Shown here: one piece after another, positions 1 to 56,359 of the stretch
Numbering within the stretch: position 1 is the first letter of the stretch
Layout: each line of letters starts with the position of its first letter
Source: Rubrivivax sp.
GTDB taxonomy: Bacteria; Pseudomonadota; Gammaproteobacteria; Burkholderiales; Burkholderiaceae_C
DNA length: 56,359 nucleotides
Assembly: GCA_026785885.1 (NCBI GenBank)
Contig: JAJAZC010000041.1
Coordinates: 1-56,359 of the forward strand
Direction of reading: 5' to 3'
Position numbers and translations under genes: made by a program
The notes under the pieces: generated by a model
The model's input: the letters and a program-made list of their open reading frames with translations, nothing else
What the model was told of the DNA's origin: nothing
Databases searched by the model: none

Positions 1-140
1 CTCTTGGGGTAGTGCGGCTCGATCAGGGCTTCGAGCCGGCTCTACAGCACCACCGTGTTTATGTCGCCAGGGAACCGTTCGCGCCGCGTCTTGCGCTTCT
101 CGGCCAAGTACTCGGCGCTGGCAAAGCTGGTCTGCTTCAT
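1..140 (-). pseudogene. IS5-group transposase, N-terminal remnant (runs off the window edge)
   Basis: Read on the minus strand from the ATG at 140-138, the sequence gives an IS5-group transposase start: MKQTSFASAEYLAEK, then KTRRERF, then SRLEALIEPHYPK. The family normally has a PWARL-like stretch before IEPHYPK. Here a TAG stop (positions 44-42) replaces the tryptophan codon while the frame is kept on both sides, so the copy is dead. The rest of the element lies beyond the left edge. The segment TAGGGAACCGCTGGTTTAT (reading 210 to 192 on the minus strand) could be its terminal inverted repeat, but the partner end is not in the window. Confidence 0.72.
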
Positions 141-337
141 GGCTGCCGTCGTCCCAGCCAGTCACGCCCAGCGCTATTGCGGATGGCCCGGATAAACCAG
201 CGGTTCCCTAGGCGAGCCGCACCTCCGTCTTGAGTCAACGCTTTCCGGAGGCCGCCAGCGCCGGCCGAACACATGCGAATGACCTTGCATTGCACTGCCT
301 CTAGGGGTGCCAACTGAGTGAACCTCGACGGCCGCCT

Positions 338-362
338 ATACTTGACTAAATTACTCAGGTAT
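338..362 (+). promoter_or_regulatory. IscR/Rrf2-type operator ahead of the suf operon
   Basis: A 25-bp site starts ATACTTGACT, continues AAATTACTC and ends AGGTAT. It matches the type 1 site bound by [2Fe-2S] IscR, whose general form is ATA-N-TTGACTA-N6-CTCRGGTAT. The TTGACT inside can also act as a -35 box. The site lies 150 bp before sufA, the expected place for control of the operon by iron-sulfur status. No iscR gene is present in the window, so the regulator must be encoded elsewhere. The match is seen directly; the binding is inferred. Confidence 0.75.
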
Positions 363-512
363 CCACTCGATCGATGAGGTCTTGCTGGTGGACGCGCTGC
401 AGGTAAGTAGGCATACGTTCCCAGTCGCCAACGGCTCTGACGAATTTACCGTGGTGCACGAGTTTTCTGCCGGGGTTCCGGCGGGCATGCTTTTGAGCAA
501 AGGGGTTGCCAT

Positions 513-896
513 ATGAACATCACATTGACAGAACGAGCCGCGACGCAAATCCGGCGCCAGCTCGACAAGCGCGGCTCAGGTATCGCGCTGCGTATCGGCA
601 TCAAACAAGTGGGCTGCACCGGGCTAACCCATACCTTCGAGCTTGCCGACGAGGTGCGGCCCGGCGAACACAGCTTCGAGTCTCACGGCGCCCGCTTGCT
701 GGTCGACGCCAAGAGTCTGCTGGTGCTCGACGGCTCGCACATCGATTTCGTCGTCGAAGGCCTCTCGCAACGCTTCAAGTTCGACAACCCGAATGTCGAC
801 AGCGAGTGCGGTTGCGGAGAGAGCTTCAATGTGAAGAAGCCGGTGAACGCTGTGGCTGCGACCCCGGTCGACCTTCAACCGAGTGCATCCTCATGA
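513..896 (+). CDS. sufA: SufA, A-type iron-sulfur carrier
   Basis: This 127-residue protein belongs to the HesB/IscA/SufA family, which holds an Fe-S cluster and passes it to apo-proteins. The three ligand cysteines are present: Cys35 in VGCTG and Cys99/Cys101 in the C-terminal CGCGES motif. Length is usual for the family. It is the first gene of a long operon, and its stop overlaps the sufB start as ATGA. The leader between operator and ATG contains an open frame (346-516) without ATG that ends by overlapping this start, so translational coupling from upstream is possible but unproven. Confidence 0.93.
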
Positions 897-2325
897 GCGC
901 CGTGCTGCAGCAGCTGATCAACCGGCCTTACAAGCACGGCTTCGTCACCGACATCGCGTCCGATGTCGCGCCCAAGGGGCTCGGCGAAGACACGATTCGC
1001 ATGATTTCGGCCAAGAAAAAAGAGCCCGCGTGGTTGCTCGAATTTCGGCTCGGGGCTTACCGCACCTGGCTGCAGATGCAGGAGCCGGCCTGGCCCAACC
1101 TGCACCACCCGAAGATCGATTTCCAGGCCATCAGCTACTACGCCGCGCCCAAGCAAAAAGCCAAGCTGCAGAGCATGGACGAGGTCGATCCGGAGCTCTT
1201 GCGCACCTTCGAGAAGCTCGGCGTGCCTCTGCACGAGCGCATGGCACTGGCCGGTGTGGCGGTGGACGTGATCTTCGACAGCGTCTCGGTCGCCACCACC
1301 TACAAGCAAAAGTTGGCCGAGGTCGGCATCGTCTTCTGTTCGATGTCCGAAGCGGTGCAAGAGCACCCCGAGCTGGTGAAGAAGTACCTCGGCTCGGTCG
1401 TGCCCACGGGGGACAACTACTACGCCGCGCTCAACTCGGCCGTGTTCACCGACGGATCGTTCTGCTTCATTCCGAAGGGTGTGAAGTGCCCGATGGATCT
1501 GTCGACCTACTTCCGCATCAACACCGAGGAATCGGGCCAGTTCGAACGCACTCTGATCGTGGCCGAAGAGGGCGCCTCGGTGTCCTATCTGGAAGGCTGC
1601 ACGGCACCCGCGTTCAGTACCAACCAACTGCACGCGGCGGTGGTCGAGCTGGTGGCGCTGGACAACGCCGACATCAAGTACTCGACCGTGCAGAACTGGT
1701 ATGCGGGCGACGAGAACGGTGTGGGTGGAATCTACAACTTCGTCACCAAGCGCGGCTTGGCGAAGGGGGTGAACTCGCGCATCTCCTGGACCCAGGTCGA
1801 AACTGGTTCGGCCATCACCTGGAAGTACCCCTCGGTGATTTTGCGCGGCGACAACTCGGTCGGCGAGTTCTATTCGGTCGCCGTCACGAACCACCTGCAG
1901 CAGGCCGATACGGGCACCAAGATGATCCATCTGGGCAAGAACACGCGCAGCACGATTATCAGCAAGGGCATCTCGGCCGGCCGCTCCAGCAACAGCTATC
2001 GCGGGCTGGTCAGGGTGGCCCCCACCGCCGCCGGAGCGCGCAATCACTCGCAATGCGATTCGATGCTGATCGGCGACCAGTCCGGCGCCCACACCTTCCC
2101 CTACATCGATGTGCGTAACCCAACGGCAAGGGTCGAGCACGAGGCGTCTACCTCCAAGATCGGCGAAGACCAGTTGTTCTATTTCGCGCAACGCGGCGTC
2201 GCTGCCGAGGCCGCCGTGTCGATGATCATCAACGGCTTCTGCAAGGAGGTCTTCCAACAATTGCCCATGGAGTTCGCGGTCGAAGCGACCCAACTGCTTG
2301 GCTTGAAACTCGAAGGGAGTGTCGG

Positions 2326-2329
<4 letters not shown>
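893..2329 (+). CDS. sufB: SufB, Fe-S scaffold subunit
   Basis: This 478-residue protein is the SufB core of the SufBCD scaffold on which clusters are built in the cytosol. Recognisable stretches include [34 protein letters not shown] and the C-terminal NHSQCDSM and EHEASTSKI. The ATG at 893 is chosen because it overlaps the sufA stop (ATGA) and gives the standard SufB N-terminus; the same frame stays open further upstream but only across sufA. It overlaps sufC by 4 bp. I see no defects. Confidence 0.96.
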
Positions 2330-3143
<814 letters not shown>

Positions 3144-3147
<4 letters not shown>

Positions 3148-4466
3148 GCGCCGTCATCGACCTGCGCCCGCCAGCCGCGACGGGCCGCCTCGACACACCG
3201 TGGGCCGAGCACCCGCGTTTGCCGTGCACCCCCTGGGCCTTCGTCGATGCACTGCGAAGCAGAGGTCACACGGACTTGGGCTTGCTCGCCATGCCCACCG
3301 TGCGCGACGAGGCCTGGCGCTTCACCGATCTTTCACCGCTGCGTCGGCTGTCGTTGCAACCGGCCCGCCGAGCGGGCCCCTTGTCGGCTGCCGACATCGC
3401 TCACTTCGAGCTCGACGAGGCTTTGACAAGGGTGGTGTTTGTCGACGGGGTTCATTCACCCGAACTGTCGAGCGCAACCGCCGACGCGTGCGGCGCGCTG
3501 GTCGCCAACCTGCCGGCGGCCATGGCGGTACAGGCCGCGGCCGTCGAGAAGCATCTGGGCTGCCACCAGCCATCCGGGAGCGATATTTTCACCGCAGCCA
3601 ACACTGCATTCTTGCGCGATGCGGCTGTCGTCTTGCTGCCGCGGAACGCCACGCTCGCCACGCCGGTGCACCTGTTGTTTATCGCCACGCAAGCGGGGGC
3701 CGTCAGCCACCCACGTTGCCTGCTGGTTGCCGAGCCGGGCAGCAGCCTGACGCTGATCGAAGACCACGTCTCGCTGCAACACGCTGCGTACCTGAGCAAT
3801 GCCGTGACCGAGATCGTGCTGGCCGAGCGGGCGACGCTGCAACACATTCGCGTGCAACGCGACGGCGCGCAGGCTTTCCACATCGCCAACACCAGCGTCT
3901 CGCTTGGGCACGGCAGCCACTACCGGTCGGTCAATTTGGACATGGGTGCGCAGCTCTCGCGCCACCAGCTCGACGTGGTGCTGGGTGAAGGGGCCGACTG
4001 CACGGTGGACGGCTTGGCCGTGGTCTCGGGCAGCCAGCTGGCCGACACCCACAGCAGCATCGTTCATGCCCAGCCGCACGGGCGAAGCCGCCAGCTGCAC
4101 AAGTGCATCGCGGGTGGTGCAGCGCGTGCGGTGTTCAACGGCAAGGTGGGTGTGCTTCGGGGCGCGCAGCGCACCGATGCCGCACAGATGAGCCGCAACC
4201 TGTTGCTCAGCGCGAAGGCGCGCATCGACACGCAACCACAGCTCGAGATCCTGGCCGACGACGTGAAGTGCGCGCACGGCGCGACGGTGGCGCCGCTCGA
4301 CGCCGAGGAGGTGTTCTACCTGCAGAGCCGTGGGTTGTCCGACAGCGCCTCGCGTGCCCTGCTGACCCATGCGTTCGGCGCCGAGATCATCGGGCGCATT
4401 CCCGTGGCCTCGCTGCGCCGGCAGTTGCAGCAACGCATGCTCGCGCAAACCGGCAGCCAGTCATGA
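3144..4466 (+). CDS. sufD: SufD, Fe-S scaffold subunit
   Basis: This 440-residue protein pairs with SufB, binds SufC and helps iron acquisition at the SufB-SufD interface. The C-terminal beta-helix half is well kept: SIVHAQPHGRSRQLHKC, VFNGKVGVLRGAQ, then DDVKCAHGATVAPLD and FYLQSRGLS. The N-terminal third is more divergent, as usual for SufD. The ATG overlaps the sufC stop, and the stop overlaps the sufS start. Confidence 0.94.
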
Positions 4467-5737
4467 GCGCGCGCCAAGCCGGCCGGAGTTCTGCCACGGC
4501 GCCGTACCGAGCCGCCGATGCCTTCGATCTCGAGCGCATCCGCGCGGACTTTCCGATCCTGCGTCAGCAGGTCCACGGCAAGCCGCTCGTCTACCTGGAC
4601 AACGCTGCCTCCAGTCAGATGCCGCAGCCGGTGATCGATCGCCTGGTGCATTACCAGTCGGCTCAGCACGCCAACATCCACCGCGGGGTGCACACGCTGT
4701 CGGCGCTGGCGACAGCCGAGTACGAGGCGGCGCGGTGCAAGCTGCAAAAGTTCCTGAATGCCGCCGAAGCGCGCGAAGTGATCTTCACCAGCGGCACCAC
4801 CGACGCGATCAACCTGGTGATGCACGGCTACGGCCGCAAGTTCATCCGCGCCGGCGACGAGATCATCCTGACGACGCTGGAGCACCACGCCAACATCGTG
4901 CCGTGGCAGATGCTGGCGGAAGAAACCGGCGCGAAGATCCGCGTGGTGCCGATGATGGACACCGGCGAACTGTGCCTGGACTCGTACGAAAAGTTGTTCA
5001 ACGCGCGCACCCGCATCGTCGGCGTGACCCATGTCTCCAACGCTCTCGGCAGCATCAATCCGGTCAAGTTGATGATCGCGCTGGCGCATGCGCACGGGGT
5101 GCCGGTGCTGGTCGATGGTGCGCAAGCCGTGCCGCACATGCCCGTGGATGTGCAGGACCTGGACTGCGACTTCTATGCGTTCTCGGGGCACAAGCTGTGC
5201 GGTCCGACCGGCATCGGCGTGTTGTACGGCAAGGCGAAGTGGCTGGAGTCGATGCAGCCGTTCAAGGGCGGCGGCGACATGATCCTGTCGGTGTCGTTCG
5301 AGCGTACCGTCTACAACACGATTCCGCAGAAGTTCGAGGCCGGCACGCCGCCGATTGCCGCCGCCATCGGGCTGGGCGCCGCGGTTGACTACCTCAGCAC
5401 GATCGGCCTGGCGGCGATCGCCCGGCATGAGCACGAGCTGCTGCAGCACGCCACCGAGCGGCTGCGCGCACTGCCCGGCGTGCGGCTCGTCGGCACGGCG
5501 CGCCACAAGGCGGCGGTGTTGTCGTTCGTGCTCGACGGCGTGCACCCGCACGACGTGGGAACCCTGCTCGACCAGGAGGGCATCGCGGTGCGCACCGGCC
5601 ACCACTGCGCGCAACCGGTGATGACACGCCTTAACCTTGCCGCCACCGTGCGGGCCTCGTTCGCGTTCTATAACAGCCACGCCGAGGTGGACGCGCTGGT
5701 CGCCGGTGTGCGGGCCGTGCAGGAGGTCTTTGCATGA
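4463..5737 (+). CDS. sufS: SufS, cysteine desulfurase
   Basis: This 424-residue PLP enzyme takes sulfur from cysteine as a persulfide and releases alanine. The PLP lysine is Lys244 in FSGHKLCGPTG. The persulfide-forming cysteine is Cys382 in RTGHHCAQPVM, the short-loop arrangement of class II (SufS) desulfurases. The cofactor histidine lies in LEHHANIVPW. The ATG at 4463 overlaps the sufD stop; the frame is open further upstream but only over sufD. The next gene encodes SufU, the expected sulfur acceptor. Confidence 0.96.
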   Translation: MSARQAGRSSATAPYRAADAFDLERIRADFPILRQQVHGKPLVYLDNAASSQMPQPVIDRLVHYQSAQHANIHRGVHTLSALATAEYEAARCKLQKFLNAAEAREVIFTSGTTDAINLVMHGYGRKFIRAGDEIILTTLEHHANIVPWQMLAEETGAKIRVVPMMDTGELCLDSYEKLFNARTRIVGVTHVSNALGSINPVKLMIALAHAHGVPVLVDGAQAVPHMPVDVQDLDCDFYAFSGHKLCGPTGIGVLYGKAKWLESMQPFKGGGDMILSVSFERTVYNTIPQKFEAGTPPIAAAIGLGAAVDYLSTIGLAAIARHEHELLQHATERLRALPGVRLVGTARHKAAVLSFVLDGVHPHDVGTLLDQEGIAVRTGHHCAQPVMTRLNLAATVRASFAFYNSHAEVDALVAGVRAVQEVFA

Positions 5738-6222
5738 CGGGCGACATGAAAGCGCTGTACCAGGAAGTCATCCTCGACCACAACCGCAAGCCGCGCAACT
5801 TCGGCCCGCTTGATCGAGCCAGCCACCGGGCGGAGGGCCACAACCCTTTGTGCGGTGACCATCTCAGCGTGGCGCTGGGCATCGAAGGCGAGACGATCGA
5901 TCGCATCGCCTTCGAGGGCGAGTCGTGTGCGATCTGCAAGGCATCGGCATCGATGATGACGGTGACCGTCAAGGGCAAGGCACTGCCAGAGGTGCAGGCG
6001 CTGATCGGGGAGTTCCTCGCGATGACCACGGGCAGGCTCGACTTGACCGCACCGCACCAGATCGGGCGGCTGGCCGTTTTCGCCGGCGTGCGGAACCTGC
6101 CGACGCGGGTGAAGTGCGCGGTTCTGCCCTGGCACACGCTGCAGGCAGCGATCGATTCGCAGGCACAGGTCTGCACAGAGACCGGCGCCGACCCATCGAC
6201 ACATCGAACGGACACCCCATGA
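5734..6222 (+). CDS. sufU: SufU-type zinc-dependent sulfur acceptor
   Basis: This 162-residue protein is IscU-like but has the hallmarks of SufU. The likely zinc ligands are Cys40 and Asp42 (NPLCGD), Cys65 (GESCAICKASASMM) and Cys128 (RVKCAVLPWHTL), and the roughly 20-residue insertion between the second and third cysteine is present. In Firmicutes, SufU takes the persulfide from SufS in place of SufE. Finding it directly after sufS, with no sufE in the operon, implies the same role here. SufU is less usual than SufE in proteobacteria. The tail after Cys128 is short and poorly conserved. Confidence 0.92.
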   Translation: MTGDMKALYQEVILDHNRKPRNFGPLDRASHRAEGHNPLCGDHLSVALGIEGETIDRIAFEGESCAICKASASMMTVTVKGKALPEVQALIGEFLAMTTGRLDLTAPHQIGRLAVFAGVRNLPTRVKCAVLPWHTLQAAIDSQAQVCTETGADPSTHRTDTP

Positions 6223-6464
6223 CCGCCGAAGAATTGAGAAGCCACATCGTGAACGGTCTGCCCTGCCATCACGCGCAGGTGCAGGGTGATGACGGCCAGC
6301 ACTTCGAGGCGGTGGTTGTCAGCCCGCTGTTCACCGGCATCAGCAAGGTGCAGCAGCACCAGCGCGTCTACCAGGCGCTGGGAGACCGCATGCGCTCGGA
6401 AGTCCACGCGCTTTCCTTGCGCACGTTCACGCCCGAGGCCTGGGCGCGATCGAACCACCCATGA
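6219..6464 (+). CDS. BolA/IbaG-family protein
   Basis: This 81-residue protein belongs to the BolA family, close to the IbaG/YrbA branch. Seen are GLPCHHAQVQGDDGQHF, then HQRVYQALGDRM, the invariant histidine of VHALSLRT, and FTPEAW. BolA proteins bind monothiol glutaredoxins and share a [2Fe-2S] cluster with them. The next gene is exactly such a glutaredoxin and starts 4 bp before this stop. The start at 6219 overlaps the sufU stop. The pairing supports a role in cluster trafficking rather than in cell shape. Confidence 0.9.
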   Translation: MTAEELRSHIVNGLPCHHAQVQGDDGQHFEAVVVSPLFTGISKVQQHQRVYQALGDRMRSEVHALSLRTFTPEAWARSNHP

Positions 6465-6802
6465 CAACGAAGGCGACCAGCATGAACATGCACGAAACCA
6501 TCCGCCAGCAGCTCAACGCCAACGCCGTCTTGCTGTACATGAAGGGCACGCCTCAGTTCCCGCAGTGCGGGTTCTCGGGCTCGGTCGTGAAGATGCTCGA
6601 GGCCTGCGGCGTAAAGAGCCTGACCGCCATCGACGTCCTGGCCGATCCGGAAATCAGAGCCGGTATCAAGGCGTATGCGAACTGGCCCACGATCCCGCAG
6701 CTCTACGTCAAGGGCGAGTTGATTGGCGGTGCCGACATCGTGCGCGAGCTCTACCAGACGGGCGAATTGCAGACCCTGCTGGATGCCGCCGTTACAGGAT
6801 GA
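6461..6802 (+). CDS. grxD: Monothiol glutaredoxin (Grx4/GrxD type)
   Basis: This 113-residue CGFS-type glutaredoxin carries or stores [2Fe-2S] clusters. The active site CGFSG starts at Cys36 within GTPQFPQCGFSG, and WPTIPQLYVKGELIGG supplies the glutathione site. The family usually begins close to HETIRQQL, so translation could also start at 6482 or 6488; the ATG at 6461 is preferred because it overlaps the bolA stop. With the preceding BolA it forms the classic Grx-BolA pair. Confidence 0.94.
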   Translation: MTTKATSMNMHETIRQQLNANAVLLYMKGTPQFPQCGFSGSVVKMLEACGVKSLTAIDVLADPEIRAGIKAYANWPTIPQLYVKGELIGGADIVRELYQTGELQTLLDAAVTG

Positions 6803-6860
6803 CGCCGCAGCGGGCTGCACGTGGCAGCGATACGCCGCAACGGCGGCAGGAGGCTCAGTG

Positions 6861-7421
6861 ATGCCGAAGATTGCAGAGATAGACGACACGCCCAATCCGA
6901 ACGCGGTGAAGTTCACGCTGCATCAACCGCTGACCTGGGGCATCTCGCGTTCTTTCGAGAACGCCGAACAGGCCGAGGGCGACGCGCTCGCGTCGGCGCT
7001 GTTCGCGATCGAGCACGTCAGCAACGTGTTCTACGTCGACCGCTGGCTCACCGTGACGCAGGACGGCGACGCCGATTGGCCGGATCTGGTGCGGCTGATC
7101 GCCGTGCCGCTTCGTGCCGCCCCGGCTGCCGCCGCGCAATCAGCCGCCACGGTGATTGCAGCCCGTGCATCGATCGCCGATCTGAGCGAACGAGACCAGG
7201 CGCGCCTCGAAGTCATCTGCGACCTGCTCGACGCGCGCATCCGGCCTTCGCTCAAAGCCGACGGCGGTGACCTGGACATCGTCGGGTTGGCCGGCGACGA
7301 ACTCAGCATCCACTACCAGGGGGCCTGCGGCAGTTGCCCGAGTTCGATTTCCGGCACGCTGAGTGCCATCGAGAACCTGGTGCGCACGATCGAGCCGAAC
7401 ATCGTCGTCGTCGCCGTGTAG
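6861..7421 (+). CDS. Nfu-type Fe-S carrier, copy 1 (Nfu_N + NifU C-terminal domain)
   Basis: This 186-residue protein has an Nfu N-terminal domain (about residues 1-85, starting with the family-typical TPNPNAVKF), an alanine-rich linker, and a NifU C-terminal domain (about 110-186). The cluster-binding CxxC is Cys156/Cys159 in GACGSCPSS. The start at 6861 has a good AGGAGG box a few bases before it. Such proteins accept [4Fe-4S] clusters from the scaffold and hand them to targets. A second, distinct Nfu protein follows after apbC. Confidence 0.92.
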   Translation: MPKIAEIDDTPNPNAVKFTLHQPLTWGISRSFENAEQAEGDALASALFAIEHVSNVFYVDRWLTVTQDGDADWPDLVRLIAVPLRAAPAAAAQSAATVIAARASIADLSERDQARLEVICDLLDARIRPSLKADGGDLDIVGLAGDELSIHYQGACGSCPSSISGTLSAIENLVRTIEPNIVVVAV

Positions 7422-7469
7422 CTTTCGCGCGGCCGTTAATCCCCATCGTCAAAGGCAAGGAACACTGGC

Positions 7470-8705
7470 ATGCAAACCACCGACTCCGCGCCCCGCACTT
7501 CATCCCAGCCGACCGCCAGCCCCGAGAAGCTGCCGGGCATTCGACACATCGTTGCCGTGGGCAGCGGCAAGGGCGGCGTCGGCAAATCCACGGTGAGCGT
7601 CAATCTGGCGCTCGCGCTGCAGCAGCGCGGCTTGCGGGTCGGGTTGGTCGACGCCGACATCCTCGGCCCCAGCATCCCCGGCATGCTGGGCATCGCCACC
7701 GGTGAGCCGCCGGAGATGACGCCGGACAGCCGGATGATCCCGGCGCAGCGCTTCGGCCTGAAGGTGGTGTCCATGGGCATGCTGACTGGCGATGACCAGC
7801 CGGCCGTTTTGCGCGGGCCGATGGTGGGCAAGTACCTCAAGATGTTCGTCGCCGGCGTGCAATGGGGCGAACTGGACTGCCTGATCCTCGACCTGCCGCC
7901 GGGCACCGGCGACACCCAGCTGACGCTGGCGCAAAGCATGCCGCTGTCGGGCGTGGTGATCGTGACGACGCCACAGGCCGTGAGCCTGAAGATCGCCCGC
8001 CGGGGCCTGCGCATGTTCGAGAAGGTGCAGGTCCCGATCCTGGGCATCGTCGAGAACATGCGAACCTTCACCTGCCCGCATTGCGGCGAGACGACCGACA
8101 TCTTCCGGCACGGCGGGGGCGAACAGATGAGCGAGGAACTCGGCGTACCTTTCCTCGGCGCCTTGCCGCTCGACGCCGAGGTCGTGACCTGCGGTGACGA
8201 GGGGCGCCCCATCGTCGTCGACCAGCCGGAGTCGAGCAGCGCTCGCGTCTACGGCGCCATCGCCGACGCGCTCCTGGCGCAACTTCAGGAGGCGCAAACC
8301 GGGATCGAACCTTTCGTCTGGAAATGGGAGAGCAACCAAGGCGCGCCGGCCTGGAACGAAGGTGTCGTGCAGCCGCATGGCGCGCGCAACATCCCGGTGG
8401 GCCTGCTGCGCCGCGATCCGCGCACCTTGTCGCTGCTGTGGCAAGACGGCCATCGCTACGACCTCGATGTTCGTGACCTGCGCTTGGCCTGTCGTTGCGC
8501 CCTCTGCATCGAAGAAATGAGCGGCCGCAAGCTGCTCGATCCGCAGACGGTGCGCGCAGACGTGAGCCCGCGCCAGATCACCAGCATCGGCCACTACGCG
8601 ATCCAGTTCGACTGGAGTGATGGCCACAACAGCGGCATCTATTCCTTCAACGACCTGCGCGCGATGGGCGAGCGCGCCGCGCTGCAAAGCGTCGAAGATG
8701 TCTGA
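7470..8705 (+). CDS. apbC: ApbC/Mrp-type Fe-S ATPase with C-terminal DUF971 domain
   Basis: This 411-residue protein has a deviant Walker A P-loop (GSGKGGVGKS, residues 31-40), LVDADILGPSIPGMLG and LDLPPGTGDTQLT. The CxxC of Cys202/Cys205 (FTCPHCGETT) bridges a cluster between two subunits in the ApbC/Mrp/Nbp35 family. From about residue 306 a separate domain follows, with RRDPRTLSLLWQDGHRY and CRCALCIEEMSGRKLLD, which matches DUF971. The DUF59 domain often found in front of the P-loop in Mrp proteins is missing. P-loop plus DUF971 resembles plant plastid HCF101 without its N-terminal domain. Likely role: [4Fe-4S] transfer. Confidence 0.92.
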   Translation: MQTTDSAPRTSSQPTASPEKLPGIRHIVAVGSGKGGVGKSTVSVNLALALQQRGLRVGLVDADILGPSIPGMLGIATGEPPEMTPDSRMIPAQRFGLKVVSMGMLTGDDQPAVLRGPMVGKYLKMFVAGVQWGELDCLILDLPPGTGDTQLTLAQSMPLSGVVIVTTPQAVSLKIARRGLRMFEKVQVPILGIVENMRTFTCPHCGETTDIFRHGGGEQMSEELGVPFLGALPLDAEVVTCGDEGRPIVVDQPESSSARVYGAIADALLAQLQEAQTGIEPFVWKWESNQGAPAWNEGVVQPHGARNIPVGLLRRDPRTLSLLWQDGHRYDLDVRDLRLACRCALCIEEMSGRKLLDPQTVRADVSPRQITSIGHYAIQFDWSDGHNSGIYSFNDLRAMGERAALQSVEDV

Positions 8706-9363
8706 ATCCCAGGCGGTGAGCCTGGCCAGGGCCGATCAGCCGATTGGCATCCGCGCGGAGGTGTCGCTGGCCGACAGTGACACCTGCAAGTTCACGGTGA
8801 GCCGCAACGTGCATCCGGGCGGCCGCTTCTTTCTGGCCAACAGGGAGCAGGCGGCCGGCTCGCCGCTGGCCGAGCGCTTGTTTGCGCTCGGCGGCGTGTC
8901 CAGCGTGCTCATCGCCGGCAACGTGATCACGCTCAGCAAGGCGCCCGGTACCGAATGGACCAAGCTGAAAACGGCCGTCGGCGCGGCCATCCGCACGCAG
9001 CTGCTGAGCGGAGTGCCGGCGATGCTGGAGGCGCCCGCTGCCATCGGTGCCTGCATCGCATCGCCAGTCAGGTCAGACGCCGAGCTTGGCGCAGCCGTTC
9101 AGGAACTGCTGGACCGTGAAGTCAATCGCGCCGTCGCCAACCACGGTGGCAAGATTTCGCTGCTGGCGGTACGCAACCGCCGGCTGTTCATCACCATGGG
9201 CGGCGGCTGTCAGGGCTGTGCCTCGTCGCAGGTGACTTTGCGGCAAGGATTCCAAGTCATGGTGAAACGGGTCGCCCCGGAAATCATTGAAGTCGTCGAT
9301 GCGACCGATCACGCCGCAGGCCGCCAGCCGTTCTACCTTCCTGCTGCGACGGTCGGCGTGTAG
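8698..9363 (+). CDS. Nfu-type Fe-S carrier, copy 2 (NfuA-like C-terminus)
   Basis: This 221-residue protein again has an Nfu_N-like half (about residues 15-105, including FTVSRNVHPGGRFF) and a NifU C-terminal domain. Its CxxC, Cys171/Cys174 in MGGGCQGCASS, is of the NfuA form (GGGCxGC), unlike copy 1. The ATG at 8698 lies inside the end of apbC and is chosen for the 8-bp overlap. Two Nfu proteins of different type flanking apbC suggest carriers with different clients. Confidence 0.9.
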   Translation: MSESQAVSLARADQPIGIRAEVSLADSDTCKFTVSRNVHPGGRFFLANREQAAGSPLAERLFALGGVSSVLIAGNVITLSKAPGTEWTKLKTAVGAAIRTQLLSGVPAMLEAPAAIGACIASPVRSDAELGAAVQELLDREVNRAVANHGGKISLLAVRNRRLFITMGGGCQGCASSQVTLRQGFQVMVKRVAPEIIEVVDATDHAAGRQPFYLPAATVGV

Positions 9364-9397
9364 TCGTGCCTCTTCCTTCTCTCCTGAACCCACCACC

Positions 9398-10660
9398 ATG
9401 CAACCGAAATCGCCACAGACGCTATCCGCGACGAGCAGAACCTCGACCAGCAAGAACAAGATCAAATTCCTGCTGCTCGAAGGCATCGATCCATCGGCCA
9501 TGGACGTGATCGAGGCGGCGGGATACACGCAGATTGAGAGCCTGCCGGGCGCCTTGTCCGGCGAAGACCTCAAGCAAAAAATTGCCGGCGCACACTTCTT
9601 GGGTATCCGGTCCCGTACACAACTGACCGCGGATGTGTTGGCCCATGCCACCCGGCTCGCGGCGGTGGGCTGCTTCTGCATCGGCACCAACCAGGTCGAT
9701 CTGGGCGCGGCGCGCGCTCTCGGCATCGCCGTGTTCAATGCGCCGTTCTCGAACACCCGTTCGGTGGCCGAGATGGTGCTGGCCGAAGCCATCTTGCTGA
9801 TGCGCGGCATCCCGGAAAAGAGCGCGGTGGCGCACCGCGGCGGTTGGCTCAAGTCGGCACACAACGCCTACGAAGTCCGAGGCAAGACATTGGGCATCGT
9901 CGGCTACGGCGCGATCGGTACGCAGCTCTCGGTATTGGCCGAGGGCCTGGGCATGCGGGTGATCTTCTTCGACGTCGTGAGCAAGTTGCCCTTGGGCAAC
10001 GCGAGCCCGGTCGCCCGGCTCGAAGACTTGCTCGGCCGGGCCGACGTGGTCAGTCTGCATGTGCCGGAGACCGAAGCCACACGTTGGATGATGGGTGCGG
10101 CGCAGATCGCCGCGATGAAGCCAGGCGGCGTCTTGATCAACGCCTCGCGCGGGACCGTCGTCGACATCGAGGCCTTGGCCGAAGCCTTGCGGAGCCGGAG
10201 CTTGCTGGGTGCTGCCATCGATGTGTACCCCGAGGAGCCACGCAGCAACGACGATCGTTTCGAGTCGCCGTTGCGGGGCCTCGACAACGTGATCCTGACG
10301 CCGCACATCGGCGGGTCCACGGTGGAGGCGCAGGAAAACATCGGCGTCGAAGTCGCGGCAAAGCTGGTCAAGTACAGCGATAACGGGACGTCGACCTCAT
10401 CGGTCAACTTCCCCGAAGTCGCCTTGCCCTCTCATCCCGGGAAGCACCGGCTTCTGCACGTTCATCGGAACGTGCCGGGAGTTCTTTCGGAGATCAACAA
10501 GGTCTTCTCCGACCGCCACATCAACATCGCTGCGCAGTACCTGCAGACGCGCGGGGAGGTGGGGTACGTGGTGATCGACATCGATGCCGAACACTCCGAC
10601 CTTGCCCTCGCCAAGCTGGCGGATGTGCAGGGAACCTTGCGCAGTCGCGTCCTGTTTTGA
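9398..10660 (+). CDS. serA: D-3-phosphoglycerate dehydrogenase
   Basis: This 420-residue enzyme makes the first step of serine synthesis (3-phosphoglycerate to 3-phosphohydroxypyruvate, NAD-linked). The nucleotide fold GIVGYGAIGTQ, the catalytic arginine in NASRGTVVD and the histidine in LTPHIGGSTVEAQENIG are present. A C-terminal ACT domain (HRNVPGVLSEINKVF) probably senses serine. The ATG at 9398 gives the usual E. coli-like length; the frame runs further upstream only into nfu. Its place at the end of the suf operon makes sense because serine feeds cysteine, the sulfur source of SufS. Confidence 0.95.
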   Translation: MQPKSPQTLSATSRTSTSKNKIKFLLLEGIDPSAMDVIEAAGYTQIESLPGALSGEDLKQKIAGAHFLGIRSRTQLTADVLAHATRLAAVGCFCIGTNQVDLGAARALGIAVFNAPFSNTRSVAEMVLAEAILLMRGIPEKSAVAHRGGWLKSAHNAYEVRGKTLGIVGYGAIGTQLSVLAEGLGMRVIFFDVVSKLPLGNASPVARLEDLLGRADVVSLHVPETEATRWMMGAAQIAAMKPGGVLINASRGTVVDIEALAEALRSRSLLGAAIDVYPEEPRSNDDRFESPLRGLDNVILTPHIGGSTVEAQENIGVEVAAKLVKYSDNGTSTSSVNFPEVALPSHPGKHRLLHVHRNVPGVLSEINKVFSDRHINIAAQYLQTRGEVGYVVIDIDAEHSDLALAKLADVQGTLRSRVLF

Positions 10661-10953
10661 GCGGGGCTGAAACGGTGACTTGGTCAGCGGGGAAGGGCGG
10701 CGACACGGCATGTCGGGTTCTCGATGCGGCGGGTCACCACGTCGGCAATCTGAAGTGGATCGGCGGCGTCTGGAAGTTCAAGGCCATCGGCCAAGACTCA
10801 TCGGGCGCGGTCATCCCAGGCGGCGGACCGCTGACCGACCGGCACAACACCGTGTTTTCCAGCCTCGACCTGGCGCAGATCAGAAGCGAGTTTGGCAACG
10901 CCTTCACTGCCCATCCGACACATCGCGATCTCGTGCTCGTCCGTGGAAAATAA
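10657..10953 (+). CDS. Small hypothetical protein at the end of the suf operon
   Basis: This 98-residue frame starts with TTG overlapping the serA stop; a GTG at 10675 is the alternative. It contains the stretch VGNLKWIGGVWKFKAIG, then GGGPLTDRHNTVFSSL and IRSEFG. It has no signal peptide, membrane segment or cysteine pair. I do not recognise a named family. It looks like a real gene because of the tight overlap and ordered composition, but the non-ATG start and the decayed DNA just after it leave room for doubt. Confidence 0.5.
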   Translation: MSGAETVTWSAGKGGDTACRVLDAAGHHVGNLKWIGGVWKFKAIGQDSSGAVIPGGGPLTDRHNTVFSSLDLAQIRSEFGNAFTAHPTHRDLVLVRGK

Positions 10954-11301
10954 TTTGGCGTTGTGCGCGCGAAGTCGTGGCGTTCGCCAACGACAGGATC
11001 TCTGGATCGCGCAAATTCGGCCACTCGACCAAGCCGACACGGTTCCACTGGCCCGATGGCCGGCTGTTCCGAGATGGCCCCAATGACTTCCGGATCACCG
11101 CCGCGCTTCGGGCAGCGATCCCATCGCCAGGCACATCTGAACCATCTGAAGCTCGAATCGGATTCCCTCAAAGCGGTCAGAGGGCATTACCCGCTTCTGG
11201 CTGGGGCCTGTGCCGGCCACCAACAGCCGCTCCAGGGCAGCTCGTCTACGTCAGTTGCCGGCAATTGACCTACCTTCTGACGCTTTTGACGAAACCTTGA
11301 G
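10954..11301. other. No recognisable gene (left flank of the remnant region)
   Basis: Several short open frames cross this stretch on both strands, but none gives a protein that I recognise or has a convincing start. The last 50 bases before 11302 (TTGACC followed by a T-rich run) could be the promoter of the hns remnant that follows. Confidence 0.5.
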
Positions 11302-11465
11302 ATGTGGCAGATGGCAACAAGCAAAAGTGGTCCGACCGTGGCGGCACTGAACGCCCAGATTGCTTCGCTGCAAGCGCAGGCCGAGGCTTTGCGCAAGAAG
11401 GAGATTGCGGAGGGTCATCGCCAAGGTAAAGGGCGCCATCGCCACTACGGCCTGACGGCAGCTGA
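11302..11465 (+). pseudogene. H-NS-family protein, truncated and frameshifted
   Basis: The start reads MATSKSGPTV, then LNAQIASLQAQAEALRKKEI, which is the oligomerisation helix of Burkholderiales H-NS proteins. The next codons fit VIAKVKGAIA followed by YGLTAAD only if one extra G (in GAGGGTC, about 11415) and one missing C (in GCCACTAC, about 11446) are corrected; the two indels cancel and the frame returns at YGLTAAD. The DNA-binding C-terminal half is absent, and the sequence passes into a transposase remnant on the other strand. Confidence 0.7.
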
Positions 11466-11880
11466 TCGCGATCTCCGCATCGGGCTGCGCCGCCTGGCGG
11501 GCCAGCTGTGCCTGCCGATGTGCCGCCATGCGGCGCGCCACTGTGTTGCGGGACGGGGACTCCAAGCCCGCTCGGTGGCAGCGGCCCGGGACTTCCATGT
11601 GCGTGTCCAGGACCCGGTGCGCCAGCTCCCGCCGCTTAGGAAGCCACCGCCCCACCATATCCGTCAGGACCGCCTCTACGTGCGCTGGCAGCCGCTTGGG
11701 TTCCCCAGCCGTCCGCTGTTACCGGGCACCAATGACACGGCCACGGGATCCCTCAGGAAGCGAGTGCGCAGCCCGTAGACCGCCGAGGGATGAACGCCCA
11801 GAATCTGCGCTGCGCGTGCAGCCTGCGCACGCCGGAGTGGCCCGCTTCCAAGGGGCCGCAGGATGCGGGCGATGTTGATG
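11465..11880 (-). pseudogene. Mu/TnsB-type DDE transposase, N-terminal remnant
   Basis: On the minus strand the sequence reads [12 protein letters not shown], then a helix-turn-helix-like [19 protein letters not shown], then after a frameshift near 11690 [17 protein letters not shown] and SPSRNTVARRMAAH. This order (small HTH, linker, second HTH with an SRNTVARR motif) is that of the N-terminal part of Mu/TnsB-like transposases. The catalytic DDE domain is absent. It sits between the hns remnant and a copper ATPase remnant, with sharp junctions at both ends. Confidence 0.6.
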
Positions 11881-12740
11881 GTGGACATGGCGATGCCGAC
11901 GTCGGCCAAGGCGAGTGCGGGCGCGTTGTTGATGCAATCGCCGACCATCGCGACGCGTGCGCCACCGGCTTTCAGCCTTGCCTCGAAGTCGGCCTTGTGC
12001 TCCGGCAACACGTCGGCATGCACATCGGTGATGCCCAGCGCCTACGCCACCCCTGGGCACTGCCGGCGTTGTCGCCGGTGATGAGCACGGGGTGGATGCG
12101 CATCTTCTGCAATGCAGCCACGGTCGCTGCGGCACTGGCTTAGGGGGCGTCACCGAAAGCCAGCAGGCCCAGCAGACGTCGAAGGGGCAGGGCTGGCACT
12201 TCTGACGATGCGGTGGTCGGCAGATCCGATGGCGAATCGGCAGAGGGCACTTCGGCCAGCCAAGACTCCGTGCAGCCACGCGCCTGCCATCCAGCCGCTG
12301 CGCCGGCGAGTACCGTCACATCGACTTCCAACTCCTGCACGAACCGGCTGCTGCCCAGCCGCAGTTCGCGGCCCTCCACGCGCGCCGCCACACCGCGGCC
12401 TGACACAGCGCGCACGGCCGTCGCGGGCGCGATGACCAGCCCTTCGCTTCTCGCGGCGTTCATCACGGCCGAAGCCAGCGGATGCTCGCTTCCGGCCTGC
12501 ACCGCTGCGCTGGCCGACAGCAGCGCGGCCCGGTCGGTCGATGCCGAGCTTGCCGATGTCGGCACGGCCGCCATCAGTTCAGGCTTGCCCACGGTCAAGG
12601 TGCCAGTCTTGTCGAAGGCCACCACCGTCACGCCATGCGCCACCTCCAATGCCTTGGCGTCCGTAATCAGGATGCCAACCTTGGCGGCGGCACCGGTACC
12701 CACCATGATGGCCGTCGGCGTGGCCAAGCCCAGTGCACCG
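11880..12740 (-). pseudogene. Copper-type P1B ATPase, central fragment
   Basis: The fragment starts at [17 protein letters not shown], just after where the membrane CPC motif should be (both cysteines are lost at the junction). It continues through the phosphorylation site DKTGTLT, the nucleotide-domain [11 protein letters not shown], and LAFGDAP followed by a TAA stop. It then runs VAALQKMRIHPVLITGDNAG, a frameshift and a TAG near 12035, and ends in [18 protein letters not shown] (normally GDGINDAPA). Both membrane ends are missing. It is clearly a dead CopA-like gene cut out of context. Confidence 0.85.
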
Positions 12741-12744
12741 GGCT

Positions 12745-12916
12745 TCGGCAGTTCACGTGGCCGCAGGGCATCGCAAGCCATGTGTCGCCAGAAGTGCCGG
12801 GTTCGATTCATAAGGGCGGCGAGTTGGGCTACTCGCTGGCGCGCGCTTACGGCGCGGCTTTCAACAACCCCGGCTTCATCGTCGCCTGTGTCATCGGTGA
12901 CGGCGAAGCCGGGTAG
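12745..12916 (+). pseudogene. Phosphoketolase fragment (about 56 codons)
   Basis: The plus strand reads [19 protein letters not shown], then [20 protein letters not shown], then [17 protein letters not shown] and a TAG. This matches the thiamine-diphosphate region of phosphoketolase (usual form PGSIHEGGELGY and VVGDGEAETG). Nothing of the remaining 730 or so residues is present. The left end abuts the copper ATPase remnant on the opposite strand. Confidence 0.8.
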
Positions 12917-12960
12917 TGCCTCAGTTTGAAATCGGGCCTTCTTGAACCTTGCGCTGGCCC

Positions 12961-13224
12961 GTGATACCGCTGTGCCCTACGCCTACCCGCTCAAGCAAGC
13001 CTCCGCGCGACGCCAACCAGGCCGCAAAGCACATCCTCAATCAGCTCACGGGCGAGGCGCCCAAAGAAGAACCGCCGCCCGTCAAGAACGAGGCGGCGGT
13101 TGAGCTGGGCCGGCTGGGCGGGAAGAAGGGCGGCGCAGCAAGGGCCGCGGCACTGACGCCCGAGCGGCGGTCGGAGATTGCCAAGAAGGCGGCAGCAAAG
13201 CGCTGGACTGCAAAGGCTGCCTAA
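12961..13224 (+). CDS. Small basic conserved protein
   Basis: The frame gives about 87 residues from the GTG at 12961 (a TTG at 12949 is in the same frame). The body reads PPRDANQAAKHILNQLTGE, then VELGRLGGKKGGAARAAALT, then ERRSEIAKKAAAKRW. I know this pattern from small lysine/alanine-rich proteins common on plasmids and genomic islands; no function is known to me. The first residues look unrelated to the family, so the native start may have been lost when the neighbouring remnants formed. Confidence 0.6.
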   Translation: MIPLCPTPTRSSKPPRDANQAAKHILNQLTGEAPKEEPPPVKNEAAVELGRLGGKKGGAARAAALTPERRSEIAKKAAAKRWTAKAA

Positions 13225-13656
13225 TTCAAACTAAGTCGCCACCCGAAGCCGAGACCCGCGGTAATCCGGTCATACGCACCACAGCGGGCAGGCGAAGAAA
13301 GCATGGTGCTGCCTCCTGCAAGTCGCCACGACGGCCCCACGAAGGTTCTTGCTGCACTGGCCGCCTTTAGTCAGTAGTGTTCCGGCAACTTTAGGAGGTA
13401 TGAGCGCTCAGGCCCCCGCTGGTTTGCAGTCAAAATATTGCTGTTGGCACACCAAAAGCTGATGTCCGCAATTGCAAATTGTGTTGTCGGCAGGTAATGG
13501 GAAGGAATGACCTCCACCTTGAAAATGCCCATGATTAGCGGCTGTTGGGATTTTTTCGACCCCGCCAGATGAGATCTAGCGGGCCTGCGGGTGGTAAGTC
13601 CACTTACAGGCCCGCTCCATTTGTGGCCCAAAGATTACGGGCAGGAGCGCCGCCAG
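13225..13656. other. Non-coding stretch before fhs, with a stem-loop
   Basis: I see no convincing gene here. The notable item is a perfect 10-bp inverted repeat, AGCGGGCCTG at 13578-13587 and CAGGCCCGCT at 13607-13616, with a smaller GTGG/CCAC stem inside the loop. It lies about 40 bp before the fhs start. There is no T-run after it, so it may be a regulatory hairpin in the fhs leader rather than a simple terminator. The ribosome site for fhs (AGGAG) is at about 13643. Confidence 0.55.
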
Positions 13657-15363
13657 ATGAGCATCAACACGAGCGTTAACACGAGCAACAGCGTGAGCGA
13701 CATCGAGCTTGCGCGCCGGGCTTCGCTGCGCCGCATCACCGATCTGGCGCAAGAACGCCTGAGCATCAGCGACGAGCACCTGGTGCCCTACGGCCACTAC
13801 AAGGCCAAGCTGAGCCTGCCGTTCATCGCGTCGCTTGCCGGGCGGCCCGAGGGCAAGCTGATCCTGGTCACCGCGATCAGCCCAACGCCGGCCGGGGAGG
13901 GTAAGACCACCACCACCGTGGGTCTGGGCGATGCACTCAATCACATCGGCAAAAAGGCGCTGATCGCTCTGCGTGAGCCGTCGCTCGGGCCCGTGTTCGG
14001 CATGAAAGGCGGCGCCACCGGCGGCGGCCGCGCGCAGGTGCTGCCGATGGAGGACATCAACCTGCACTTCACCGGCGACTTCCACGCCATCGCGTTGGCC
14101 AACAACCTGCTGGCGGCCACGATCGACAACCACATCCACCACGGCAACGCGCTGGACATCGACTTGCGCCGCATCACGTTCAAGCGCGTGATGGACATGA
14201 ATGACCGTGCGCTGCGCGACATAACCGTCGGACTGGGTGGGCCGGCCAACGGATTCCCGCGCCAGGACAGCTTCGACATCGTGGTTGCCAGCGAGGTCAT
14301 GGCGATCCTGTGCCTGAGTACGTCTTTGGCCGACCTGAAAGAGCGGCTGGGCCGCATCGTGGTGGCTGAAACGCGCCAGCGCCAGCCCGTGCGCGCCAGC
14401 GACCTCAAAGTGCACGGCGCGATGACCGTGCTGCTGAAGGACGCGCTGCAGCCCAACCTCGTGCAGACGATGGAGAACAACCCAGCGCTGCTGCACGGCG
14501 GTCCCTTCGCCAATATCGCGCACGGCTGCAATTCTGTGATCGCGACGCAGACGGCGCTGCGGCTGGCCGACTACGTGGTGACCGAGGCCGGCTTCGGCGC
14601 CGACCTGGGCGCCGAGAAATTCATCGACATCAAGTGCCGCAAGTCCGGCCTGCGCCCGGCCGCCGCGGTGGTGGTGGCAACCGTGCGGGCGCTCAAATAC
14701 CACGGCGGTGTCGAGCTGCAGGCGCTGTCGGCCCCGGATCTGGGTGCGCTGACGCGCGGCCTGGCCAACCTGGAGCGGCATGTGGCCAACCTGCAGGGTG
14801 TGTTCGGCCTGCCTTGCGTTGTCGCGATCAACCACTTCGCCAGCGACACCGATGCCGAGCATGCACTGCTGCGCGAGCGCATCGGCGCGCTCGGTGCGGC
14901 CGTGCACACCGCCCGCCACTGGGCCGAAGGCGGCCGCGGCGCCATAGCGCTGGCCCATGAAGTCGTGCGCCTGGCCGACAGCCCTTCGGCGCTGCGTTTT
15001 ACCTATAGCGACGAGGACACGCTGTGGGACAAGCTTCGGCTCGTCGCGACCCGCATTTACGGCGCTGCCGACGTGCGCGCCAGCGCAGCCGTGCGTGCGC
15101 AGATTCAGCGCCTGCAGGACGGCGGCCACGGCACGCTGCCGGTTTGCATTGCAAAAACGCAGTACAGCTTTTCCACCGACCCCAAGTTGCGCGGTGCGCC
15201 CAGCGGCCACACGGTGGAAGTGCGCGAGGTGCGGCTCAACGCCGGTGCCGGCTTCGTGATCATGGTGTGCGGCAACGTCATGACCATGCCCGGGCTGCCC
15301 GCCGTGCCGGCGTCGGAACGCATCGATCTGGACGAGCGCGGGCAGATCGTCGGCCTGTCCTGA
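13657..15363 (+). CDS. fhs: Formate-tetrahydrofolate ligase
   Basis: This 568-residue enzyme makes 10-formyl-tetrahydrofolate from formate, THF and ATP. Typical motifs are the P-loop [14 protein letters not shown] (about residues 77-90), [30 protein letters not shown] and [12 protein letters not shown]. Length is as in the family. The ATG at 13657 has AGGAG about 10 bases before it. It stands alone beside a WYL regulator in the same direction, 57 bp downstream. Confidence 0.96.
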
Positions 15364-15420
15364 TCGAGCGATCTAATGTTCAAGTGGTCTCGTGATTTTG
15401 TGATCCGGTAATCGCGCGGC

Positions 15421-16410
15421 ATGGCCAACAACACCGACCGTCTGTACCGAATCGAGGCGCTCATTCGGGCACGTGGCTCGGTTCCGCTCAAGGCTTTGCT
15501 CGATGAGCTGGAAGTTTCGCCGGCCACGCTGAAGCGCGATCTGGAATACCTGCGCAGCCGCATGGGCGCGCCGATCGAGTACGACCGCGACAGCAACGGT
15601 TACCGCTTCGCAGACCAGGGCGCTGCCGGCGGCCGGCATGAACTCCCCGGCTTGTGGTTTAACGAATCCGAGTTGTACTCGCTGCTCACCGCGCAGCAGC
15701 TGCTGGCCGGCCTGGACAGCGATGGCTTGCTCGGCCGCCACCTGCAGCCGCTGCTGGACCGCATCGAGCAACTGCTGGGGCAGGGTGAAGGCCGCCGGGC
15801 AGCCGATGCGGTGATCAAGCGCATCAAGGTCGTCAGCGCGCTGCGCCGGCCGGTCCCGAGCCGCTTCTTCGAGCGCGTGAGCCAGGCACTGCTGCAGCGG
15901 CAGCGCCTCCACCTGCGCTACCTGACGCGCGGCCGCGGTGAGGTCAGCGAGCGCGATGTGTCGCCGCAGCGCATGGTGCATTACCGCAGCACCTGGTATC
16001 TGGATGCCTGGTGTCACCGCGTGGAGGCCTTGCGCCGCTTCGCGCTGGACGCCATCGAAGAAGCCGAACTGCTGCCTGTCAAAGCGCGCAACCTGGCCAT
16101 GAAACAGGTGCAGGCTGAAATGGACGCCGGCTACGGCATCTATGCCGGCGGCCAGCGGCGCTGGGCCGTGCTGGTGTTCAGTGCCCAGGCCGCACCATGG
16201 GCCAGCCGTGAGGAGTGGCACCCCGAGCAGCAGGGCCGTTGGCTGGACGGCGGCGCCTACGAATTGCGGCTGCCTTACGTCGACAGCACCGAGCTGGTAA
16301 TGGACGTGCTGCGCCAGGGTGAGCAGGTGCGGGTGTTGGAGCCGCCTGATTTGGTCGACGCGGTGCGCATGCGGTTGCGCGCGGCCCGCAAGCTTTATCG
16401 CGAAGGCTGA
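15421..16410 (+). CDS. WYL-domain transcriptional regulator
   Basis: This 329-residue protein has an N-terminal DeoR-like helix-turn-helix (about residues 5-60, with LLDELEVSPATLKRDLEYLR) and a WYL domain from about residue 140, including RMVHYRSTWYLDAWCH with the W-Y-L triad and a C-terminal WCX-like extension. This is the YafY layout, in which the WYL domain senses a ligand, often nucleic acid. Targets are not visible from the sequence; it follows fhs in the same direction. Confidence 0.88.
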   Translation: MANNTDRLYRIEALIRARGSVPLKALLDELEVSPATLKRDLEYLRSRMGAPIEYDRDSNGYRFADQGAAGGRHELPGLWFNESELYSLLTAQQLLAGLDSDGLLGRHLQPLLDRIEQLLGQGEGRRAADAVIKRIKVVSALRRPVPSRFFERVSQALLQRQRLHLRYLTRGRGEVSERDVSPQRMVHYRSTWYLDAWCHRVEALRRFALDAIEEAELLPVKARNLAMKQVQAEMDAGYGIYAGGQRRWAVLVFSAQAAPWASREEWHPEQQGRWLDGGAYELRLPYVDSTELVMDVLRQGEQVRVLEPPDLVDAVRMRLRAARKLYREG

Positions 16411-16425
16411 AAGCCCATCGGCGGT

Positions 16426-17301
16426 TCAGCTTTCGAAGCGCATCGACAGGTCGATGGCGCGCACGTCCTTGGTCAGCTTGCCGACCGAGATGCGGTCGAC
16501 GCCGGTTTCGGCGATGGCGCGGATGGCTTGCAAGTCGACGCCGCCGGACACCTCCAGCAGCGCACGGCCGCGGTTCAAGGCCACCGCGTTGCGCATGTCG
16601 GCCGCAGAAAAATCGTCCAGCAGCACGCTGACCGCGCCTGCGTCCAGCGCCTGTTGCAACTCCATCAGCGATTCGACTTCGATCTGCACGCTAACGTTTG
16701 CGTTCAAGGCCATCGCGCTGCGCAGTGCGGGTGCAATGCCGCCGGCTGCGGCGACGTGGTTTTCTTTGATCAGGATGCCGTCCCACAAAGCCATGCGCTG
16801 GTTCTGCCCGCCACCGACTCGCACTGCGTACTTCTGCGCCTGGCGCAAGCCGGGCAGGGTCTTGCGCGTGTCCAGCACGGCGCAGCCGCGCGGGTTGGGC
16901 GATGCGCCGGAAATGGCATCCACGAAATGCCGCGTTTGCGTGGCTACGCCTGACAACAGCTGCAAGAAGTTGAGAGCAGGGCGCTCAGCGCTCAGCAGCG
17001 CGCGCGCATCGCCGTCGATGCGGCAGACCACCTGTCCAGCCGTCAGGGCGCTGCCTTCGGCGGCCAGCCAGGTCACGACCGCATTGGCATCGAGTGCAGC
17101 CACACAGGCATCGAACCAGCGCTGACCGCACAGCACCGCAGGCTCCCTGACGGTCACGCGCGCCCGGCCGTGCTGGCCGGCCGGGACCAGCTGCGCCGTC
17201 CAGTCACCGCAGCCGATGTCTTCAGCCAGCGCGTCGCGCACATTGCGCTGCAGCGCTTGATCCAAGGTTTCGTTGTCTGTTGAGACAGGGTGGGTGTTCA
17301 T
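16426..17301 (-). CDS. nadC: Quinolinate phosphoribosyltransferase
   Basis: This 291-residue enzyme converts quinolinate and PRPP to nicotinate mononucleotide in NAD synthesis. Recognisable parts are the active-site run LDTRKTLPGLRQAQKYAV followed by GGGQNQRM, the lysine of LIKENH, and LEVSGGVDL with DRISVGKLT near the end. The ATG at 17301 (MNTHPVSTDNE) gives normal length; another ATG 39 bp upstream is in frame. No nadA or nadB is nearby. Confidence 0.95.
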   Translation of the reverse strand: MNTHPVSTDNETLDQALQRNVRDALAEDIGCGDWTAQLVPAGQHGRARVTVREPAVLCGQRWFDACVAALDANAVVTWLAAEGSALTAGQVVCRIDGDARALLSAERPALNFLQLLSGVATQTRHFVDAISGASPNPRGCAVLDTRKTLPGLRQAQKYAVRVGGGQNQRMALWDGILIKENHVAAAGGIAPALRSAMALNANVSVQIEVESLMELQQALDAGAVSVLLDDFSAADMRNAVALNRGRALLEVSGGVDLQAIRAIAETGVDRISVGKLTKDVRAIDLSMRFES

Positions 17302-17742
17302 GCTGGAGATGGTGGCACAGCGGCTCTCGGCTAACCCCATGGTGGATCCTGTTGCCTCATGGCGCCAATAGGAATGGAGTCAGCTCATTGGAACGAAGAG
17401 CGCAACGCCAAGCAGTGGCCCAGGATTGGCGGACCGAAGCTGAGCGCGGCCTTCTAGGTCACCGACCTTGCGACGTCGGAGTACGCCGCGTTGACAGCCG
17501 CTTCGCTGTTCTGTGCACAAGCCACAGCAGGGCCGGGAGGACCGGACAGCTCGCCGCGCGTCGTTTATGATTTAACATAATATACATCGTGCACTATCAT
17601 AAAGTAGTTAAAGAGGAGCCGCGAAGGACTCCCCTGGCTGGCCACAGCAGGCCAGTTGCCGGCTATGCCACCGGCCTCGACAATCTTTTCAACTCGATGT
17701 CATCGCTATTGTTTGCCCAGTGTGGCGGCGGCTGGCCACGAT
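17302..17742. other. Non-coding stretch with an AT-rich inverted repeat
   Basis: No gene is supported. The region is GC-rich except for an AT-rich patch at about 17560-17610. There TTTATGAT (17564-17571) and ATCATAAA (17596-17603) form a perfect 8-bp inverted repeat around 24 bp that includes TAACATAATATACAT. This could be an operator or a promoter with TATAAT-like boxes, but no matching gene start follows on either strand. Confidence 0.5.
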
Positions 17743-17949
17743 CTAAAAGCTGTCGACGTCGGCTGGAGGCTCATGCGTCTGCACGCTCTCGCCCGCTCCT
17801 ACTGCGGCGGGCGTCTGGCGATCTAGCGGCCGGCACAAGTGGCGATTGAGTTGCCCCAGACGCTCCGATTTCTCGATCGCGGCCAGCACGAACTCAGGGT
17901 TGAGCATCAGCATGAAGGGGTTGCGCACAACGGCGGCAGATTCGGACAT
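17743..17949 (-). CDS. Small conserved hypothetical protein
   Basis: This 68-residue protein begins MSESAAVVRNPFMLMLNPEF, then VLAAIEKSERLGQLNRHLC and RPLDR. I remember similar short proteins, with an NP-x4-MLNPE-VL-A-EKSERLG-L core, from other Burkholderiales, function unknown. A TTTTGGAG ribosome site lies 8 bases before the ATG, which supports translation. There is no signal peptide or metal motif. Confidence 0.62.
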   Translation of the reverse strand: MSESAAVVRNPFMLMLNPEFVLAAIEKSERLGQLNRHLCRPLDRQTPAAVGAGESVQTHEPPADVDSF

Positions 17950-18112
17950 AGCAGCACTCCAAAAGGCTGGGTTTCAGCCATGTTGGCGACTCTAAGCCGC
18001 GCCCAAACGCCTGCATCGTCAGGGCTGCGCCAAACAACCTGTCGGATGATTTCCGACACGCCGCGCCCTAACAACGTGACCGAAAAGACCCGCGCGGCTG
18101 CGCACCACCGGT

Positions 18113-18748
18113 TCAGCGAGCCGCTGCGTCCAGGCGCGTAGCCAGTGCGGTGCGATCGGCAGCACGCGCAAAGTCAGCTGCGTTCAACGACTTGTCGTTG
18201 CGCAAACGCCCACTGGCCCCGCGTGTCAACAACAGCGCTGCTGCTTCCGGTGAGCCGTAACGCGCCGCCATCATCAGCGGGGTCGTGCCGTTCGGGGACA
18301 AGGCGTCGATCGGCGCGCCGCGGTCCAGGAGCAGTTTTACGACGCCGGCCTCGGGCCCGCTGGCTGCGTAGTGCAAAGGCGTCCACCCTTGGCGTTGCAA
18401 CGCCGCGCCGCGTTCCAGCAGGCGCTGCGTCCACTCGGCGTTACCGCGCAAGGCGGCCATCATCAGCGGTGTTTCATCTGCGGATGTCGTCGCGTCGATG
18501 TCGATCCGCGGGTCAGCCAACAAGGCTGCGGCAACCTTAGGCGCTTCGTCACGCATGGCCAAAAACAGGCCGACCTGGCGCTGCGGATTGCGTGTGTTCG
18601 GGTCGAATCCGCCTGCGAGCAAAGCCTTCACGGTGCGGTCATCATCGACGTTGACAGCCCGAAAAAAGCTCACACTGTCGTCAGCATGGGTCAAAGAGAA
18701 GCCAATGGCGACAGCTAGATAAAGAACAATCTTAATAACTTGCTTCAT
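18113..18748 (-). CDS. Secreted ankyrin-repeat protein
   Basis: This 211-residue protein has an N-terminal signal peptide (KIVLYLAVAIGFSLTHA, cleavage probably before Asp-Asp) and then four to five ankyrin repeats, seen as DETPLMMAALRGNAEWTQRL, GWTPLHYAASGPEAGVVKLL and GTTPLMMAARYGSPEAAALL. It is probably periplasmic and makes protein contacts. Its start overlaps the tatD stop by 4 bp, so it is the last gene of the mltG-tmk-holB-pilZ-tatD operon. The partner is not evident. Confidence 0.88.
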   Translation of the reverse strand: MKQVIKIVLYLAVAIGFSLTHADDSVSFFRAVNVDDDRTVKALLAGGFDPNTRNPQRQVGLFLAMRDEAPKVAAALLADPRIDIDATTSADETPLMMAALRGNAEWTQRLLERGAALQRQGWTPLHYAASGPEAGVVKLLLDRGAPIDALSPNGTTPLMMAARYGSPEAAALLLTRGASGRLRNDKSLNAADFARAADRTALATRLDAAAR

Positions 18749-19551
18749 GTCGTGATGTCGTCAAGCGGCGCGTGAAGTGTGCCTGGGAATAGATTTTCGA
18801 AGTTGTGCGAGGTGGCGTCGCCAACCGCCTCGACCGACAAACCTTTGATCGTCGCCAACTGGGCCGCCACATGCGCCACATACGCCGGCCGATTGCTTTT
18901 GCCACGGTGCGGCACCGGTGCCAGATAGGGGCTGTCTGTTTCGATCAGGCATCGGTCCAGTGGCACGTAGCGCGCCACCTCACGCAGATCGCCGGCATTT
19001 TTGAAGCTCAGGATGCCCGAGAACGATATGTAGAAGCCCAGGTCCAGGGCCGCCTTGGCGACCGCCAGTGTTTCGGTGAAGCAATGAAAGACGCCGCCCA
19101 CCCGACCCTGCCCAACCGTGTGCAGCAGGCTCAAGGTGTCCTCACTGGCGCTGCGCGTGTGCACCACCAGCGGCAACCCGGTGCGCCACGCGGCTTCGAT
19201 GTGCACAGCAAAACGTTCGCGCTGCCAGCCCATGTCGGCCACGCTGCGGCCGTTGAGGCGGTAGTAATCCAGGCCGGTTTCACCGATGCCCACCACGCGC
19301 GGAAGTGTGGCGCGCTCGAGCAGATCGCCGAGCGTCGGCTCCTGCACACCTTCGTTGTCCGGATGCACACCCACCGTGCACCACAAGTTGTCGTGCGCGG
19401 TAGCCAGTGCATGCACGGTGTCGAATTCTTCGAGCGTGGTGCAGATGCACAAGGCGCGGTCCACCCGGGCCTCTGCCATCTCGCGGCGCACGGCGTCGAT
19501 GTTCTCGAGCAAGCCCGGGAAGCTGAGGTGGCAGTGGGAGTCGACGTACAT
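18745..19551 (-). CDS. tatD: TatD-family metal-dependent hydrolase
   Basis: This 268-residue amidohydrolase-fold nuclease has the metal ligands of the family: HCHLSF at the start, GETGLDYY, VVHTRSA, FHCFTE and ETDSPYLAP. The place between pilZ/holB and a 3-prime neighbour is that of the YcfH/TatD gene found with holB in many proteobacteria. I take the ATG at 19551 (MYVDSHCH); one at 19578 is in frame but adds a non-conserved extension. Confidence 0.92.
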   Translation of the reverse strand: MYVDSHCHLSFPGLLENIDAVRREMAEARVDRALCICTTLEEFDTVHALATAHDNLWCTVGVHPDNEGVQEPTLGDLLERATLPRVVGIGETGLDYYRLNGRSVADMGWQRERFAVHIEAAWRTGLPLVVHTRSASEDTLSLLHTVGQGRVGGVFHCFTETLAVAKAALDLGFYISFSGILSFKNAGDLREVARYVPLDRCLIETDSPYLAPVPHRGKSNRPAYVAHVAAQLATIKGLSVEAVGDATSHNFENLFPGTLHAPLDDITT

Positions 19552-19635
19552 CGCAGAAAGCCTGGGCGGCCGGGGCACGCGCGTCAGCGCATCAAAATGT
19601 CCATTGCAGCGACAACATCGACCGTGTCGACAAGC

Positions 19636-20043
19636 TCAGAGCGTCTGCGTCGGCTTAGCCGACGAGATGCTGGTGCCCAGGACCTCTTCGATCTTGATCT
19701 TGAGCTGCCGCGACTTGTCGTCGTTGGGGAACCGCACGCCGACACCTTGCGTGCGCCCACCGGATGCGTTGGCCGGTGTGATCCAGGCCACCTTGCCAGC
19801 CACCGGGAAACGCTGCGGATCGTCTGGCAGCGACAGCAACAGATAGATGTCGTCACCCAATTTGTATTCGCGCGCCGTCGGCACGAACAGCCCGCCATCG
19901 GTCAACAGCGGCATGTAGGCCGCATACAGCGCGCCCTTCTCGCGGAAGACCAGCTGAATGACGCTCGGTCGCGCCGCGCTGGATTGCCCGGTCAGCACCG
20001 GCGGCCCGAGCCCGCCGGTGCGGGTGGAAACACGATCGTTCAT
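19636..20043 (-). CDS. PilZ-domain protein (type IV pilus type)
   Basis: This 135-residue single PilZ domain contains YMPLLTDGGLFVPT, LPDDPQRFPVAGKVAW and GVGVRFPNDD. The arginine motif RxxxR needed for cyclic-di-GMP binding is not evident, as in the pilus-assembly PilZ subgroup. The setting holB-pilZ-tatD is the classical one for the type IV pilus PilZ protein, which acts with PilB and FimX-like proteins. Whether this strain has pili cannot be told from the window. Confidence 0.88.
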   Translation of the reverse strand: MNDRVSTRTGGLGPPVLTGQSSAARPSVIQLVFREKGALYAAYMPLLTDGGLFVPTAREYKLGDDIYLLLSLPDDPQRFPVAGKVAWITPANASGGRTQGVGVRFPNDDKSRQLKIKIEEVLGTSISSAKPTQTL

Positions 20044-20045
20044 CT

Positions 20046-21098
20046 CTACAGTGTAGCGACGCCGCCGGGCGCCGCGCGGGGCAGAGTTGGCGGCGCGAGC
20101 GCGCGCGCCGCACCGGCCAGCAGCACGTCCAGCATCAGCCCTTCGTGCCAGGGGTGCTCATCGTGGCGGGCAATGCGACCGAGCTCGCGCGACCAGGCTG
20201 CCAGTGCCGGCAGGGCAGCTGCGGCGGGCACGCTGCCCGGCGGAAAGTACACCGGCGCGCCACCGCTGGCCACGGCCATCGCGTCATGGCAAAGCTTGTG
20301 CAGCGTGTCCAGCAGGCGCGGCAACGGCCAGCCGGCCAGCGCGCCGGCCTGACCGCGTGCGACAGCAGCTGGCAGGGCGCGCCAGTGTTCTGCCAGGATG
20401 CCGGCCTGCACCAGCACCAGCGCATCCAACGGACGCCCGCTGCTGGCGGCCAACAAGACAGCGGCGTCGGCCACACCCTGCGTGCCAAGCCAGGCCATTG
20501 ACTCGGCCGCCGTTGGCACGGCCAGGCGCGACAGCTGGCAGCGGCTGCGCACGGTGGGCAGCAGCAGCGCCGGGTCGGCGGCGCTCAGCACGATGCGGGT
20601 GCCGGGCGGCGGCTCCTCCAGCGTCTTCAGCAGTGCGTTGGCCGACGCAGCGTTCAGACTGTCCGCCGGGTGCAGCACGACAACCTTGCCACGCCCGCGA
20701 CCGCTGGTTTTGAAGACCCAGTCAATGACGCTGCGCACCTCGTCGATGCGGATCTGTTTGCTCGGCTTGCGCTTGCTCTCATCAGCGTCGGCCTTGTCGT
20801 CGGTGCGCAGCCAGGCATGCTGGCGGCGCAGCACCTCGGGCATCAGCACCTGCAGGTCCGGGTGCAAGTGGGACTGCACGAGCTTGCAGCTGGCGCAGCG
20901 GCCGCAAGGCCCGCGTGCACGGTCAGCCTCGGCCGCTTCGCACAGCCAGGCCTGTGCCAACGTCAATACGAAGTGCAGTACGCCGATGCCTTCACTGCCC
21001 TGCACCAGCAGCGCATGGCCGCGTTGCTTGGCCAGGGTCTGGGCCAGCGGGGTGGCGAGCCAGGGCAACGGCACGCGGCCGTCTTGCGCTACCACCAT
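20046..21098 (-). CDS. holB: DNA polymerase III subunit delta-prime
   Basis: This 350-residue clamp-loader subunit has the zinc ligands of [17 protein letters not shown] and [16 protein letters not shown]. It also has the sensor-like [20 protein letters not shown], then [14 protein letters not shown], and RSRCQLSRL. No functional Walker A lysine is seen, as is normal for delta-prime. It overlaps the end of tmk by 10 bp and is followed by pilZ after 2 bp. Confidence 0.94.
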
Positions 21099-21718
21099 GG
21101 TCGCGATTGCAGAACCTGCTCGATCTGCTGCCTGACCGAGGCGCGATCGGCCTGCGCGTCGATGCGCACAAAGCGTTCAGGCATTTCGTGCTGACGCGTC
21201 GCGTAGGCAGCGATGACACGTTCGAAGAAAGCCTGGTCCTGCGCTTCGAAACGGTCCGGCTCACGCACGGCGGCGCGGCGCTGTGCAGCCACCGCAGCGG
21301 GCAGGTCAAACCACAACGTCAGGTCCGGCTGCCGGCCCTGCTGCACCCAGGTTTCCAACTGCGTCAGCACCGCGCGATCGAAGCCGCGGCCGCCGCCTTG
21401 GTAGGCGAAGCTGGCGTCGGTAAAACGGTCGCACAACACCACCGCACCGCGCGCGAGCGCCGGCAAGATCCGCTGCACCAGGTGATCGCGCCTGGCGGCA
21501 AAGACCAACAGCGCTTCGGTCAGCGGGTCCATCGGCTGGTGCAGGATCAAGCTGCGCAAGCTCTCTGCCAGCGGCGTGCCACCGGGCTCACGGGTCAGCA
21601 CCACCTCGTGGCCGCGCTCGTGGGTCTGCTGGGCCAGCGCCTCTATGTGGGTGCTTTTGCCGGCGCCGTCTATGCCTTCAAAGCTAATGAAGCGGCCGGT
21701 GTTGGCTTGGCGCCTCAA
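21089..21718 (-). CDS. tmk: Thymidylate kinase
   Basis: This 209-residue kinase phosphorylates dTMP to dTDP. It has the P-loop [11 protein letters not shown] (about residues 13-23), the [11 protein letters not shown] motif, [12 protein letters not shown] [11 protein letters not shown], and the [16 protein letters not shown] run. Length is normal. It overlaps mltG by 4 bp and holB by 10 bp. Confidence 0.96.
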
Positions 21719-22740
21719 GGGCCCCCGCGCTGGTATTTGTTCACCGCGCGATTATGTTCGGCCAGCGTTTCGCTGAAGACGCTGCTGCCGTCACCGCGGG
21801 CCACGAAAAACAGTGCGCGGGTCGGCTGCGGGCGTACCGCGGCGCGCAGGCTGGCCATGCCGGGCAGCGCAATCGGCGTCGGCGGCAGGCCGCCCCGGGT
21901 GTAGGTGTTGTAGGGCCCGTCGGTCTGCAGATCGCGCTTGCGCAGATTGCCGTCGAAAGCCGTACCCAGGCCGTAAATGACCGTCGGGTCGGTCTGCAGC
22001 GGCATGCCGAGCTTGAGCCGGTTGATGAACACACCGGCCACCAAGGCACGGTCGGCTGCCACGCCGGTTTCCTTTTCGACGATGGAGGCCAGCGTCAGCA
22101 ACTCGTCCGGCGTCTTCAGGGGCGACTCGGGTGGGCGCTCGGCCCAGGCCGCAGCCAGCCGCCCTTGAAGCGCCTGGTGCGCACGGCGCAGTATGGTCAG
22201 GTCGCTGACACCGCGGCTGTAGACATAGGTGTCGGGAAAGAAGCGGCCTTCTGCAGCAATGCCCGGCGCACCGAGTGCCGCCATCAACTGCCCATCGCTC
22301 ATCTGCGCGGTGGCTGATTTCAGGTGTGGCGACTGGGCCAGCGCAGCGCGCACCTGGCGCAGCGTCCAGCCCTCGATAAAGCGCACGCGCTCCAGCGTTT
22401 CATCGCCCTGGACCATCTTGGCCAGCAAGCCGCGCGGCGTGGTGCCGGTCTTAATTTCGTAGCTGCCGGCTCGGATGCGGCGGGCCTGGCCGGACCATCG
22501 AAACCACTCGTACAACCAGCGCGGCGGCACCTGCACGCCAGCGTCGACCCAGGCCTGCGCAACGTCGCGTGGCGCGGTGCCGCTCTCGATCGACAGTTCG
22601 GCCGATGCAGCGGCCAACGGCAACGGGCGCTCTAGCCACCAAGCCACCCCGCCCGCCGCCATCAACAACAACCCGCCGAGCGTCAAAACACCCAGCAGCG
22701 TGCGCGACACCCAACGAGACACCCGACGACGACCAGCCAT
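21715..22740 (-). CDS. mltG: Endolytic murein transglycosylase MltG
   Basis: This 341-residue inner-membrane protein has one N-terminal membrane segment ([20 protein letters not shown]) and a periplasmic YceG/MltG domain with a LysM-like region. Motifs include [14 protein letters not shown], the catalytic glutamate region [11 protein letters not shown], and [11 protein letters not shown]. It cuts nascent glycan strands. The ATG at 22740 is preferred; an ATG at 22752 adds four residues. Its start is back to back with that of ygfZ. Confidence 0.93.
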
Positions 22741-23736
22741 ATGTCGACTCATGATAATCAGCCGATGAACACTCCCGCCCTGCCCGCCCACTCGCCCGCC
22801 GCCGCGCTGCAAGGCGCCGTGCAACTGGACGACTGGGGCGTCATCCGCGCCAGTGGCGCCGACGCGCAGCGCTTCCTGCACGGCCAGCTGACGCAGGACA
22901 TCGAACACCTGGAGCCCGGTGCTGCACGCCTAGCCGGCTTCTGCTCGGCCAAAGGCCGCCTGCTGGCGAGCTTTGTGATCTGGCGCAGCGGCGATGCCGT
23001 GCTGCTGGCCTGCAGCGCTGACCTGCTGCCCGCGGCTTTAAAACGCCTGCAGATGTTTGTGCTGCGCGCGCAGTGCAAGCTTACCGACGCAAGTGCCGAG
23101 CTGCGGTTGTGGGGCCTGGCTGGCGCTGCGGCCACGGAGGCGCTCGGTGCTACAGCGCCCGCGGCCGTGTGGACCACGGCGCGCGTCGGCGATGCCGATG
23201 TCGATGTCGAAGTCGTGCGCCTGCCGGATGGAGCCGCGGATGGACACCCGGTGCCGCGCTGGCTCTGGGCCGGTGATGCACCACCGCCTGCCCTGCCCGC
23301 GCTGGACGCCGAGCTGTGGCGCGGCCTGGAGGCCGCAAGCGGCGTGGCGCGCATCGTCAACGCCACGGTCGAGCAGTTCGTGCCGCAAATGATCAACTTC
23401 GAGCTGGTCGGAGGCGTCAACTTTCAAAAGGGCTGTTATCCGGGGCAGGAGATCGTCGCCCGCAGCCAATACCGCGGCACGCTGAAGCGCCGTGCGCAGG
23501 TTCTGCACGCGGGGGTGCCCCTGCTGCCGGGGCAAGAGGTCTTTCACGATGCCGATCCGGGCCAGCCCGCGGGCCGGGTCGTGCTGGGCGGGGCCGGCGC
23601 GGACGGCAGCCACATCGGCCTCGTCGAGCTCAAACTGTCGGCTCTGGCCGGCGGCACGCTGCACCTGGCCGCTGCCGAAGGCCCGCTGCTGTCAGTGGGT
23701 GCCCTGCCCTACGCCATACCAATGGAGCCGGCCTGA
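22741..23736 (+). CDS. ygfZ: YgfZ-family folate-binding Fe-S protein
   Basis: This 331-residue protein is of the GcvT-like YgfZ family, which helps repair or assembly of certain Fe-S enzymes in a folate-dependent way. The signature KGCYPGQEIVAR with its invariant cysteine is present, and FLHGQLTQDIE lies near the start. The ATG at 22741 adjoins the mltG ATG as CATATG; an ATG at 22765 is an alternative. No clear ribosome site precedes either. Confidence 0.93.
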   Translation: MSTHDNQPMNTPALPAHSPAAALQGAVQLDDWGVIRASGADAQRFLHGQLTQDIEHLEPGAARLAGFCSAKGRLLASFVIWRSGDAVLLACSADLLPAALKRLQMFVLRAQCKLTDASAELRLWGLAGAAATEALGATAPAAVWTTARVGDADVDVEVVRLPDGAADGHPVPRWLWAGDAPPPALPALDAELWRGLEAASGVARIVNATVEQFVPQMINFELVGGVNFQKGCYPGQEIVARSQYRGTLKRRAQVLHAGVPLLPGQEVFHDADPGQPAGRVVLGGAGADGSHIGLVELKLSALAGGTLHLAAAEGPLLSVGALPYAIPMEPA

Positions 23737-23741
23737 CACCG

Positions 23742-24038
23742 ATGCAGCGCGCGCTGTTCGTGTACTGGCACGTTGAGCCCGGCCGTCTGGACGAGGCCAC
23801 CGCGGTCACACAGACCTGGCAGCAGGCGCTGTGCCGACAGCACCCGACCCTGCAGGCAAGCCTGTACCGCCGCACCGATGCCGACCCTGGCCGCCGCACG
23901 CTGATGGAAAGCTACAGCGCACCGGGCGGTATCGACGAAGCCCTGATGCACACGATCAGCGCGCAAGGCGAAGCCGCCACCGCGGCCTGGCGTCAGGGCG
24001 CGCGTCATGTCGAAGTCTTCGAGGCGCTGCCGCAGTAA
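23742..24038 (+). CDS. DUF4936-family protein
   Basis: This 98-residue protein (MQRALFVYWHVEPGRLDEA, then LYRRTD and LMESYSAPGG) matches the DUF4936 family, known to me only from Burkholderiales downstream of ygfZ. It looks like a dimeric alpha-beta barrel such as those with stress-response or monooxygenase folds, but no function is established. It follows ygfZ after 5 bp and is probably co-transcribed. Confidence 0.85.
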   Translation: MQRALFVYWHVEPGRLDEATAVTQTWQQALCRQHPTLQASLYRRTDADPGRRTLMESYSAPGGIDEALMHTISAQGEAATAAWRQGARHVEVFEALPQ

Positions 24039-24055
24039 GACCGGGCGCGATGCCG

Positions 24056-24916
24056 CTACAGCCGCCGCCGCATCGCCTGGTGCGCGATGCCGGCTTCCTC
24101 GAACACCGGCCCTTCGCAGGTGAAGCCGGCACGTTGATAGAAACCCACCGCGGCCGATTGCGCGTGCAGCATGAGATCGCTGTCGCCGCGGGCCTGCGCG
24201 GCGGCGATCAAAGCCTGCAGCACCGCCTGGCCCAGGCCGGCACCGCGCCCGCCGGCGTGCACCGCCATACGGCCGATTCGCCCGATGCCGTCTTGCGGCA
24301 ACAGCAGACGCCCGCTGGCCACCGGCATACCCAGGCGGTTGATGACCAGCGCATGCAGGGCCGTGGTGTCGGCGGCGTCGCTCATTAAATCGGCCGCAAT
24401 GCCCTGCTCCTGCGCAAACACCGCGTGCCGCAAGACCTGCGCCGCGGCGGCTTGCCCGGCCCAAGTGCCAAGTTGCAGCGTGAACACGCTGGCGCCGGCT
24501 TCGTAGTCGGTCAGCACCGTGCGCAGGCTCGGTGGCACCGGGCGGCTGACGTGCGCGATGGGGTCGGCAAACACGTAAACCAACTCGCCGTGCACGCGAC
24601 ACTGAATGCCGCGGAAAACGGCAGCCGCAAAACGCATCGACGAATTGCCGATGTGGGCGCAGCGCACACCCACATGCAGCCGTTCGTCGTAGTGCACCGG
24701 GCCTTCGTACTCCAGCGTCGCCTTGCGCACGAACAGGTGGCCCCGCAGTTACGCCATCGTGTCGTGATGCGGCAGCGCCAGGGCTCGCCAGTAGCCTGCC
24801 ACGGCGGTGTCGAAACACGTCAGGTAGTGGCCGTTGAAGACGATCTTCTGCATGTCCACTTCAGCCCAGCGCACGCGCAGCGGCTCAAAGAAGCGGAAGT
24901 CGTGTCGGGTCTTCAT
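24056..24916 (-). pseudogene. Acyl-CoA thioesterase fused to GNAT acetyltransferase, with in-frame TAA
   Basis: From the ATG at 24916 the frame gives a YbgC/FadM-type hotdog thioesterase start, with RVRWAEVDMQKIVFNGHYL and the catalytic aspartate at residue 21. A TAA stop at codon 56 (24751-24749) then interrupts it. The same frame continues without a gap: RGHLFVRKATLEYEGPVHYD finishes the hotdog domain, and a GNAT domain follows (INRLGMPVASGRLL, RIGRMAVHAGGRGAGLGQAV, FYQRAGF) to 24056. A single C-to-T change (CAA to TAA) explains the break. A GTG at 24730 could start the GNAT part alone. Confidence 0.85.
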
Positions 24917-25027
24917 TCGGGTGTTGTATCTAGTGGTCAGCGCGGACGTCGGCAGGGATCGCTCGGGGTTGCCGGGGGCGCCCGAAGCATACTTTCAGCA
25001 CCCCAAGACCCGACCGTTGAACAAGCC

Positions 25028-26182
25028 ATGGCCCGCATCCAGTACATCACGCAGATCGACATCGAAGACGGCGCCGTGCGGCTGTTGCCCGGTGAGTGCG
25101 CACGCATCGGCATGCGCCGGCCCTTGGTCGTCACCGACGCCGGCGTGCGCGCCGCGGGCGTGCTGCAGCAGGCGCTGGACACCTTGCAGGGCCTGCCGCA
25201 CGCGGTGTTCGACGGCACACCCAGCAACCCGACCGAAGCGGCAGTGCGTGCAGCCGTGGACGTCTACCGTCGCGAAGGTTGTGACGGCTTGATCGCTGTC
25301 GGCGGCGGCAGCAGCATCGATCTCGCCAAGGGCCTGGCCATCGTGGCCACGCACGCGGGGCCACTGAAGACCTACGCCACCATCGAAGGCGGCAGCTTGA
25401 AGATCACCGAGCGCGTGGCGCCGATCATCGCCGTGCCCACCACCGCCGGCACCGGCAGCGAGGTGGCACGCGGCGCGATCCTGATCGTCGACGACGGCCG
25501 CAAGCTGGGCTTTCATAGCTGGCACCTGGTGCCCAAGGCCGCGCTGCTGGACCCTGCGCTGACGCTGGCCCTGCCGCCGCTGTTGACTGCAGCCACCGGT
25601 ATGGACGCCATTGCGCACTGCATGGAGACCTTCATGGCGCCGGCCATCAATCCGCCGGCTGATGGCATTGCGCTCGATGGTCTGGCGCGCGGCTGGGCGC
25701 ACATCGAACAAGCCACCTTTGACGGGCATAACCGCCAGGCGCGGTGGCAGATGATGAGTGCCAGCATGCAGGGCGCGATGGCCTTTCAGAAGGGCCTGGG
25801 CTGCGTGCATTCGCTCAGCCACAGCCTGGGCGGTGTCGATGCGCGGTTGCACCACGGCACGCTCAACGCCATGTTTCTGCCCGCGGTGGTGCTGTTCAAC
25901 GCCGCGGCCGACAGCATGCGCGCTGAAAGGCGCCTGCAGCGCATGGCGCAAGCCATGGGCTTGGGCTTGAAGTCTGCCGACGACAGCGGCACCGCGATCG
26001 CTGCCGCGCTGCGCGCCATCAACACACGCCTCGGTTTGCCACCCGGCCTGCAGGCGATGGGTGTGGACGCGGTCGACTTCGAGCGTGTGATCGACGGTGC
26101 GATGGCCGACCACTGCCACAAGACCGGCCCGCGGCTGGCGACGCGGGCCGACTACCGGGCGATGCTCGAAGCGGCTTGGTGA
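25028..26182 (+). CDS. gbd: Iron-containing alcohol dehydrogenase, 4-hydroxybutyrate dehydrogenase-like
   Basis: This 384-residue group III alcohol dehydrogenase closely resembles, as I remember it, the 4-hydroxybutyrate dehydrogenase (Gbd) of Cupriavidus necator, which oxidises 4-hydroxybutyrate to succinate semialdehyde. Shared runs include GVLQQALDTLQGLPHAVFD, then TPSNPTEAAV, GGGSSIDLAKG, TTAGTGSEVARGAILI and ATGMDAIAHCMETF. The metal histidines lie in HSLSHSLGG and LHHGTLNAM. It is divergent from the broken thioesterase gene. Substrate assignment is inference. Confidence 0.82.
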   Translation: MARIQYITQIDIEDGAVRLLPGECARIGMRRPLVVTDAGVRAAGVLQQALDTLQGLPHAVFDGTPSNPTEAAVRAAVDVYRREGCDGLIAVGGGSSIDLAKGLAIVATHAGPLKTYATIEGGSLKITERVAPIIAVPTTAGTGSEVARGAILIVDDGRKLGFHSWHLVPKAALLDPALTLALPPLLTAATGMDAIAHCMETFMAPAINPPADGIALDGLARGWAHIEQATFDGHNRQARWQMMSASMQGAMAFQKGLGCVHSLSHSLGGVDARLHHGTLNAMFLPAVVLFNAAADSMRAERRLQRMAQAMGLGLKSADDSGTAIAAALRAINTRLGLPPGLQAMGVDAVDFERVIDGAMADHCHKTGPRLATRADYRAMLEAAW

Positions 26183-26240
26183 AGCGGCATGGCGAAATGG
26201 CCTGTTCAGACGGCCGGTAGAAGCGCAGCAACCACGGCGG

Positions 26241-27416
26241 TCAAGCCGCGTTCAGCGCCACCTGCACCTGATTGCGGCCCTCGGCTTTGGCGCGGTACAG
26301 CGCTTCATCGGCGCGCCGGACCGCATCGTCCAGGGACTCGCGGTCGCCGATCAGCGCGCAGCCCACACTGGCGGTGACGGCGAAGGCCTCGCCTTGCGCG
26401 TTGCGCCAGGGGCTGGTGGCGATGGCTTCGCGCACCCGCTCGGCAATGAGGCGCGCGCCGCGCAAGTCATCCACTGGCGCCAGCACCACAAACTCCTCTC
26501 CGCCGTAACGGGCCAGCAAGGCGTCGTCGCGCAACTGCGCCTGCAGCAGCCGGCCGCAGCCGCGCAGGACAACGTCGCCGGTGGCGTGGCCGAAGCGGTC
26601 GTTGATGGCCTTGAAGTGGTCCAGGTCCAGCATGAGCGCGGCCACGCTGTGCCGTCGGGCAGCGTGGTGCTGCAGCAGACCCGGCGCCAGATCGCGTAGC
26701 GCACGACGGGTCAGCACGCCGGTCAGCTCATCGGTGCTGGCCTGTTGGCTCAATTTTCGGTACAGGCGGTGATTGACCAGATGCAGCAGTGTCGTGCTGA
26801 CGATGATCGGCAGCACGCTGTACAGCACGGCAAAGGGCGCCACCAGCCCATCAGGCAAGAACAGCATGTGCCCCGGCGGCTGCACGGTCGTGATGAAACT
26901 CATGGCCCCGCGCAGCCAGCTGCTGGCGACAAAGACCGCCACGGCGAACGCATAGATCCATTCGGCGCGGTCGCGCGGCCGCCCCAGCAGCGGCCAGACA
27001 TGGAAGCCACAGACAGTGGCAAACAGCGCAAAAATCACCGCAAACAAGCGCGCCCGCCACACTGGAGGTGCCAACAGACACAACAGCGCTATCCCCAAGC
27101 ACAAAACGCTGTTGAGCACCAGGAGTCGCCAGCCCGGCGGTTTGTCGCCGCTGAGCAGCGCCACGCTGGCGCCGAAGAACACCACGCAGATGAGCGTGCC
27201 AGCCATCATCACGAAGAGTGGCAAGCCGGTCAGCGGCCCGTCGTGCAACACCTGCTGCCCGAGCGACACGCCGAGCACCAGCAGCGCCAGCGAAGCGGTG
27301 GTGATGGTCAGCTTCAGGCGTGGGTCGTCGATGCGCGCCAACTGCATCATCGCGCCGCCCACCAACGCAGCGGCGCCGCAGCTGACGTAGGCGGTGAGCA
27401 CGTCAACGTTGAGCAT
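26241..27416 (-). CDS. Membrane-bound diguanylate cyclase (GGDEF)
   Basis: This 391-residue protein has about seven N-terminal membrane segments (residues 10-215, for example SLALLVLGVSLGQQ and LVLNSVLCLGIALLCLLAPP) and a C-terminal GGDEF domain from about residue 225. The active site reads RYGGEEFVVL, with LMLDLDHFKAINDRFGH before it, so it should make cyclic-di-GMP. No inhibitory RxxD site is obvious just before GGEEF. The membrane part is not a sensor domain that I recognise. Confidence 0.92.
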   Translation of the reverse strand: MLNVDVLTAYVSCGAAALVGGAMMQLARIDDPRLKLTITTASLALLVLGVSLGQQVLHDGPLTGLPLFVMMAGTLICVVFFGASVALLSGDKPPGWRLLVLNSVLCLGIALLCLLAPPVWRARLFAVIFALFATVCGFHVWPLLGRPRDRAEWIYAFAVAVFVASSWLRGAMSFITTVQPPGHMLFLPDGLVAPFAVLYSVLPIIVSTTLLHLVNHRLYRKLSQQASTDELTGVLTRRALRDLAPGLLQHHAARRHSVAALMLDLDHFKAINDRFGHATGDVVLRGCGRLLQAQLRDDALLARYGGEEFVVLAPVDDLRGARLIAERVREAIATSPWRNAQGEAFAVTASVGCALIGDRESLDDAVRRADEALYRAKAEGRNQVQVALNAA

Positions 27417-27595
27417 CGGGGCCGCAGTTCAGGCGCATTTCGGATATTCGGTACGCCCGCTCCAAGCTTGAGACGCCGCTACCGGAAATCAGCCTGCAGC
27501 GGCACTGCAGCACTCCCGTGCGCGCACCCGCAGCCTGTCGGCCAGTGCTGCAGCCTGTCGCACCGCCGTGGCTGCACGCGCGGCCGCACTGCTAT

Positions 27596-27619
27596 GGTGT
27601 GCTACATCAGCAACACACC
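27596..27619 (+). promoter_or_regulatory. Candidate YtrA-type operator of the gntR-ABC operon
   Basis: The site is GGTG, 16 bases, then CACC, with further symmetry (GGTGTG and CACACC). It ends only 5 bases before the ATG of the GntR/YtrA-type gene that follows. The form GGTG-N16-CACC is what I remember as the operator of a YtrA-type regulator in Xanthomonas. Binding here would block the start of the regulator's own operon, so autorepression is likely. The match is seen; the function is inferred. Confidence 0.65.
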
Positions 27620-27624
27620 GAGGC

Positions 27625-27984
27625 ATGCGCATGCAGACCTGGGATCAAAAACAGCCCATCTACCAGCAGCTGGCCGATTTGCTCGCAGCCCAGCTGCTGG
27701 ACGGCGAGCCGCTGGAAGGCGACGCAATGCCTTCGGTGCGCGCGCTGGCCGGCCGCTACCTGCTCAACCCGCTGACCGTCAACCGAGCGCTGCAGGCGCT
27801 GGGCGATGAAGGGTTGCTCGAGAACCGCCGCGGCCTGGGCCTGTACGTGACGACCGGCGCGCGTGAGCGGTTGAAAGCCGCCGAGCGCGAGCGCTTTTTG
27901 AACACCGAATGGCCGCGGCTGCGAGAGCGGCTGCGCCGCCTGGACATCGGCGCCGAACAACTGCAATGGGAGGACAAGGCATGA
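27625..27984 (+). CDS. GntR-family regulator, YtrA subfamily
   Basis: This 119-residue protein has a winged-helix GntR DNA-binding domain (QKQPIYQQLADLLAAQLL, then PSVRALAGRYLLNPLTVNRA) and only a short helical tail. This is the YtrA layout, in which the regulator lies ahead of the ABC transporter it controls. It overlaps the ATPase gene by 4 bp. A second ATG at 27631 is possible. Self-regulation is supported by the GGTG-N16-CACC palindrome just before the start. Confidence 0.9.
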   Translation: MRMQTWDQKQPIYQQLADLLAAQLLDGEPLEGDAMPSVRALAGRYLLNPLTVNRALQALGDEGLLENRRGLGLYVTTGARERLKAAERERFLNTEWPRLRERLRRLDIGAEQLQWEDKA

Positions 27985-28913
27985 GCAGCAGCAGCATCGG
28001 CACGGGCCGCACAACCATAGCCAGCCCAGCCACAGCGCTGGTCACGGCGCGCAATCTGAGCATCAGCTACGGCGCCAAGCGTGCGGTGGACGACGTGAGC
28101 TTCACGATTGCACCGGGCCGTGTGGTGGGCCTGCTGGGCCACAACGGCGCCGGCAAGACAACGCTGATGAAAGCGATGGTCGGCCTGGCTGCAACGCAGG
28201 GTGAGCTGACGGTGCTGGGCTTGAACCCGGTGAAGGACCGCGTGCAGTTGCTGCAGTCGGCGAGCTACATCCCGGACGTGGCCATCCTGCCGCGCTGGGC
28301 GCGTGTGCAGGACCTGCTCGCGATGATGACGGGCCTGCACCCAAAGTTCTCCGCGGACCGCGCACGCACGCTGCTCAAGCGCACCAGCGTCAAGCTGTCC
28401 GACAAGGTCAAGACGCTCAGCAAGGGCATGGTGGTGCAGGCGCACCTGGCGCTGACCGCCGCCATCGACGCGCGCCTGATGATCCTGGACGAACCGACGC
28501 TGGGGCTGGACGTGCTGAGCCGCAAGGCCTTCTACGAAATGCTGCTGGACGAATGGTGCGACGGCCAGCGCAGCGTGCTCATCAGCACCCACCAGGTGGA
28601 GGAGATCGAGTCGTTGCTGTCGGACGTGCTGATGCTCAACGAAGGCAAGCTGGTGCTGGGCATCAGCCTGGAGGACATCGACCGCCGTTTCGTGGCGCTG
28701 GGCCACGACGCTGCGGTGGCCGAGCAGATGGCCGCTGCGCACCCGCTGTTGAAGTACAGGCGGCAAGGCAGCGGCGCGACGCCCTTCGCATCGGTATTCG
28801 ACGGTGAGCCGCCGCCGCAGGTGCAGGCGCTTGGGCAGCGCGTACGGCCCAGCTTGGTCGATCTGTTCGTGGCGCTGACGCGCAAGCCCGAGCTCGACCG
28901 CACGCAGTTCTGA
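27981..28913 (+). CDS. ABC transporter ATP-binding protein
   Basis: This 310-residue ATPase has Walker A (GHNGAGKTT, about residues 53-61), a degenerate signature (LSKGMVVQAHLAL), Walker B (LMILDEPTLGLD) and the H-loop in ISTHQVEE. The signature lacks the usual SGGQ and reads SKGM, as in several YtrB-like exporters. The C-terminal extension of about 80 residues is unconserved. It works with the next gene as an ABC-2 exporter; the substrate is unknown. Confidence 0.9.
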   Translation: MSSSSIGTGRTTIASPATALVTARNLSISYGAKRAVDDVSFTIAPGRVVGLLGHNGAGKTTLMKAMVGLAATQGELTVLGLNPVKDRVQLLQSASYIPDVAILPRWARVQDLLAMMTGLHPKFSADRARTLLKRTSVKLSDKVKTLSKGMVVQAHLALTAAIDARLMILDEPTLGLDVLSRKAFYEMLLDEWCDGQRSVLISTHQVEEIESLLSDVLMLNEGKLVLGISLEDIDRRFVALGHDAAVAEQMAAAHPLLKYRRQGSGATPFASVFDGEPPPQVQALGQRVRPSLVDLFVALTRKPELDRTQF

Positions 28914-28983
28914 CTTGGTCTGACGGCCTTGTCGACCACCCACCCCGACCACCCACCCACGTTCACGAGACGGGACACCGATC

Positions 28984-29901
28984 ATGAAAAACCTGTTGCC
29001 CTTAATGCAGCGCGAATGGCTGCAGCACCGCATGGCCTGGGCGCTGTTGATGCTGCTGCCGCTGGCCATTGCCTTGCTGCCGTTGATGCTGGCCAACATC
29101 CAGATCGAAAGCGATCTGGCCAGCCGCACCAGCCCCGACCTTGCGCTGATCCTCGGCACACTGTCCATCGTGGTTACGGCGGCGGTGATCTTCCTGCTGC
29201 TGTGGGTGACTTCGCTATTCATCACCAGCGGCGTGCCTCGACGCGACCACGCCGACCGCTCGGTCGAGTTCTGGCTGTCGCTGCCCACGGGGCATGCCGA
29301 GAGTTTTGTTGCGCCGCTGCTGGTGCACCTGGTGCTGGTGCCGGCGGCCGCACTGGTCGTCGGCTTGCTGGGCGGCTATGCGATCTCTGCGGTGCTGGTG
29401 ACGCGCTTTGTCGGCATCGGCGAGTGGCTGGCCCTGCCCTGGGCGCTGGTGCTGTCGGGCACCGGGGCGCTGGTGCTGCGCGTGATGGCCGGGCTGCCGC
29501 TGGCCGCGCTGTGGCTGATGCCGCTGGTGCTGTTGGCCATGCTGGCCAATGCGCTGTTCAAGCGCTGGGGGCTGCCCGTGTTGGCGGTTGGCCTGGGCCT
29601 GGGCAGCGTGCTGCTGCAGCAGGTGTTCGGCCAGCCGCTGCTGGGGCAGGTGCTGGCAGGGCTAGGCAACAACGCGGCGAGGTCGTTGATGGGTGCCAGC
29701 GGCCAGTCGTTGGAGTTCACCGACCGCGCGCCACTGGCGCCGGTGTTGGCCAGCGTACCGCAGTGGGCCGGCAACGATTTGCTGGCTGCTGTGCGGGATC
29801 TTGCCAACCCTTTGTTCATCGGCGCCATGGCGGTGTCGGCTGCGCTGTTCACGGCACTGGTGCTCTGGCGCCAGCGCGGTGCGGGCGTCGGCGGGGGCTG
29901 A
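28984..29901 (+). CDS. ABC-2 type membrane protein
   Basis: This 305-residue protein has about six membrane segments: LMLLPLAIALLPLMLANI, VTAAVIFLLLWVTSLFI, VHLVLVPAAALVVGLLGG, a segment near WLALPWALVLSG, LWLMPLVLLAMLANAL and AVGLGLGSVLLQ. It is the permease partner of the ATPase 70 bp upstream. A run of 70 bp with GACGGGAC before the ATG separates the two. The substrate cannot be told; YtrA-linked exporters often respond to envelope stress or cell-wall antibiotics. Confidence 0.85.
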   Translation: MKNLLPLMQREWLQHRMAWALLMLLPLAIALLPLMLANIQIESDLASRTSPDLALILGTLSIVVTAAVIFLLLWVTSLFITSGVPRRDHADRSVEFWLSLPTGHAESFVAPLLVHLVLVPAAALVVGLLGGYAISAVLVTRFVGIGEWLALPWALVLSGTGALVLRVMAGLPLAALWLMPLVLLAMLANALFKRWGLPVLAVGLGLGSVLLQQVFGQPLLGQVLAGLGNNAARSLMGASGQSLEFTDRAPLAPVLASVPQWAGNDLLAAVRDLANPLFIGAMAVSAALFTALVLWRQRGAGVGGG

Positions 29902-29921
29902 GCCGTTTGCGTCGATCAGAG

Positions 29922-30701
29922 ATGATCGGCTCCAGCTTCGATTTACGAACCTGCGCGCAACGCAGCCAGAACCTCGTTCCTCGCACTTCCAACCCAACGA
30001 GAAAGCTGTTGATCACCGCCGTTTGCGCACTGGCCCTGCATCCGTCTTGGGCTGCAGAACGCATGTGGATGCAATACAGCGAAATTGCCGAGCTGTTCGA
30101 CAAATTCACGTCCATTCCAGCCGAGCGTCGCGCTGGGCTCGACTTCCGCGTCAAGGTTTAGCCGCTGAAGAAGGCGCCGCTGCAAGGCGTGGCGCTGCAG
30201 CTGCGCACGCAGGGCAACAACACGACGCTGCCCTTCGGCGCCGACGGTGTGATTGCCTTCCCCAACAGCCCGCAGCTGCGCAAAGACAACCCGGCCATCT
30301 GGGTCGACTCACCGCCCGATGTGAAGGTGGGTCTGGGTATCGACATGCTGATCCAGCTGCCAGCCGGGCCGACGCTGCGTTACGGCGACGCGATGGAGCT
30401 GATCGACCGCGCCGGTGAGGGCCTCCGCAAACATGCCGGCGTGTGGGCGCTGTTCATGCCCAAGCCGCAAGGGCTGGAGTTGCGCTTCGACCCTGCAACC
30501 GCCGTCACCGTCGTGATGCAGCTGCCCGCCGGCGAACAAAGCCTGACCACCGATGTGAGCGGCATCCTGATCGTGCCCCTGACGAGCGAATTGCGCACCG
30601 CCAACCCGCTGTTGCGCTTGCCGCGTCCACCGCTTGAAGCGCGTCCTTTCTACAAGGCCCACATGCAGCTGGCGCCGGACGGCGAGTGGGCGAGCCGTTG
30701 A
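29922..30701 (+). pseudogene. Putative exported protein of unknown family, with in-frame TAG
   Basis: From the ATG at 29922 the frame gives a signal-peptide-like stretch (KLLITAVCALALHPSWAAE) and MWMQYSEIAELFDKF, and is stopped by TAG at codon 80 (30159-30161). The same frame then continues for 180 codons (LKKAPLQGVALQLRTQG, LGIDMLIQLPAGPTLRYGD, LPAGEQSLTTDVSGILIVPL) to 30701. A CAG to TAG change fits. The start of the signal peptide may be a TTG nearer 30008. I do not recognise the family with confidence. Confidence 0.7.
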
Positions 30702-30961
30702 GCCGACGAGCCGGCGCAGTGACAAGCTCCCAGCGCCCAGGTGTTGCAACCCAATGCCATCCTGTGTCGAGCGCTCAATGGCGGCTTGCATGCGCCGCTG
30801 CAATCGCGTCCCGTGAGCCCGCATGGCTTGCATGCTTGGCTTGGATGCATCGGCTGCATCAGGCGGGGCACGTCGTCCGTCATCGAGACCACTGACTTGC
30901 GGCCCCGGTGCCTGGCAGCGCTCAGCAGGCCTTCGAGCCCCGTGGCGCGTTGCCGGTGGCT

Positions 30962-32263
30962 CTACCGATGCGCACTGTCGAAGAACTGCTCGTCTTCGGT
31001 GCTGCCCTTCAAGGCGGCCGTCGACGCATCGCGTTCGATCGTCGTAGTCACTGCATCGAAGTAACCGGTGCCAACCTCGCGCTGGTGCTTGACCGCGGTG
31101 AAGCCCCGCTCGGCGGCGGCAAATTCCTTTTCTTGCAGCTCGACGAAAGCACTCATGTTGTTGCGCGCGTAGCCGTAGGCCAGATCGAACATCGAGTAGT
31201 TCAGCGCGTGAAAGCCGGCCAGCGTAATGAACTGGAATTTGTAGCCCATGGCACCGAGTTCGCGCTGGAATTTGGCAATGGTGGCGTCGTCCAGGTTCTT
31301 CTTCCAGTTGAAGCTGGGGCTGCAGTTGTAGGCCAGCAGCTTGCCCGGAAATTGGGCGTGGATGGCGTCGGCGAATGCTTTGGCAAAGGCCAGATCGGGT
31401 TTGCCTGTTTCGCACCAGATCAGGTCGGCAAACGGCGCGTAGGCCAGGCCGCGGCTGATGGATTGCTCCAGGCCGTTGCGGCTCTTGTAGAAACCTTCGA
31501 CCGTGCGCTCGCCGGTCAGGAAGGGCCGGTCGTTGGCGTCGACGTCGCTGGTCACCAGATCGGCCGCTTCGGCGTCGGTACGCGCCAGCAGGATGGTCGA
31601 CGTGCCCATCACGTCGGCGGCCAGGCGCGCGGCAGTCAGCTTGGCCACGGCTTCACGCGTGGGCACCAGCACCTTGCCGCCCATGTGGCCGCACTTCTTC
31701 ACGCTGGCCAGCTGGTCCTCGAAGTGCACGCCGGCAGCACCCGCGTCGATCATGGCTTTCATCAACTCGAAGGCGTTGAGCACGCCGCCGAAGCCGGCTT
31801 CGGCATCGGCCACGATAGGCGCGAAGTAGTCGATGTCGTTCTTGCCCTCGCTCCACTGAATCTGGTCGGCACGCTGGAAGGTGGCGTTGATGCGCTTGAC
31901 GACCTTGGGCACCGAGTCCACCGCGTACAAGCTCTGGTCGGGGTACATCTCGCCGTTGCTGTTGGCGTCACCAGCGACCTGCCAGCCGCTGAGGTAGATG
32001 GCCTTGAGTCCGGCCTTCACCTGTTGCATGGCCTGGTTGCCGGTCAGCGCGCCCAGGCTGTTGACGAAGGGCTCGGTGTTGATCAGGTGCCACAGCTTTT
32101 CGGCACCGCGCTTGGCCAGCGTGTGCTCGATGGCCAAGCTGCCGCGCAGGCGTACGACATCGTCGGCGCTGTAGCTGCGCTGGATGCCTTTCCAGCGTGG
32201 GTTTTCTGCCCACTCTTTGGTGAGTGCTGCGGCTTGCTGCTGGCGGGTCAAAGGGCTGGTCAT
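30962..32263 (-). CDS. aceA: Isocitrate lyase
   Basis: This 433-residue enzyme splits isocitrate to succinate and glyoxylate in the glyoxylate cycle. The catalytic loop [13 protein letters not shown] has its cysteine at residue 191, and [39 protein letters not shown] and [11 protein letters not shown] are typical. The ATG at 32263 follows an AGGAG box. No malate synthase is nearby. The 344-bp upstream gap has two palindromes that may carry its control. Confidence 0.96.
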
Positions 32264-32607
32264 CGGAGGGCTCCTGGGGGTTAGAACGAAGGCTTGGATC
32301 GAGCGTCGCAGGACGCGAAAACACAGCACCAGGCTAACCGCTCTTCTGCAACCATCGACGACATCTATCTTATATAAGACAATCTTTAAAAGGTATATCA
32401 ATCAAAGACTTAAGTGATTTTTTCGCATAGCGGAACACGGTTTTCCCATATGGTGAACTTTTGCTGCGGTGCAAAACTTTTTGATCCCATGATGCGAAAC
32501 GCCGGGCCCGCGATCCGGGAGCCTGCGATAGCGTTGCGATTCCTGGCGCGCGAAGGCGGGTCCGTATCATTCAGCCACGCCACGCGGCCTTGGCCGACGG
32601 AGACTGA
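32264..32607. promoter_or_regulatory. aceA/speB divergent regulatory region
   Basis: The gap between the divergent aceA and speB-like genes holds a perfect 12-bp palindrome TCTTATATAAGA at 32368-32379 in an AT-rich patch that could include the aceA -10 box. It also holds an imperfect palindrome ACTTTTGC-N6-GCAAAACT at 32457-32478. The first looks like a GntR-type operator of the sort I remember before TCA and glyoxylate genes in related bacteria; this is unverified. The second recalls TTTGC/GCAAA sites of short-chain fatty acid regulators. No transcription start can be placed with certainty. Confidence 0.55.
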
Positions 32608-33546
32608 ATGTCCAGCTTCGCCTTCCTGTCCGATCACGGTTTCATGAAAGCTGGCGCGCCATTGGCGACCACGCCGTTTGCGGTCGCTGGCATAGCTTGG
32701 GACGGCGCCACCACCAACCGCTCAGGCGCGCGCATGGGCCCGCGCGCCATTCGCCAGGCCAGCCACATGTTGTGCGACGGCACGCACCCGCACTTCGACG
32801 TTTCGCCGCTGGGCCATTTGGCTGATTGCGGTGACCTCGTGCTGCCCAACACCGCATTGCAAGCCCTGCGCGAAGCGCTGCAGCCGCAGGCGGCGGCGCT
32901 GATCCGCCAGCACCACATGGCCTGGCTGGGCGGCGACCATTCGGTCACGTTGTCGCTGCTGCGCGCTTACCGCAAACAGCTGGGCCGGCCGCTGGCGGTG
33001 ATCCACTTCGACGCCCACTGCGACACCTGGAGCAGCCACTTCGACGAGCCCAGCGGCCACGGCACCTGGGTCTATGAAGCGATGCAGGAAGGGCTGGTGA
33101 TCGACGCCTGCTTCACGCAGCTGGGCATTCGCTCGGCGGGGCTGCGCGAGCCGCGCCAGTACGTGCAGCAGCGCGGCGGCCAGATCTTCACGGCGCGGCA
33201 GCTGCGTGGGCTGGAGTCACCGGCGCAGCTGCAGCCGGTGCTCCAGGCGATACGGGCGCGCTTGGCCGCACACGGTTTGCCGCCGGTCTATTTGAGCCTC
33301 GACATCGACTGCCTGGACCCGGCTTTCGCCCCCGGCACCGGCACGCCGGAGCCGGGCGGCCTCAGCACGAACCAGGTGCTGACGCTGCTGGAAGAGCTGG
33401 CCGACCTGCCCTTCGTCGGCATGGACTGTGTCGAGGTCTCGCCACCCTATGACCACGCCGAGCTGACCAGCTACGCCGCGGCCACGTTTGTCTGGACTTA
33501 CCTGTGCGGGCGTGTGGCCCAGGCCGGGGTGCAAACGCGCGCCTGA
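32608..33546 (+). CDS. Agmatinase/guanidinobutyrase-family ureohydrolase
   Basis: This 312-residue enzyme of the arginase superfamily has all manganese ligands: His111 in GGDHS, Asp135/His137/Asp139 in HFDAHCDT, and the two aspartates in LDIDCLDPAFAPG. PEPGGLST follows. It would release urea from agmatine or 4-guanidinobutyrate. The neighbours degrade putrescine, so agmatine to putrescine is the most likely step, but guanidinobutyrase is equally compatible with the sequence. Confidence 0.88.
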   Translation: MSSFAFLSDHGFMKAGAPLATTPFAVAGIAWDGATTNRSGARMGPRAIRQASHMLCDGTHPHFDVSPLGHLADCGDLVLPNTALQALREALQPQAAALIRQHHMAWLGGDHSVTLSLLRAYRKQLGRPLAVIHFDAHCDTWSSHFDEPSGHGTWVYEAMQEGLVIDACFTQLGIRSAGLREPRQYVQQRGGQIFTARQLRGLESPAQLQPVLQAIRARLAAHGLPPVYLSLDIDCLDPAFAPGTGTPEPGGLSTNQVLTLLEELADLPFVGMDCVEVSPPYDHAELTSYAAATFVWTYLCGRVAQAGVQTRA

Positions 33547-33613
33547 CCGGCCCGCTTCGATCGGGGCCTTCAAAAGCCCGGCGTAGACTGATTCAACGAC
33601 CCTGGAGCAGCCC

Positions 33614-34987
33614 ATGAACAAGGCCATCGATCCCGCGCTGATGCACGCTGCCGAGGCTGCGCACAGCACCGGCAGTACCTTGCCGGCATCGCTGTCGGCG
33701 TACTGGATGCCCTTTACCGCCAACCGCCAATTCAAACAGTCGCCGCGGCTCTTGGTGCGCGCCGAGGGCATGCACTACGAGGACGTGCACGGCCGGCGCA
33801 TCCTGGACGGTGTGGCTGGCCTGTGGTGCGTCAACGCCGGCCACGGGCGGCCCCGCATCGTGCAGGCCATCCAGCAGCAGGCGGCAAGGATGGACTTTTG
33901 CCCGCCGTTTCAGATGGCGCACCCGAAAGCGTTTGAGCTCGCGGAGCGGCTGGTGCAGATTGCCCCGGCCGGCCTGGGCAAGGTTTTCTTCGCCAACAGC
34001 GGCTCGGAGGCCGTGGACACCGCGCTGAAGATGGCGCTGGCTTACCACCGCGTGCGCGGCGAAGGCACCCGCACACGGCTGATCGGCCGTGAGCGCGGCT
34101 ACCACGGCGTCAACTTCGGCGGCATCTCGGTCGGCGGCATGGTCGGCAACCGCAAGACCTTCGGCCTGGGCGTGGCCGGCGTGGACCACCTGCGCCACAC
34201 ACACGACCTGCAGCGCAACGCCTTCAGCAACGGCCAACCCGCATACGGCGCCGAGCTGGCTGACGACTTGGAGCGCCTCGTCGCGCTTCACGACGCCAGC
34301 AACATCGCCGCGGTGATCGTCGAGCCGGTGGCCGGCAGCACCGGCGTGCTGGTGCCGCCGCAGGGCTACCTGCAGCGCCTGCGCGAGCTGTGTACCCTTC
34401 ACGGCATCTTGCTGATCTTCGACGAGGTCATCACCGGCTTCGGCCGCACCGGGCAGGCTTTTGCTGCGCAGACTTTCGGCGTCGTGCCGGACCTGCTGGT
34501 CTGCGCAAAGGGGCTGACCAACGGCGCCGTGCCGATGGGCGCGGTACTGGTGCGCGACGGCATCCACGACGCCTTCATGACAGGGCCCGAGCACCTGATC
34601 GAATTTCCGCACGGCTACACCTACAGCGCGCACCCGCTGGCTTGCGCAGCCGGGTTGGGCACGCTGGACACCTACGCTGAAGAAGGCCTGCTGACGCGCG
34701 CCGCGACGATGGGCAAGACTTTGGCCGACGGCGTGCATTCGCTCAAGGGCGAGCCGGGCGTGATCGACGTGCGCAACATCGGCCTGGTCGGCGGCATCGA
34801 GCTGACCCCGCGACCCGGTGAACCGGCACGCCGGGCCTTCGACGTGTTTCTCGACTGCTACGACAAAGGCGTGCTCGTGCGCACCACCGGCGACACGATT
34901 GCATTGAGCCCGCCGCTGATCATCGAGCCCAGCCACGTCGATCAGCTGATCGAAACACTGCGCGGCGCGATCCGGCGTGTGCAATGA
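33614..34987 (+). CDS. Omega-amino acid (beta-alanine)-pyruvate transaminase
   Basis: This 457-residue class III PLP aminotransferase strongly resembles the Pseudomonas putida beta-alanine-pyruvate enzyme: SAYWMPFTANRQFK, GRERGYHGVNFGGISVGG, LIFDEVITGFGRTGQAF, AKGLTNGAVPMGAV with the PLP lysine, and EFPHGYTYSAHPLACAAG. Possible substrates are beta-alanine (from spermidine or uracil breakdown), GABA or putrescine. It lies between the ureohydrolase and puuD genes, all on the plus strand. Confidence 0.9.
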   Translation: MNKAIDPALMHAAEAAHSTGSTLPASLSAYWMPFTANRQFKQSPRLLVRAEGMHYEDVHGRRILDGVAGLWCVNAGHGRPRIVQAIQQQAARMDFCPPFQMAHPKAFELAERLVQIAPAGLGKVFFANSGSEAVDTALKMALAYHRVRGEGTRTRLIGRERGYHGVNFGGISVGGMVGNRKTFGLGVAGVDHLRHTHDLQRNAFSNGQPAYGAELADDLERLVALHDASNIAAVIVEPVAGSTGVLVPPQGYLQRLRELCTLHGILLIFDEVITGFGRTGQAFAAQTFGVVPDLLVCAKGLTNGAVPMGAVLVRDGIHDAFMTGPEHLIEFPHGYTYSAHPLACAAGLGTLDTYAEEGLLTRAATMGKTLADGVHSLKGEPGVIDVRNIGLVGGIELTPRPGEPARRAFDVFLDCYDKGVLVRTTGDTIALSPPLIIEPSHVDQLIETLRGAIRRVQ

Positions 34988-35038
34988 ACGTGATCGGCTG
35001 AGCCGACCGCACCGACCGCACAAACTGTCTGTCCGGAC

Positions 35039-35893
35039 ATGAGCACTCTTTCGCCGCAACAGTCTGCAGACCCAGGCGCTGGAGCCAGCACCAGCGCCAG
35101 CGCGGATGCGGCGCCGGCACGGCCGCTGGTGCTGGTCACCAGCTGCAACACGCTGATGGGCGAGCACCCATTCCACATCGCCGGCAGCAAATACGTCGAA
35201 GCCGTGCGCCTGGCTGGCGCCATGCCGCTGATCGCACCGCCAGTCGAGCCGCAGGACATCGACGCGCTGCTCGATGCGGCCGACGGCTTGCTGCTGACCG
35301 GCTCGCCGTCCAACGTCGACCCGGTGCACTACGGTGAGGCGGTGGTCGACACGACACTGCCCCTGGACCCGCAGCGCGATGCCTGGACGCTGCCGTTGAT
35401 TCGCCGTGCGCTGTACCGCGGTGTGCCGCTCTTGGCCATCTGCCGCGGCACACAAGAGGTCAATGTGGCGCTCGGCGGCACGCTGCACCAGGCGCTGCAC
35501 CAGGTGCCCGGCCATCAAGACCACCGCGGCGCGCCCGACGAAGCCCCGGCTGCCGTGCAGTACGGGCCGCAGCACGTGGTGGACGTGGTGCCCGGCGGCT
35601 TGCTCGATGCGGCCGTGGGCCAGGCCAGCTTCGAAGTCAATTCCGTGCACGGCCAGGGCGTCAAAGCGCTTGCTGCTGGCCTGCGCGTGGAGGCCGTGGC
35701 GCCCGACGGCGTCATCGAAGCGTTTTCGATGCCCGACGCCGCCGGCTTCAACCTGTGCCTGCAATGGCACCCCGAGTGGCAGGCTGCAGGCAACCCGCAA
35801 TCGATGCAGATCCTGCGTGCCTTCGGTGCTGCGGTGCGCGCCTATCGCGACCGCGTGCGGGGCCCTCTGCCGTGGGGCACGCACGCCGTTTAG
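35039..35893 (+). CDS. puuD: Gamma-glutamyl-GABA hydrolase (class I glutamine amidotransferase fold)
   Basis: This 284-residue enzyme releases glutamate and GABA in the gamma-glutamyl putrescine pathway. The nucleophile cysteine is in LLAICRGTQEVNVALGG, and the histidine and glutamate of the triad are in QWHPEWQ. DGLLLTGSPSNVDP and NSVHGQGV are typical of PuuD. The first 28 residues are low-complexity and not conserved. puuA follows after 54 bp. Confidence 0.93.
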   Translation: MSTLSPQQSADPGAGASTSASADAAPARPLVLVTSCNTLMGEHPFHIAGSKYVEAVRLAGAMPLIAPPVEPQDIDALLDAADGLLLTGSPSNVDPVHYGEAVVDTTLPLDPQRDAWTLPLIRRALYRGVPLLAICRGTQEVNVALGGTLHQALHQVPGHQDHRGAPDEAPAAVQYGPQHVVDVVPGGLLDAAVGQASFEVNSVHGQGVKALAAGLRVEAVAPDGVIEAFSMPDAAGFNLCLQWHPEWQAAGNPQSMQILRAFGAAVRAYRDRVRGPLPWGTHAV

Positions 35894-35947
35894 CGTGTGG
35901 GCGGCCGCCTGCGCGGCCCTCCCCGTTTGCACAACCGCAGAAGCTCC

Positions 35948-37315
35948 ATGACCGAAAGAAAAGACTTCACCTTCAGCGATCTCGAGCAATGGCTCGATCG
36001 CAACCGCGTGACTGAGATCGAATGCCTGGTGCCCGACCTGACCGGTGTGGCGCGCGGCAAGATACTGCCGCGGCAAAAGTTCAACGTCGACCGCGGCATG
36101 CGGCTGCCCGAAGCGGTGGTGGCCATGGGCGTGACTGGCGAGTTTCCGGAAGAAGGGCCTTACTACGACGTCATCCGCTCGACCGACCGCGACATGCACT
36201 TGCGGCCCGACCCCACCACCGTGCGCATCGTGCCCTGGGCTGCCGACCCCACCGCGCAGGTCATCCACGATTGCTACGACCGCGACGGTCTGCTGGTGCC
36301 TTTTGCGCCCCGTAGCGTGTTGCGCCATGTGTGCGACCTGTATGCCGCGCGTGGCTGGACGCCGGTGGTGGCGCCGGAGCTGGAGTTCTATCTGGTGGCC
36401 CGCAACACCGACCCGGACGTGCCGCTGAAGCCGCCGGTGGGCCGCAGCGGCCGCAGCGAAACCAGCCGCCAGGCCTACAGCATCGACGCCGTCAACGAGT
36501 TCGACCCGCTGTTCGAGGATGTCTACGACTACTGCGAGAAGATGGAGTTGAACGTCGACACGCTGATCCACGAAGTGGGCGCAGGGCAGATGGAGATCAA
36601 CTTCTTCCACGCCCACCCCCTGGGGCTGGCCGACGAGGTTTTTCTGTTCAAGCGCACGGTGCGTGAAGCGGCTTTGCGCCACGACATGTTTGCCACCTTC
36701 ATGGCCAAGCCGATTGCCGGTGAACCGGGCAGCGCGATGCACGTGCACCAGAGCCTGCTCGACACAGCCACCGGCCTGAACCTCTTCAGCAACGAAGACG
36801 GCACGCCGAGCCAGGAGTTCCACTGGTACATCGGCGGGCTGCAGAAGTACGTGCCGGCGGCCATGGCGCTGTTTGCGCCCTACGTCAACAGCTACCGCCG
36901 CCTGGTACGCAGCAACGCCGCGCCGATCAACATTCAGTGGGGCACGGACAACCGCACGGTCGGCATCCGCAGCCCGCTGGCCGACGCGGCTTCACGGCGC
37001 GTCGAAAACCGCGTCATCGGTGCTGACGCCAACCCGTACGTCGCGCTGGCTGCCACGCTGGCTTGCGGCTACCTGGGCATCGTCAACCGCATCGAGCCGA
37101 GCCCGGAATGCATGGGCGACGCCTACCTCGGCGACTTTCAGTTGCCGCGCAGCCTGGGTGAAGCCTTGGCCCTGCTGCGCACCGAAGCCGACTTGGCCAG
37201 CGTGCTGGGCAAAGACTTCATCACCGTCTACACCGAGATCAAGGAGATCGAGTACGCGGAGTTCATGAAGGTCATCTCGCCGTGGGAGCGCGAGCACCTG
37301 CTTTTGCATGTTTAG
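35948..37315 (+). CDS. puuA: Gamma-glutamylputrescine synthetase (glutamine-synthetase family)
   Basis: This 455-residue ligase belongs to the PuuA branch of glutamine synthetases and joins glutamate to putrescine. Seen are VPDLTGVARGKILP, APELEFYLV with metal glutamates, EVGAGQMEINF, the ATP/metal histidine region GSAMHVHQSL, and RVENRVIGADANPYVALA. The ATG at 35948 gives the standard start; the open frame extends further upstream without homology. Its TAG stop forms the first bases of the palindromic element described at 37313. Confidence 0.92.
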   Translation: MTERKDFTFSDLEQWLDRNRVTEIECLVPDLTGVARGKILPRQKFNVDRGMRLPEAVVAMGVTGEFPEEGPYYDVIRSTDRDMHLRPDPTTVRIVPWAADPTAQVIHDCYDRDGLLVPFAPRSVLRHVCDLYAARGWTPVVAPELEFYLVARNTDPDVPLKPPVGRSGRSETSRQAYSIDAVNEFDPLFEDVYDYCEKMELNVDTLIHEVGAGQMEINFFHAHPLGLADEVFLFKRTVREAALRHDMFATFMAKPIAGEPGSAMHVHQSLLDTATGLNLFSNEDGTPSQEFHWYIGGLQKYVPAAMALFAPYVNSYRRLVRSNAAPINIQWGTDNRTVGIRSPLADAASRRVENRVIGADANPYVALAATLACGYLGIVNRIEPSPECMGDAYLGDFQLPRSLGEALALLRTEADLASVLGKDFITVYTEIKEIEYAEFMKVISPWEREHLLLHV

Positions 37316-37477
37316 TGCAGTGTTCGACACTGTGTGGAACATAAAACCACGTCTCGTGCTCCCAGGCGTCGTTGCAAATCCGCGCGATGCAAAAGAGCAT
37401 CGCTGTGGTTTGCGCCTAGCCAGGCAGCCCGATCCATCGGTTTCCTTAAGTTCCATACAGCATCGAACACTGCACTA
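37313..37477 (+). repeat. Palindromic element copy 1 (about 165 bp)
   Basis: The element starts at the TAG stop of puuA and ends 11 bp before spuC. Its ends are a perfect 15-bp inverted repeat (TAGTGCAGTGTTCGA and its complement), and the complementarity goes on imperfectly for about 28 bp and further inward. The centre (37371-37417) is a 47-nt core that starts GTTGCAAATCC and ends TTTGCGCCT, enclosing a small CGATGC/GCATCG hairpin. The same 47-nt core is found at 38929 and 53179. No open frame is present. Confidence 0.8.
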
Positions 37478-37488
37478 GACAACCGACC

Positions 37489-38871
37489 ATGACGTTTCGC
37501 ACCACCGCCGAGCTGCAGGCCGCCGACACCGCCCACTTCCTGCACCCCTTCACCGACCACCAGGGCCTGGCCCGCAAAGGCGCGCGCATCATTCGCCGCG
37601 CCGACAACATCTACCTGTGGGACAGCGAAGGCCACAAGATCCTCGACGCAATGAGTGGCCTGTGGTGCGTCAACGTCGGCTACGGCCAACAGGCGCTGGT
37701 GGACGCGGCGGCGCAGCAAATGCAGCAGCTGCCCTTCTACAACGCGTTTTTCCAGACCGCCACCGAGCCCGCAATCGAGCTGGCCGAGGTGCTGGCTGAG
37801 ATCACGCCACCGCAGTTTCAGCACGTTTTCTTCAGTGGCAGCGGCAGCGAAGGCAACGACACCGTCGTGCGCATGGTGCGGCGCTACTGGGACTTGGCTG
37901 GCCAGCCCGATCGGCAGATCATCATCAGCCGCGACAACGCATACCACGGCAGCACGATGGCCGGTGCATCGCTGGGCGGCATGGCCGGCATGCACGCGCA
38001 AGGCGGGCTGCCGATTCCCGGCATCGTGCACATCGGCCAGCCGCACTGGTGGGAGCTGGGCCGGCCGCAGGGTCTGAGCCGCGAGGCCTTCGGCCTGCAG
38101 GCCGCGCAGTGGCTGGAAGACCGCATCCAGGCCCTCGGTGCGCACCGCGTTGCGGCTTTCATCGGCGAGCCGATTCAAGGTGCCGGTGGCGTGATCATTC
38201 CGCCGTCCACCTACTGGCCTGCGGTGCAGCGCATCTGTCAACGTCACGGCATCCTGCTGGTCAGCGATGAGGTCATTTGCGGCTTCGGCCGTACAGGCAA
38301 TTGGTGGGGCTGCCAGACGCTGGGCTACGCGCCCGATCTGATGACGTTTGCCAAGGGTGTGACCAGCGGCTACGTGCCGCTGGGCGGCGTGATGGTCGCT
38401 GAGCGCGTGGCGCGGGTGCTGATCGAGGGCGGCGAGTTCAACCACGGCTACACCTACAGCGGCCACCCGGTGGCATGTGCGGTGGCGCTGGCCAACATCG
38501 CGCTGATCCGGCGCCTGCAGCTGGTGGAGCACGTGCGCGACGACGTCGGCCCCTACCTGGCCGCCGCCTGGCGCGATATGGCCCAGCACCCGCTGGTCGG
38601 GGACGCCGAGAGCTGCGGCTTGATGGGCGCGCTGCAGCTCGTGAAGGACAAGCAAAGCGGCGCTGCATTCGACCCCGCCGTGGCCATTGGCATGGTCTGC
38701 CGCGGGCACTGCTTTGCGCAGGGCATCGTGATGCGCGCGGTGGGCGACCGCATGATCGTTGCGCCGCCGCTGGTCATCACACGCGCGCAGATCGACGAGA
38801 TGGTGGCGCTGATCCGCCGTTGTCTGGATCTGACACTGGCCGACGCCCAGGCCGGCGGCTGGCTGCACTAA
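37489..38871 (+). CDS. spuC: Putrescine-pyruvate aminotransferase
   Basis: This 460-residue class III PLP aminotransferase matches SpuC: HPFTDHQGLARKGARII, MSGLWCVNVGYG, RDNAYHGSTMAGASLGGM, LVSDEVICGFGRTGNWWG, TFAKGVTSGYVPLGGV with the PLP lysine, and GGEFNHGYTYSGHPVA. It converts putrescine to 4-aminobutanal, a route parallel to PuuA. It is flanked on both sides by copies of a palindromic element, so it may be transcribed apart from puuA and pot genes. Confidence 0.92.
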   Translation: MTFRTTAELQAADTAHFLHPFTDHQGLARKGARIIRRADNIYLWDSEGHKILDAMSGLWCVNVGYGQQALVDAAAQQMQQLPFYNAFFQTATEPAIELAEVLAEITPPQFQHVFFSGSGSEGNDTVVRMVRRYWDLAGQPDRQIIISRDNAYHGSTMAGASLGGMAGMHAQGGLPIPGIVHIGQPHWWELGRPQGLSREAFGLQAAQWLEDRIQALGAHRVAAFIGEPIQGAGGVIIPPSTYWPAVQRICQRHGILLVSDEVICGFGRTGNWWGCQTLGYAPDLMTFAKGVTSGYVPLGGVMVAERVARVLIEGGEFNHGYTYSGHPVACAVALANIALIRRLQLVEHVRDDVGPYLAAAWRDMAQHPLVGDAESCGLMGALQLVKDKQSGAAFDPAVAIGMVCRGHCFAQGIVMRAVGDRMIVAPPLVITRAQIDEMVALIRRCLDLTLADAQAGGWLH

Positions 38872-39034
38872 AAGCCTGAGCGTCTTTCGCGCATGCCTGC
38901 TCATCACGCCCAAAGGCGCGCGCTCGTCGTTGCAAATCCTCTCCACAGCCCGAGCCATGGCTGTGCTTTGCGCCTAAATCGGGCGCCTTTGGACGCGCTG
39001 CTCGGGCAGGCCCGAAAAACTCCCAGGCTCTGAC
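38869..39034 (+). repeat. Palindromic element copy 2 (about 165 bp)
   Basis: This copy begins at the TAA stop of spuC and ends about 20 bp before potG. The 47-nt core is at 38929-38975 (GTTGCAAATCC to TTTGCGCCT), with an inner hairpin ACAGCC/GGCTGT whose sequence differs from copy 1 but pairs equally well. The arms (AGCCTG to CAGGCT at the tips, CCAAAGGCGC to GCGCCTTTGG near the core) are self-complementary but unlike those of copies 1 and 3, and less perfect. The outer limits are set by the arm lengths of the other copies. Confidence 0.7.
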
Positions 39035-39054
39035 TCTTTGCACACCGCGTTCCC

Positions 39055-40164
39055 ATGGCCAGCACGACCCTACCCGCCCGCCCCGCCGCCTTTCTGCAAA
39101 TCCAGGATGTCGTCAAAGATTTCAACGGCTTTCTTGCCGTCAATCACGTCAGCCTGGATATCGCGCAAGGCGAGATCTTTGCGCTGCTGGGCTCTAGCGG
39201 CTGCGGCAAGAGCACGCTGCTGCGCATGCTGGGCGGCTTCGAGACACCGACCTCAGGCCGCATCGTGCTCGACGGCCAAGACCTGGCCGATCTGCCGCCC
39301 TACCAGCGGCCGATGAACATGATGTTCCAGAGCTACGCGCTGTTTCCGCACCTCAGTGTGTGGAGCAACATCGCCTTCGGCCTGCAACGCGAAGGCTTGC
39401 CGCGCGCACAAGTCGCCGAGCGCGTGGACGCCATGCTCAAGCTCGTGCAGCTGCAGAAATTCGCGCAGCGCAAGCCGCACCAACTGTCAGGCGGCCAGCA
39501 GCAGCGCGTGGCGCTGGCACGCAGCCTGGCCAAACAGCCGCGCATGTTGCTGCTGGACGAACCGCTGGGCGCGCTGGACAAGAAGCTGCGTGAAGAAACG
39601 CAGATCGAGCTCGTCAACATCATCGAGCAAGTGGGCGTGACCTGCGTGATGGTCACGCACGATCAGGACGAGGCGATGACGATGGCCAGCCGCATCGCCA
39701 TCATGAGCGAAGGCCGCCTGCTGCAGGTCGGCCCGCCGGGCGATCTGTACGAAACGCCGGCCACCCGCTTCGTCGCCGACTTCATCGGCAACGTGAACCT
39801 GATGGACGGCACCTTGGCCGTCGACGCGCCGGACCACTGCGAGATCGCAACCCCCGACGTGCGCCACCGCGTCGGCCACGGCATCACCGGCACCGAAGGC
39901 ATGGCGGTGACGGTGGCGCTGCGGCCCGAGAAGATCTACCTCGCGCGCGACAAGCCCGCTGTCGACACCAACGCTGTGCAAGGCACGGTAAAAGAGATGT
40001 CCTACTTCGGCAGCTTCACGGTATTTCACCTGCAGCTGGCCAGCGGCGCGCTGCTCAAGGTGAGCCAGGCCAACACCGAGCGACACGCCGAGCACCGCCT
40101 GACCTGGGGCGACACCGTGTGGGCGCACTGGGCCGATACGGCCCAGGTCGTGTTGACGCAGTGA
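39055..40164 (+). CDS. potG: Putrescine ABC transporter ATPase
   Basis: This 369-residue ATPase has Walker A (GSSGCGKST, residues 46-54), the Q-loop in [11 protein letters not shown], signature [15 protein letters not shown], Walker [12 protein letters not shown] and the H-loop [11 protein letters not shown]. It ends in a TOBE domain (after about residue 280, with [10 protein letters not shown]). It is PotG/PotA-like. potH starts about 100 bp later and potI follows. The periplasmic PotF gene that normally accompanies it is not in the window. Confidence 0.93.
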
Positions 40165-40266
40165 TGCGATAGCGACCGTGGCGCATTCACGCACCGATGT
40201 CCTGAGCCAATGCCGGCAGTTGGATGAGCACTTTGATCGGCACTCAAACCGACACCCGGGCCGGCG

Positions 40267-41196
40267 ATGCAATCAGCGTTGAAGCGCCTGTGGATGCCGC
40301 TCAGCGGCCGCGGTCTGGTGATCGCCGTACCACTGCTGTTTCTGCTGATTTTCTTTTTGCTGCCGTTTTTGATCGTCGGCAAGATCAGCGTATCCGAGAT
40401 GGGCACGGTAGCCGTCAACGATCTTTTCAGCATCGAGGACGGCGTGCTGAAAGCCAGCATCAAGTTCGGCAACTACGTCTTTCTGGTGCAGGACTCGCTG
40501 TACGTCCAGACTTACCTGCGCAGCCTGCGCTATGCGCTGGCTACAACGCTGCTGTGCCTGGCCATCGGCTACCCGTTCGCGTACTTCATGGCGCGTGCGC
40601 GCAGCACGCTGCAGCCGGCTTTGCTAATGCTGGTGATGCTGCCTTTCTGGACCAGCTTTCTGCTTCGCGTGTATGCCTGGCGCGGCCTGTTGACCGAAGG
40701 CGGCTGGGTCGCCGAAGCGGTGGTCGCACTCGGCCTGGACCGGCTGCTGTTGGCCGCCGGCCTGATCAGCGCGCCGGGCCAGTTGATGCACACACCGTTC
40801 TCGCTGGTGCTGGGCATGACCTACACCTACCTGCCCTTCATGATCCTGCCGCTGTACGCCACGCTGTCCAAGATGGACCTGCGTTTGCTGGAAGCCGCAG
40901 CCGATCTGGGTGCGACGCCATGGACCGCGTTCTGGCGCATCACCGTGCCGTTGTCCAAAGCCGGCATCATCGCCGGCAGCATGCTGGTGTTCATTCCCTG
41001 CGTCGGCGAGTACGTCATCCCCGAGCTGCTGGGCGGGCCCGAGACGCTGATGATCGGCCGCGTGCTGTGGGACGAGTTCTTCAGCAACAACGACTGGCCC
41101 GTGGCCGCAAGCGTTGCCGTCGTGATGGTGATGCTCATCATCGTGCCGCTGGCGCTGTTCAACAAATACCAGGCTGAGGCCAGGGAGCGACCATGA
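40267..41196 (+). CDS. potH: Putrescine ABC transporter permease PotH
   Basis: This 309-residue inner-membrane protein has six membrane segments, beginning with VIAVPLLFLLIFFLLPFLIV. It carries the permease EAA loop LEAAADLGATPWTAFWRITVP, which docks on the ATPase. SFLLRVYAWRGLL is typical of PotB/PotH. The start at 40267 agrees with family length. Confidence 0.92.
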   Translation: MQSALKRLWMPLSGRGLVIAVPLLFLLIFFLLPFLIVGKISVSEMGTVAVNDLFSIEDGVLKASIKFGNYVFLVQDSLYVQTYLRSLRYALATTLLCLAIGYPFAYFMARARSTLQPALLMLVMLPFWTSFLLRVYAWRGLLTEGGWVAEAVVALGLDRLLLAAGLISAPGQLMHTPFSLVLGMTYTYLPFMILPLYATLSKMDLRLLEAAADLGATPWTAFWRITVPLSKAGIIAGSMLVFIPCVGEYVIPELLGGPETLMIGRVLWDEFFSNNDWPVAASVAVVMVMLIIVPLALFNKYQAEARERP

Positions 41197-41272
41197 AGCG
41201 CCCCAGCTTGTTTGGCGCGCGATCCCTCGGCGTGCAAGCCGACCGGCTTGTGGCAGCCCGGCGGTGGCCGCG

Positions 41273-42109
41273 ATGAAGACCTCAGCCTTCAACCGCTGGT
41301 TCGGCCGTGGTTGGCTCACCTTGAGCTTTCTGTTCCTCTACGTGCCGATCCTGGCGCTGGTGATCTTCTCCTTCAACGACTCGCCGATCCCCAACGTCTG
41401 GCGCGGCTTCACGCTCAAGTGGTATGCGCGGCTGCCCGGTGACGACGAGATGCTGGCCGGCTTGTGGCTGAGCCTGAAGATCGCATTCATCACGGCCTGC
41501 GGCTCGGTAGTGCTGGGCACCTTCACGGCTTTTGCGCTGGTCAAGTACCGGCGCTTTTTCGGCCGCACACTGCTGGCCGGCATGGCCAGCGCGCCCCTGG
41601 TGATGCCCGAAGTGGTGGTGGGCTTGTCGCTGCTGCTGATGCTGGTCAGCGTGCAGGATGTGCTGGGCCTGGAGCGCGGCCTGTCGACGATTGCGCTCGG
41701 CCACCTGCTGCTGGGTATGGCCTACGCCACCGTCATCGTGCAGGCGCGTTTGCAGGACTTGAATCCGCAGCTCGAAGAAGCCGCGATGGACCTCGGCGCG
41801 CGACCGCACCAGGTCTTCTGGCTGGTGACGCTGCCGATGATTGCGCAGAGCCTGATCTCGGCCTGGCTCCTGACCTTCACGCTGTCGCTAGACGACGTGG
41901 TGTTGTCGGCCTTCCTGTCCGGCCCCGGCAGCACGACCATGCCGCTGGTCATCTTCTCGCGCGCCCGGTTGGGGCTGGACCCCAGCGTCAACGCGGTGGC
42001 CACGCTCATCATCGTGATCGTCGCCACCGGCGTGCTGATCGCCAGCTATTGGATCGCGCGGGCTGAGCGGCGGCGGCAGCGCGAGTTGGCAGCGGTCATT
42101 CGCGGTTAG
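41273..42109 (+). CDS. potI: Putrescine ABC transporter permease PotI
   Basis: This 278-residue permease has six membrane segments, including LSFLFLYVPILALVIFSF. Its EAA loop reads LEEAAMDLGARPHQVFWLVT, and SLDDVVLSAFLSGPGSTTMP is typical of PotC/PotI. The ATG at 41273 is preferred to a GTG three codons earlier. It ends the transporter operon; a GC-rich hairpin follows after 70 bp. Confidence 0.92.
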   Translation: MKTSAFNRWFGRGWLTLSFLFLYVPILALVIFSFNDSPIPNVWRGFTLKWYARLPGDDEMLAGLWLSLKIAFITACGSVVLGTFTAFALVKYRRFFGRTLLAGMASAPLVMPEVVVGLSLLLMLVSVQDVLGLERGLSTIALGHLLLGMAYATVIVQARLQDLNPQLEEAAMDLGARPHQVFWLVTLPMIAQSLISAWLLTFTLSLDDVVLSAFLSGPGSTTMPLVIFSRARLGLDPSVNAVATLIIVIVATGVLIASYWIARAERRRQRELAAVIRG

Positions 42110-42178
42110 TCGGCCGCCGGGCATGCCCCTGCCCTCTTCACAGGTGCCCCCGAAAGAGGGACCGCAGTCCTCCTGCTT

Positions 42179-42199
42179 CGCGGGGTCTTGAGCCCCGCG
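42179..42199 (+). terminator. GC-rich hairpin after potI
   Basis: CGCGGGG and CCCCGCG form a perfect 7-bp stem around a 7-base loop, 70 bp after the potI stop. No T-run follows, so it is a weak candidate for intrinsic termination. It overlaps the most upstream possible TTG start (42188) of the following secretion gene, which argues against that start. Confidence 0.45.
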
Positions 42200-42256
42200 G
42201 CCACCCTTCCTACGATTCGTCCGTCAGCCCCAACACGACCTGCCAAGTCAGGCAGC

Positions 42257-44032
42257 TTGGGGCACCGATACAGAACGAAGCCGGGGTCTGCACCGGGCAC
42301 AAAAGGGGCTGGAATCCGGAAGTCACGTTGGCTGTTGTCGACAGCGGCATTCGCTGTTGCGGCCTCTGCAGCGCACAGCCAAAACAGCGACGCCCAAGAC
42401 GCTGCCTTGGCACAAAGTGGGCAGCTGAAGCAGCTCAAACAACTGCAACGCGAGGCCGGCCGCAGCGTGCTGCAGCAAGCGGGCACAGTAAAAAACCGGT
42501 GGCAGGACCCGATCGATGTCGAAGCGGCTTGTTTTGTCGTGCATCAGGTCTGGATCGAGGCTGACGAGGCGGGCGCTGCTGACCAGATCAACCCCATCGC
42601 CGGCCCCGTGCAGCAACTGGGGCGCTACGAAGGCGCTTGCCTGGGCGTCGGCAGCATCGAAGCGTTGCGGTCCAACTTGCAAGCCCGTTTGCATGAGCGG
42701 GGCTACATCACCAGCGGCCTGGTCGTGCCGCCGCAAGACCTGCGATCGGGAACCTTGGGTCTGCGGCTCGTCGCTGGCCGCATCGAGTCGGTGCTGGTGG
42801 ACGCTGGTGCTGGCACCTCCGGCTTCGCCCGGCCGGCTAAAAATGCCTTCAGCATGCAGGCCGGTGATGTGCTCAATCTGCGGGACGTTGAACAGACGCT
42901 CGAAAACTTGAGTCGCTTACCCAGCCAGGCTTCGCGGTTTGGGGTGCAGCCTGGCACGGCAGAGCAGGCCAGCGTCGTGCGCATCGTTCCGGCTGACGGC
43001 ATCCAGCGCGGGCCCGCCGTCATCGGTCTGGACAGCCTCGATGGGCCGGACTATGGCCCGCTGCAGGCCAGTGTGCAGGCCGTGGTCGATGCGCCACTGG
43101 GCCTGTCGGATCAACTCAGCATGTCTTTGGCAACCGCGCGCCGTCAGGAAGCGGGCGGGGATCCGGTGCAGTCCAGTGCGTTCTTGTTCTGGGGTGTTTC
43201 GGCAGGCGCCCACTTGCTCAACCTCAGCATTTCCCGTGCAGACCACAGTCGCTACTTCGCCGGCGGTGTCGGCCGCTTCGCCGAACGCGGCACCGACCAG
43301 CAGGTCCGCAAGCGCTGGCAGTGGACGGCCTGGCGCAGTGAGGTCGGACGGCTCCAGGCCTGGTTTGCGTGGTCCGACCGCCGCGCACGCACCCGCATCG
43401 GCGACATCGAGCTGATTGCGCGGCGGCGCATCGGCAGCAGTACTGAGCTGGGCCTCACCTGGTGGCAGCGCCATGCCTGCGGGGTGCTCGAGCTCGAAGC
43501 TGAAGGTGCGCAGGTTCAGCGCCTTGAGCGCGATCTTGATTTCCAGCCCGCTTTGGACGGGCTGCCCCGGCAGTGGCGCCTTGGTGCACAAGTCTCCTGT
43601 CGGTTGTCCGAATCGGGTTGGGATCTGATGAGCAACGCCTGGCTGCAGCGCGTTGCGCGGCCAGTCGACGGCAGCGATTTGTTGGTGCTCGGCAGCCGCT
43701 GCACCGTGCGGGGCTACCGGCCCGGGGATTCGCTCATCGGTCAAGGGATGGGCGTGATGCGGCATGAACTGCTGCTGCCTGCGTGGCCGCTGGCTGCCAA
43801 CGCGGCACTTCGCGGTGCACTGGCGCTGGAGTGGGGGCGCGTGCTGTCGCCCGTTGCACCCGCCGCGTCGGGCGGCCTTGCCAAACGCGAGCTTGCAGCG
43901 GCTGCGGCCACGTTGCGCTGGCAAGCCGCAGCGGCCAGCGGCGAACCGACCGTTGCGCTCCCGCTGACCGCTGCCGCTTCTTCATCCAACCGCGGAGCAC
44001 GCTGGTCGGCCAGCGCGCGGGTTGCGTTTTGA
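42257..44032 (+). CDS. Two-partner secretion outer-membrane transporter (TpsB, FhaC/ShlB family)
   Basis: The frame has a signal-peptide-like WLLSTAAFAVAASAAHS and a POTRA region with RYEGACLGVGSIEALRSNL, LHERGYITSGLVVPPQDL and GTLGLRLVAGRIESVLVDAG. A 16-stranded barrel part follows, containing the VRGYRPGDSL motif of the L6 loop, and the chain ends in phenylalanine (ARVAF), as outer-membrane barrels do. It secretes the product of the next gene. No ATG or GTG precedes the signal peptide in frame; TTG codons at 42257 or 42188 are the only choices, so the start is uncertain. Confidence 0.85.
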   Translation: MGHRYRTKPGSAPGTKGAGIRKSRWLLSTAAFAVAASAAHSQNSDAQDAALAQSGQLKQLKQLQREAGRSVLQQAGTVKNRWQDPIDVEAACFVVHQVWIEADEAGAADQINPIAGPVQQLGRYEGACLGVGSIEALRSNLQARLHERGYITSGLVVPPQDLRSGTLGLRLVAGRIESVLVDAGAGTSGFARPAKNAFSMQAGDVLNLRDVEQTLENLSRLPSQASRFGVQPGTAEQASVVRIVPADGIQRGPAVIGLDSLDGPDYGPLQASVQAVVDAPLGLSDQLSMSLATARRQEAGGDPVQSSAFLFWGVSAGAHLLNLSISRADHSRYFAGGVGRFAERGTDQQVRKRWQWTAWRSEVGRLQAWFAWSDRRARTRIGDIELIARRRIGSSTELGLTWWQRHACGVLELEAEGAQVQRLERDLDFQPALDGLPRQWRLGAQVSCRLSESGWDLMSNAWLQRVARPVDGSDLLVLGSRCTVRGYRPGDSLIGQGMGVMRHELLLPAWPLAANAALRGALALEWGRVLSPVAPAASGGLAKRELAAAAATLRWQAAAASGEPTVALPLTAAASSSNRGARWSASARVAF

Positions 44033-44063
44033 TAGCTTTTCTTTCACACCGACGGAGCCTTGT

Positions 44064-45500
44064 ATGAACGTGAAGTCGTTTGCCCGCCTGAGCCTGCTGA
44101 GCCAATGCGCTTTCCTGGCCTTGGCAGCCAGCACACCGGCCAAGGCACAAGTAGAGGCCGATGCGGCAGCACCAGCCGGTAAACGCCCCAACGTGCAAAC
44201 CGCGCCCAATGGCGTGCCGGTTGTCGACGTTGCGCAGCCCAATGCTGCGGGGGTCTCGCACAACCTGTTTCGCAGCTTCAATGTCGGCCCGGCGGGCGCG
44301 GTGCCCGACAACGCCACGGTGGGTGTGTCGGCGCCACCGTCGCCGGCACCGCCGCCGCCTGCGCCGCCACCACCACCACTACCGCCTGCACCACCGCCTG
44401 CACCAACGCCGCCGGCGCCGCCTCCACCGCCCGAGCCTCCACCGCCCTCGTGCGGGCGCAACGTCATCTGCAACATCGAATCCGTGGTGGCGAAAAGCGG
44501 CTCCGGGGTGTCTGGTACGGCCGCGATCCCGACCACGTCCAGCGCAGGCTCGGTGCTGGTCGGCCGCATCGCCGCCAACCCGTTGCTGCAGGGCTCACCC
44601 GCACGTTTGATCGTCAACGAGGTGACCGGCGGCTCGCCCAGCAGCCCGATGGGGCGCATGGAAGTTTTCGGTCACGCGGCCGATGTCGTGATCGCCAACC
44701 CGTGGGGCATGACCTGCAACGGTTGCGGCTCCATCGGCGTCAATCGCGCCAGCCTGATCAGCGGCCGTCCCAACTGGTCGGGCAGCTCGCTCGCCGGCTT
44801 CAGTATCAGCGCCGGCATGGTCTACATTGGCTCGGCAGGCCTGGTTGGCAGTGGGCTCCGATCTCTGGATTTGGTGGGAGGCTCGGTGCCGATTGACGGC
44901 GCTGTACGCTTGCCCGACCCGCTCAGTGCGTTGTATGTGATTGCCGGCCCCAACGAGGTGGACTACACGACGCTGTCGACGGCGGCCTCTGCGCGCAGTA
45001 ACGCCAGACCGAGCCATACGGTCAGCATCAGCAGTGCGGGCGGGCTGTATGCGGACCAGATTTATGTCCTCAGCAACGAGTTGGGCAGCGGGGTGTACCA
45101 GGGCGGCGTTGTCGAGGCTCGCACTGGCAACCTGGCGCTCGACGTCAGTGGCCAGCTCACGCACAGAGGCAGCAGCAAGGCGCACAACGGCACTTTGGCG
45201 ATTTCGGCCACCGACATCTCAGCCAATCAAGCCACGCTGCAAGGCGGGCAACTGGTGCTGGTGCAATCCAGCACCAAACTCGAGTTGAGCGGTGGTTCGG
45301 GCAGGGGCGGCGACGTCATGCTGGCTGCGGGCACGGCATTGAACGCCAGCGGTGGCACCGCCATCGAATCCACCGGCGACAGCCGTTTGTCGGCAGGCTC
45401 CGAGATGACGTTGGCCGCAACCCGCCTCACGGCCGGCGGTCACGTGGCGCTCAGTCAAGCACTGCAACGTGGAATTGCTTTACACAGCTGGCCTAATTGA
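44064..45500 (+). CDS. Two-partner secretion exoprotein (TpsA), truncated, with proline-rich insert
   Basis: This 478-residue product has a signal peptide (FLALAASTPAKA) and the TPS domain of filamentous haemagglutinins: NGVPVVDVAQPNAAGVSHNL, FRSFNVGPAG, LIVNEVTGGSPSS, EVFGHAADVVIANPWGMTCN and GCGSIGVNRASL. A tract of mostly proline (residues 91-128) splits the TPS domain. The protein stops at about 480 residues, soon after the TPS domain, where relatives run to 1500-4000, and its stop lies in a perfect palindrome. The beta-helix shaft and any toxic tip are missing. Confidence 0.85.
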   Translation: MNVKSFARLSLLSQCAFLALAASTPAKAQVEADAAAPAGKRPNVQTAPNGVPVVDVAQPNAAGVSHNLFRSFNVGPAGAVPDNATVGVSAPPSPAPPPPAPPPPPLPPAPPPAPTPPAPPPPPEPPPPSCGRNVICNIESVVAKSGSGVSGTAAIPTTSSAGSVLVGRIAANPLLQGSPARLIVNEVTGGSPSSPMGRMEVFGHAADVVIANPWGMTCNGCGSIGVNRASLISGRPNWSGSSLAGFSISAGMVYIGSAGLVGSGLRSLDLVGGSVPIDGAVRLPDPLSALYVIAGPNEVDYTTLSTAASARSNARPSHTVSISSAGGLYADQIYVLSNELGSGVYQGGVVEARTGNLALDVSGQLTHRGSSKAHNGTLAISATDISANQATLQGGQLVLVQSSTKLELSGGSGRGGDVMLAAGTALNASGGTAIESTGDSRLSAGSEMTLAATRLTAGGHVALSQALQRGIALHSWPN

Positions 45501-45509
45501 AATTAGGCC
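45490..45509. repeat. Perfect palindrome at the truncated end of tpsA
   Basis: GGCCTAATT, two bases, then AATTAGGCC. The two central bases belong to the TGA stop of the exoprotein gene. It may be a rearrangement junction or a terminator-like hairpin; no T-run follows. Confidence 0.6.
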
Positions 45510-45989
45510 CCTTCGACATGTACGTCCGGAGTATTGGGGGGGGGTTGGGCGATCCCGACGCAATCATGGAGCCTCCGATTGCTGCAACCAATGAAGAACT
45601 TGGCCAGTCGCTGCGCATTGCAATGTCGAAAGCGATCGGTTAGCTTCGAATGCTGCTCAAACCTCGTCGGGCGTTTAGGCAGTTGCCGCCCAGTCACGCA
45701 GCCCCCTACGCACGAACACGTGCTCCGCAAAGACATCACCGACAGCCGCGGCCGGAGCGTTGGCCTGGCGTTGAACGACACAACCCGAACGCCCAGAGCC
45801 ACGAGCGCGGCGCCATGGCCTGTTCCAGCGTCGGCTCTATGGCGCCCGGACCTCGCCACCAAGTCCACTGCGGCAGACAAACGAAAGCATACCGATGAAC
45901 CGACTTCCAATCGTGCCCTCATTGCCAGGCGATAGCCAGCACACAAGCGCCCTCAAACCCAAGCGGCCGAACCACGGCCTGGCCGCAGC
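45501..45989. other. Non-coding stretch after tpsA
   Basis: No gene is supported on either strand. It contains a run of nine or ten G at about 45535-45544 and no recognisable part of a longer exoprotein. It could be the scar of the deletion that cut tpsA. A short frame on the minus strand has no start signal or recognisable motif. Confidence 0.5.
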
Positions 45990-46907
45990 TTGAACCGCCC
46001 CCCCGCCTGGGCATGGGCCAGTCTGGCGGCCAGCATGCTGCTGGTGGGCAGCTATGTCGGCCTGTCCAAGCTACTGTTGGCGGCATTTCCGGTGCTGCTG
46101 CTGGCCTGGCTGCGCTTTGGCATTGCGGCGGTGGCGATGTTGCATTGGCTGCCGCGGCCGGCCGGTGAGGCGCCGCTGTCGCAGCGGGCGCGGCGGCTGG
46201 TGTTTCTGGAGAGCTTCCTCGGCAACTTCCTGTTCAGCATCTGCATGCTGTACGGCGTGGCTATGACCTCGGCGTTGGCCGCCGGGGTCACGATGGCGGC
46301 GATTCCTGGGGTAGTGGCGCTGCTGTCGCGCATTTTCCTGGGTGAGCAGATTCGGCCGCGCGTGATGTGGGCCATCGGCTGTGCGATGACTGGCATTGCG
46401 GTGCTGGCGCTGGCCCGCACCGCACCGGGCTCGGAAGCCGTGTCGCCTTGGGGTTATGCGCTGCTGCTCGGTGCGGTGTTCTGCGAAGCCAGTTATGTCG
46501 TAATCGGCAAGAAGCTCACCGAGTCGCTAAGCCCGCGCCGAATCAGCGCGCTGATCAACCTGTGGGGTTTGGCGCTGGCTACGCCCTTTGGCCTGTGGCA
46601 GGCGCTGCGCTATGACTTCAGCACGGTGGCGCTGCCGACCTGGGGTTTGCTGGTGTTTTATGCGCTGGCGGCCAGTGTCTTCAGCGTGTGGTTGTGGATG
46701 CAGGGCTTGAAACACGTGGCGTCGTCACGCGCTGGCGTCTTCATGGTGCTGCTGCCGGTAGGTGCGGCAGCGGTCGGGGTACTGGTGCTGGGTGAAGTGT
46801 TTACGTCGGCGCACGGTGTCGCGTTGGCGCTGGCCGTAGCGGGTTTGCTGCTGGCGACCTGGCCCGAGCGGAAGACGGTCGATCAAGCGCGCGCGCTGCG
46901 CCCGTAG
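45990..46907 (+). CDS. EamA/DMT-family transporter
   Basis: This 305-residue protein has ten membrane segments in two EamA halves, beginning with ASLAASMLLVGSYVGLSKLL and ending with VALALAVAGLLLATWPE. GVTMAAIPGVVALLSRIFLGE is typical. The TTG at 45990 gives family length; the next in-frame ATG would cut the first membrane helix. It probably exports amino acids or metabolites; the substrate is unknown. Its end overlaps the opposite aldolase gene by 25 bp. Confidence 0.85.
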   Translation: MNRPPAWAWASLAASMLLVGSYVGLSKLLLAAFPVLLLAWLRFGIAAVAMLHWLPRPAGEAPLSQRARRLVFLESFLGNFLFSICMLYGVAMTSALAAGVTMAAIPGVVALLSRIFLGEQIRPRVMWAIGCAMTGIAVLALARTAPGSEAVSPWGYALLLGAVFCEASYVVIGKKLTESLSPRRISALINLWGLALATPFGLWQALRYDFSTVALPTWGLLVFYALAASVFSVWLWMQGLKHVASSRAGVFMVLLPVGAAAVGVLVLGEVFTSAHGVALALAVAGLLLATWPERKTVDQARALRP

Positions 46908-47598
46908 TGACGAAACTTGTCGATCACCACCGCCATCTCGGCGGCATCAAGCAACGCCGGCTCACCAACGGCGAGCGCCTTCAGGTAGAGCTAGCACAGC
47001 GATTCGATCTCCTGCAGCACCTTCATTGCATGGGCCATCGATGCACCTGCCGCCACCAGCCCGTGGTTGGCCAACAGGCAGGCGTTGCGGTTGCGCAGCG
47101 CCAGCGCCACGCCGTCTGACAAAGCCTCGGTGCCGAAGGTGAAGTACGGCACCAGCGGCACGTCGGCGCCGCCGGCAACCGCGACCATGTAGTGAAAGGC
47201 CGGCAGCGGCCGACGCAGGCAGGCCAGCGCCGCGGCATGGGTGCTGTGCGTGTGCAGCACGGCGTGCAGGTCCGGCCGCACAAGGTAGGCAGCCTGGTGA
47301 AAGTGCCATTCGGACGACGGCTTCCAGGCGCCTTGCACTGCGCCGCTCCAGCCGACCCACACCAGATCCTGCGGTTGCACATCGGCACCAGCGCCGGTGG
47401 GCGTAATCAGCATGCCGTGGCCATGGCGCACGCTGGCGTTGCCGGTGCTGCCGCGGTTCAGGCCCAGGGCGTCCATGCGCAGCACCGCGTCGACGACGCT
47501 TTGGCGCAACGCGGTCTCGTCGGTGCGCACGCCGTGGCTCAAGCCGTGGCTCACGTCAGCACTCACGTCAGCACTCACGTCATCACCCATGTCGACGC

Positions 47599-47602
<4 letters not shown>
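46883..47602 (-). pseudogene. Class II aldolase of the methylthioribose pathway, with in-frame TAG
   Basis: The frame from 47602 gives a class II (fuculose-type) aldolase: GSTGNASVRHG, MLITPTGAG, zinc histidines in LHTHSTHAAA, and LLANHGLVAAG. At codon 204 (46993-46991) a TAG follows EIESLC, after which the frame goes on with YLKALAVGEPALLDAAEM and IDKFRHYG to 46883. The 35 codons after the stop are family-like, so the TAG is recent. Position after mtnP and mtnA suggests a 5-methylthioribulose-1-phosphate aldolase. The N-terminus carries a 12-bp tandem repeat (DVSADVSADVS). Confidence 0.8.
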
Positions 47603-48719
<1,117 letters not shown>

Positions 48720-48723
<4 letters not shown>

Positions 48724-49592
48724 GCGAGCACCCGCCCGGCGACGCTGCGCAGCTTGGCCACCATCGCCGGATCGCGCGCTTCTGGCGCGGTGATCAGCGC
48801 AAACTGCAATGCCTGACGGCAAGCGCAATCCGGCGCGCTGGCGTCACCGGTGATGCTGCCGGCCAGGCCGCCGATCAAGGTGCGTGCAGCAGCAGCGTTA
48901 GCCAGCAGCACCTGGATCACGGCGTCCACCGTCACCGCGTCGTGCGCCGCGTTCCAGCAGTCGAAGTCGGTGACCATGCCGACGCTGGCATAACAAAGCT
49001 CGGCCTCGCGGGCCAGCTTGGCTTCCGGCATGTTGGTCATGCCGATGACGCTGCAATTCCAGCTGCGGTACAGCTGCGATTCAGCCAGCGTGCTGAACTG
49101 CGGCCCTTCGATGGCCAGGTAGCAGCCGCCGCGCTGGTGCGGCACGCCCTGCTGCACCAGCGCGGTCTGCACGTGGTCACCCAGCCGCGAGCACACCGGC
49201 TGCGCCATCGAGACATGCGCCACCAAGCCGGTGCCGAAGAAGCTCTTGTCGCGCGCAAAGGTGCGGTCGATGAACTGGTCGACGACGATGAAGTGGCCTG
49301 GCGGCAAATCTGCCCGCAAGCCGCCGACGGCCGACAGCGACAGCACGTCGGTGGCTCCGATGGCCTTCAGCGCCGCGATGTTGGCGCGGTAGTTGACCTC
49401 GCTGGGCGGGATGCGGTGGCCGCGGCCATGGCGCGGCAAAAAGGCCAGCTCGGCGCCGTGCAGGCGGCCGCGGAAGATCTGGTCCGATGGCGCGCCCCAC
49501 GGTGTGCTCACCGTTTCCCAACGGGTGTCGGTCAGGCCCGGCAAGTCGTAAAGGCCGCTGCCGCCGATGATGGCCAAAAGGGCTTGTGTCAT
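48720..49592 (-). CDS. mtnP: S-methyl-5-thioadenosine phosphorylase
   Basis: This 290-residue enzyme cleaves methylthioadenosine, the by-product of spermidine synthesis, to adenine and methylthioribose-1-phosphate. Seen are [14 protein letters not shown], the phosphate-site [37 protein letters not shown], and [20 protein letters not shown]. It overlaps dusA by 4 bp and mtnA by 4 bp. Confidence 0.95.
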
Positions 49593-50629
49593 GCGTTCAC
49601 TTCGTTGGTTATGTGGTCGATGCTGCTGGTAGCGGCCGTCCCTGCACCGTGCAGCGCAGCGATGGCCAGCCGGTGCACGGCCTGCGGCGGCTGGTTCTTC
49701 AGCCGGTGGTCGCTCCAGACCTGGCGCCAGCGGCGCGCGCCGGGCTGGCCATTGCGCAGGCCCAGCAGGTGGCGCGATGCGTGGCTCCACGGCACACCCT
49801 GCGCAGCCAGGCCGGCCATGTACTCGACGTAGCGCGCTTCGACTTCATCGCGTGACTGCTCACGCGCGGGTACGCCGAAAAATCGGGCGTCCCACGCGGC
49901 CATCGCAAACGGCTCGTGATAAGCGCGCCGGCCGACCATCACGCCGTCGGCCTGCTGCAGATGCGCGGCGACCGCATCGTCGCTGTCGATGCCGCCGTTG
50001 ATGACGATGGTCAGTTGCGCGAAGTCGGTCTTCAGCCGCCAGGCCAGGTCATGCCGCAGCGGCGGGACTTCGCGGTTCTCCTTCGGGCTGAGTCCCTGCA
50101 GCCAGGCATTGCGCGCGTGCACGATGAATACGCTGCAGCCGCCCCGTTCGGCCACCGTGCCGACGAAGTCGCGCAAGAAGCGGTAGTCCTCACCGCGGTC
50201 GATGCCGATGCGGTGTTTCACCGTCACCGGCAACGTGGTCGCGTCGCGCATGGCCGCCACGCAGTCGGCTACCAGCGCCGGCTCGGCCATCAGGCAGGCG
50301 CCAAAAGCGCCGCGCTGCACACGCTCGCTCGGGCAACCGCAGTTGAGGTTGACCTCGTCGTAGCCCCACTGCTGCGCCAGCTTGGCACAGGCCGCCAGGT
50401 CGGCGGGCTCGCTGCCGCCCAGTTGCAGCGCGAGCGGGTGCTCGGCGGCGCTGAAGTTCAGGTGGCGCGGCACGTCGCCGTGCAGCAGCGCGCCGGTCGT
50501 CACCATCTCGGTGTACAGCCGCGTGTGCTGCGTGATCAGGCGGTGCAGCACGCGGCAATGGCGGTCGGTCCAGTCCATCATGGGTGCGACGGACAAGCGC
50601 CAGGGGTTGGGTAATTCGCTCTGTGCCAC
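49589..50629 (-). CDS. dusA: tRNA-dihydrouridine synthase A
   Basis: This 346-residue FMN enzyme reduces uridine in the tRNA D-loop. Motifs are SVAPMMDWTDRHCRVLHRL at the start and YDEVNLNCGCPSERVQRG with the catalytic cysteine in GAFGACLM. TVKHRIGIDR and INGGIDSDDAV follow. It heads the mtnP-mtnA-aldolase operon with an ATGA overlap, though its function is unrelated. Confidence 0.95.
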   Translation of the reverse strand: MAQSELPNPWRLSVAPMMDWTDRHCRVLHRLITQHTRLYTEMVTTGALLHGDVPRHLNFSAAEHPLALQLGGSEPADLAACAKLAQQWGYDEVNLNCGCPSERVQRGAFGACLMAEPALVADCVAAMRDATTLPVTVKHRIGIDRGEDYRFLRDFVGTVAERGGCSVFIVHARNAWLQGLSPKENREVPPLRHDLAWRLKTDFAQLTIVINGGIDSDDAVAAHLQQADGVMVGRRAYHEPFAMAAWDARFFGVPAREQSRDEVEARYVEYMAGLAAQGVPWSHASRHLLGLRNGQPGARRWRQVWSDHRLKNQPPQAVHRLAIAALHGAGTAATSSIDHITNEVNA

Positions 50630-50639
50630 GCAGCGCCTT

Positions 50640-51383
50640 TCAGTGCCGGCCGAACAGCCGCGCGTCCCAGATGACTGACTCGGTGCGCCCGGCGACGATC
50701 AGGCGTATGTCCGGGTGCTGTGGGTTGATCAGCACGTTGCCCTCCCGGCGCGCAACGACCGAGGGCACCACCAGCACCGCCGACCGGCGCTCGCCAATCC
50801 AGGTGTCGCCGAAGGCCCGCGCCACGCGCAAATCCGCCTGATCCCACCCGGGCGGCAGCGTGGCTTCGGTCTGGTACTCCACGTTGGTGGCGCGCGGTTG
50901 GCCCACGAAGGGCGTGCCCAGCGTGATGACGCAGCGGGCGTTGGCCGGCTGCTCCTTGGCCAACTCGCGCGCGTAAATGCCGCCCAGGCTCCAGCCAATC
51001 AGGCTCACCGCTTCGCCGTGGCGCTGCGCGATTTGTTTGAACAGCGCACGGCAATGGTCCAGCACGCCGCGCCGCGGGCCGAAGTTGAAGCCCTGCTGCC
51101 ACGCATACGGCGTGTAGCCGCGCTGGCGCAGAAAGCGACGCAGCGGCACGGTGGTCAGGTCTGCAGCGCCCAGGCCAGGGAACACGATCACCGGGTGGCC
51201 GTCACCGACGGGCAGGCGGTTGAGCCACGGCCTGGCGGCCAGCATCGCGGCGTATTCCAAGGGCGCGCGCGCTTCCATCAACAAGCGCAGCGGGCCCGGG
51301 GCGCTGACCCGCACCTGGGCATCGGACGCGGTCGCAGGCGCGGGCGCTGGCGCGGGGCGGCGGCGGCGTGTCAGGAAACTCAT
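50640..51383 (-). CDS. Alpha/beta hydrolase (esterase/lipase-like)
   Basis: Counting from the ATG at 51383, 247 residues form an alpha/beta hydrolase. VIVFPGLGAADLTTVPLRRF is followed by the nucleophile elbow LIGWSLGGIYAREL (GxSxG), and there is a further region CVITLGTPFVGQPRATNV. The frame is continuous with the wax ester synthase C-terminus upstream, joined by a low-complexity linker. It is therefore either a separate gene without a clear ribosome site or the second half of a fused protein. Lipase-like action on neutral lipids is inferred from the neighbour. Confidence 0.82.
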   Translation of the reverse strand: MSFLTRRRRPAPAPAPATASDAQVRVSAPGPLRLLMEARAPLEYAAMLAARPWLNRLPVGDGHPVIVFPGLGAADLTTVPLRRFLRQRGYTPYAWQQGFNFGPRRGVLDHCRALFKQIAQRHGEAVSLIGWSLGGIYARELAKEQPANARCVITLGTPFVGQPRATNVEYQTEATLPPGWDQADLRVARAFGDTWIGERRSAVLVVPSVVARREGNVLINPQHPDIRLIVAGRTESVIWDARLFGRH

Positions 51384-51562
51384 GGGCCGATTGTCGATTG
51401 CCTGTCGTCGGCGCGTCGGCGCGTCGTCGCGTCGGCGCGTCGGCGTGTCGGCCGTCAGCCGCCAGACCCGCTTGCGGACGCGTGCCGGGGCGGCTGCCTT
51501 GACAGCCACGGCGGCCGGGGCGGCCTTCAGGGCGGCCGCAACATCGCCTTGTGATGCACTCT

Positions 51563-51610
51563 GCAGCGGCAGCGGCAGCGGCAGCGGCAGCGGCAGCGGC
51601 AGCGGCAGCG
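51563..51610. repeat. Hexanucleotide microsatellite (CAGCGG)n
   Basis: About eight tandem copies of CAGCGG, read on the minus strand as alternating Leu-Pro codons, lie between the wax ester synthase and hydrolase parts. Because the unit is 6 bp, copy-number change alters only linker length. A second GCGTCG-rich repeat tract (about 51411-51455) encodes Thr-Arg-Arg-Arg stretches nearby. Confidence 0.85.
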
Positions 51611-52189
51611 CGCGAAGTTCGTCGAAAGCGGTGTGCAGCGCCTGGGCCAGTTCGGCCACGTCGGGCATGGCTGCAGCGTCGGCCATGAGGCCGAAATCCA
51701 GGCTGCGGTCGTAGCTCTGCACGGTGATGTTCAATGCCAGGCCGTGCACGACTATCAAAGCCGGGTAGTTGGTGATCATCCGGGCGCCGGCCATGTACAG
51801 CGGCACCGGCGGGCCGGGCAGGTTGCTGATGACGAGGTTGGCGAGCTGCGGCAGGCGGTCGGCCACACGCGCTTTGCCGTACAACACGGTGGCCGCCTCC
51901 ATCAACCACGGCATGCCCGGCGACGGAAAGCCCGTGGGCAGGATGCTCTTGAGGCTGCCCATCGTCGTCTTCATCGACGCGGTGGCGGTCTTGACATGGG
52001 CCAGGCGCCGGCCGACGTAGCCGATGTGTGTGCCCAGGCTGATCAGGCTCATGCTGGCATGGCTACCTTTGGCCGAATCGGCGCTAATGTTGCCCTTGTC
52101 GCGCAGCGAGATCGGCACCGCGGCTAGCAGGCTCTGGCGCGGCAACGTGCGGCGCTTGGCGCGGTCGCCGTAGTACAGGCGCAGCGCGC

Positions 52190-52259
52190 TGCTGCACAAC
52201 ATCAGCACCATGTCGTTGATGCTGTGCTGCACAACATCAGCACCATGTCGTTGATGCTG
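52190..52259. repeat. Perfect 35-bp tandem duplication inside the wax ester synthase gene
   Basis: Bases 52190-52224 and 52225-52259 are identical. Since 35 is not a multiple of three, the second copy shifts the reading frame of the gene that crosses it. The duplicated segment encodes INDMVLMLC; the duplication of this peptide run in two frames is visible in translation. Confidence 0.95.
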
Positions 52260-53117
52260 GCATCGTGCGCGCGGCCCAGCGCTTTGATGTCATTGAGCGG
52301 CAGCGTGGCGGTGGCAAAGGCGCGGCCTTCGGTGACCGACACGTTCAGCGGCGTGCACGGCGCCAGGCTCCCATTGCCGCTTCCCTTGTTGCCGGTAACC
52401 AGCGACGAGGTACTGACAAGCCCTGAAGCCGAGATCCTCAACGTACCCACCGTGCCGGGCAGCTGGCGCACGATGTGGGCGACCTGCTGCGCCTGGTTGC
52501 CGAGCACACCGCGCAACATCTCGGCCATGCCCAGCCGGAAGGTGCGCGGACGGGTCGACGACACGGCCGCAACGGCGCGCGGTTCGGGCGACAAGTCGAG
52601 GATCGCGTTGGCCAGTGTGACCGCCGCCTGGCTGTCGACGGCCGCGTGGTGCAACTGCGTGTCCAGCGCAGCAAGCTTGCGTCCATCGGGTGACGGCGCC
52701 AGACATTCGAAGACGTGGAACTTCAACAGCGGCCTTTTGCGATCCAGCAGCACCGGGTGCAATCGCGACACCGCAGCCTGCAGCTCGGGCAGGCCGGCGG
52801 TTTGGCCAGCTTGATCTCGACGATGTGCTGCGCAAGATCGGGCTCGGCATCGACCCAGGCCGGGTTGGCCGGGTTCAGCGGCATCCACCACAGCCGGCGG
52901 CGCAGCACCGGCGCCACTGGCAGGCGGGTGCGCATGTGCTCGCGCAGCGCGTTGACGAAGCGGCCCCTGGCGCCCGCCGGCATTTCGAAGACATGCAGCG
53001 CGCCGACGTGCATCGGCATCTGCGGTGTTTCCAAAAACAGAAACGTTGCGTCCAGGCTGGGCAGTTGTCGCATGCGGACTCCGCCAACGGCGCACTGCCG
53101 GGCTCGGCGATGCCGGC

Positions 53118-53283
53118 TAGTCCACTGAATCACTGAAATTGGGTCGGTGCTGTCCGCGCAAAACGGGCGCGCTGCGGCGTTGCGAATGCGTGCGGTGCCT
53201 ATGGGCATCGCTGTGCCTTGCGCCTTGCATCGCATCCCGTCTTGCGCGTCCTTCACCGCCCATTTCAATGATTCAGTGGACTA
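53118..53283 (+). repeat. Palindromic element copy 3 (166 bp)
   Basis: The ends are a perfect 15-bp inverted repeat (TAGTCCACTGAATCA and its complement), and nearly the whole arms pair (TGAAAT...GGG...CGGTG...CGCGCAA...ACGGG against the other side). The 47-nt core is at 53179-53225, beginning GTTGCGAATGC and ending CTTGCGCCT, with an inner GGTGCC/GGGCATC hairpin. The tips TAGTCCACTG resemble TAGTGCAGTG of copy 1. CTAG flanks both sides. It lies between the wax ester synthase start and the end of a transporter gene. Confidence 0.8.
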
Positions 53284-53393
53284 GGGGCAGGTCTGCAGAG
53301 CCGGCCCGGGGCTCACCCTAGGCGGCTGACCCGCGAGCTCGCCCCGGCGTTGGCGTCAAGCTGCCGACCAGCTTGGCCGGCCCCCTGCTCAGC

Positions 53394-54293
53394 TCATCCC
53401 GCCCGTTCGCGCAGCGCCAGCGCTTCGCTGCCGGCCAGCGCCAGCAGCACCACCAGACCACCGCCGATGACCGCGCTGCTGGGCGCTTCACCGGCGCCCA
53501 GCCAGGCCCAGGCGACGCCGAAGATCACTTCCAGCAGCGCCAGCAGTGAAATCTCCGGCCCCGACAGCACACGCGCCACGGCCACCGCCATCAGGCAAGG
53601 GATGGCCAGCTGTACCACGCCCAAAAGCGCCAGCAGCGATACATCACGCGGTGTGGCGGCAAACGGCAGTGCCAACGGCAGCGTGGCAGCGGCCGACAGC
53701 AACGCGCCAATCAGCACCGCAGGCAGCATGTCCGTACCGCCGCTGACGCGGCTTTTGACGTGCTGCAGCAGCGTCCAGTTGACGGCTGCTGCCACCGGCA
53801 CGCACAGCGCGACCAGCATGCCGGTGAGATGGCGCGGATCGTCGGCGCTGACCTCGTGGCCGTACATCCAGGAGATGCCGGCACCGGCCAGCGCGATGGC
53901 GGCCCAGGTGCGGGGCGCCAGGCGGTGGCCGAGTGTCGCGCGTGCGGTCAACGCGGTGAACAGCGGGCCGATGGCCAATGTGACCAGCACGTTGGCCACC
54001 GTCGTCAGCGTCAGCGCCACCATGAAGGCCGTGAACATCACGGCCCAGCAAGCGCCCGACAACCACAGCGCCCGACCACCGCGGCTCAGCGACCGCCACA
54101 GCGGCGCCGGCCCGCGCATCACGCCCAACAGCACGATGAGCGCCAGCGCGGTGAAGGCGCTGCGCCAGAAGGTCAGCTCGAAGCGCGCAGCACCTTCGAG
54201 GAAGCGCGAGACGACACCCGCAATGCTCCACATCAGCGCCGCGGCGACCATCATCCACACCGCGCGGCGGTGCGTCATCGGTGCAGTGTTCAT
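53394..54293 (-). CDS. EamA/DMT-family transporter
   Basis: This protein of about 299 residues has ten membrane segments in two EamA repeats, for example FTAFMVALTLTTVANVLVTL and VVQLAIPCLMAVAVARVLSG. The second repeat includes EISLLALLEVIFGVAWAWLG, a typical EamA signature. The ATG at 54293 is chosen; another lies at 54278. It follows typA on the same strand after 88 bp. Substrate unknown. Confidence 0.87.
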   Translation of the reverse strand: MNTAPMTHRRAVWMMVAAALMWSIAGVVSRFLEGAARFELTFWRSAFTALALIVLLGVMRGPAPLWRSLSRGGRALWLSGACWAVMFTAFMVALTLTTVANVLVTLAIGPLFTALTARATLGHRLAPRTWAAIALAGAGISWMYGHEVSADDPRHLTGMLVALCVPVAAAVNWTLLQHVKSRVSGGTDMLPAVLIGALLSAAATLPLALPFAATPRDVSLLALLGVVQLAIPCLMAVAVARVLSGPEISLLALLEVIFGVAWAWLGAGEAPSSAVIGGGLVVLLALAGSEALALRERAG

Positions 54294-54381
54294 CGCCCCA
54301 GCCGAGGCCACGAAACCAGCTGCGCAGGGCCTTTGGCGGCGCTTTGCTCAGAGGGCCGCGCGGAAGGCGCTTCGCGGGTGG

Positions 54382-56253
<1,872 letters not shown>

Positions 56254-56359
56254 TTGGGGTCCGGGGGTCGCGGGGGCGGCGACGTGGGGGCTGTGGACCC
56301 ATCGCCGGACAGCGACCCATTGGCCCCGACCGACGAGATATCCCGCTTCACCGACGCAC

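Follow-up and report, generated by a model that had tools for sequence, protein, structure and literature searches.

The 56,359-nt stretch of Rubrivivax sp. DNA analysed here (the window) contains three gene-less elements of about 159 bp, each located at a short target site (Table 1). A polyamine gene cluster contains copies 1 and 2; copy 1 separates a puuA-like from a spuC-like gene, and copy 2 separates the spuC-like gene from the gene for a polyamine ABC transporter ATPase. Copy 3 is located upstream of a wax-ester-synthase-like reading frame that is split. The gene upstream of copy 1 is glutamine-synthetase-like and matches a gamma-glutamylputrescine synthetase model below its cut-off, the middle gene codes for an aminotransferase scoring above the PRK07480 cut-off, and the gene after copy 2 codes for a polyamine transporter ATPase above the potA cut-off. 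The element borders were set by target-site offsets together with a reading of the DNA. The two flanking target copies are identical in copy 3 alone (TTAG/CTAG in copy 1, TAA/TGA in copy 2 and CTAG/CTAG in copy 3). The TAG within the left target of copy 1 terminates the puuA-like gene, and the first-pass annotation was right in placing two copies at the stop codons of the puuA-like and spuC-like genes.

Table 1. Coordinates of the three elements, their cores and their target-site copies in the window.
Feature	Position	Strand	Basis
Element copy 1 (arm cluster C3)	37316..37474	minus (better-folding strand)	sequence, offsets from target-site analysis
Copy 1, core, 47 nt	37371..37417	plus	exact pattern match
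Copy 1, left target-site copy TTAG	37312..37315		sequence, frame end, target-site offsets
Copy 1, right target-site copy CTAG, differs from left TTAG	37475..37478		sequence, target-site offsets
Element copy 2 (arm cluster C1)	38872..39030	minus	sequence, target-site offsets
Copy 2, conserved core	38929..38975	plus	exact pattern match
Copy 2, left target-site copy TAA (3 bp), spuC-like stop codon	38869..38871		sequence, frame end, target-site offsets
Copy 2, right target-site copy TGA (3 bp, TNA type), not identical to left TAA	39031..39033		sequence, target-site offsets
Element copy 3 (L010)	53121..53280	minus	sequence, arm clustering
Copy 3, conserved core	53179..53225	plus	exact pattern match
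Copy 3, left target-site copy CTAG	53117..53120		sequence
Copy 3, right target-site copy CTAG	53281..53284		sequence

Core, fold and distribution

The core pattern GTTGCRAATSC-N27-YTTGCGCCT, already recognised in the first reading, occurs exactly in all three window copies, always on the plus strand. When up to three mismatches are permitted, 0.07 matches per window are expected by chance, and three matches were reached in none of 100 shuffles. The core length of exactly 47 nt given in that reading holds within the window but not family-wide, where the listed cores comprise 44 to 47 nt without the final T. On the strand as read, each copy folds more stably than its shuffles, with z values of −11.5, −3.9 and −9.1 for copies 1, 2 and 3. 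The folded module on the minus strand consists of CAAGGCGC, an inner helix and GCAACGC, and its internal loops are fixed. No variation of GGCGC and GCAAC was seen among 35 dissimilar aligned copies, which were chosen by the exact core pattern. One core pair varies (G:C in 100, C:G in 87 and A:T in 10 of 210).

The genome from which the window derives holds 28 copies with the core pattern; a looser pattern gave 29 matches, one of them by chance, and an extra copy without the exact pattern was found by similarity (G000:C6:49492-49658). Among 299 genomes of the same family, 138 contain the core pattern, with the highest counts reaching 225 (G271) and 143 copies (G025), and the reversed pattern yielded zero matches in the same 299 genomes. 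A scan of named genomes gave at least 120 stretches with the core pattern, and the 80 matches listed from it belong mainly to Burkholderiales, one listed carrier being Acidovorax sp. Leaf191. The list also contains some MAGs that bear the label of another phylum, where a few matches lie at contig ends. In a phylum-wide draw of 398 genomes, exact cores were present in 14, and those forming a hairpin occurred only within Burkholderiales; the cores without hairpin in six genomes outside the order and one of the eight core matches in G327 were read as chance matches, and the reversed-pattern control gave a single match (G535). Twelve viral contigs carry the core pattern, and a phage collection searched with one 81-nt query gave no match. 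Plasmid matches were few (0, 1, 5 and 9 records, depending on the search, with one of the nine being weak and inside a gene), and a 31-nt query of one C1 end retrieved eight plasmid records at E-values of 2 to 7.

The first-pass annotation had proposed a covariance model and a wider search. Model R1, trained on 35 copies, spans the core and 26 nt of either arm. It recovered all three window copies on the minus strand, scoring 77.0 bits (2e-17) for copy 1, 68.3 bits (3.3e-15) for copy 2 and 69.1 bits (2.1e-15) for copy 3, where the E-values are rough and the matches to copies of this genome arise partly by construction, because the training set includes copy 3 and other copies of the same genome. 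At E ≤ 0.001, R1 found matches in 47 of the 185 class members searched, 45 of these 47 belonging outside the window's order according to the kinship column, with 21 matches as the highest number in one genome; these counts are lower bounds because at most 22 candidates were scored per genome and the filters were strict. The class-wide loci have the motif CAAGGCGC...GCAACGC in common. A second match on the opposite strand lies a few bases away at 7 of 19 class-wide loci. Such paired loci resemble forked elements seen by eye in Burkholderiales.

Pairing and covariation of the arms

After L024 and L047 had been dropped as chance matches from this and the context analysis, the left arms of 209 copies fell into 29 clusters (58% identity, single linkage). 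With one representative per cluster, duplexes formed by an element's own arms averaged −58.9 kcal/mol versus −28.6 kcal/mol with the arms of other clusters, the own-arm duplex lying beyond the first percentile of foreign arms in only 62% of the clusters. To the alignment used for covariation, 35 of 37 listed copies were admitted (L023 and L125 were left out), all with 46-nt cores and less than 62% arm identity. Standard pairs made up 84.6% of the shared structure of these dissimilar copies versus 61.3% after shuffling, the cells changed on both sides numbered 337 versus 130, and the covariation score was 0.560 versus 0.167 for shuffled and 0.118–0.146 for slid alignments. RNAalifold predicted 31 pairs in agreement with the shared structure. 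Pairs with changes on both sides (31 of 39) were little above the shuffled mean of 27.4, and the case for covariation is carried by the other measures. The stronger own-arm duplexes and the covariation score confirm that the arms pair within a copy and differ between families, as first noticed. The first-pass annotation would have reduced the elements to chance palindromes if further copies were missing or their arms did not covary; many more copies were found, and their arms covary.

The only other member of the arm cluster of copy 3 is L050, which combines a left arm like that of copy 3 with a right arm reading like cluster C3 and looks like an arm chimera; it is the one chimera on which the case for arm exchange rests. 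Symmetrised cores were found in 2 of the 209 copies (L243 and L261), and a third is present in the copy list of G271.

Strand asymmetry

Folding is better on the reverse complement of the strand first read. Isolated arm mismatches were counted on the minus strand with one representative per cluster, giving 70 G·U versus 18 A·C and 39 G·A versus 11 C·U, together with non-significant differences between G·G and C·C (19 versus 12) and between A·A and U·U (7 versus 4); 92 of these 180 mismatches are non-wobble. Counted by cluster, G·U exceeded A·C in 21, the reverse applied to 4, and 4 were tied (p 0.0009). The minus strand was more stable in 28 of 29 clusters with RNA parameters and in 26 of 29 with DNA parameters. 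Broken down by part, the stability difference was seen for the arms in 26 of 29 and for the core in 13 of 29 clusters, so it does not reside in the core. Among class-wide matches, the model strand was more stable in 17 of 18; the model that picked these matches describes the favoured strand.

Folded RNAs often contain G·U and G·A as non-canonical pairs. We therefore read their excess on the minus strand as selection on the folded minus strand, and, judging from the sequences, selection seems to act on a folded single strand, either RNA or ssDNA. Support from recent changes within families is mixed, and the frequency of non-wobble mismatches in the arms speaks against this reading. The structured RNA considered in the first reading is plausible in view of folding and asymmetry, but it would be formed by the opposite strand to that read, and RNA and ssDNA are inseparable here. 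A mutational origin of the strand asymmetry was rejected, since recent substitutions are inconsistent between families (new wobble states 28 versus 5 in G025, 11 versus 2 in G000 and 16 versus 12 in G271, where recent changes are hardly biased to wobble) and deamination does not account for G·A being more frequent than C·U.

The same data bear on the possibility that these are plain MITE families, whose core would be ancestral internal sequence and whose arm pairing would result from template-switch correction. We regard this as unlikely. The symmetrised cores in G271 do look like palindrome correction, and the available part of PMC8794818 argues that RNA hairpins can arise and be maintained by template switching, which can also explain asymmetric base-pair frequencies. 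However, correction should erase mismatched loops, whereas GGCGC and GCAAC stay constant in the 35 pattern-picked copies and the loop motif recurs in model-found copies elsewhere in the class; furthermore, symmetric correction would not be expected to leave more G·U than A·C and more G·A than C·U.

Target duplications, insertion sequence ends and empty junctions

Target copies were compared at offsets optimised on a grid, with shuffles using the chosen offsets only. On this basis, cluster C2 has identical 4-bp target copies, mostly YTAR, in 23 of 42 elements (best of 1000 shuffles 9), and cluster C1 has identical copies in 48 of 90, of which 45 are TGA (best shuffle 42), while those of C3 are not above the shuffles (9 of 34 versus a best shuffle of 12). 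Target duplications are thus clear in C2 and modest in C1. At L014 and L020, a C3-type element is inserted at CTAG beside the core of another element.

Pfam searches (PF01609, PF13340, PF13586 and PF05598) provided 116 transposase loci, with up to 40 candidate repeat pairs per locus. In 15 of these loci, both terminal repeats match element ends at 31–35 of 36 positions, a threshold set after seeing the distribution (bulk at 24–30); the best of 300 random 18-mers used as a control matched 15 of 18 positions. The insertion sequence (IS) end types matching elements are GGCAACGCTGAACA, GGCCTGTTAACACT, GGAACCTCTGCAC-like, GAACCTGTTCAAAATCT-like and CAGCCTGTCGGACTT, and an IS with GGCAACGCTGAACA ends is present in G025, where many of the 143 copies have such ends. 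For the full ends of the C1 and C3 types, no autonomous partner was found in the 1.81 Mb of loci examined, where the candidates scoring 29–31 of 36 look like chance matches; therefore, the enzyme moving window copies 1 and 2 is one that we infer. The partner transposases probably belong to the IS5 family, whose target rules are YTAR (4 bp) or TNA (3 bp); the IS type of about 1.5 kb at L184 and L188 may lie outside this family.

Congeners possess the puuA-spuC region, and in all 15 compared no match covers the element; these junctions, five of which were read, come from relatives of about 80% identity and are not clean pre-insertion sites. With a length of about 159 bp, too short for a transposase gene, with terminal repeats shared with IS and with target-site duplication, the elements are best read as MITEs that would be moved in trans. 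The mobile palindromic unit suggested at first sight is upheld by the high copy number, the target-site duplications, the IS-shared ends and the absence of the element from the 15 congener junctions.

Movement of REP-like elements by RAYT (Y1) transposases, which would read a folded single strand, is a different way to account for a strand-specific hairpin with conserved mismatches, and Y1_Tnp is present in 222 of the 299 genomes. This is rejected as highly improbable because G025 carries its 143 copies without a Y1_Tnp match; moreover, the target duplications are DDE-like, and the three bases preceding the core vary, leaving no constant tag beside it.

Gene context

The context of 192 copies was analysed with a simple ORF heuristic, not an annotation, leaving out L371-L376, L381 and L265-L280. 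Copies occur in all gene arrangements, 27 of the 192 being inside ORFs. Gene 3' ends facing an element are within 10 nt of it in 81 of 162 cases versus 15 of 158 for 5' ends, as might be seen for a terminator or attenuator, that is, a cis-regulatory RNA of the host retained for regulating its neighbours. Against this reading, which we consider the least probable of all and close to negligible, the proximity of C1 copies to 3' ends is due to their TGA target, and TGA targets are found in divergent and intragenic copies as well. In tandem contexts, the core strand runs along the genes in 54 and against them in 30 (p 0.012), so that in 54 of these 84 the better-folding strand is antisense, and, as noted above, the homologous junction of 15 congeners is without the element. 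The strong attenuator within one pathway suggested by the first-pass annotation is not supported, given the variety of gene arrangements and this antisense orientation. A terminator or host riboregulator was likewise rejected from context and orientation. Adjacency to stop codons arises mostly because stop codons fall inside TNA and YTAR and because of selection against gene disruption. With respect to replication, the core strand runs with the fork in 35 of 54 cases (p 0.04), a weak bias derived from the listed places of six genomes whose records were assumed to start at the origin.

Comparison with known systems

Neither the window nor 14 class-wide loci gave an Rfam match at the gathering score, a lax limit yielding only hits far below it, and no description of the family was found in the open-access literature searched, subscription papers and preprints being outside its coverage; this agrees with the first reading, in which no named family was recognised. 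Integron attC sites have GTTRRRY/RYYYAAC boxes at their ends and depend on the integrase. In the elements here, the conserved boxes lie near the apex, not at the ends. ERIC and Correia/NEMIS elements come from other taxa and are set apart by description, and their arms are presumably constant among copies, unlike those here.

The following comparisons refer to the available portions of the sources cited. ERIC and Correia/NEMIS are short mobile repeats with a folding RNA, as here, and the effect of ERIC depends on its orientation (PMC2229807). RUP of pneumococcus has ends like IS630-Spn1 and is thought to be moved in trans, which would apply likewise here, but is tied to one IS, whereas the elements here have about five end types with matching IS (PMC2229807). 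The GTAG and CGTC REPs are palindromic as well, and the authors suggest that a wide range of transposases may mobilise the CGTC type; both types differ in being 20–40 bp long with tagged ends, compared to about 159 bp and IS-like ends (PMC3733652). Tn3-derived TIMEs are also non-autonomous and have ends in common with a transposon family, but they belong to one such family, with 38-bp ends and a length of 262 bp (PMC4133298). The hupL and dsrA MITEs of Thiomargarita, a member of the wider group, are high-copy elements with hairpins and no known parent IS and are set apart by description through direct repeats of 10 bp or TATAG (PMC4853749). Prokaryotic MITEs in general resemble the elements here in size, terminal repeats, target duplication, absence of a gene and IS-shared ends; they differ from them in that one folded core here occurs under the ends of several IS, a case not described in the available text of the MITE review PMC10969869, whose main text has no word beginning with "Burkholder".

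Discussion

Starting from the observed MITE anatomy, target duplication, IS-like ends, covariation and strand asymmetry, we consider it probable that the elements are MITEs which IS5-type DDE transposases move in trans and which carry a folded, selected module. The transposases would recognise about 18 bp at the outer end of each arm and, on insertion, duplicate a target of 4 bp (YTAR) or 3 bp (TNA), and such movement in trans would apply to all clusters. The core module would act as a folded single strand, either RNA or ssDNA, bound by a putative factor. Arm complementarity may be kept by selection together with hairpin-templated copying, and this copying could spread a new end from arm to arm and thereby move the module between transposase lineages. 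We infer such arm renewal with support from the symmetrised cores and from the work on template switching (PMC8794818, available in part). A wider reading, put forward only tentatively, is that mobile folded single-strand modules may have captured many unrelated IS ends throughout the class, with the conserved strand rather than the duplex being functional and palindromic template copying trading one transposase for another.

Bacterial MITEs are usually viewed as decayed copies of one IS. Here, one folded module occurs under about five kinds of IS ends in many genomes, which suggests that the elements parasitise several transposases and have a folded strand that is selected. What a gene-less element gains from its internal structure, and how such elements change their transposase, can now be tested. 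In practical terms, the copies, which number up to about two hundred in a genome, could be given a name and masked.

Composite and interrupted elements

Forked elements, in which two core hairpins stand in opposite orientation, are roughly 260 bp in size as judged by eye and were seen at the sequence stretches (L numbers) listed in the table. One element copy, at L023, is broken shortly past its core by another palindromic insert. L014, L020 and L021 show nested insertions, in which elements of one family have entered those of another at the CTAG bordering the core; they represent two places, L020 and L021 being the same one. The core pattern is also present twice on a viral contig (L407).

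Coordinates of the features
Feature	Location	Position	Strand
Forked elements	L071, L087, L059, L156, L164, L128, L146, L053; also L416, L433		
Palindromic insert	L023	~1546	minus
Core pattern	L407	4786-4831	
Core pattern	L407	7219-7264	
Wax-ester-synthase-like, first frame	window	52202-53095	minus
Wax-ester-synthase-like, second frame	window	50640-52232	minus

Neighbouring gene and copies on contigs with other taxon labels

In the window, a wax-ester-synthase-like protein (50640-53095) is apparently split into two overlapping frames, and a RES-type toxin model also matches the C-terminal part of the second; all these matches score under the models' cut-offs.

Element copies were also found on contigs labelled as Bacteroidetes, Saprospiraceae or Chlamydiae MAGs (L079, L094, L138, L123 and L077), several of them with AT-rich arms. 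These copies may reflect binning errors or transfer.
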